Part shown: positions 1 to 38,407 of the stretch, in pieces | How positions within the stretch are numbered: the first letter of the stretch is position 1 | How the letters are laid out: every line of letters starts with the position of its first letter | Assembly: GCA_029821265.1 (NCBI GenBank) | Contig: JALGTR010000007.1 | Location: 1 to 38,407, forward strand | DNA length: 38,407 bases | From: Candidatus Zipacnadia bacterium | GTDB taxonomy: Bacteria > Armatimonadota > Zipacnadia > Zipacnadales > UBA5352 | Reading direction: 5' to 3' | Notes under the pieces: generated by a model | What the model saw: only the letters and a program-made list of their open reading frames with translations | What the model was told of the DNA's origin: nothing | Database searches by the model: none | Translations under genes and position numbers: made by a program

Positions 1-106
1 GACCGGCATCATTCCTGTCTGAGCTCTGACAACACTGCCTGCAGCAACGACTGTGGCCGCGAAACTACTGCTCTTCGGCCGCGTGTCGCGATGGAGGAGG
101 AAGCCG

Positions 107-1174
107 ATGCCTGCCGAGATGTCACCCCGTGAGCGTGTGCGCACCGCCATGCGCCGTGAAGTCCCCGATCGCGTCCCGAAGGAAGCTGGCTTCACGCCGG
201 CAATACAGGAGCTGTTCAGGGAGCGGACGGGGAGCGAGAACCCGGCGGAGTACTTCGGCATGGAGCGCAGGACAGTCGGCTTCCGCGCCTGGGAGGAGTC
301 GCGCGACTTCACGCCGTGGTATCCCGAGGGTGTTCCGGAGGGAACGGTCTTCAACGACTACGGCTCCGGGCGGGTTCCGAGCGATTTCTACCACTTCACC
401 TCGCGCATATACCCGCTGGAGCGCGCGACGACGATCGAGGAACTCGAGGAGTATCCGTGGCCGGACTACACCCCGGAGCATCGCCACGAGCATCTCGAAG
501 ACGCCGTCGCCGAGCTGCATGCCGAGGAGTGGTTTGTGGCTGGCGGCGTGGGGCACATCTGGGAGATGGCGTGGCAGCTCACGCGGATGGAGAAGCTGAT
601 GGAGGACATGACGCTGAACCCGGAGTTCGCAGCCTACATCTTCGACCGCATCTGCGAGGACCGGGCTTTTCAGGCGCGACGCTACGCTGAGGCCGGAGCG
701 GACATGATCGCGTGCGGCGATGACATTGGAATGCAGGACCGGCTGATGATGAGCCCGAAGATGTGGCGTGAGTGGCTCAAGCCGCGGTGGCGCAAGGTCA
801 TCAAGGCGGCGAAGGACGCAAACCCGGACTGTCTGGCGTGGTATCACTCGGACGGCGATATCCGCGAGGTGATCCCGGACCTGATTGAGATCGGGTTCGA
901 CATCCTGAACCCCATTCAGCCCGAATGCATGGACCCGGCGGCGCTCAAGCGCCAGTATGGGGACCAGATCGCGTTCTGGGGCTGTATCGGCACACAGACG
1001 ACCATGCCCTTCGGCACGCCGGAGGATGTGCGCGAGAGCGTGAGGTGGACGATCGAGCATGTGGGAGCGGGCGGCGGGTTGCTGGTGGCGCCAACGCACG
1101 TGCTGGAGCCGGACGTGCCGTGGGAGAGTATCGTGGCGATGTTCGAGGCGGTGGACGAATATGGGGCGTACTGA
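107..1174 (+). CDS. Uroporphyrinogen decarboxylase (URO-D)-family protein, probably a methyltransferase-like paralog
   Basis: Translated ORF with URO-D/MtaA-like motifs (AGADMIACGDDIGMQDRLMMSPKMWREWLKPRWRKVI; CIGTQTTMPFGTPEDV). ATG at 107 preferred over the GTG at 53. Confidence 0.8.
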   Translation: MPAEMSPRERVRTAMRREVPDRVPKEAGFTPAIQELFRERTGSENPAEYFGMERRTVGFRAWEESRDFTPWYPEGVPEGTVFNDYGSGRVPSDFYHFTSRIYPLERATTIEELEEYPWPDYTPEHRHEHLEDAVAELHAEEWFVAGGVGHIWEMAWQLTRMEKLMEDMTLNPEFAAYIFDRICEDRAFQARRYAEAGADMIACGDDIGMQDRLMMSPKMWREWLKPRWRKVIKAAKDANPDCLAWYHSDGDIREVIPDLIEIGFDILNPIQPECMDPAALKRQYGDQIAFWGCIGTQTTMPFGTPEDVRESVRWTIEHVGAGGGLLVAPTHVLEPDVPWESIVAMFEAVDEYGAY

Positions 1175-2183
1175 GCGACTTCTGCTGTTTGGCGCACTTC
1201 TCACGGTGCTGATGCTGGCGGGGGGCTGCGTCTTCATCGACGCGCGTTTTACCCTGCAGCCGGACGGCACGAAGTTGGCGCAGCTCGAGACCGGCGTGCT
1301 GCGCACAATGGTCGAGCAGGGCGAGGGCGATTTCTCGTCCAACGTCAGCGAAGGGCTGAACATGGAGCTGTGGCAGGAGGGCGAGGAGTTCGACCGTGGC
1401 CAGTGGCGCGTATGGACGCTGACCGGCCAGGCGGCTCCCGGCCAGGATCTGTTCACGGAGGATGCCGAGGCGGCGCCGGAGTTCACGATAGTGCGGCGCC
1501 TGCTGACCACCGACTATGAGTTTGGGATGCGCCTCCCCGAGGGCAGCATGCAGATGGAGAAAAGCCCTGCTCAGATGCCGCCTCAGGAGGGCGACGCCGA
1601 GGTTGAGGTCGAGGGCATGGAGCAGATGGGAGCGGCCATGGCCGAGATGATGGCGATGATGATGCAGAGCGGCGAGGCCGGGGTCCGCTTCTCGGTGACG
1701 TTGCCGGGCGAAATCATCGACGCGAATGGTCAGCGAATCGGGCCGGACGCCGTACGATGGGCGATCGACCCGACCGGCGCTGAGCCGCCGGAGGCCCTTT
1801 CGGCGCGCTCGCGGCTGATCAACTGGCCGAACCTGGGCCGGCTGGCCGGCGAGATCGTGGAGATGGGCCGCTGGGACGTCGTGCCGGCGCTGATCGCAGC
1901 GACTCGGCGCGGACTGGTGCCCGACCCCGTGAGCGATGCGCCGATGGAGGCTGAGCTGGACGCCGAACTGTACGCGCAGATCGCGGAGATCGTGGGGCGC
2001 CTGGACGGCGCGGTCGGCGAGGCGATCACCGACGACGTGGTCACGCAGCTCGGCCTCAATGACGCGGACGTGGACCCGAGCTTCGTGGCGAACGTGCTGG
2101 AGCAGGTTCGGCAGGACGACTTCGCGTCCCAGATTGACGAAAACGTGACGAAAGACGTCCTCGAGCGCCTCCGGGGCGAATAG
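1161..2183 (+). CDS. Predicted lipoprotein (LppM/DUF3153-like?) with Met-rich insert
   Basis: ATG at 1161 overlaps the upstream stop; signal peptide plus lipobox LLLFGALLTVLMLAGGC. Family assignment tentative. Confidence 0.7.
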   Translation: MGRTERLLLFGALLTVLMLAGGCVFIDARFTLQPDGTKLAQLETGVLRTMVEQGEGDFSSNVSEGLNMELWQEGEEFDRGQWRVWTLTGQAAPGQDLFTEDAEAAPEFTIVRRLLTTDYEFGMRLPEGSMQMEKSPAQMPPQEGDAEVEVEGMEQMGAAMAEMMAMMMQSGEAGVRFSVTLPGEIIDANGQRIGPDAVRWAIDPTGAEPPEALSARSRLINWPNLGRLAGEIVEMGRWDVVPALIAATRRGLVPDPVSDAPMEAELDAELYAQIAEIVGRLDGAVGEAITDDVVTQLGLNDADVDPSFVANVLEQVRQDDFASQIDENVTKDVLERLRGE

Positions 2184-2277
2184 GCGGGCCTCTGGAGAAC
2201 CTTTCGGGTCTGTCGAACGACTGTACAGGTGGGGATCAGCGCGACGACGGTGTGGCTCGTCGTCAGAGGAGAGAGAG

Positions 2278-2592
2278 ATGCGGCAACCACCAGGAATGGG
2301 CTTTAGTCCGGGCAATATGAACACATTCCGGATGCTGGTCCATGCCCCGAACTTCCTGAAGCTGTATGTCAGGCTGTTCCAGGACAAGCGCGTGAGCTGG
2401 TTCCCCAAGGCGGTGCTGGTCCTGGGGCTGCTCTACGCGATTATTCCGACGGACCTGATGCCTGATCTGATTCCGCTTGCGGGCTGGATCGATGACACCG
2501 CGGTGGGCATCGGAGCGCTGTGGGCGTTCATCAAGCTCTGCCCGCAGCGAATTGTGGCCGAGCACGTCGAGATCATCGACCAGGGGGGCTGA
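2278..2592 (+). CDS. YkvA/DUF1232 family small membrane protein
   Basis: KAVLVLGLLYAIIPTDLMPDLIPLAGWIDDTAVG is the DUF1232 signature; SD agaggagagag upstream. Confidence 0.8.
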   Translation: MRQPPGMGFSPGNMNTFRMLVHAPNFLKLYVRLFQDKRVSWFPKAVLVLGLLYAIIPTDLMPDLIPLAGWIDDTAVGIGALWAFIKLCPQRIVAEHVEIIDQGG

Positions 2593-2594
2593 GA

Positions 2595-3122
2595 TTGGCT
2601 GCGATCCGGGCCAGCGAGAATCCGCGACCCGTTGAGCCACGGCTGAGGCGCTTCAATGTGCGCAGTGACCTTGACGCGGTCATGCAGTTCCAGTATGAGG
2701 TCTACGAGACGAACTTCCCGGGCTTTCGGGTCGATCGGCACTTCCAGGATGACTATCGATGGGATCTGCGGCGGGCTGCGCGGGACTCGCGTGAGGTGAT
2801 GTACGTCCTCGAGGAGGGCGGACATCTGTGCGGCTTCATCTGTGGCGCGCTGATGACGACGCTTGTGGAGAGCAGCGTTGGGTATATTAAGAATGTGTAT
2901 GTCGCCCCACACCTGCGGGGAAGCGGGCAGGCGGAGCGGCTGATGCAGGCGTGTGAGCAGTGGCTCTCGGACCAGGGCGTGAGCAAGATTATGCTCGATG
3001 CGAGCGTGATCAACGAGCGCGCCGTCGGGTTCTACCGCAAGATCGGCTATACGGTCGAGCGAGTGCGGATGGTGAAGCGGCCCTGCAACAGGGCGGGAGT
3101 GAGTGATGAGTCAGACGGCTGA
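2595..3122 (+). CDS. GNAT-family N-acetyltransferase
   Basis: VAPHLRGSGQAERLMQACEQWL...VINERAVGFYRKIGY; probable TTG start at 2595. Confidence 0.8.
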   Translation: MAAIRASENPRPVEPRLRRFNVRSDLDAVMQFQYEVYETNFPGFRVDRHFQDDYRWDLRRAARDSREVMYVLEEGGHLCGFICGALMTTLVESSVGYIKNVYVAPHLRGSGQAERLMQACEQWLSDQGVSKIMLDASVINERAVGFYRKIGYTVERVRMVKRPCNRAGVSDESDG

Positions 3123-4245
3123 CGCCGCAAGCGAGGTCCGTGCGGACTTGCGCGGAATCGATCATCTGATCAGGGACGGCAACCTCGCGTCCGCTCAGAA
3201 GGCGTGCAAGGATCTTCTCCAGCGGTATCCCACCAGTGCCGCGGCGCATGAGAAGATGGGCGACATCATGTACCGTCGGGAGCTGTGGGAGGACGCCGAG
3301 GAGTGGTATGAGCTCGCCCAGCAGCTTGCCGACAGCCCCGAGCTGCGCGAGAAGATCGAGGACACGCGCCAGCGCGCGATCGAAGCGCGCACCGGCCCTG
3401 AGCCGGATCTGCTCGGTGAGACCGGATCGCCGCGCCGGCGGCTCATCTGGCTGATCGCAGGCGCGGTGGCGATGATCATCGTCGTGGTTTTGCTGATAGC
3501 CGGGCTGTCCGGCGACCAGGAGGAGCAGCCGATTGAGCGGCCGGGCATCGCTGCCGCCGACGAGGACGCGGGGCCGAGCCGCGGCCCGAGGCTCACCGCG
3601 CCCAGCACGGTCAGGGGCACGAGCAGGACCCCGGCGCCGACAACCCGTGGCGCGCGCAGTATCCCGCAGGCCCGGGAGAACCCTTCCCAACACTGGGCGG
3701 CGCAGCCGGCAGCTCCGCGCCGCGCACCGAGACGGCCGATCTCGCGCGAAGCCCGTGAGGACCTGCCTGAACCGCTCACCGACCACGATCGGCTGGTGAT
3801 CGACACTGTCAGCTCGCTGACATGGGGCGACAACAGGCCGATGACCGGCCGGGTCAGCGCGATGATCGACCCATACGCGGGGTACGGGATCATCCGTGTT
3901 TCGGTGCCGACGTCACTGCCGACCGATCGTCTGGTTGAGCGCGTGGTGAAGCAGGCCTACCGGGTAGCCATGGCCGCGTTCCGCGCCGACGAGGCCCTCA
4001 ACAGTATGACGGTTCAGATGGTCACCACTGCCGCGAACGGCGAGCGGGTGATCGCATTCCGCGGGAACACCAATCGCATCGCAATGCGACGCCTCGGGGA
4101 CCAGGACCCGAGCCTCAAGCAGATCTGGAACAACTTCTTCGCCAACGCGTGGTGGAATCCGCAGGCCCCCGGCGAGGTCCCGGAGGAACTCGCCCGCGAG
4201 ATGCAGCAGAGCGGAGTCAGCGGCAGTCGCGGCGGGCAGCGGTAG
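3106..4245 (+). CDS. TPR-like N-terminal domain, single TM helix, Pro/Arg-rich linker and extracytoplasmic domain; unknown function
   Basis: TPR-like helices in aa ~15-85, then RRRLIWLIAGAVAMIIVVVLLIAGL TM segment. Confidence 0.7.
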   Translation: MSQTADAASEVRADLRGIDHLIRDGNLASAQKACKDLLQRYPTSAAAHEKMGDIMYRRELWEDAEEWYELAQQLADSPELREKIEDTRQRAIEARTGPEPDLLGETGSPRRRLIWLIAGAVAMIIVVVLLIAGLSGDQEEQPIERPGIAAADEDAGPSRGPRLTAPSTVRGTSRTPAPTTRGARSIPQARENPSQHWAAQPAAPRRAPRRPISREAREDLPEPLTDHDRLVIDTVSSLTWGDNRPMTGRVSAMIDPYAGYGIIRVSVPTSLPTDRLVERVVKQAYRVAMAAFRADEALNSMTVQMVTTAANGERVIAFRGNTNRIAMRRLGDQDPSLKQIWNNFFANAWWNPQAPGEVPEELAREMQQSGVSGSRGGQR

Positions 4246-4277
4246 CCGGTGGAGGCAGTGAGACTCGCGCAAAGCAT

Positions 4278-4304
4278 TCGGCGCCGGGATCATCCCGGCG
4301 CCGA
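4278..4304. terminator. 12-bp GC-rich hairpin between convergent genes
   Basis: tcggcgccggga-tca-tcccggcgccga, between stops at 4245 (+) and 4329 (-). Confidence 0.6.
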
Positions 4305-4328
4305 CGTGATTCGGGCGGCCGCGCACCG

Positions 4329-5195
4329 CTACAGTGGCCTCGGAGCGGGTTCGTGCGACGGTTCAGGCGGCTCCTGCGCGAGACAGTCGCGCAGCAGGTC
4401 GTGGTTCTTCTTCATGCCGATCTCCGGATCCTGGAACTGCTCGGGGCGCCAGAACTTCTCGTACTCGTCGGAGATGTAGCCGTCGTAGCCCTTGGCGCGG
4501 AGGCGATTGACGATCCAGCACCAGTCCATCTCCCCGTCCTCAAGCAGTGTCGCGTGCGCGTTCCCGTCGGCGTCGTAGCGCACGTTCTTGGCATGCACGT
4601 GGATGATCCACGGCGAGAGCATGTCGATGGCCTCATCGATAGACTCCTCGCCCCGGACCTCAACCCAGTAGACATCGTAGAGCACCCCAACCTCCTCCAT
4701 GTCCACCGCGCCGATGAAGTCGAGCGTCTCCTGCGCACTCCACGCGAGCTGTCCGCGATGCGTCTCGACCGCGAGGCGCACGCCGTTGTGCCGCGCGATG
4801 AGCGCCGCCTCCTTGACGCCGGAGACCGTGCGGGCGAACACCTCCTCGCGCTCGTGACCCTCCTGCGGCCAGAGGCCGGAGATGCAGCGCACGACGGGGC
4901 AGTCAAGCTCACGCGCGATACCGCATGCAAGCCGGTAGCCGTCGAGCGAGGCGGCCTTCGTGGCTTCGGTCATGAAATCGCGGTAGTAGGGCGTGAGGCA
5001 GGCGAACTCGACGCCCTCGGAGTCGGCGTGCTCCTTGATGCGGCGGACCTCATCGGGCTCGAGCGCCTCAAGGTGCATCTGCCCGTTCTCGGCGCAGCGG
5101 ACCTCGATGCCGTCGTACCCGATCCTGGCGCAAAAGGAGATCGCCTCGTAGATGTCCATATCCGGCATTCCCATGGTATGGCCAGCCAGCTTCAT
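4329..5195 (-). CDS. Sugar phosphate isomerase/epimerase (xylose isomerase-like TIM barrel)
   Basis: MKLAGHTMGMPDMDIYEAISFCARIGYDGIEV..., HVHAKN, YDGYISDEYE motifs; ATG at 5195. Confidence 0.8.
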   Translation of the reverse strand: MKLAGHTMGMPDMDIYEAISFCARIGYDGIEVRCAENGQMHLEALEPDEVRRIKEHADSEGVEFACLTPYYRDFMTEATKAASLDGYRLACGIARELDCPVVRCISGLWPQEGHEREEVFARTVSGVKEAALIARHNGVRLAVETHRGQLAWSAQETLDFIGAVDMEEVGVLYDVYWVEVRGEESIDEAIDMLSPWIIHVHAKNVRYDADGNAHATLLEDGEMDWCWIVNRLRAKGYDGYISDEYEKFWRPEQFQDPEIGMKKNHDLLRDCLAQEPPEPSHEPAPRPL

Positions 5196-5365
5196 GCTCA
5201 GGTCCCCTTCATCGGGATTGTCATCAGGCGTGCGGTTGAAAAGTTTCCCTGCGGGGAGGGAAATGTCCTTGCGGATGGGAAGGGGCGTGCGACGGCGGGC
5301 GGCCGGGGAGGCTGCCGGCAGCCTGTCTAAGAACACATACGGATCGAGTTCGAGGAGGCGACGCT

Positions 5366-6148
5366 TTGAACAAGGCGATGACGCTGGGCTCGATGCCCGC
5401 GGAGCTGTCGATGAAGGAGAAGTTTGCCCTGGCGGCCGAGGCCGGTCTGGACGGCCTGGAGCTGACCGGGGTTGATACGCAGGCAATGGCCGAGGATGCG
5501 CGCGCGGCGGCCGATGCGGCAGGGATAGAGATTGCGTCGATCATGGCCACCACGCACTGGAAGCTCCCGCTTTCGAGCACAGATGAGGCGGTTCGCGTCG
5601 AGGGCGTCAGGGGCGTTGAGCAGTCGCTGCAGGTCGCGAAGTGGGCGGGCAATGACGTAGTCCTCGTTGTTCCCGGCGTCGTGGACGAGGAGACGCAGTA
5701 TCATGCCGCCTGTGACCTCGCGGCCAAGAGCATCCGGGAGCTGATCCCGGTGGCCGAGGACCTTGGCGTGACGATGGCCCTCGAGAACGTGTGGAACAAG
5801 TTCCTGCTCAGCCCGATAGAGATGCGCGACTTCATCGATCAATTTGAGAGCGAGAATGTGAAGGCGTACTTCGACGTCGGTAACATCCTGCTCTACGGCT
5901 ATCCGGTGCACTGGATCGAGATACTGGCCGAGCGCATCGTGCGTGTGCACGTGAAGGACTTCAATGTGGACACGAAGCAGTTCGTGGCGCTGCTGACCGG
6001 CAGCGTGGACTACCCGCGAGTGGTGAACGCGCTGCGGGGCGTGGGCTACGACGGCTGGCTGACGGCGGAGCTCTCGCGTTACTCGCAGTACCCCGAGCAG
6101 TTCGTCTACGACACCGCAGCGCACCTTCAGTGCATCATCGACAGCTGA
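5366..6148 (+). CDS. Sugar phosphate isomerase/epimerase
   Basis: MALENVWNKFLLSP, ENVKAYFDVGNILLYG, RIVRVHVKDFN, YDGWLTAEL; TTG start with gaggagg SD. Confidence 0.85.
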   Translation: MNKAMTLGSMPAELSMKEKFALAAEAGLDGLELTGVDTQAMAEDARAAADAAGIEIASIMATTHWKLPLSSTDEAVRVEGVRGVEQSLQVAKWAGNDVVLVVPGVVDEETQYHAACDLAAKSIRELIPVAEDLGVTMALENVWNKFLLSPIEMRDFIDQFESENVKAYFDVGNILLYGYPVHWIEILAERIVRVHVKDFNVDTKQFVALLTGSVDYPRVVNALRGVGYDGWLTAELSRYSQYPEQFVYDTAAHLQCIIDS

Positions 6149-6173
6149 GGCCGTGAGGGAGCGGCTGGAGCCT

Positions 6174-6204
6174 GCGCGGCGCGCCTTCTGCGGGCGCGCC
6201 GCGC
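6174..6204 (+). terminator. Strong 12-bp GC hairpin downstream of the 5366-6148 gene
   Basis: gcgcggcgcgcc-ttctgcg-ggcgcgccgcgc, perfect stem, then gctgtttgg. Confidence 0.6.
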
Positions 6205-6272
6205 GCTGTTTGGGGCCCCGCCGACTGTCTCTAACGGTCGGCTCCAGAGGGGCGCAGGGGGCCGTGGGCGGC

Positions 6273-6301
6273 TTGTCAGTGGCTGCCATTGGTGTTATAC
6301 T
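6273..6301 (+). promoter_or_regulatory. Sigma70-type promoter for the 6404 gene/operon
   Basis: TTGTCA-N17-TATACT (6273-6278, 6296-6301). Confidence 0.6.
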
Positions 6302-6403
6302 GCCGACAACGCCGGACAGCGGTATGAGCGGGCCGGCCCTGGTGGTATGTACCGCCCGTGTGGGCCGTGTCGCCGCCTCCGACGTCGAAGCGGGAGGGTT
6401 TCG

Positions 6404-7177
6404 ATGACAGCCGAGGCCTATCACACGTTCTCCCTGACGGTCGCCGAAGGTAAGCGGCTTGTCGCAAAGGGTGTTGCGGCGATGCCCTGCGTGACGCGGG
6501 CCATGGAGCAGGGCACGATCGTGGTCACGCGCAGCACGACCTCGGGCTATGTCCTCGAGGAGCTGCTGGGCGAGGAGATCGATCGGGCGAGGTTCGTGAC
6601 CGGTAAGACAATACCCAGCGCGCACCCCGAGCGTGGCAAGATGCTCAGCGCCGAGATACCGGAGGCCGTACTGCGCGGGGGCAAGCTCGTCGAGGACTAT
6701 GACCCGGACGCGCTGCTGGGCGAGCTCTCGGCTGGCGATGTCATCGTCAAGTCGCCCAACGCGCTGGACTATCAGCGTGGCGTGGTGGGGTATCTGATCG
6801 GCGCGACCAGCGGCGGGACGGTCGATCGCTACCTTGGGCACTGCCATGGCAAGCACATGCATTTCGTGGCCCCGTGCGGGCTCGAGAAGCAGGTTGCGGG
6901 CGACCTGATCGAGGCATCGCGGAGACTGACCGAGGGCGGCGAGAAGCTGCGCGGCCCAAGTCTGTGGGTGACGCCGGCGGAGATCTGCACTGAGCTTGAG
7001 GCGATCGCGCTGCTGACGGGCGCGGAGGCGATGCAGATCGCGGCGGGCGGTGTGCTTGGCGCCGAAGGGGCGGCGTGGATCACGGCAATCGGCACTGCCG
7101 AGCAGATTGAGGCGGTCAGGACGCTGATCGAGGATGTGCAGGGCGAGCCGGAGCTGCTGGATTACATCGGGGGCTGA
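6404..7177 (+). CDS. Uncharacterised protein, no family recognised
   Basis: Long ORF with coherent sequence (VVTRSTTSGYVLEELLG..., GDVIVKSPNALDYQRGVVGYLIG); probable ATG at 6404; dedicated promoter upstream. Confidence 0.75.
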   Translation: MTAEAYHTFSLTVAEGKRLVAKGVAAMPCVTRAMEQGTIVVTRSTTSGYVLEELLGEEIDRARFVTGKTIPSAHPERGKMLSAEIPEAVLRGGKLVEDYDPDALLGELSAGDVIVKSPNALDYQRGVVGYLIGATSGGTVDRYLGHCHGKHMHFVAPCGLEKQVAGDLIEASRRLTEGGEKLRGPSLWVTPAEICTELEAIALLTGAEAMQIAAGGVLGAEGAAWITAIGTAEQIEAVRTLIEDVQGEPELLDYIGG

Positions 7178-7204
7178 GGAGACCGGTGCGGAGGAGTGAC
7201 GGGG

Positions 7205-8236
7205 ATGGCGCATGAGCAGACCGGGGGCGGGCAGGTCGTGCCTCATGATGCGGCGTGGTGGGAGAAGGACGAGGAGCGCGTGCACTGTCTGTTGTGCCCA
7301 CAGGACTGTCACATCGCGCCAGGACGGGCCGGGATCTGTCGCGTGCGCGAGAACGTTGATGGTGAGCTGAAGACGATCAACTACGCGCAGGTGACCTCGG
7401 CGGGCATGGATCCGATCGAGAAGAAGCCGCTGTACCACTTCTATCCTGGCTCTCAGATCCTGTCGCTGGGCACGTTCGGGTGCAATCTTAGCTGCGCGTT
7501 CTGCCAGAACTACACGATCTCGCAGGGGCAGCCGCCAGTGCAGACGTTGACGCCCGGGGAGGCGGTAAACGCGGCGCTTCGTCAGCGTGACCGCGGGAAC
7601 ATCGGGATCGCGTACACATACAGCGAGCCGATCGTCTGGTATGAGTACGTGCGCGACACGGCCCGGCTGGCTCAGCAGGAGGGCCTCAAGAACGTGCTCG
7701 TGACCAACGGGCTGATCCGCGAGGACCCGCTGGAGGAGCTGCTGCCGCTGATAGACGCGATGAACGTTGACATCAAGGCTATGGACGACGGTTTCTACCG
7801 TAAACTGTGCGGCATCTCCTCTGGCGAGGCCGCGCGGCGGACGGTGGAGATCGCGTTCGGTCGATGCTCCGTGGAGATCACGAACCTGCTTGTAACCGAT
7901 GACAACGACAGCGAGGAAGCGGTGCGCTCGCTGGTGGACTGGGCCGCAAGCGTGTCGCCGGATCTTCCGCTACACCTCTCGGCCTACCGGCCGGCGTATA
8001 AGCATAAGGCTCCGCCGACGCCGATCGCTCGGATACAGAGGGCGGCGGAGATCGCGCGCGAGAAACTGAACTTCGTCTACGTGGGCAACGTGATGGTCGA
8101 GGGAGGCGGCGACACGGTATGTCCCGACTGCCGTGATATCGTCGTTCGGCGGGCCGGATACTTCACCACGAGCAGACTGACCGACGAGGGAACCTGTCCG
8201 CAATGCGGGAGAAGCATTATTAATGTCGCCATCTGA
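7205..8236 (+). CDS. amrS: AmmeMemoRadiSam-system-type radical SAM enzyme
   Basis: CLLCPQDCHIAPGRAGICRVREN, GCNLSCAFCQNY (CxxxCxxC), C-terminal CPDC...CPQCG zinc-ribbon-like pairs. Alternative GTG start at 7196. Confidence 0.85.
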   Translation: MAHEQTGGGQVVPHDAAWWEKDEERVHCLLCPQDCHIAPGRAGICRVRENVDGELKTINYAQVTSAGMDPIEKKPLYHFYPGSQILSLGTFGCNLSCAFCQNYTISQGQPPVQTLTPGEAVNAALRQRDRGNIGIAYTYSEPIVWYEYVRDTARLAQQEGLKNVLVTNGLIREDPLEELLPLIDAMNVDIKAMDDGFYRKLCGISSGEAARRTVEIAFGRCSVEITNLLVTDDNDSEEAVRSLVDWAASVSPDLPLHLSAYRPAYKHKAPPTPIARIQRAAEIAREKLNFVYVGNVMVEGGGDTVCPDCRDIVVRRAGYFTTSRLTDEGTCPQCGRSIINVAI

Positions 8237-9920
8237 ACTCGGCGTCCTGGGTATTCGCGAGCGCGCGAGCAACTGGTATCGGCGCGCGCAGCACGTGACA
8301 GGCGTGCTGGTGAGATTCGGATTCGGCTCATTCCTGCAGATGGCCGGGCTTGAGCGCCTGATGCCGGCGCGATGGCGGTCCCAGGAAGAGGCCGAGAAGG
8401 CGGCAATCGACCCTGCAGTGCGGCTTCGCCTGGCCCTCGAGGAGCTCGGGACCACCGCCATCAAGCTCGGTCAGGCGCTGAGCAGTCGCACCGACATCCT
8501 TCCGCTGGAGTACGCGCGTGAGCTGCGCAAGCTGCAGGAGGAAGTCCCGCCGGTCAGCTTCGACGAGGCGAGGCGGGTGGTCGAGCGGGAGCTGGGCCAG
8601 CCGCTCGACGAGCTCTTCCTGGAGTTCGACCCCAAACCCGTGGCATCGGCGTCGCTGTCGCAGGTGCATCGCGCGGTGACCCGCAGCGGCGAGCGCGTGG
8701 CCGTGAAGGTCCAGAAGCCGGGGATTGAGACCCAGGTCGAGACCGACCTTGATATCCTGGTGCGAATCGCGCGGCGGGCCGAGCACTACAGCGAGTGGTG
8801 CCGGGCGCACAACGTTGCCGACACGGCTGAGGAGTTTGCGCGTACCCTTCGTGAGGAGCTGAACTTCATCACGGAGGCCCGCTCGACCGAGCAGCTCGGG
8901 CAGAACATGGCCGATGATGAGAGGGCGTGCGTCCCGAGGATCTACTGGTCGCTCACACGCCGCCGCGTGCTCACGCAGGAGTGGATCGAGGGCATTCGCC
9001 TCGACGAGATCGAAGCTCTCGAACAGGCCGGTGTTGACCGCAGAGAGCTGGCGAACGACTTCGCGGAGCTGATGCTCAAGCAGATCTTCCATGACGGCTA
9101 CTTTCACGCCGACCCACACCCGGGCAACCTGCGGTATACGGCGGACGGGAAGATTGCGTTTCTCGACTGCGGCAACGTCGGGCAGATGGGCAAGCGGATG
9201 CGCGATGCGTTCATCCGGCTACTGATCGCCGTCATCGATCGCGACGCGGAGCAGGTCTTCGACCAGCTCATCGTCATCGGCACGATCAGCGACACGACGA
9301 ACCTTCAGGACCTCGAGGCGGACATGGAGAAGCTGATCAGCCACTACGGCCGGCGGCTCTCGACCTCGGGGCAGCTGGGGGATATGCTCGAGGAGATCAT
9401 GGGGATCATCTTCGAGCACCGGATTCGCATGCCATCAATCTTCCCACAGCTTACACGCGCGCTGGGTCTCACCGAGGGCGTGTGCATCGGGCTGAACCCG
9501 GAGTTCGATTTCGACGTGGCGGCTGGAAACACCGCGCAGATGATCTATCGCGACTGGTTCACGCCGCGTCATATGGTTATGGAGGCGCTGGACATCGTCC
9601 GGCTTCTGCGGCGCTACACGCTGCGCCTGCCCAGGCAGGTGAGCAATGTGCTCTCGCAGGGGTTGGCCGGGGGGCTGACCCTGAAGATCAATCCGACGGG
9701 CATCGAGAAGCCGTTGCAACGTATGGATGTGATGGTCAACCGTCTGTCATTCGGGATTGTCGTGGGCGCGATCATTCTGGCGTCCGCCATCATCTTCACC
9801 AGCGATGTCGCGCAACAGACGGAGGGGCCTGGTCGGCTGCTGTCGATCGTCTACCTGGTGATGGGCGTGGTGCTCGGTGGGTGGCTGCTGCTGTCGATCA
9901 TCCGTTCCGGGCGGCTGTGA
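8223..9920 (+). CDS. ubiB: UbiB/ABC1/ADCK family atypical kinase
   Basis: KLGQALSSRTDILPLEYARELRKLQEEVPPV, PVASASLSQVHRA, VAVKVQKPG, GYFHADPHPGNL, two C-terminal TM helices. Confidence 0.9.
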   Translation: MSPSELGVLGIRERASNWYRRAQHVTGVLVRFGFGSFLQMAGLERLMPARWRSQEEAEKAAIDPAVRLRLALEELGTTAIKLGQALSSRTDILPLEYARELRKLQEEVPPVSFDEARRVVERELGQPLDELFLEFDPKPVASASLSQVHRAVTRSGERVAVKVQKPGIETQVETDLDILVRIARRAEHYSEWCRAHNVADTAEEFARTLREELNFITEARSTEQLGQNMADDERACVPRIYWSLTRRRVLTQEWIEGIRLDEIEALEQAGVDRRELANDFAELMLKQIFHDGYFHADPHPGNLRYTADGKIAFLDCGNVGQMGKRMRDAFIRLLIAVIDRDAEQVFDQLIVIGTISDTTNLQDLEADMEKLISHYGRRLSTSGQLGDMLEEIMGIIFEHRIRMPSIFPQLTRALGLTEGVCIGLNPEFDFDVAAGNTAQMIYRDWFTPRHMVMEALDIVRLLRRYTLRLPRQVSNVLSQGLAGGLTLKINPTGIEKPLQRMDVMVNRLSFGIVVGAIILASAIIFTSDVAQQTEGPGRLLSIVYLVMGVVLGGWLLLSIIRSGRL

Positions 9921-9952
9921 CGGCGCCGGCATCCTCGTGTGCTGGATCTGCG

Positions 9953-9969
9953 CGGCGCCTCTGGCGCCG
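9953..9969 (+). terminator. Short GC hairpin between ubiB-like gene and maf
   Basis: cggcgcc-tct-ggcgccg followed by gtttcgatctt. Confidence 0.35.
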
Positions 9970-10033
9970 GTTTCGATCTTAAGCATGGCGCGGACGATGC
10001 TCGAACCACAGGTGGCGCATCGCGGTCTGAGGT

Positions 10034-10735
10034 ATGACAGAGGACACCGACGCATCGGGAGATCAGCAGACGTTGCGCCCGCGGTTCGCCGGGCGGCTTG
10101 TGCTGGCCTCGGCCTCGCCGAGGCGCAGCGAGCTGCTTAAGCAGATCGGCGTGCGGTTTGAGGTATGCGTATCGAATGTGGCCGAGGAGGCGGACGAGGC
10201 CTCGCTTGAGCCGCACGAGGTGGCGGCCGAGCACGCGCGCGACAAGGCGCTGAAGGTCGCGGCACGGATGCCCGGGCGTCTGGTGCTTGGCGCAGACACG
10301 GTCGTGGTGCTCGACGGTCGTCCGCTGGGCAAGCCGGCTGACCGCGATGAGGCGCGCGCGATGCTGCGGTCGCTGTCGGGTTGCGAGCACGAGGTGATCA
10401 CCGCCGTGGCCCTCGCGGCCGACGAGGGCGAGGGGCCGGCGGTCGTCGCCGAGGATCATGTCGTGACACAGGTATGCTTCCGGAAGCTCTCGGAGGCCGA
10501 GATCGAGGCCTACGTGGCAAGTGGAGAGCCGATGGACAAGGCGGGCGGCTACGGCATTCAGGGCCTCGGTGCGATTCTGGTGCACGAGATACGAGGCTGT
10601 TACTTCAACGTCGTGGGGCTGCCGCTCAGTCGGACGTGGGAGATACTGAGGGAAGTATGGGGAACACTGCCGGCAGGTACGTGGGGCAGCGGCGGGGAGG
10701 TCGTTGGCGGTAGAGGAACGCTTGCAGATCGATGA
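10034..10735 (+). CDS. maf: Maf-like nucleoside triphosphate pyrophosphatase
   Basis: LVLASASPRRSELLKQIGVRFEV, VLGADTVVVLDGRPLGKP, GYGIQGLGA. Confidence 0.9.
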   Translation: MTEDTDASGDQQTLRPRFAGRLVLASASPRRSELLKQIGVRFEVCVSNVAEEADEASLEPHEVAAEHARDKALKVAARMPGRLVLGADTVVVLDGRPLGKPADRDEARAMLRSLSGCEHEVITAVALAADEGEGPAVVAEDHVVTQVCFRKLSEAEIEAYVASGEPMDKAGGYGIQGLGAILVHEIRGCYFNVVGLPLSRTWEILREVWGTLPAGTWGSGGEVVGGRGTLADR

Positions 10736-10793
10736 CAACCAGGAGGGGCCGCACCGCTCGAGACCGATCAGCTACCCGCGGCCCGGAGGCTCA

Positions 10794-11840
10794 ATGCTGG
10801 CGCGACGCACTTTCAGAGACATAACGCGCTTTTTCGGACGCCTGGTGGGGCGCTTCTCCCGGGACCTGGGAATCGACCTGGGCACGGCGAACACGCTCGT
10901 GCACGTTAAGGGTCGCGGGATCATGCTCCGGGAACCCTCCGTCGTGGCTGTTGACACGACCACCGGCGAGGTCAAGGCGGTCGGTGAGGACGCCAAGCGG
11001 ATGGTCGGCCGCACGCCGACGCAGATCAAGGCCGTGCGGCCGCTGCGCGACGGCGTGATCGCGGACTTCGACACCACCGAGGCGATGCTGCACCACTTCA
11101 TCGACAAGGTGCTCAGCCGCCACCTGTGGGAACACCCTCGGGTGGTCATCGGCGTCCCGTCGGGCATCACGGAGGTCGAGCGACGCGCCGTCGAGGAGGC
11201 GGCGCGGCGGGCGGGCGCATGGTCGGCGCTGGTGATCGAGGAGCCGATGGCTGCCGCGATAGGCGCGGGGATGCCGGTGGTCGAGCCCGTGGGCTCGATG
11301 GTCGTGGACATCGGTGGGGGCACGACGGAGGTCGCGGTCATCTCACTGGGCGGAATCTGCACCGAGCGTTCCATCCGCGTCGCGGGCGAGGAGATGGATG
11401 AGGCGATCGCCGCCTACGTGCGCCACGAGTTGAACCTGTACATCGGCGAGAGCACCGCTGAGGAGATCAAGATACGCATCGGCTCGGCCTTCCCGCTGGC
11501 CGAGGAGATGGAGATGAACATACGCGGCAAGGACCTCGTGACGGGCCTGCCCAAGAGCGTGCGGCTCACGTCACAGCAGGTCCGCGAGGCCATTCGGGAG
11601 CCGCTGGGGATCATCGTGGAGCTGGTGAAGGAGACGCTCGACGAGACGCCGCCCGAACTGGCGGCTGACGTCATGAACCGCGGGATCGTGCTCGCAGGCG
11701 GTGTGGCCCTGCTCCGCGGCCTCGATCAGCTTATCAGCGCCGAGACCGATGTGCCCGTCTACGTGGCCGAGGATCCGCTGACGGCGGTCGTCATCGGCAC
11801 CGCGCGTTACCTCGAGGAGCTTGACGGCTGGTCCATATAG
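10794..11840 (+). CDS. mreB: Rod shape-determining protein MreB
   Basis: GIDLGTANTLVHVKGRGIMLREPSVVAVD, VIGVPSGITEVERRAV, DIGGGTTEVAVISLGG; ATG at 10794 with ggagg SD. Confidence 0.95.
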   Translation: MLARRTFRDITRFFGRLVGRFSRDLGIDLGTANTLVHVKGRGIMLREPSVVAVDTTTGEVKAVGEDAKRMVGRTPTQIKAVRPLRDGVIADFDTTEAMLHHFIDKVLSRHLWEHPRVVIGVPSGITEVERRAVEEAARRAGAWSALVIEEPMAAAIGAGMPVVEPVGSMVVDIGGGTTEVAVISLGGICTERSIRVAGEEMDEAIAAYVRHELNLYIGESTAEEIKIRIGSAFPLAEEMEMNIRGKDLVTGLPKSVRLTSQQVREAIREPLGIIVELVKETLDETPPELAADVMNRGIVLAGGVALLRGLDQLISAETDVPVYVAEDPLTAVVIGTARYLEELDGWSI

Positions 11841-11848
11841 GAGGCACG

Positions 11849-12691
11849 ATGCGAAGTACCCGCACGGCGCAGTTCCGCTGGGAGCCGATCCTGTTGATGG
11901 TGGCGGTCGCGATTGCGCTCACCGTTCTTCAGCATCGTGCGTCCGGGGGGCGCACGGCCAGCTTCCCGGTGCGGATCGCCAGTCGCGTCGTATTGCCGGT
12001 ACAGTCGGCGATGGTCGCCGGAGGCGATATACTCAGCCGCATGACCACCGCCGCGTTCAGCGACAGGGCAGCGCTGCTGGCCGAGAACGAGGAGCTCCGA
12101 CGGCGCGTAGCTGAGGCCGAGGCCGATAAGCTGGCGATGCTCACATACTACCACCAGAACCGCGCGATGAAGGAGAAGCTTGGCTGGGACGCGACGGGCC
12201 AGTTCGACGGCACGGCAGCGCGGGTGATCGACTGGAGCAGTGGGCCGAGTCGCAGGCAGGTGACCATCGAGGCGAACCGGGAGCTCGAGCGGGGCAACAT
12301 CGTTCGGACCGCTCGGGGTCTGGTGGGGCGCGTGATTGAAGCCCAGGGCAGACGTGGGGTCGTCGTGCTCCTTATTGATGCCGAGCACGCGGTGGCGGCC
12401 CGGATTCTGCGCGCCGGCGGCGATCATGGGATCGTCTACGCGGCGCCCGACGCCGGACGGGGCGAGCAGATGCTGATGCTGAGCAAGCTCCCGACCAACG
12501 CCGACGTACGCCAGGGCGATCGCGTGGTCAGCTCGGGGCTCGGCGGCGTCTACCCGCCGGACCTGCCGATCGGCGTGGTCGTGAGCGTGGAACGTTCGCC
12601 CGTGAACGCTGCGTCCATCGTCGCCTACGTCAGGCCGTACGCGGATTTCGAGCATCTCGACTACGTCCGGGTCATACGCCGCGGCGAGTGA
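11849..12691 (+). CDS. mreC: Rod shape-determining protein MreC
   Basis: Position after mreB; N-terminal TM, coiled-coil, ARVIDWSSGPSRRQVTIEANRELERGNIVRTARGLVGRV. Confidence 0.9.
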   Translation: MRSTRTAQFRWEPILLMVAVAIALTVLQHRASGGRTASFPVRIASRVVLPVQSAMVAGGDILSRMTTAAFSDRAALLAENEELRRRVAEAEADKLAMLTYYHQNRAMKEKLGWDATGQFDGTAARVIDWSSGPSRRQVTIEANRELERGNIVRTARGLVGRVIEAQGRRGVVVLLIDAEHAVAARILRAGGDHGIVYAAPDAGRGEQMLMLSKLPTNADVRQGDRVVSSGLGGVYPPDLPIGVVVSVERSPVNAASIVAYVRPYADFEHLDYVRVIRRGE

Positions 12692-12772
12692 CCCGGCGCC
12701 CACACAGCGAACTCCATTTCTGCGCGGCGGGCATCAGCTCCGCTCTCGCCGCATCCGAGGACGATCAGCTCT

Positions 12773-13249
12773 TTGCTTTACGTCGCGCACAGCATTCTGC
12801 TGGTGATCGCCGTCGCCATCGAGCGCACCTGGCCGGGCTGGCTGCTTGTGCAGGGCCAGGGCCCGGAGGTGGTCGTGGCGGCGATCGTCGGCATTGCGCT
12901 GAGCGCAGGACCGGTCGCTGGCTGCTTCGGCGGTCTGGTGGGCGCGCTGCTGCTTGGCGGTGTCGAGGGGGCATGGCTTGGTGGAGCATTCGTGGCGTAC
13001 ATGTCCCTCGGCGTGATCGTCGGCCTCATGCGTGGCAGCCTGCTGGCCGAGCGCGTGCTGGTCGCCTGTCTGATCGTCGTGGTTGCGACGCCACTGGTGG
13101 AGCTTGTTCGCATGCTCTTCGCCGCCCCGCCGAGCCCGACGCCGTGGCTGGTGCGGGTGCTCGTTGAAGCGCCCTACAGCGCCCTTGTCGCCGCTCCGAT
13201 CTACGCTGGCTTCCGAGCGATCACGAATCTGCTCGAGCCGGAGCACTGA
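12773..13249 (+). CDS. mreD: Rod shape-determining protein MreD
   Basis: Multi-TM protein after mreC; probable TTG start. Confidence 0.8.
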   Translation: MLYVAHSILLVIAVAIERTWPGWLLVQGQGPEVVVAAIVGIALSAGPVAGCFGGLVGALLLGGVEGAWLGGAFVAYMSLGVIVGLMRGSLLAERVLVACLIVVVATPLVELVRMLFAAPPSPTPWLVRVLVEAPYSALVAAPIYAGFRAITNLLEPEH

Positions 13250-13260
13250 GACGCGGAGGT

Positions 13261-14046
13261 TTGCGTATGTCTGATCGATCGATCGTCGGGATGATCCCGG
13301 CGCGCTACGAGTCCACGAGGCTGCCCGGGAAGGTCCTGCTGGACCTCGCCGGTAAGCCCATGATCCAGCGGGTCTACGAGCGCTGTCGGGAGGCGAAGCT
13401 TCTCGACGACGTCGTCGTCGCAACTGACGATGAACGGGTCCTCGAGGCGGTCAGGGCGTTTGGGGGCAATGTCGAGATGACCCGCCGCGAGCATTCGTCG
13501 GGGACCGACCGGTTGGCCGAGCTTGCCGGGCGCCGGGACTGCGACGTGATCGTCAACATCCAGGGCGATGAGCCGATGATCGAGCCCGAGGCGATCGATG
13601 CGGCGGTCGAGCCATTCCTCGAGGACGATGACCTGCAGATGGCCACGATTGCGACGCCGATCAGGGATCTCGAGGAGCATCTCGATCCGGCGGCGGTGAA
13701 GGTCGTTGTGGACGCAGATGGCTGGGCGCTCTACTTCTCGCGCGCGCCGATCCCCTTCTTCCGCCTCGATCCCGGCGCCGAAGAGCCCGAGAGCCCGAGG
13801 GAGCACCCGAGGTCAAAGTTGCGGCCACTCAAGCATATCGGGCTCTACGTCTATCGCCGACCGATGCTTCTGTGGTATGCCGCGCAGCCGCAATCGAGGC
13901 TGGAGCTGACCGAGGGCCTCGAACAGCTTCGCGTGCTGGAGGCGGGCCGCCGCATTCGCGTGGTGCAGGTGCAGTACTCGCCGATTGGCGTTGACACGCC
14001 TGAGGACCTCGAGCGCGTGCGCGCAATGCTTGCGGAGGTCGAGTGA
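13261..14046 (+). CDS. kdsB: 3-deoxy-manno-octulosonate cytidylyltransferase
   Basis: GMIPARYESTRLPGKVLLDLAGKPMIQRVYE, VVATDDERV, EHSSGTDRLAEL, VNIQGDEPMI, IGLYVYR. Confidence 0.95.
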   Translation: MRMSDRSIVGMIPARYESTRLPGKVLLDLAGKPMIQRVYERCREAKLLDDVVVATDDERVLEAVRAFGGNVEMTRREHSSGTDRLAELAGRRDCDVIVNIQGDEPMIEPEAIDAAVEPFLEDDDLQMATIATPIRDLEEHLDPAAVKVVVDADGWALYFSRAPIPFFRLDPGAEEPESPREHPRSKLRPLKHIGLYVYRRPMLLWYAAQPQSRLELTEGLEQLRVLEAGRRIRVVQVQYSPIGVDTPEDLERVRAMLAEVE

Positions 14047-14048
14047 GG

Positions 14049-14882
14049 ATGGCCGACGTCAAAGAGGTCGTGATCCGTGAGCCCGACTGCGTGATAGGAG
14101 GGCGTGATCTCGCGATCATCGCCGGCCCGTGCCTCGTCGAGGATGAGAAGACCACCGTCGCGATCGCGGAGGAACTCGCCGCGATCTGCGACCGACTGAA
14201 GGTGCCGTTCGTCTTCAAAGCCTCCTACGACAAGGCAAACCGCACCTCGGTGGATTCCGAGCGCGGTCTGGGCTGGCAGCAGGGGCTGGAGATCCTCGCG
14301 CGGGTGGGGGAGACGGTGGATGTGCCCGTGCTCTCCGATGTCCACGACGTGCTTCAGGTGCCGCTGGCGATGCAGGCCCTGGACGCGCTACAGGTGCCCG
14401 CATTCCTGTCTCGGCAGACGGATCTGCTGGTTGCCTGCGGGGAGACGGAGCTTCCCGTCAACATCAAGAAGGGGCAGTTCCTGGCCCCGGAGGACATGGA
14501 GCACTCGATCAAGAAGGTCACCTCCACCGGGAACCACCGCGTGATGGTGACCGAGCGGGGGACAACGTTCGGATACCACAACCTCGTGGTGGACATGCGT
14601 GGGCTGCCCATAATGCGCAGGCTGGGCTACCCGGTGGTCTTCGACGCAACGCATTCGGTGCAGCTCCCCGGCGGCGGCTGCGGCGTGTCTGCCGGTCAGC
14701 GCGAGTACGCGCCCGTGCTGGCGCGTGCCGCTGTGGCGGTGGGGATCGACGCGGTCTTCATGGAGGTCCACCCGGATCCGGACAACGCCCCCTGCGACGG
14801 ACCGAATATGATCCCTCTGGCGGAGGTTGAGGATGTCATCAGGCGTCTTCTCTCTGTCCGCCGGGCGGTCGGGAATGTCTGA
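14049..14882 (+). CDS. kdsA: 3-deoxy-8-phosphooctulonate synthase
   Basis: IAGPCLVEDE, FKASYDKANRTS, NIKKGQFLAPEDM, VVFDATHSVQLPGG, MEVHPDPDNAPCDGPNM. Confidence 0.95.
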   Translation: MADVKEVVIREPDCVIGGRDLAIIAGPCLVEDEKTTVAIAEELAAICDRLKVPFVFKASYDKANRTSVDSERGLGWQQGLEILARVGETVDVPVLSDVHDVLQVPLAMQALDALQVPAFLSRQTDLLVACGETELPVNIKKGQFLAPEDMEHSIKKVTSTGNHRVMVTERGTTFGYHNLVVDMRGLPIMRRLGYPVVFDATHSVQLPGGGCGVSAGQREYAPVLARAAVAVGIDAVFMEVHPDPDNAPCDGPNMIPLAEVEDVIRRLLSVRRAVGNV

Positions 14883-15882
14883 GGCGATCACGAGTATGAC
14901 TGACGCTGAAGCGATTCTGCAGCAGGCTCGCAGGACGCTTGATATCGAAAGCCGCGCAATTGAGTGTGTGCGCGATCGGCTTGACGGGGCGTTCGTCGAG
15001 GCCGTGCGCATGCTGCTCGAGATGCGGGGGCGTGCGATCGTGTGTGGCATCGGCAAGTCCGGCGCAATGGGCCGTAAGCTCGCGGCCACGTTGGCCAGCA
15101 CCGGCACGCCGGCGTACTTCATGCACGCCGCCGAAGCCGTCCACGGCGATCTCGGGATGCTCAGCTCCGAAGACATCGCGGTGCTGATTACGAACTCCGG
15201 GGAGACCGATGAGATCGTGCGGATTCTGCCGCTGATCAAGCGACGCGGCGCCGGCACCATCGCCATCTGCGGACGCCGCGAATCGACGGTGGGCCGTGCG
15301 GTGGACGTGTTGCTCGACGCCTCGGTCGAGCGTGAGGCCTGTCCGCTGAACCTCGCACCGACATCCAGCGCAGTGGCCGAGCTGGCGCTCGGCGACGCGC
15401 TCGCCATGGCGCTGATGGCCGCGCGCGGCTTCTCCGCCGAGGATTTCGGGCAGACGCACCCCGGCGGCGCGCTCGGGCGACGCGTGCTGCTGACGGTCGA
15501 TGATGTCATGCACGGCGACGGTGACAACCCGACGGTCCCGCCGGACGCGACCGTCGAGGAGGCACTGCTGGCGATGACCAACGCGGCCGTGCGCGGCGCA
15601 GTAACCATCGTCGATGACGACGGGAAGCTGCTCGGGCTCTTCACGGACGGCGACTTTCGGCGTGTGGTCCAGAGGGAGCGTAACCGCGACGCCCTGATGG
15701 AGCGCCCGATCCGCGAGGTGATGACCACTGAGCCCACCGTGGTTCGCTCGGGCACGCTGGCGATCGATGCCCTGAACCTGATGGACGAGCGGGAGTTCGA
15801 CAACGTTCCGGTGATCGACGCCGAGGGGCGCGCGGTGGGGATGCTCGACATCCAGGACCTGATGAAGGCCGGACTGGTCTGA
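14875..15882 (+). CDS. kdsD: Arabinose-5-phosphate isomerase (SIS + CBS domains)
   Basis: GIGKSGAMGRKLAATLASTGTPAYFMHAAEAVHGDLGM, ALGDALAMALMAARGFSAEDFGQTHPGGALGRR, CBS pair. Confidence 0.9.
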   Translation: MSEAITSMTDAEAILQQARRTLDIESRAIECVRDRLDGAFVEAVRMLLEMRGRAIVCGIGKSGAMGRKLAATLASTGTPAYFMHAAEAVHGDLGMLSSEDIAVLITNSGETDEIVRILPLIKRRGAGTIAICGRRESTVGRAVDVLLDASVEREACPLNLAPTSSAVAELALGDALAMALMAARGFSAEDFGQTHPGGALGRRVLLTVDDVMHGDGDNPTVPPDATVEEALLAMTNAAVRGAVTIVDDDGKLLGLFTDGDFRRVVQRERNRDALMERPIREVMTTEPTVVRSGTLAIDALNLMDEREFDNVPVIDAEGRAVGMLDIQDLMKAGLV

Positions 15883-15890
15883 GCGAGAGC

Positions 15891-16616
15891 ATGGAACTGA
15901 CGATCGTCCACACGGCGGACCTTCACAGTCGCCTTGACGCCGAGCGCGCCGAGGCGTTGAAGTTCCTGCGGGAGAAGGTCGGCGCGCTGCTGCTCGACAG
16001 CGGTGACGCCGTGGCCGCGGGCAACATCTACGTTCGCCCGACTGAGCCGGTGCTGGAGCGTATGAACTCGGCGGGCTACCACGCGATGGCCGTGGGGAAT
16101 CGCGAGTACTTCTTCCGCCGCAGCGGGATGCTGCGCAAGACGCGGGCGGCGGATTTCACGGTCCTGTGCGCAAACCTCGTGCACGTCGGCGGCGATATGG
16201 GACACATCCTCCCGTGGACGACGCTCGAGACTACCGCCGGCACGATCGGGCTGTTCGGCCTCGCGCCGACGATGATCAGGCCGGGCAGCTTCTGGGAGCA
16301 CTTCTCGGACATGCGCTTTATCGACTGGCGGGAGGCGGCCGAGGAGGCCTGCGAGGCGCTCCGCGACGAGGTGGACTGGCTCATAGCGCTCAGCCATCGG
16401 GGGCTCGATGACGATCTCGCGCTCGCCGCCGAACATCCGGAGCTGGACATCGTGCTCGGCGGGCACAGCCACGCCAGCGGCGACCACCTCGTGGGGCCCA
16501 GGCCGACGCTGGTCTCACACGCCGGGCACCACGCACGGACAGCGGCGCTGATACGAGCCGAGCGCGGGCAGGCGGGAGGCAACCGCTTCAACTCGCAGGT
16601 CATGGAGATGGCGTGA
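15891..16616 (+). CDS. Calcineurin-like metallophosphatase (5'-nucleotidase-like)
   Basis: ELTIVHTADLHSRL, LLDSGDAV, AMAVGNREY, IALSHRG, DIVLGGHSHA. Confidence 0.85.
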   Translation: MELTIVHTADLHSRLDAERAEALKFLREKVGALLLDSGDAVAAGNIYVRPTEPVLERMNSAGYHAMAVGNREYFFRRSGMLRKTRAADFTVLCANLVHVGGDMGHILPWTTLETTAGTIGLFGLAPTMIRPGSFWEHFSDMRFIDWREAAEEACEALRDEVDWLIALSHRGLDDDLALAAEHPELDIVLGGHSHASGDHLVGPRPTLVSHAGHHARTAALIRAERGQAGGNRFNSQVMEMA

Positions 16617-17401
16617 TGAGCTGGCGGCTCTACGCAGATGTCGGCAATACGGCGCTGAAGTGGGCGGCCCACGACGGAGAGGGCTGGCTCGCGGACGGCC
16701 GGGTTGCGCTGACGCAGCTTGGCACGCACACACTCGCCGAGGAGCTGCTCGCGAGTGGTCTGCGGCCCGAGGCCTGCGACGGCGCCGCCCTGGTCATCAG
16801 CAGACCCTCGGCGGCGGAGGACGCACTTGCGGCAGTTGCCGGCGCGACGGGCGTGAAGGCGGCTGTGCTCGGCGAAGAGTTGCAGTGTGAGATCGCAACA
16901 GAGTACTACGATCCGTCGGAGATAGGACGTGACCGACTGGCGGCCTGCGAGGGTGCGCTGGCCCTGCACGGCGCTCCGGCGATCGTGTTGACGCTCGGCA
17001 CCTGCCTCACGGCCCAGGCGCTGGATGCGACGGGAACGCTGGTTGGCGGCGTGATCGCCGCGGGCCTTCAGGCGCAGGTGGCCGGGATCACCCGGCTGGT
17101 CCCGCATCTCGCTGAGCCGGTGGACAAAGCTCTGGCGAACCTGCAGGCCGGCGGGGAGCTGCCTGAGGCCGGTCGCTCGACCGTGGAGAACCTGGTGCTC
17201 GGGCTGGTCAGCGCGCTACGCGGAGGCGTCGCGGAGATGACCGGGCGCATGGCCGAGGTGCTCGGGGGCGAGGCGCCCACGATCGCCACTGGCGGCGATC
17301 TGTCGTTGGCACAGAGCATGGGAGTCGCGTTCGATTACGTCGAACCACTTCTCGTACTCGAAGGGCTGAGAGCGGTTGACGAGCGGTTGCGCGGGCGCTA
17401 A
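16613..17401 (+). CDS. coaX: Type III pantothenate kinase-like protein
   Basis: YADVGNTALKWA, EIGRDRLAACEGA, LVGGVIAAGLQAQ; motif order fits CoaX. Confidence 0.75.
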   Translation: MMSWRLYADVGNTALKWAAHDGEGWLADGRVALTQLGTHTLAEELLASGLRPEACDGAALVISRPSAAEDALAAVAGATGVKAAVLGEELQCEIATEYYDPSEIGRDRLAACEGALALHGAPAIVLTLGTCLTAQALDATGTLVGGVIAAGLQAQVAGITRLVPHLAEPVDKALANLQAGGELPEAGRSTVENLVLGLVSALRGGVAEMTGRMAEVLGGEAPTIATGGDLSLAQSMGVAFDYVEPLLVLEGLRAVDERLRGR

Positions 17402-18434
17402 GAATCTGGCCGAGCCGCTGCGCATCGGCGATGTGGTGGTTGACCCGCCGCTGGTGCTCGGGCCGATGGCCGGCACGACCAACCGCGTCTACCGCCTGCT
17501 GTGCCGGCGCGGCGGGGCCGGTCTGGTCAGCGCCGAGATGGTGTCAATCAATGCGCTCGCGCAGGGCAATGAGCGGAGCCTCCGGATGCTCGAGGTGTGG
17601 GAGCAGGAGCGTCCGGTGTCGATGCAGCTCTTTGGCTCCGATCCGAAGATGATGCGCGAGACCGTCGGCCAGGCGGTCGAGGCGGGCGCTGACATCGTTG
17701 ACATCAACATGGGTTGCTCGGTGCCGAAGATTCGGCGCAACGGCGCCGGCGTCGCGCTGATGTCCGAGCCTGATCGAGCCGCGGCGCTGACGGCGGCAGC
17801 AGTCGAGAGTTCGAGCGTCCCTGTGACGGTGAAGATCCGCTCAGGCATGACGGTCGATGACCGGAGCTACGTAGAGCTCGCCCGCCGGCTGCAGGACGCC
17901 GGCGCTGCCGCGATTACTGTGCACTGGCGAGCCGCGTCGCAGAAGTTCAAGGGCGAGGCGAACTGGGAGCCGATTGCGCGGGTCGTTGAGGCGCTGGATG
18001 TGCCGGTGATCGGAAACGGGGATGTTGTCGATCCGCAGGACGCGCCGCGGATGGTGCGGGAGACCGGATGCGATGCGGTCATGATCGCGCGTGGGGCGTG
18101 GGGCAGACCGTGGTTCTTCGGCCAGGCGGCCGCAGCGTTGCGTGGCGAGCCCGTGCCGCCGGATCCGGACATTGCCGGTCGTCTCGGTGTGGCGCTGCTG
18201 CACGCGCAGATGCTCGTCACCGAGATCGGCGAGCGGATGGCGATGCATCAGATGCGGGCGCAGCTCCATCAGTACGTACGCGGGCTGCCGTGCGCGCGGA
18301 TCTTCCGACAGGACGCGAATCGCATCACGACGCTTGCGCAGCTTCGCGAGCTGATCGAGCGCCATGTGGCCACGATCCGGACCGCTCGCGACGACGAACC
18401 GATCGACAGGCAGGTCTACGCGGGGATGGCCTGA
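17376..18434 (+). CDS. dus: tRNA-dihydrouridine synthase (DusB-like)
   Basis: LGPMAGTTNRVYRLLCRRGGAGLVSAEMVS, DINMGCSVPKIRRNGAGVALM, ITVHWRAASQKFKG, VIGNGDV, MIARGAWGRPW. Confidence 0.9.
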   Translation: MTSGCAGAKNLAEPLRIGDVVVDPPLVLGPMAGTTNRVYRLLCRRGGAGLVSAEMVSINALAQGNERSLRMLEVWEQERPVSMQLFGSDPKMMRETVGQAVEAGADIVDINMGCSVPKIRRNGAGVALMSEPDRAAALTAAAVESSSVPVTVKIRSGMTVDDRSYVELARRLQDAGAAAITVHWRAASQKFKGEANWEPIARVVEALDVPVIGNGDVVDPQDAPRMVRETGCDAVMIARGAWGRPWFFGQAAAALRGEPVPPDPDIAGRLGVALLHAQMLVTEIGERMAMHQMRAQLHQYVRGLPCARIFRQDANRITTLAQLRELIERHVATIRTARDDEPIDRQVYAGMA

Positions 18435-18444
18435 TGGAGGCGCC

Positions 18445-19371
18445 ATGAAACACGTACTGAGCATAAGCCTGGGCTCATCCTCGCGGGATAAGACCGCTGA
18501 GGCGGAGCTGCTCGGCGAGCGGTTCATCATCGAGCGTCGCGGCACGGACGGCTCGCTCGCGACCTTCGAGCGGCTGATGACCGAGAACGATGGCAGGGTC
18601 GACTGCCTGTGCGTGGGCGGAGCGAACCTCGGGCTGCACTGTGCGGGTAAGTTCTATCGCTTCCGAGAGATCGCGCGAGCCACGCGCAACGTCAGGCAGA
18701 CACCACTGGTGGATGGGGCGGGCGTGAAAAACTCGCTCGAGCGGCGAACCGTGCACTGGCTGCAGGAGCGAAGTGTCGTGGACTTCAGGACGAGCACCGT
18801 CCTGGTCGCGTGCGGAATGGACCGCTTCGGGATGGCTGAGACGCTCGACGAGCTGGGCGCCAACTGCATCTTCGGCGACCTGATGTTCAACGTCGCTGTC
18901 CCGGTAGTGATCCCGTCCCTCCCGGCGCTGCAGGGCATCGGAGGGATGCTGCTGCCGCTCGTGGTGCAGCTTCCCTTCGAGTGGCTCTATCCCACCGGCG
19001 AGAGGCAGGACGAGATCATTCCGAGGTTCCATCATGCGTGGGAATGGGCGGACATCATCGTCGGGGACTTTCTGATCATCCGACGCTACATGCCCGACGA
19101 CCTGAGCGGGAAGGTCATCGTCACGAACACCACGACCGAGCAGGATGTTGCCGAGCTGCGTCGCCGCGGGGTGCGACTGCTGGTCACGAGCACGCCGGTC
19201 CTGGACGGGCGGGCGTTCGCGACCAACGTGCTCGAGGGCATCTTCGTGTGCCTGCTGGGCCGTCCGGCGGCCGAGCTGGGGCCGGAGGACTACCTCGGCC
19301 TCGCCGACAGGCTGGGCTGGGAGCCGACTGTCAGGGATCTGACGGAGCCCGCTGAGGAGGGGACTCTTTGA
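18445..19371 (+). CDS. Uncharacterised protein, resembles proteins I recall being auto-annotated 'quinate 5-dehydrogenase'; first gene of an AAR-like pair
   Basis: MKHVLSISLGSSSRDKTAEAELLGERFIIERRGTDG..., FGDLMFNVAVPVVIPSLPALQ; stop overlaps the next start (TTGA). Confidence 0.7.
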   Translation: MKHVLSISLGSSSRDKTAEAELLGERFIIERRGTDGSLATFERLMTENDGRVDCLCVGGANLGLHCAGKFYRFREIARATRNVRQTPLVDGAGVKNSLERRTVHWLQERSVVDFRTSTVLVACGMDRFGMAETLDELGANCIFGDLMFNVAVPVVIPSLPALQGIGGMLLPLVVQLPFEWLYPTGERQDEIIPRFHHAWEWADIIVGDFLIIRRYMPDDLSGKVIVTNTTTEQDVAELRRRGVRLLVTSTPVLDGRAFATNVLEGIFVCLLGRPAAELGPEDYLGLADRLGWEPTVRDLTEPAEEGTL

Positions 19372-20450
19372 CACGTTTCGCTTTCATCATACATCCGTTG
19401 AGCACCGCGGACGTGGCGCGGAAGTATCCGTTCGCCCGCTACCTGCCTGACTGCCTGGTCGAGGCCGCGATGGCCCGCACGCCCTCGAAGATCGTCAGCG
19501 AGATCACCGGCGTTCGCTCGCCCACCGGGGCCGAGACTGCCGGCTGGTTCGTTGGCTGCCCGCTGTCATCGCGCCAGCTCGCCGAGTGGCCGCCTGAGCG
19601 CACCATCCCGAGGGTCATCGAGGCGGCGCGCGTCGCCGAGGCGCTTGGCGCGGAGATCGTCGGTCTGGGCGCCTTCACCGCGATCGTAGGGGACGGCGGG
19701 CGTGAGGTCGCGGAGGCGGTCGAGATCGGCGTCACGACCGGTAACAGCTACACTGTCGCGACGGCGGTGCAGGGCACGCTGGAAGCTGCACGGCTGATGG
19801 AGATCGACGTCAGTTCGGCGACCGCCGCAGTCCTCGGCGCGACCGGATCCATCGGGCGCGTCTGCGCCCACCTCCTTGCCGACTCCGTCGCGCGCATCAT
19901 CGTCATCGGGCGCCGCGAGGAGGCGCTGCAGACTCTCCTGCGGGAGCTTTCGGGGTCGCGGGCTGAGGTCATCGCCAGCACCGACACGGCGGCGTCGCTT
20001 CCCGAGGCGGAGCTGGTGGTGACGGTCACCAGCGCGCTCGACACCGTCGTTGAGCCCGAGATGCTCCGCTCCGGCTCCGTCGTCTGTGACGTGGCCCGTC
20101 CGCGCGACGTCTCCGGTCGCGTCGCTCGCGAGCGCGACGACGTGCTGGTGATCGAGGGCGGGGCGGTCGCGATCCCTGGTGACGTCAACTTTAACTTCAA
20201 CTTCGGCTTTCCGCCGGGCACAGCCTACGCCTGCATGGCCGAGACCATGATCCTCGCGCTCGAGGGTATGACCGAGGACTACTCCATCGGCAAGCGGCTT
20301 GAACTCGAGCGCGTGCGTGAGAGCTCCGGGCTCGCCGTCAGACACGGGTTTGGCCTCGCGGGCTTCCGCAGCTTCGAGCGGACGCTCTCGGATGAGGACA
20401 TCAATAGAATCAGACAACGCGCGTCGGAGACGGCGAATGCCTCCGCGTGA
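19368..20450 (+). CDS. Acyl-ACP-reductase-like / COG5322-type NAD(P)-dependent dehydrogenase
   Basis: GLGAFTAIVGDGG, VTTGNSYTVATAVQG, AVLGATGSIGRVCAHLLAD, ACMAETMILALEGMTEDYSIGKRLELERVRESSGLAVRHGFGLAGF resemble cyanobacterial long-chain acyl-ACP reductase. Confidence 0.75.
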   Translation: MTRFAFIIHPLSTADVARKYPFARYLPDCLVEAAMARTPSKIVSEITGVRSPTGAETAGWFVGCPLSSRQLAEWPPERTIPRVIEAARVAEALGAEIVGLGAFTAIVGDGGREVAEAVEIGVTTGNSYTVATAVQGTLEAARLMEIDVSSATAAVLGATGSIGRVCAHLLADSVARIIVIGRREEALQTLLRELSGSRAEVIASTDTAASLPEAELVVTVTSALDTVVEPEMLRSGSVVCDVARPRDVSGRVARERDDVLVIEGGAVAIPGDVNFNFNFGFPPGTAYACMAETMILALEGMTEDYSIGKRLELERVRESSGLAVRHGFGLAGFRSFERTLSDEDINRIRQRASETANASA

Positions 20451-20486
20451 GGCCACGCTTCGGCGCTTCGACGAAAGGACAGACAG

Positions 20487-21956
<1,470 letters not shown>

Positions 21957-21988
21957 TCGCCGCCCGCCACACAATCCTGGAGTGAGCC

Positions 21989-22882
21989 ATGCAGAAGATC
22001 GCGTCCCTCCTGCGCTGCATGCGGCCATGGCAGTACACCAAGAACCTGCTCGTCTTCGCGGCCGTCATCTTCGCAGGTCGGCTGGGGGACGGGGAGGCGG
22101 TTGTGCGTACGGTCGAGGCCTTCATCCTCTTCTGCATGGTCTCCAGCTCGGTCTACCTGATCAACGACGTCCGCGATGTCGAGGAGGATCGCCAGCACCC
22201 CGAGAAACGCAACCGGCCCATCGCCTGTGGCGATCTGCCGGTCCCGACGGCCATCACGGCGGCCGCAGTCCTGGCTGTGGTCGGCATCGGGGCGTCGTTT
22301 GCGATCAACCTCGGCCTCGGCGCGGCTGTGGCGGGCTACTTCGCGCTGCAGATGCTCTATCAGGCCGCGCTGAAGGAGCTGGTGATCCTCGACATCTTCG
22401 CGATCGCCGGTGGCTTCCTGCTAAGAGCGGTCGCCGGCGCCGAGGCCATCGAAGTGGTCATCTCCCCCTGGCTGCTGATCTGTACGCTGCTGCTTGCGCT
22501 CTTTCTGGGGGCGGCGAAACGTCGGGGGGAGATCCTGCTGCTCGAGGACGGCGCTGCCAACCATCGGCCCGCCCTGCGCAAGTACTCCGTCGAGATGCTC
22601 GACCAGCTTATTGCCGTGCTGGCCGCCTCCACGCTCATGTCCTACTGCCTCTACACGATCTCGGAGCGCACGGTGCGCGAGATCGGCAGCACGCGGCTGT
22701 TGTACACCATCCCGTTCGTAATCTACGGGCTCTTCCGTTACTTCTACCTCATGCACCGGAAGGGTGCCGGAGGCGCTCCCGACCGCACCCTCCTGCAGGA
22801 CAGGCCGCTCCTGCTGAACGTTGCCCTTTACGCGCTGACGGCCGCCGCGATCATCTACTACGCGCCCAACCACGGCCCCTGA
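21989..22882 (+). CDS. UbiA-family prenyltransferase, decaprenyl-phosphate phosphoribosyltransferase-like
   Basis: MRPWQYTKNLLVFAAVIFAG, YLINDVRDVEEDRQHPEKRNRPIACGDLP; multiple TM helices. Confidence 0.85.
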   Translation: MQKIASLLRCMRPWQYTKNLLVFAAVIFAGRLGDGEAVVRTVEAFILFCMVSSSVYLINDVRDVEEDRQHPEKRNRPIACGDLPVPTAITAAAVLAVVGIGASFAINLGLGAAVAGYFALQMLYQAALKELVILDIFAIAGGFLLRAVAGAEAIEVVISPWLLICTLLLALFLGAAKRRGEILLLEDGAANHRPALRKYSVEMLDQLIAVLAASTLMSYCLYTISERTVREIGSTRLLYTIPFVIYGLFRYFYLMHRKGAGGAPDRTLLQDRPLLLNVALYALTAAAIIYYAPNHGP

Positions 22883-22888
22883 GCCCGC

Positions 22889-23782
22889 TCAGTCGGGCCA
22901 CTGACCCACGCCCGCGTCCCGAAGCCGCTCGCGCAAGGCCTCGACGTGCTCGTCCTCAGGCTCGTTGGCCTCGAACTCAGGGCGTGTTATGCCCAGCGCC
23001 GCGAACTTTCCGCCGCCGAGACGATGGTATGGCAGAAGCTCAACAGGCGCGTCGATCTCCAGCGCCAGCTCGGCCAGCCCATCGACCTCCGCGGGACTGT
23101 CGTTGTGGCCCGGAATCAGCGGCACTCGCAGGACGATCTCGGCGCCGCTGTCGGCCAGCCGCCGCAGGTTCGCCAGAATCTTCTCGTTCCCGCTGCCGGT
23201 CATCGCCCTGTGGCGCTCCGGGTCGAGGGCCTTCACGTCGTAGAGGAACAGATCGGTCAGCTCCGCCGCCTGCTCCAGCGTCTGCCACGGCACCGCGCCC
23301 GAGGTGTCCACGGCCGTGTGCAGTCCTTCATCTCTCGCCAGCCGCAAGAGCTCCAGCGCAAACCGCGGCTGCATCAGCGGCTCGCCGCCCGACAGGGTCA
23401 TCCCGCCACCGGAGGTCTCGTAGAACGTGCGGTCGCGCAGGACCTCGTCGATGACCTCCTCGGCGGTGACCTCGCGGCCTTCGATGACCAGCGCCTCGGC
23501 GACGCATGCCTCTGCGCAGGCTCCACAGACCACGCACAGTTCGCGGTTGATCCTCGGCCCCCATTCGGTCAGCTGCACTGCGCCATGCTCGCAGGTGCGT
23601 ATGCAGGCCTCGCAGCCGATGCACTGCCGAGGGAAGCACGCCAGTTGCGGCTCAGTGACCCACGATTCGGGGTTGTGGCACCACCTGCAGCGCAGCGGAC
23701 AGCCCTTGAGGAAGACGGTGGTGCGGATTCCGGGGCCGTCGTGGACCGCGAAGCGCTTGATGTCGAAGATGATCCCGGTCAT
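22889..23782 (-). CDS. Glycyl-radical enzyme activating protein (radical SAM with 2x[4Fe-4S] ferredoxin insert)
   Basis: GIIFDIKRFAVHDGPGIRTTVFLKGCPLRCRWCHNPES, CIGCEACIRTC, CVVCGACAEAC, GGGMTLSGGEPLMQ. Confidence 0.9.
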   Translation of the reverse strand: MTGIIFDIKRFAVHDGPGIRTTVFLKGCPLRCRWCHNPESWVTEPQLACFPRQCIGCEACIRTCEHGAVQLTEWGPRINRELCVVCGACAEACVAEALVIEGREVTAEEVIDEVLRDRTFYETSGGGMTLSGGEPLMQPRFALELLRLARDEGLHTAVDTSGAVPWQTLEQAAELTDLFLYDVKALDPERHRAMTGSGNEKILANLRRLADSGAEIVLRVPLIPGHNDSPAEVDGLAELALEIDAPVELLPYHRLGGGKFAALGITRPEFEANEPEDEHVEALRERLRDAGVGQWPD

Positions 23783-23791
23783 GATGCGCGC

Positions 23792-23820
23792 ATGGTACCT
23801 CTCGACGCAGGTGCTGTCAA
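23792..23820 (-). promoter_or_regulatory. Sigma70-type promoter for the activase gene
   Basis: Minus strand TTGACA-N17-TACCAT; only 9 nt from the -10 to ATG (23782). Confidence 0.65.
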
Positions 23821-23830
23821 CGCACGGTAG

Positions 23831-23863
23831 CAGGGGCGCGAGCCGGGTAGTCTCGCGCCCCTG
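23831..23863. other. Perfect 12-bp stem-loop in divergent intergenic region
   Basis: caggggcgcgag-ccgggtagt-ctcgcgcccctg. Confidence 0.6.
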
Positions 23864-23914
23864 CCGTTCCGTGACTGCCGATCGGCGTCACGTCCTCGGC
23901 GCTCGGGGAGGGGG

Positions 23915-23949
23915 AGATGCGAACGTCTTCCCGGGACGTTCGCGTATCT
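23915..23949. other. Stem-loop in divergent intergenic region
   Basis: agat-gcgaacgtc-ttcccgg-gacgttcgc-gt-atct (9 bp + 4 bp with 2-nt bulge). Confidence 0.5.
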
Positions 23950-23964
23950 GCCCGGCGCCGCCTG

Positions 23965-24012
23965 CGACCACCTTCGCCGGTGCCTATGGCCGGCGGACCC
24001 CAAAGGTGGTCG
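23965..24012. other. Compound stem-loop in divergent intergenic region
   Basis: Outer 10-bp cgaccacctt/aaggtggtcg, inner 6-bp cgccgg/ccggcg, 7-nt bulge. Confidence 0.55.
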
Positions 24013-24229
24013 GAGATCGCGTCAAATCCTCACTCCACCGGGCATCCGCATCGGGCCGCTCGTCGTCAGATGCGTCTGTGAGCGTCCCGGAGACCGCTCT
24101 GGGCCTCGCGCGTCGATCGGTCCGCCGGGCCTTCCACACAGGTCATCGGGACGTCTGCGCCATCACTTAAGCTCTCGCCGCAGCCGTTACGTAACGTTCC
24201 GGCCCCCCGCGTCGGCCCGCGTTTTCCGC

Positions 24230-24258
24230 TTGCCATCACGCTGCGAAGCGCGTACACT
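24230..24258 (+). promoter_or_regulatory. Sigma70-type promoter for rlmN
   Basis: TTGCCA-N17-TACACT; 9 nt from the -10 to the ATG at 24268. Confidence 0.65.
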
Positions 24259-24267
24259 TTAGATACC

Positions 24268-25287
24268 ATGGAGCTACTCTACGATCTGTCATTCAACCAA
24301 CTCAAGCGCTGGCTCGATGAACACGGTGAGCCAGGCTATCGGACTGAGCAGGTATTCGAGTGGGCCTACCAGCATACTGTCCGCTCATTCGACGAGATGA
24401 CCAACCTGCCGAAGGACCTCCGCCAGCGGCTCGCCGAGCAGTTTGCGATCGGGCCGTTAGAGCCGATCGCCGAGCAGACCGACGTGGACGCGCACAAGAT
24501 GCTGCTGGCCATGCCGGGCGGCGGCGAGGTCGAGTGCGTCGCCATGCGCATGGAGGGCTACACCTCGGCATGCCTCTCCAGCCAGGTGGGCTGTGCGGTC
24601 GGCTGCTGCTTCTGCGCATCGACTGTGGGCGGCTGTGATCGAAACCTCACCGCCGGTGAGATACTCCTGCAGCTCATCTCGCTGCGGGCCGCCGAAGGGC
24701 GGATCCGCAACGTGGTCTTCATGGGCATGGGGGAGGCATTCCACAACTACGAGGCGGTCTGCGAGAGCATCCAGCGGATGACCGACAACCGCGCGATGGG
24801 CCTCTCTCCGCGCCACATCGCGGTCTCCACCGCCGGTGTGGTGCCGATGATCCACCGCTTTGCGACCGATGGCCCGCCGGTGGCGCTGGCGGTCTCGCTC
24901 GGCTCGGCCAACCAGGAGACGCGGGACATGCTGATGCCGGGGGTGGCCCGCTGGGACCTCGGCGACCTCATGGCCGCGTGCTATGCCTTCAGCGAGGCGC
25001 GCGGCGGTGAGCCGGTGACATTCGCCTACGTGATGCTCGCGGGGATCAATGACCAATACCATGACGTCGATCGCCTGGCGCGACTCCTCGCCGCCCAGCC
25101 GCATCATCTCAACCTGATCCCCTACAACGAGGTGCCGGGCTGCCCCTACGAGGCCCCGGATGAGCAGACGATCGCCCGATTCTACGATCGCTGCAGGGAG
25201 GCCGGGCTCAACGTCTCAGTCCGTCGCAGCCGCGGGCAGTCGATCGAAGCCGCATGCGGCCAGCTTCGCCGCAGTAGGTCCACGTAG
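24268..25287 (+). CDS. rlmN: 23S rRNA (adenine2503-C2)-methyltransferase RlmN
   Basis: CLSSQVGCAVGCCFCAST, NVVFMGMGEAFHNYE, SVRRSRGQSIEAACGQL. Confidence 0.9.
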   Translation: MELLYDLSFNQLKRWLDEHGEPGYRTEQVFEWAYQHTVRSFDEMTNLPKDLRQRLAEQFAIGPLEPIAEQTDVDAHKMLLAMPGGGEVECVAMRMEGYTSACLSSQVGCAVGCCFCASTVGGCDRNLTAGEILLQLISLRAAEGRIRNVVFMGMGEAFHNYEAVCESIQRMTDNRAMGLSPRHIAVSTAGVVPMIHRFATDGPPVALAVSLGSANQETRDMLMPGVARWDLGDLMAACYAFSEARGGEPVTFAYVMLAGINDQYHDVDRLARLLAAQPHHLNLIPYNEVPGCPYEAPDEQTIARFYDRCREAGLNVSVRRSRGQSIEAACGQLRRSRST

Positions 25288-25319
25288 CCCGCCAGATCTG
25301 TAGGTGCGAGGCGCGCGCG

Positions 25320-26270
25320 ATGAGCCTGTGGGACGCGTTTCGGGACCTGTTCGGGAACGTGGAGGAGGACGAGGATCCCGGGCAGTACAGTGAGCCACGC
25401 TTCGGACCTCCAGTCGGCCTGGAGCGGGCGATGAAGCTCCTCTACGAGTTCGGCCTCGAGCGCATTGCCTCCGATGTCGAGTGTCTCGCGCGACCGACCG
25501 TGCTCATTGAACCGTGCCCGGAGGATCGATCGGCGGTTGGCGCTTCGCGGATCGGCGGACTGCCAGACGTCCCTGACGGCTTCGCATGGCCGCGCTCCGA
25601 GGCCGGGCCTCTGGCGCACATAGCCCAGTTTCGGCTCTCAGAGGTCGCTCCGCACGATGCCGAGCATCTGCTCCCGACCGAGGGCATGCTCTATCTGTTC
25701 TTCGACGCCGTAGAGCAGCCCGGGGGCTTCGACCCCGGCCATCGGGAGGGCGCATGTGTCCAGTACCACCCCACCGAGGACGAGCTCGCAGCGGCCACGC
25801 CGCCGGACGATCTCGACGACGCGGCGCGTTTTGAGCCCGTGCCGATCCGCTTCGCCAGCGCAGTGACATTCCCGACCTGTCAGGCGATCCTCGAGCACGA
25901 CCATCTCGCATTCGCGGATGACGAGGAGATGGATTGCTACCTGCAGTGGCTGGCGGAGGTCGGCCAGGCCGGGGAGGCGAGGTATTCGTGGCTGCTCGGC
26001 TGGCCTGATGAGATTCGGGGAGATATGCAAAGCGAATGCGCCATGGTCACGGCAGGAATCTACTGTGGCGAGGGGCAGCCCTCTGATGCACCGGGAGCCG
26101 AGGGCGCTCGACCGGAGGCCGCGGAATGGCGCCTTCTGGCGCAGATCCACTCGCTTGACGATGCGCGGATGATGTGGGGCGATTCCGGGATGCTCTACTG
26201 GTGGATGCGCCTCGAGGACGTGCGCCGGCGCAGTTTCGAGCGGGTGTGGGCCATTATGCAGTGCTTCTGA
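25320..26270 (+). CDS. DUF1963 (YwqG-like) family protein
   Basis: SRIGGLPDVPDGFAWPRSEAGPLAHIAQFRLSEV, GMLYLFFDA, LLGWPDEIRGDMQSECAMV, LLAQIHSLDDARMMWGDSGMLYWWMRLEDV. Confidence 0.85.
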   Translation: MSLWDAFRDLFGNVEEDEDPGQYSEPRFGPPVGLERAMKLLYEFGLERIASDVECLARPTVLIEPCPEDRSAVGASRIGGLPDVPDGFAWPRSEAGPLAHIAQFRLSEVAPHDAEHLLPTEGMLYLFFDAVEQPGGFDPGHREGACVQYHPTEDELAAATPPDDLDDAARFEPVPIRFASAVTFPTCQAILEHDHLAFADDEEMDCYLQWLAEVGQAGEARYSWLLGWPDEIRGDMQSECAMVTAGIYCGEGQPSDAPGAEGARPEAAEWRLLAQIHSLDDARMMWGDSGMLYWWMRLEDVRRRSFERVWAIMQCF

Positions 26271-26303
26271 GCGCACCGGTCAGCGCACCGCCGTACACGC
26301 CAA

Positions 26304-26327
26304 CAGACGGGCTCGAGGGCCCGTCTG
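26304..26327. terminator. Hairpin between the DUF1963 gene (+) and tRNA-Gln (-)
   Basis: cagacgggc-tcgagg-gcccgtctg. Confidence 0.5.
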
Positions 26328-26378
26328 CGTTCATTGCCGGTACGCTCGATGCGTTCGGCCGTCGCCCAAAAATGAAGA

Positions 26379-26453
26379 TGGCTGGCGGGGCAGGACTCGA
26401 ACCTGCACTTAACCGGTCCAGAGCCGGTCGTGTTACCATTACACCACCCGCCA
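26379..26453 (-). tRNA. tRNA-Gln (anticodon CUG), CCA encoded
   Basis: Cloverleaf on the minus strand: TGGCGGG...ACCGG CTCTGGA CCGGT...GGTTCGAGTCC...CCCGCCA-G-CCA. Confidence 0.93.
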
Positions 26454-26464
26454 GCACTGCAGCT

Positions 26465-26494
26465 ATGATAGCGTACCCCTCGGCGGGCTGTCAA
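26465..26494 (-). promoter_or_regulatory. Promoter of tRNA-Gln
   Basis: Minus strand TTGACA-N18-TATCAT just upstream of the tRNA 5' end. Confidence 0.7.
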
Positions 26495-26593
26495 GGGACG
26501 GGGTCGTGAGCGATTGCGTCCTGTCCGCAGGTCCCGGCGGAGGCCCCGGCGAACGGTCACGCGCTGGTCACACCGAACGCGAGGGGATTGCGA

Positions 26594-26932
26594 GTGCGAG
26601 GCGCTGTGGCCTGGATATCGGCGCTCAAGTGGGGCCTGACCGCGACGGTCGTCGGCTATGTGGTGCCGGTCCTCGCGCTCGAGGTGTTGTGGCGGCCTCC
26701 GGGCCTCGCGGATCACTGGCTCTGGCGCGTCGTCTTCTGGCCCGACTACCTCGTCGCCGGCAGCCTCTGGCCGTGGCTCGGCTCGATCGTGCGTCTTAGC
26801 GCCCGGGAGATCATCGCCTTCACCTACCTCTTCCCGATCGTCGGATGGTGTGCCGCAGCCACGCTTCTCGCCGCCATGATCGGGTGTCTTCGGCGGTCGC
26901 TGTCTCGTGATTCACGGCCGGAAACCTCATGA
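26594..26932 (+). CDS. Small predicted membrane protein, unknown
   Basis: Two or three hydrophobic segments; GTG start with gaggg SD. Confidence 0.5.
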   Translation: MRGAVAWISALKWGLTATVVGYVVPVLALEVLWRPPGLADHWLWRVVFWPDYLVAGSLWPWLGSIVRLSAREIIAFTYLFPIVGWCAAATLLAAMIGCLRRSLSRDSRPETS

Positions 26933-27039
26933 CTTGCTCTTCGATGAAGGGAGTGCGCGGGCGGGCTGCGAATACACCCGCACCCGCGGCGGGATGACCG
27001 TCGCACGGATTTCAGCCGTTCATTACGGGAGGACCCACT

Positions 27040-27807
27040 ATGGCTTCGAAGATCGCCGCACAGCTATACACCATCCGCCATGCCTGCCAGGTCGCCGAGG
27101 ACATGGCCGAATCGCTCAAGAAGGTAGCCGACATCGGCTACGAACACGTCCAGCTCTCCGGACATGGCGACGACCTGCAGCCGGAGGATATCAAGCAGTG
27201 GTGCGATGATGCCGGGGTCGAGATCTGCGCCACGCACACATCGTTCGAGCGCATGCGCAATGATCTCGAGGGCGTCGTCGAGGAGCATCGTATCTACGAT
27301 TGCACGTACGCAGGAATCGGCGGCCTGCCGGCCGAGTACCGCGAGAGCGGCGAGGGCTACGCCGACTTCGCGGTCGAGGCCTCGAAGGTCGCGAAGCAGC
27401 TTGCCGAGCACGGTCTGGTCTTCATCTACCACAACCACAGCTTCGAGCTCGAGAAGTTCGGCGATCGTACCGGGCTGGAGATCCTCTTCGAGGAGAGCGA
27501 CCCGGACTACTTCATGTTTGAGCCGGACACCTACTGGCTCCAGCATGGTGGCGCCAGCCCGGTGAAGTGGCTGCAGAAGATGGGCAAGCGCGCGCCGGTC
27601 GTACACTTCAAAGATATGGCGATGAAGGGCCGCGAGCAGCTCTTCGCCGAGATCGGTGAGGGCAACCTCGACTGGGAGGGCATCATCGAGGCCTGCGAGG
27701 CCAGCGGTGTAGAGTACTACATCGTCGAGCAGGACACCTGCCAGCGGGACCCCTTCGAGAGCCTGAAGATCAGCTTCGAGAACCTTCGCGCCATGGGCGT
27801 GGAGTGA
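27040..27807 (+). CDS. Sugar phosphate isomerase/epimerase
   Basis: IAAQLYTIRHACQVAEDMAESLKKVADIGYEHVQLSG, LVFIYHNHSFE, APVVHFKDMA, YYIVEQDTC. Confidence 0.9.
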   Translation: MASKIAAQLYTIRHACQVAEDMAESLKKVADIGYEHVQLSGHGDDLQPEDIKQWCDDAGVEICATHTSFERMRNDLEGVVEEHRIYDCTYAGIGGLPAEYRESGEGYADFAVEASKVAKQLAEHGLVFIYHNHSFELEKFGDRTGLEILFEESDPDYFMFEPDTYWLQHGGASPVKWLQKMGKRAPVVHFKDMAMKGREQLFAEIGEGNLDWEGIIEACEASGVEYYIVEQDTCQRDPFESLKISFENLRAMGVE

Positions 27808-28157
27808 GGCGAGGCCGCATGCTGAAGGCGTGACAGCGCAGCGAGCATCATTGATCGCATAACGGGGGTGGGTGCCTCGGGTAAGATCGGGGGGCGGGCA
27901 CCCTCTCCCGTGTGACGTTCGCCAGTTGCATTCGAGCACCGAGCGTACGCCTCGCTCGATGGCGGGCCGGAGGCACTGGATGCGTGGCCGCACGCTCCTC
28001 CGGCGCGCTCTGACGCGATGGCGTTGCCACATCTGACGCACCGACGCGCATGTCGGTCGTTGGGGACCCCAGTGCAGGCGATTCGCAGCTTCTTTGACGC
28101 AGGACCGCAGTCGGGGCGCGACCGGACAGAGGGGGAGATCGTCGGGGGGCTCGCGCC

Positions 28158-28201
28158 GCGTGCCGTTTGAGAGATGAAAGCATCTCGATGTGGCGGCACG
28201 C
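28158..28201 (+). other. Nested stem-loop upstream of the small YjzC-like gene
   Basis: gcgtgccg ... gagatg-aaag-catctc ... cggcacgc (8-bp outer, 6-bp inner stem). Confidence 0.5.
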
Positions 28202-28228
28202 AATGCACACACTCGGGAGGCGTGTGCC

Positions 28229-28411
28229 GTGGAGGAGAGGCTGCGAGCCGGACAGCCGGCACCGGAGGCCGGCAGGTACGAGGTCATCGCACGAAATGGT
28301 GATCGCACGGGCATCTATCGGCGGGGTCTGAAGGGACGTCCGCTGCCGCCCACACCGAAGAAGGGCCAGCGGTACGAGTACGTCGGACAGCGCAGGGTCG
28401 GGAGGCCGTGA
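28229..28411 (+). CDS. Small YjzC-like protein
   Basis: RLRAGQPAPEAGRYEVIARNGDRTGIYRRGLKGRPLPPTPKKGQRYEYVG resembles YjzC family 'R.G..AP..G.Y' and 'G..LPPTPK.G..Y'; GTG start, ggagg SD. Confidence 0.55.
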   Translation: MEERLRAGQPAPEAGRYEVIARNGDRTGIYRRGLKGRPLPPTPKKGQRYEYVGQRRVGRP

Positions 28412-28415
28412 GTCG

Positions 28416-28517
28416 GTGGCGTTGGCACTGGTCGCCGGGCTAAGCGTCGGCCTGCCGGCGGCCGGCGCACTCTTCGCCGCCCGTCTCGACCGGATGATCG
28501 CTCTGAACGCACCGTAG
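28416..28517 (+). CDS. Candidate 33-aa single-TM microprotein
   Basis: GTG start, gggagg SD ~10 nt upstream; VALALVAGLSVGLPAAGALFAARLDRMIALNAP. Below the ORF-track cutoff. Confidence 0.35.
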   Translation: MALALVAGLSVGLPAAGALFAARLDRMIALNAP

Positions 28518-28750
28518 AGTAGGCGCGAGCGTCATGGATGGCCCCGGGCACACCGTGGACCACACTGACGCCGGTGACCGCGTGCTTCACCGGAGGCAGC
28601 GGCCGGGTCGCGCTGTTCGGTGTCCGAGGTTTCGCGGAGCTGGTGGGCGGGGGCGGGTGGAGGCGCGGAGGTCATCGGTCTCCCCGCGCGGGAATGGCGT
28701 TGTGCGGTGCGAATCCGCGTGCAGACAGCATCAACTCGAGGAGGTCGCCA

Positions 28751-29185
28751 ATGACCGCCGGGGCAGTCCTGGGCGGCTGGTATCTGCTCTGTCTGATTAT
28801 GCTTGTCTGGCCCATGCGTCGCCTGTCTCACTATCGTGAGATCTCCCGCTCCGCGCTCTGGATGGCCGTGCCCTGGGCGATACTCGTGGCGGCCATCATG
28901 GGCGGGTCGCGGACCGAGAACCTGACGCTCGACTTCATCCAGGCCGCCGCGGGACTGCCCCTGGTCTACCTGATCTTCTGGGAATGGGGCCTCGTCTTCG
29001 TGCTGCTGCCGTTCGCGCTCATGCAGTGGGCGGCCACCGGTGAGAAACTGCTCGAGTCCGGTCGCTGGCTCGAGAACCAGTTCGAGGAGTTCTTCCGCAA
29101 TCAGCCCCGTATCGCCATCGTGATGGGCACCACGCTCTACCTCCCCTGGCTGATGTGGGTCCTCCTCGCCGCTCGAGTGTCCTAA
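28751..29185 (+). CDS. Predicted integral membrane protein, unknown
   Basis: MTAGAVLGGWYLLCLIMLVWPMRRL...; several TM segments; ATG at 28751 preceded by gaggagg. Confidence 0.65.
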   Translation: MTAGAVLGGWYLLCLIMLVWPMRRLSHYREISRSALWMAVPWAILVAAIMGGSRTENLTLDFIQAAAGLPLVYLIFWEWGLVFVLLPFALMQWAATGEKLLESGRWLENQFEEFFRNQPRIAIVMGTTLYLPWLMWVLLAARVS

Positions 29186-29485
29186 CATCGCTCTCCGTCC
29201 GGCCATTCCGCAAAATGCAGGTCTCGCCGGAGGCCGGGAAGGTGTTTTCGACCGGGTGTGGAATCGGACGCCATCAGCATGGTTGATGGTTGTACTGTGG
29301 CAGGTTGCGGGGAGACCGTCAGCGGTCCGCGCCAGTGGGGAGGGCAATGGGCGCGGGCTTCGCGTGTGCGGCGGATGATCGATCGCGGCCACGCGACCGG
29401 TATCGGGGGACGCGTGAGGGCGGGAGCAACGGACGCTGGCGTGCCGGATCGCGCGTGCTAACTACATAGCAAAGGCGGAGAGATC

Positions 29486-30289
29486 GTGCGAAGACTTCTT
29501 GCCCTCATCTGCATCATCGCCGTTTTCGGCTGTGGTCCTGCCGTCCTCGCCCAGAATCAGCAGAACGCCGAAGAGACCGAAGAGGAAGAGCCCTACGATG
29601 AGCGCGGCTGGTTCGTTGACAGCAATCGCATCTCGCTGAGCTTCACCAAGGGCAGCACCGACCGCTATGACTACGACGACCTGCGCATCTACACCACAAC
29701 CGACGCGCATTGGGGCCTCAAGGGCGACGACTACGTCGATCTCTATCTGCTCATCGACAAGCTCGATCGCTCATACGCCAATGTGACATGGGATGATCAG
29801 GGGCTGCGCGAGATTGTGGACTTCGACTTCACGTACGTCTTTGGCGGCGTAGACAAACAGACCTACGGTCTCCATCACGTCGTCGCCGGGACGCTTTTCA
29901 GCGACGAGATGTGGGACAACATGGACCTTGGCCTCGGCTATGGACTGCAGTACAACTACAAGCAGGGCGATTTCCGCCTCATGGGTGGCGCCGGGCGCAA
30001 CATCGGCTTCCACGACGACTGGTCGCCGCTGGCGGATCTGAGCTGGACGCACACACAGCGGTTCTCGCGGGTCTGGACCCTGCGCACCAAAGCCGACTGG
30101 ATGTGGCAGAGCGGACGTGAGGAGGACGCCGAGTCGCTCTATCTGCTCGACGGTACGCTCAGCTACCAGGTCATGCGTGGCTGGAACATCTACGTTCGCT
30201 ACTTCGACGACAACACGCGAGATCGCAGCCGCTCCTACATCTCTGTAGGCCTGAGCCACAACTACCGTCGACGCGTCCCGCGTCGCTGA
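29486..30289 (+). CDS. Secreted outer-membrane beta-barrel-like protein
   Basis: Signal peptide MRRLLALICIIAVFGCGPAVLA, then alternating amphipathic aromatic strands (LGYGLQYNYKQGDFRLMGGAGRNIGF; SYISVGLSHNYRR). Confidence 0.65.
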   Translation: MRRLLALICIIAVFGCGPAVLAQNQQNAEETEEEEPYDERGWFVDSNRISLSFTKGSTDRYDYDDLRIYTTTDAHWGLKGDDYVDLYLLIDKLDRSYANVTWDDQGLREIVDFDFTYVFGGVDKQTYGLHHVVAGTLFSDEMWDNMDLGLGYGLQYNYKQGDFRLMGGAGRNIGFHDDWSPLADLSWTHTQRFSRVWTLRTKADWMWQSGREEDAESLYLLDGTLSYQVMRGWNIYVRYFDDNTRDRSRSYISVGLSHNYRRRVPRR

Positions 30290-30399
30290 TCGTTGTCGTA
30301 AACGGTTTCCGGCCACCAGCCGTCCGTCCTCGGGCCGCTCATTGCACTGGCTTGCGCGAGGGGCTGCCGCCACAGGCCCTCGCCGCCGGGCCATGCCCG

Positions 30400-30428
30400 T
30401 TGCATTGAGCGCTCATACCGGGTAACAT
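30400..30428 (+). promoter_or_regulatory. Sigma70-type promoter of the MFS-HEAT gene
   Basis: TTGCAT-N17-TAACAT. Confidence 0.5.
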
Positions 30429-30479
30429 CACATCGCTCGAAATGACACCTGCGTTTCCGCTGACGCGAGGCATCCTTCA

Positions 30480-33128
30480 GTGTCCGGCGATAACCACTCA
30501 TCCACAGGGAACCGATCCCTGAGCCAGCAACAGATCGCCCACGCCCTGCGCCATTTCATCATCATGGGCGTGCTCTGGACCGTGTACGGTCCCAACGCCA
30601 TCGTCTCCGGCCCGGTGCTCTCCGGCTTTGCGCTGAAGGTGGGGCTCTCTCAGGCCCAGGTGGGGTTTCTGGCCAGCTTCGTCGGCATGTTCGGCATCTG
30701 GCAGATCGTGAGCAGCTACCTCACGCGCAATGTCCGCAACAAGCGTCGGCTCTGCGTTGGGCTTGGGATCATCGAGATCACGGCCGGAAGCCTCGTCATT
30801 TCGACCGCGATGCTGCCTGAGGGGACGCGCTTTTACGCGATCGCCGGGCTGCTCTCGATCGCCTACCTGCTCGGACATACGGTCAACCCGATCTTCAACT
30901 CATGGCTCTCGAACGTGCTGCCCGCCGAAGTCCGCGGCTCCTACACGGGCCGCCGGATGATGTACATCTCGGTGACGAGCATGCTCTACCTGTATGTGGC
31001 CAGTCGCTGGCTCGACTATCGGCCGGACATGGGCGGATTCATAGTCGTGTACGTGGTCGGCTGGATCGCTGGCATCCTCGGCTACATCATGTTGGGACTG
31101 ACGCCTCGCCCCGAGATCAGCGCTGAACAGACCCAGTTCGGCGGCGCGCTGATCGAGCCGCTGCGCGATCCGCAGTACCGCTCGCTCGCATTCTTCATGT
31201 GCACCTGGCTCGGCTCAGCCATGATGTCCGGCGCGTTCTACTCGGTCTACATGCTCCAGGACCTGCAGCTTTCATACGCACAGGTCGCGATATACACGAA
31301 CATAACGCTCTTTCTGATGATGGTCTTCTACCCGATCTGGGGCATCTTCGTGCAGCGCTACGGCTCGCGGCCGGTCGCGCAGATCACGATCATCCCGTAC
31401 GTCGGCGCGCTCGCGATGTGGGTCTTCATCGGCCCAGCGACCTACGCCTGGCTGATCCCCCTGCAGCGCGCGCTCGCGGGCATTCTCTGGTCCGGGACCG
31501 AGATCGCCAACTCCACTCTGCTATACAAGATCGTCCCGCGCGGTAAGGAGAACAGCTCATACTTCGCCAACTGGATGACATTCGTCGCGATAGGGGCGGC
31601 CGGCGGCCCGTTCATCGGCGGCCTGATCCGCAGCAGCGTCCCCGAGGCCGGCCTCACGATCTTCGGCATCGAGATGGCGCCGCTACAGGTGGTCTTCGCG
31701 ATCTCCGCGCTGGCATCTTTGGTGCCGGCCATCCAGTCGCTTCGCATCCGGGAGAGCGAGGCGGCCTCGCCTCGCCACCTGCTGGGGCAGTTCCGCGGTA
31801 ATCTCCTCGGCTACGCGGTCAACTACGCGCTGTTCACCGCCGCGATGGGAGAGGAGAGGCGGGCACAGGCCGCGCGCGGTCTCGGCCGATCGCACACGCC
31901 GCTGGCGGTGGACAAACTGGTGGACGCCCTCGATGATGTCAGCCCCCATGTGCGCAGTGAGGCGGCGCGGGGGCTGGGGGAGATGAGGCTGGAGGAAGCC
32001 GTCGAACCGTTGATCGAGACCCTGCACGACGATGAGTCGGACATACGCCCGGAGGCCGCCGAGGCCCTCGGGAAGATCGGGGCCGCGGGTTCGGTGGAGC
32101 CGCTGGTCGCCGCGCTCAACGATGAGGACCCTCGCGTGCGAACCAGCGCTGCGCTCGCGTTGGGCGAGATCGGCGGCGAAGAGGCCCGCGAGGCCCTGTA
32201 CAACGCGCTCGTGGGGCCCTTCAGGAAATCGACCTTCGCCGCGCTCGTGGATGGATCCAGTCGCCTCGGCGACCGACGCCTCATCGAGCCGGCCCTGAAG
32301 CGACTGCCCCAGTTCCGCTCACCGGTGCTACGCATGCAGATCATCAACGGCGTCTGCCGCGTGCTTGGCGAGCCGAAGCACTTTTACCGCCTGCTGATGG
32401 CGGATCGGCTGACCCGGGCCGCGATGTGCGACAGCATGAACGCGCGGATCGTTCGGCTGCTTCAGCGCGCGGAGCTGCCCGAGGCCGTCAAGCAACCCGT
32501 CGTGCGCCTCGCGCGCCTCTTCCGCCGCGCGATGGCCGAGGACGACTTCGCGGCCGCCGCCGAGCATGCGCGCAAGCTGGCGGTTGTGATCGATGCCGCC
32601 TCAATCACGGCCCCGATGCCTCGTGCCGCCGCCCGCGCCATCCTGCTCTACGTTGATAACGTCTCTGAGGAGATGCTCGCCGATGAGGGCGCCATCTTCC
32701 TCGTCGTCTGTCTCACCTCGCTCGCCAGGTACCTCAGCCCCTGCCCGGCGACGGTTCGCCCGATACGCCCGTACACTAAAAGACGCCGGAAGCCCGAGGC
32801 TCCCGGCGTCCGAAAATGCTGGTGGACGGAATGGGATTCGAACCCACGACCTCCTCCGTGCGAGGGAGGCGCTCTCCCAACTGAGCTATCCGCCCGTTTG
32901 TGGTCCAAGTTTACCGTGTACGGCCGGATGCTGTCAAGCGCGGTTTCCGTGCCGCGGCAGACCCGGCGAGAACACGCTGTTCAGCCGCGTTCGACCACGA
33001 TCTTCACGCTCAGCTCGCTCGCGGCTCCACCAACTGAGTGTGCCACCACCCGGATCATGTGCTCACCCGGCGCCAGCCTGGACGTATCGAAACCATGCGG
33101 GTCCCCATCGGTGTCGCCCCCGAGATAG
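30480..33128 (+). CDS. MFS transporter with C-terminal HEAT-like repeats; the part after ~32720 is doubtful
   Basis: About 12 TM helices (aa ~20-435), then HEAT-like repeats (AVEPLIETLHDDESDIRPEAAEALGKIGAAGSVEPLVAALNDEDPRVRTSAALALGEIGGEEA). Reported frame runs antisense through tRNA-Ala, so the true end is uncertain. Confidence 0.75.
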   Translation: MSGDNHSSTGNRSLSQQQIAHALRHFIIMGVLWTVYGPNAIVSGPVLSGFALKVGLSQAQVGFLASFVGMFGIWQIVSSYLTRNVRNKRRLCVGLGIIEITAGSLVISTAMLPEGTRFYAIAGLLSIAYLLGHTVNPIFNSWLSNVLPAEVRGSYTGRRMMYISVTSMLYLYVASRWLDYRPDMGGFIVVYVVGWIAGILGYIMLGLTPRPEISAEQTQFGGALIEPLRDPQYRSLAFFMCTWLGSAMMSGAFYSVYMLQDLQLSYAQVAIYTNITLFLMMVFYPIWGIFVQRYGSRPVAQITIIPYVGALAMWVFIGPATYAWLIPLQRALAGILWSGTEIANSTLLYKIVPRGKENSSYFANWMTFVAIGAAGGPFIGGLIRSSVPEAGLTIFGIEMAPLQVVFAISALASLVPAIQSLRIRESEAASPRHLLGQFRGNLLGYAVNYALFTAAMGEERRAQAARGLGRSHTPLAVDKLVDALDDVSPHVRSEAARGLGEMRLEEAVEPLIETLHDDESDIRPEAAEALGKIGAAGSVEPLVAALNDEDPRVRTSAALALGEIGGEEAREALYNALVGPFRKSTFAALVDGSSRLGDRRLIEPALKRLPQFRSPVLRMQIINGVCRVLGEPKHFYRLLMADRLTRAAMCDSMNARIVRLLQRAELPEAVKQPVVRLARLFRRAMAEDDFAAAAEHARKLAVVIDAASITAPMPRAAARAILLYVDNVSEEMLADEGAIFLVVCLTSLARYLSPCPATVRPIRPYTKRRRKPEAPGVRKCWWTEWDSNPRPPPCEGGALPTELSARLWSKFTVYGRMLSSAVSVPRQTRREHAVQPRSTTIFTLSSLAAPPTECATTRIMCSPGASLDVSKPCGSPSVSPPR
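32776..32810 (-). terminator. Intrinsic terminator of tRNA-Ala
   Basis: Minus strand GACGCCGG-G-AGCC...GGCT-T-CCGGCGTC followed by TTTTAGT. Confidence 0.7.
32820..32895 (-). tRNA. tRNA-Ala (anticodon CGC), CCA encoded
   Basis: GGGCGGA...CCTCC CTCGCAC GGAGG...GGGTTCGAATCCC...TCCGTCC-A-CCA; G3:U70 alanine identity pair present. Confidence 0.95.
32908..32937 (-). promoter_or_regulatory. Promoter of tRNA-Ala
   Basis: Minus strand TTGACA-N18-TAAACT. Confidence 0.7.
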
Positions 33129-34402
33129 TAGGGGTGCCGTCGCTCCGTGTTCACATGCTCGCCGTCGACGAACCACTCCACATCCCGGACTCCCCAGCGG
33201 TCGTCGATCGCCGCGCTCAGTACGATAGTGCCCGACACGCGGCCGTCCTCGTCGAGGCCCTCGATCGCCCGGATCTTCACCGGCGACTGAGGGCACTCGG
33301 GCTCCTGACCGGACGTGATCGCACGCAGCGTCTCGAAGAATCGCCGCTTCTCCTCCGTGTTGATGCCCCACTGCACCGGCGGCGTCTGATAGCCATCGTG
33401 GTAGTTGTTCGTCCCCTGGTCGAAGTACCCCCACGAGGCGCCCATCTCCGCGCAGGCGCAGAGGCAGCTTACGTCCGTGTGCGCCTCGTTGAAGACGATC
33501 GGCTTCGGCGCCTCCCGGAATGCCTCTCTCGCGCGAATCTGCTCGATCATCTCCCGGTGCTGCTGAGGGCCCTGCCCGTTCCCGTGCACCAGCACGAAGT
33601 CCATCGCGCGCAGATGCTCCTCGTCGTGTATCCCACCGCCACCCAGCGACGTGGAGCACAGCAGGCGAAATCCGCCTCCGTACGCCGCTTCGCTCCTCGC
33701 TCTTACCCGCTCCATCAGCTCGAGCGCCCCGACCCGCCCGTTTCGGGTCCGGATTCCCGTCTGCTCGTTCGCGATCTCGATGAGCACATGGCGGTAGTCG
33801 TGTTCAGCCAGCCAGTCCACCACCGCGTCAACCATCGCGCGCACCGCCTGCGGCCCTTCGATGTAGCGCTGATCGACGCCAAAATAGGCCAGCCCGAGGA
33901 TGACCGCCATCCCAAGCTCCCCTGCACGGTCGATGATTCTCTGAAGCCGCGCCATGTATGCCGACTTCAACCGCCCGTGCGGGTCGTAGGCGGAGTTGAT
34001 ATACTCGTTGTAGGGGAACGGTCGCTCGTAGATGTGCCCGCCGCCCTGGAGGTTCACCGTAAACGCCCGCAGGCCATGCTCGCGCCACTGTGGCATCGCC
34101 GCCACGAACTCGTCCGTGTTGCGCTCCGGGTCCCACTCGCCCGTGTCGGGATATGCCCACAGGCGGCGAGTCTGCGGGTTCTCGTCGTCGTAGATCCCCT
34201 GTACCATTCGGCTGTTGAAGAGCAGGCCCTCGATGCTCCGCCCGTGGTAGGAGACGCCCTCGTACGTCGGTGTCCCGTCGAACAGGAACCGTTCGCCATC
34301 GATACTGACCACCGGAGCACCTCCTGCAACGCTCAGGTGCAACGCAACTGCTGCGGCCGTCAGAAACATCGTCGCCGAGACAGTTCGCTTTCTCATCTGC
34401 AT
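32981..34402 (-). CDS. Secreted glycoside-hydrolase-like TIM-barrel protein with C-terminal Ig-like domain
   Basis: Signal peptide, YRHVLIEIANEQTG and KPIVFNEAHTD positioned like GH-A clan catalytic Glu residues; C-terminal VSGTIVLSAAIDDRWGVRDVEWFVDGEHV Ig-like. Confidence 0.7.
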   Translation of the reverse strand: MQMRKRTVSATMFLTAAAVALHLSVAGGAPVVSIDGERFLFDGTPTYEGVSYHGRSIEGLLFNSRMVQGIYDDENPQTRRLWAYPDTGEWDPERNTDEFVAAMPQWREHGLRAFTVNLQGGGHIYERPFPYNEYINSAYDPHGRLKSAYMARLQRIIDRAGELGMAVILGLAYFGVDQRYIEGPQAVRAMVDAVVDWLAEHDYRHVLIEIANEQTGIRTRNGRVGALELMERVRARSEAAYGGGFRLLCSTSLGGGGIHDEEHLRAMDFVLVHGNGQGPQQHREMIEQIRAREAFREAPKPIVFNEAHTDVSCLCACAEMGASWGYFDQGTNNYHDGYQTPPVQWGINTEEKRRFFETLRAITSGQEPECPQSPVKIRAIEGLDEDGRVSGTIVLSAAIDDRWGVRDVEWFVDGEHVNTERRHPYYLGGDTDGDPHGFDTSRLAPGEHMIRVVAHSVGGAASELSVKIVVERG

Positions 34403-34418
34403 GCCGTCCGACCACCCA

Positions 34419-36446
34419 CTACTCGCGGTACAGGCGCACCGTTGTCGTGTCCGAGGTCTCGTCCGGCGTTACCCAGTGCGCCTTCAGCACGTAGTACAGC
34501 GGCTCAGTCAGGTTCGGCGGCAGGACCGGTGCGGCCACCCACACCCGGAACGTCCCATCGGGTTCGATCCTGTGCCGCGAGCCCGGCACGTCGCGCAGCA
34601 GTTCGTCGTCATCCTCGGCGCGCACCTCGGTGCTGACCACGATCAGCGCGCCTGGTCTGCCGGTCCCGCGCACCTCCACGCGTCCGGCCACCCGATCGCC
34701 CTCGCGCGGGACGATGATCGTGGGGGCATTCGCCGCGTATGTCTGAGCGGCCTCTGGTGCGGAAATCGGCTGCGACGCCCATTTCGGGATGTCCACGCTG
34801 ACCGGCTCAAGCGCGGTCACGCCGCCCATGGAGACCAGTGGGGCGTCGGCAGTGGTGGGGGAGAGGCTCAGCGTGTGGCTCTGGCCCGCATGCACCGGAA
34901 CGTCCTCGGCCCGCGCCAGAGCAGCGCCCTGCCGGGTATCGGGCAGCGCCCGCAGAAGCGTGAATGTCCCCGGCGCGCTGCCGGTGACGGTCACGTGATA
35001 GTCGCCCTTTGGCAGCAGCGCGACCATCCCGAACGTTCCATCGCCCTCCGGGAAGACGTCAACATCGGCGCCGGGAATCTCGTAGAGGAAGCTCGTCTCA
35101 TCCTGCCAGCCGAGCTTCCGTCCCGCGCTGTCGATGACGATCATGCGCACCGGCGACTGCACCGCCACGGCCACGCTCTGGCCGGCGCTCTCGGGCAGGC
35201 CATCGATGAATGCCTGACGGTCCGCCTCATTCGCCAGCGCCAGGTACTGACGTCGCTGCTCCCGCGTGGCCCTCCGCAGCACTGCATGGTGTTCGGCTGG
35301 GATGCGCAGAGCCGCCGCGGGGTAGCTCGCTCCGCCCGTCAGCGGGTACTGGCCCTCCCAGACCGAGCTTGGCCCGACACCGAACCAGAACCGCTCCTCC
35401 CACTGCGCCATGGTGAACGTCTCCGGCCGCTGGTTGGGCCACGGATCGAGGACCGTGCCGGTCTCGCGCCAGTTCGTGCCCTTCGGATAGATCACGACGG
35501 CCTGGTGCCCGCCGTAGTAGGCCTGAATCGGTCCGTAGTCGTAGTGCTCGAAGATCGCCCTCTCCGCCTCGGAGCCATGACGCATCGCGTCCAACATGTC
35601 GAGAACGGTGCCCTGCCAGCCGCCGCAGGCGTATGCGTCGTAGCCGTCAACGAAGACCGAGTAGAGGTTGTTCCAGAAGCCGGCGGAGGCGACGTGGGTC
35701 GGGGCGGAGCCCGCGACCGGACCGGTGCCGAGAGCATTGAAGCGGTTCAGGATGTGGCTCATCGCCCGCTCCGGCGTCATCTGGCCCTGCTGTACCGGAT
35801 GCGATTGCGGTGGGGCCTGCTTCGGCTGCGATGCGTCCTGGGCCTGTTGACCGCCGGCCACGGCGACAACAACCGTCCGCGAGAGCTGACCGCTCTCCTC
35901 CTCCTGCTCGCGCGCGCCCCCGGGGGCCTGCCGCCTGAGATGCAGTCTCAGGTTACCGCTGACCGTCAGCGGGTAGCTCCCGGGCTGCGTCGGTGCCGTC
36001 CATGCCACACGCTCATGGCTTTGATCGATGGGACTGAGCGCGCCTGCGCCGGCCGTGTCCCATTGATAGAGCTCCTCCACAACGGTCCACTCGCTGCGCC
36101 CGGAGAAGGCCTCGTTCTGGACCGAGTAGACCAATCGGTCGAAGCCGCGCACCTCGATGGTCGTGTTGTCACCAATGTTGGCGTAGGTCTCCGGCCACAT
36201 CATATAGGCGCGTCGGCCGCCGACGATCTTCGCCCGAAGCTCAATGGTCTCACCGGGTCGTACCGTCGCGATCGGCGCCTCTGACGGCGTGGGCGGTTGT
36301 GCCTGTGGACCGGCGTCCAGCTCCGCATCTCCAACGGAGATCGCGATCCAGTAGTCAGGTAGTGGCTCGACCGCAGGTGCGTGGGCGCAGATGAGTAACG
36401 TCACGGCGGCGACGGAGCAGAGGGTGCAGAGGCGTTGCAGCTGCAT
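34419..36446 (-). CDS. Large secreted multidomain protein with possible transglutaminase/papain-like domain and C-terminal Ig-like module
   Basis: Signal peptide; YACGGWQGTVLDML...GGHQAVVIYPKG...TVLDPWPNQ; C-terminal module shared with the neighbouring gene. Confidence 0.7.
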   Translation of the reverse strand: MQLQRLCTLCSVAAVTLLICAHAPAVEPLPDYWIAISVGDAELDAGPQAQPPTPSEAPIATVRPGETIELRAKIVGGRRAYMMWPETYANIGDNTTIEVRGFDRLVYSVQNEAFSGRSEWTVVEELYQWDTAGAGALSPIDQSHERVAWTAPTQPGSYPLTVSGNLRLHLRRQAPGGAREQEEESGQLSRTVVVAVAGGQQAQDASQPKQAPPQSHPVQQGQMTPERAMSHILNRFNALGTGPVAGSAPTHVASAGFWNNLYSVFVDGYDAYACGGWQGTVLDMLDAMRHGSEAERAIFEHYDYGPIQAYYGGHQAVVIYPKGTNWRETGTVLDPWPNQRPETFTMAQWEERFWFGVGPSSVWEGQYPLTGGASYPAAALRIPAEHHAVLRRATREQRRQYLALANEADRQAFIDGLPESAGQSVAVAVQSPVRMIVIDSAGRKLGWQDETSFLYEIPGADVDVFPEGDGTFGMVALLPKGDYHVTVTGSAPGTFTLLRALPDTRQGAALARAEDVPVHAGQSHTLSLSPTTADAPLVSMGGVTALEPVSVDIPKWASQPISAPEAAQTYAANAPTIIVPREGDRVAGRVEVRGTGRPGALIVVSTEVRAEDDDELLRDVPGSRHRIEPDGTFRVWVAAPVLPPNLTEPLYYVLKAHWVTPDETSDTTTVRLYRE

Positions 36447-36577
36447 GATCGGCCTCCGGGAATCGGCATACGGCCTGGCTCAGCATTAGTCTTGGCCTTC
36501 CCCGCCCGGTCACCTGCAAGTTCGATGCCCCGGGTGCCTCGGGATGGCCGCCGCGGTTCGTGCGTACGGTACGAAAT

Positions 36578-36607
36578 CAGGGGCGGGAGCGCGAGGTCCC
36601 GCCCCTG
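36578..36607 (-). terminator. 11-bp hairpin between the two minus-strand secreted-protein genes
   Basis: caggggcggga-gcgcgagg-tcccgcccctg. Confidence 0.5.
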
Positions 36608-36658
36608 TGGTGGGCATCATGCTCTCGACGCCGGGCCTGCAACCGCCGCAGCTTCAGT

Positions 36659-37411
36659 TCACCGGTAGACCCTGACGCTGACCGGGTCGGAGGTGTAGCC
36701 GTTGATCTGGTAGCGCGCCTTGATGATGTAGTAGAGGGGCTCGGCGATGTTCGCCGGCAGGCGCGGGGCCGCGATGGCGAAATGCCAGTTTCCGTCGCGC
36801 GGCACCTCATGGCGGATGCCGGGAACGGTCTCGAGCAGCTCCCCGTCATCCTGCGCATGCACCTCGGTCTCGAGGATCAGCATCGAGCCGCCCGGCGCTG
36901 TCCCATGCACCTCCACGCGCGGGCCGATCCTCGCGCCCGGCTGCGGCTGAGTGATCTTCAGCGGCATGTTGGCCCCCTGCGCTTCGTACTCGACCTCCTC
37001 AGGGCCCTCAGCCTCGCCCCGGATCAGCAGCGTCAGACCCACGGTGGGCAGCTCCACCCGGTCTCCCTTGTAGGCCACTCTCTCGCCGAGCGACTCAGCC
37101 GCGAAGCGCAGCGGGATGTAGGTCCGCCCGTTCATGACCCGCGGCGGCACATCAAGCTGCTCCACCCGCCCGTTGACCATAACGGTCTGATTGTCGATCT
37201 GCATCGCGATGTCCATCGCGGGAGCGGTGATGGTCACCGTCCGAGTGGCGTTGTTCCAGCCGACATGCGCCCCGTAGGCTTCGAAGATCCCGCGGAGCGG
37301 AACGAGGAGCCGGCCACCCTCCTCCACGCGGTCTATCCACATGTACTGATCGGCGGCCGCCACCGACGCCAGAATGGTCAGCATGGCAACGAAGATCACA
37401 AATCTACGCAT
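36659..37411 (-). CDS. Secreted protein: copper-amine-oxidase-like stalk domain plus C-terminal Ig-like module
   Basis: LLVPLRGIFEAYGAHVGWNNATRTVTI ... VPPRVMNGRTYIPLRFAAESLGERVAYKGDRVEL stalk-domain motif; signal peptide. Confidence 0.8.
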   Translation of the reverse strand: MRRFVIFVAMLTILASVAAADQYMWIDRVEEGGRLLVPLRGIFEAYGAHVGWNNATRTVTITAPAMDIAMQIDNQTVMVNGRVEQLDVPPRVMNGRTYIPLRFAAESLGERVAYKGDRVELPTVGLTLLIRGEAEGPEEVEYEAQGANMPLKITQPQPGARIGPRVEVHGTAPGGSMLILETEVHAQDDGELLETVPGIRHEVPRDGNWHFAIAAPRLPANIAEPLYYIIKARYQINGYTSDPVSVRVYR

Positions 37412-37577
37412 CTTCCCGCACCGTCCTCATGAGCCCTGTTTGCACGAGCCTCGCTGAAAGAGATTCGACGCTCTCCCCACGTTCCCTTTCGATCACAGCG
37501 CGCAGGTGTTACATCTGACCCGGCGAAATAGTGCCCCGCATATCTGAAGCACCTGCAGCGAGGGAGGACCGGTCACA

Positions 37578-38363
37578 ATGCCTGAGGCCCTGCTCTGGGA
37601 GCACATGACCGTCAATGAGGTCCGCGATGCGCTCCAGCGCACGCAGACGATCCTCGTGCCGCTCGGCGTGACCGAGCAGCACGGCTATCACCTGCCACTG
37701 CGCACCGACTGCTACAACTGCGAAGAGATCTCGAGACGCGCCGCCGACCGGACCGGCGTGTTCGTCGCACCGACCCTACCCTACACCTACTCCGGCGGCG
37801 AGCTGCCCGGCACCATCAACGTCAGCCCGCACGTGGTCACGCAGGTGATTGTCGAAATCCTGCACTCGCTGTGCCTCCAGGGCCTGCGCAATATCATCCT
37901 CGTCCTCGGCCATGGCGGCAGCGAGAACGACCGGGCGACCCAGGAGGCCGCCGAGATCTTCCTCCGTAACAACCCGCAGTTTCACGATCGCAACATCGCG
38001 GTCTTCCGGTTCTGGGTCAACTCGCAGGTCTGCCGCCGCGCATTCGAGGAGGGGGACTTCCACTCCGGCTGGTTCGAGACATCGCTTCTGCTTTACTGGC
38101 GGCCGGAGGTCGTGCGCGACGAGTACGTCCTCGACCGCCCCGAGGTCGTGAAGATGATGCGCGAGGACCAGGACGCCTACCAGGTCCAGATGAAGAACGT
38201 GGACCACCCACTGGTGGTTCCGGCCGTGCGCCAGCACCCGGACATCGAGGTCGGCGTGATGGGCGAGCCCGAGAAGGCCAGCGCGGAGATCGGTCGGGAG
38301 ATGACTGAGGAAGCGGTGGGCGCGCTCGTCGAATTGATCGAGGCAATGGAGCAGAGCACGTAG
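37578..38363 (+). CDS. Creatininase family amidohydrolase
   Basis: ILVPLGVTEQHGYHLPLRTDC, LPYTYSGGELPGTINVSP, NIILVLGHGGSEND; Glu/His/Asp metal-ligand pattern. Confidence 0.9.
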   Translation: MPEALLWEHMTVNEVRDALQRTQTILVPLGVTEQHGYHLPLRTDCYNCEEISRRAADRTGVFVAPTLPYTYSGGELPGTINVSPHVVTQVIVEILHSLCLQGLRNIILVLGHGGSENDRATQEAAEIFLRNNPQFHDRNIAVFRFWVNSQVCRRAFEEGDFHSGWFETSLLLYWRPEVVRDEYVLDRPEVVKMMREDQDAYQVQMKNVDHPLVVPAVRQHPDIEVGVMGEPEKASAEIGREMTEEAVGALVELIEAMEQST

Positions 38364-38407
38364 GCCGCGAAGCGATGGGCGTACACGCCGGCACCCGGGA
38401 CATTACA

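Follow-up and report, generated by a model that had tools for sequence, protein, structure and literature searches.

Enzymes that reduce an acyl thioester to an aldehyde are the closest described relatives of the locus studied here. Cyanobacterial acyl-ACP reductase, AAR (TIGR04058; PDB 6JZQ and 6JZY), has an aldehyde-deformylating oxygenase (ADO) as its partner. In PigE, from the prodigiosin pathway, a thioester reductase domain is joined to an aminotransferase domain, and the protein has been proposed to reduce the thioester and then to act on the aldehyde by transamination; evidence exists for each reaction (PMC8341465). TamH, from the tambjamine pathway, which also carries an aminotransferase domain, converts C12 acyl-ACP to the aldehyde and then to the amine in vitro (PMC9594044). 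A similar fold occurs in the TAD domain of carmabin (PDB 9E4U, 9E50, 9E56), which belongs to a natural-product pathway.

The N-glyceroyl alkylamine lipids are a second described system, one that needs a fatty amine. In Chthonomonas calidirosea (Armatimonadota) all phospholipids are phosphatidylglyceroylalkylamines (PMC3367263); N-glyceroyl alkylamine lipids are also found in Thermus and Deinococcus (PMC3398001), and the same class occurs in Moorella thermoacetica (PMC13274423, which cites Bale et al. 2025). No genes for alkylamine-lipid synthesis were reported in the literature that we searched.

The window that we analysed is a stretch of 38,407 nucleotides from an Armatimonadota genome (Candidatus Zipacnadia bacterium, GCA_029821265.1, contig JALGTR010000007.1). 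It contains a two-gene unit, ORF1 and ORF2, on the same strand as its conserved neighbours:

16613-17401, plus strand: coaX, type III pantothenate kinase (PF03309), conserved neighbour.
17376-18434, plus strand: dusB-like tRNA-dihydrouridine synthase (PF01207), conserved neighbour.
18436-18440, plus strand: GGAGG, ribosome-binding-like sequence before ORF1, from the sequence.
18445-19371, plus strand: ORF1, 308 aa, ATG at 18445, stop at 19369-19371; partner-gene protein, function unassigned.
18709-18741, plus strand: ORF1 motif VDGAGVKNSLE, residues 89-99, with D90, G91, K95 and E99 invariant in the homologue alignment.
18820-18825, plus strand: ORF1 Asp126-Arg127, both invariant; with an AAR layout they would occupy the position of the Gly-rich loop (placement from a profile alignment, statistically insecure).
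19063-19068, plus strand: ORF1 Gly207-Asp208, invariant in the homologue alignment.
19222-19227, plus strand: ORF1 Thr260-Asn261 (Asn invariant), from the alignment; close to the position of the catalytic Cys of AAR, should the two proteins share one layout.
19354-19360, plus strand: GAGGAGG, ribosome-binding-like sequence before ORF2, from the sequence.
19368-19371, plus strand: TTGA, 4-base overlap of the ORF2 start with the ORF1 stop, from the sequence.
19368-20450, plus strand: ORF2, 360 aa, TTG at 19368, stop at 20448-20450; AAR-like acyl-thioester reductase.
19734-19754, plus strand: ORF2 TTGNSYT motif, residues 123-129, from the homologue alignment.
19836-19856, plus strand: ORF2 nucleotide-binding loop GATGSIG, residues 157-163, from the homologue alignment.
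20232-20234, plus strand: ORF2 Cys289 in YACMAETM, predicted acyl-accepting residue, from the alignment (Cys in 70/77 homologues).
20487-21956, plus strand: lysS, lysyl-tRNA synthetase (PF00152), conserved neighbour.

The sequence-only reading had placed the two-gene unit, the GATGSIG loop and Cys289 exactly here and had named the TTGA overlap and the TTGNSYT motif, and nothing needed correction. ORF1 and ORF2 are genuine genes, beyond chance: in two phyla both have homologues over their full length, with identities of 42-56%. The TTG start of ORF2 is credible because its homologues begin at the same residue, through ATG, GTG or TTG.

ORF2 had been taken for an AAR-like enzyme with a catalytic cysteine, and both sequence and fold bear this out. 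Among PDB sequences its best solved relatives are the N-terminal domain of PigE (4ppm, 1.6e-33) and the AAR of S. elongatus (6jzq, 8.7e-28). Its AlphaFold2 model, built from 24 sequences (mean pLDDT 90.6), has AAR as top Foldseek match (E 4.1e-24, TM 0.78/0.82, 28% identity over the structural alignment), followed by the carmabin TAD domain (E 8e-18), for which no sequence match was found. GATGSIG and Cys289 align with the loop and with the catalytic Cys294 of AAR, and Cys289 and the GxxGxxG pattern are retained in nearly all ORF2-like sequences. The Shikimate_DH NAD(P)-binding domain PF01488 also matches ORF2 (51 bits); this model is not specific for quinate or shikimate dehydrogenases. We rejected assignment to the SDRs or to plain shikimate dehydrogenases because the full-length AAR and PigE matches, with the Cys site, are far stronger.

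ORF2 shares with cyanobacterial AAR the fold, the Gly-rich loop and the cysteine in the same motif, yet it does not belong to the AAR equivalog: it scores 113.4 bits against TIGR04058, whose cut-off is 449.7. It scores 213.6 bits against the NCBIfam PigE model (NF053554, cut-off 850), over the reductase part only. Its partner gene also differs from that of AAR, and a long branch separates ORF2 from AAR. The sequence-only reading had seen no ADO in the window, and this extends to the whole genome (92.6% complete), in which PF11266 has no match, while the S. elongatus control was positive. Unlike PigE and TamH, ORF2 stands alone: no PF00202 aminotransferase domain was detected in its 360 residues by the Pfam scan. 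In a tree whose bootstrap values are not fully settled, the ORF2 family forms its own clade, with AAR and the proteins of PigE domain order on long branches outside it, whereas Bacillota fusions of TamH order fall inside the family. Taken by family and modelled fold, the assignment of ORF2 as a thioester-to-aldehyde reductase is well supported, and its family strongly supports the predicted acyl transfer to Cys289 and hydride reduction to the aldehyde.

The pair is conserved outside cyanobacteria, as had been proposed. A scan of GTDB contigs gave 32 loci, which fall in Bacillota, in Armatimonadota and in two bins that bear the name Hebobacteria; in 24 of them ORF2 follows ORF1 on the same strand, and one further locus has the reverse order. 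The recurring arrangement is coaX, dusB, a helix-turn-helix (HTH) protein in Bacillota, ORF1, ORF2, greA and lysS. This setting raises the explanation that ORF1 is an unrelated housekeeping gene, tied to ORF2 only by a stable coaX-dusB-greA-lysS cluster, in which adjacency alone could be inherited. We consider it improbable on the evidence of genomes where the genes are apart or missing. ORF1 is present in 241 of 251 Armatimonadota genomes (177 of the 179 of good quality) and ORF2 in 197 of 201, about 10 of these being weak matches that we discounted. Both gene places are listed for 93 Armatimonadota genomes, with the genes adjacent in 54 and unlinked in 39, and because of these 39 the link between them exceeds inherited adjacency. 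In Sulfobacillus, too, both are present and unlinked. Among 200 genomes of the Bacillota phylum that includes Tepidanaerobacter, ORF1 has strong matches in 153; 133 genomes carry both genes, 21 ORF1 only, three an ORF2-like gene only and 43 neither (Fisher p 3.7e-24; ORF2-like threshold E < 1e-19, tallied by hand, p values ignoring relatedness). Of the 45 Bacillota genomes without an ORF1 match, 42 also lack ORF2. Rare co-occurrence would have spoken against the sequence-only reading; instead, both genes are near-universal in Armatimonadota and co-occur strongly in the Bacillota phylum. The 21 of 154 ORF1-positive Bacillota without any ORF2-like gene indicate that ORF1 does not always depend on ORF2.

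Several other genes recur at these loci. The Bacillota HTH protein (about 175 aa) has an N-terminal helix-turn-helix and a C-terminal domain with no Pfam match above cut-off, and lies between dusB and ORF1, ORF2 or a fusion (for example L002, 4957-5616; L104, 7968-8498; L105, 5867-6397; L081, 4911-5444; and other Bacillota). It is likely a dedicated regulator and is absent from the window. In some Bacillota (L094, L095, L096, L097, L098, L099) ORF1, often with the HTH gene, was found with no ORF2 or aminotransferase fusion detected. Radical SAM genes that belong to one cluster lie at 7196-8236 in the window, 10 kb upstream of the pair, and at L063 (10166-11503), L015 (15897-16886) and L004 (4037-5434). 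One Armatimonadota genome has such a gene 400 bp from ORF2; in Tepidanaerobacter it lies downstream of the pair, with an AMMECR1-like gene close by. Positions 13261-15882 of the window hold consecutive genes for a cytidylyltransferase, a DAHP-synthase-type enzyme and a SIS-CBS protein, as would fit a pathway for KDO (LPS) and an envelope with two membranes.

The fate of the aldehyde is suggested by the proteins that take the place of ORF2. Directly 3' of ORF1 in L006 lies a class III aminotransferase-reductase fusion, inside which the contig ends; L081 has the order HTH gene, ORF1, fusion, and in L073 the HTH gene precedes the fusion. The genome of L011 has a fusion elsewhere (L049, 877 aa; PF00202 at E 2e-93 plus the reductase). 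In the same 200 Bacillota genomes, fusions occur in about 28 and an intact stand-alone ORF2 in 94, with both only in G376 (p 1.5e-7, again ignoring relatedness). In the tree the 20 fusions group in a single clade with full support, which arises from within the ORF2s, with the same reservation on bootstrap values. Because the fusions nest among ORF2s and nearly exclude intact ORF2, the two look like alternative ways to the same step. They have the architecture of TamH, and this replacement beside ORF1 is why we prefer a fatty amine to the aldehyde, alcohol or redox-lipid products that the sequence-only reading had offered; its aldehyde would then be an intermediate.

Further fusions were seen in other settings. 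A search of plasmids with ORF2 returned mostly PigE/TamH-like fusions. One of them, on a Leisingera thetidis plasmid (L113, 3594-7781), is a 1395-aa aminotransferase-reductase adjoining an MMPL transporter, and its reductase, though long-branched, groups within the clade of the Bacillota fusions. The Bacillota genome G382 has a fusion in PigE order, reductase first and aminotransferase second (L087, 7081-9615), as well as an intact ORF2.

The pair might instead make fatty aldehyde for another sink, such as an alcohol, an ether lipid, a wax or an aldehyde signal, while the fusions belong to a branch that makes something else. In favour of this, the product of AAR goes into alkanes or alcohols, the Armatimonadota have no aminotransferase at the locus, and some of the same Bacillota are known to have iso-diabolic and ether lipids (PMC13274423). 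We nevertheless judge this unlikely, given that the fusions occupy the ORF2 slot beside ORF1 (L006, L081) and exclude intact ORF2, that ADO is absent from the genome, and that PlsA/Ger, to which PMC13274423 ascribes ether formation, are not AAR-like.

In a number of loci the ORF2 that adjoins ORF1 has lost the cysteine, usually together with the Gly-rich loop (L017, L025, L085, L114, L115, L117, L119, L120, L122 and L123; Trp in L085, L114 and L115). In L017 and L025 the loop reads GADNAIG or GADNAVG and the cysteine is missing. Decayed copies lie at:

L017, 8932-9990: decayed ORF2.
L025, 8933-9994: decayed ORF2.
L085, 2540-3655: decayed ORF2.
L114, 1643-2758: decayed ORF2.
L119, 2588-3652: decayed ORF2.
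L122, 1805-2893: decayed ORF2.

The genomes of L085, L114, L115 and L117 have an intact-looking fusion elsewhere, and L129 holds a further decayed copy (E 6e-14). That a dead reductase is kept beside ORF1 suggests that the two proteins form a complex. Genes of about 300 aa in the same slot of L131, L135, L139, L140 and L144 resemble extreme decay of ORF2 at E values of 0.1-0.6, which are not significant, and we do not claim them as decayed ORF2. Similar genes of about 300 aa directly follow ORF1 in L100 (7904-8773) and L101 (8280-9149) and could be further cases of extreme decay, the E values over all of these slot genes being 0.03-0.6 and not significant; the Pfam scan of the L100 gene gave no match.

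ORF1 had been described as having no clear function, and it indeed matches nothing in Pfam, NCBIfam or the PDB sequences. A profile search of the PDB gave weak, chance-level matches only, for example GroEL, its model found only weak matches in a library of viral structures, and no ORF1 was found in plasmids or viral contigs. The AlphaFold2 model (28 sequences, pLDDT 91.7, pTM 0.88) has AAR as its best PDB match (E 1.7e-6, probability 1.00, TM 0.52, rmsd 7.8), with sugar-binding proteins, the carmabin TAD domain and glutamate dehydrogenases close behind. The model suggests that ORF1 has two domains, contains a Rossmann fold and is laid out like AAR, which does not by itself establish homology. 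We do not claim ORF1 and ORF2 as paralogues because, with three different alignments, hhalign comparison of their profiles yielded P = 0.31, P = 0.0025 (co-linear over 220 columns) and P = 0.064.

ORF1 might also have the AAR fold but no catalysis of its own, and serve ORF2 as a scaffold or regulator in the manner of a pseudoenzyme subunit. Such a role would fit this structural match, the lack of GxGxxG and of a conserved cysteine in the ORF1 homologue alignments, and the retention of decayed ORF2s beside ORF1, as in a complex. We regard this as possible, though doubtful: 29 residues are invariant in 90 ORF1 homologues, a larger number than ORF2 shows, genomes in which neither ORF2 nor a fusion was found still keep ORF1, and the profile similarity of the two proteins swings with the alignment. 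The invariant residues include D90, K95, E99, D126, R127, D145, D208 and N261, and so many fixed polar positions argue that ORF1 has its own active site. For this reason, and because it is kept in genomes that have replaced or lack ORF2, we favour ORF1 as a further enzyme of an alkylamine-lipid route.

On balance, we find it rather probable that ORF2 supplies the aldehyde for an alkylamine lipid and that ORF1 carries out a further conserved step. Cys289 of ORF2 would accept the acyl group of an acyl-ACP or acyl-CoA, and a nicotinamide cofactor held at GATGSIG would reduce the acyl-enzyme and release a fatty aldehyde. NADPH is the probable cofactor, to judge from a conserved Arg that follows the second strand; TamH is NADH-specific. 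Transamination would then turn the aldehyde into the amine, through the fused aminotransferase domain in part of the Bacillota and through a separate enzyme in Armatimonadota, where no aminotransferase is conserved next to ORF2. In N-glyceroyl alkylamine (phosphatidylglyceroylalkylamine) phospholipids the long-chain alkylamine would form the chain attached by an amide bond. ORF1, probably complexed with the reductase, would carry out a step that is required whichever way the aldehyde or amine arises.

The lipid needs a long-chain amine; the passage from acyl-ACP through aldehyde to amine is the simplest route, and it matches the enzymes seen. The lipids occur in phyla that carry the genes, and in G022, a genome of the family of the named Chthonomonas locus, ORF1 and ORF2 are adjacent with their motifs intact (L059). 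We infer the lipid destination from this phylum-level distribution and one probable genome, not from a trait-by-genome test. The AAR model also has matches in Thermus composti and Deinobacterium; these are weak evidence because M. jannaschii matches too, and they may partly be other reductases.

More tentatively, ORF1 could be a new enzyme family that catalyses a committed step of N-glyceroyl alkylamine phospholipid synthesis, for example the joining of the fatty amine to the glyceroyl head group, with ORF2 or its aminotransferase fusion as the missing source of fatty amine. It may correspond to the family labelled 'quinate 5-dehydrogenase' in databases. The sequence-only reading had suggested that ORF1 homologues may carry this label, and we could not substantiate it, as no Pfam or NCBIfam family matches ORF1 at E 1; PMC9425974 gives the label to a Deinococcus/Thermus family that may or may not be the one to which ORF1 belongs.

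Alkylamine phospholipids account for all of the phospholipid reported in Chthonomonas and are also present in Deinococcus and Thermus, and the literature that we searched reports no genes for making the amine or for joining it to the head group; the two-gene unit makes this question directly testable. The repeated loss of the catalytic cysteine beside the same partner is, in addition, a natural experiment on a protein complex. If the proposed route is true, it would give a function to a family that is without a Pfam entry and kept in almost every Armatimonadota genome, and the pair would be genomic markers for this lipid class. Should ORF1 prove to be a committed-step enzyme, these would serve as marker genes across Armatimonadota, Deinococcota and Bacillota.
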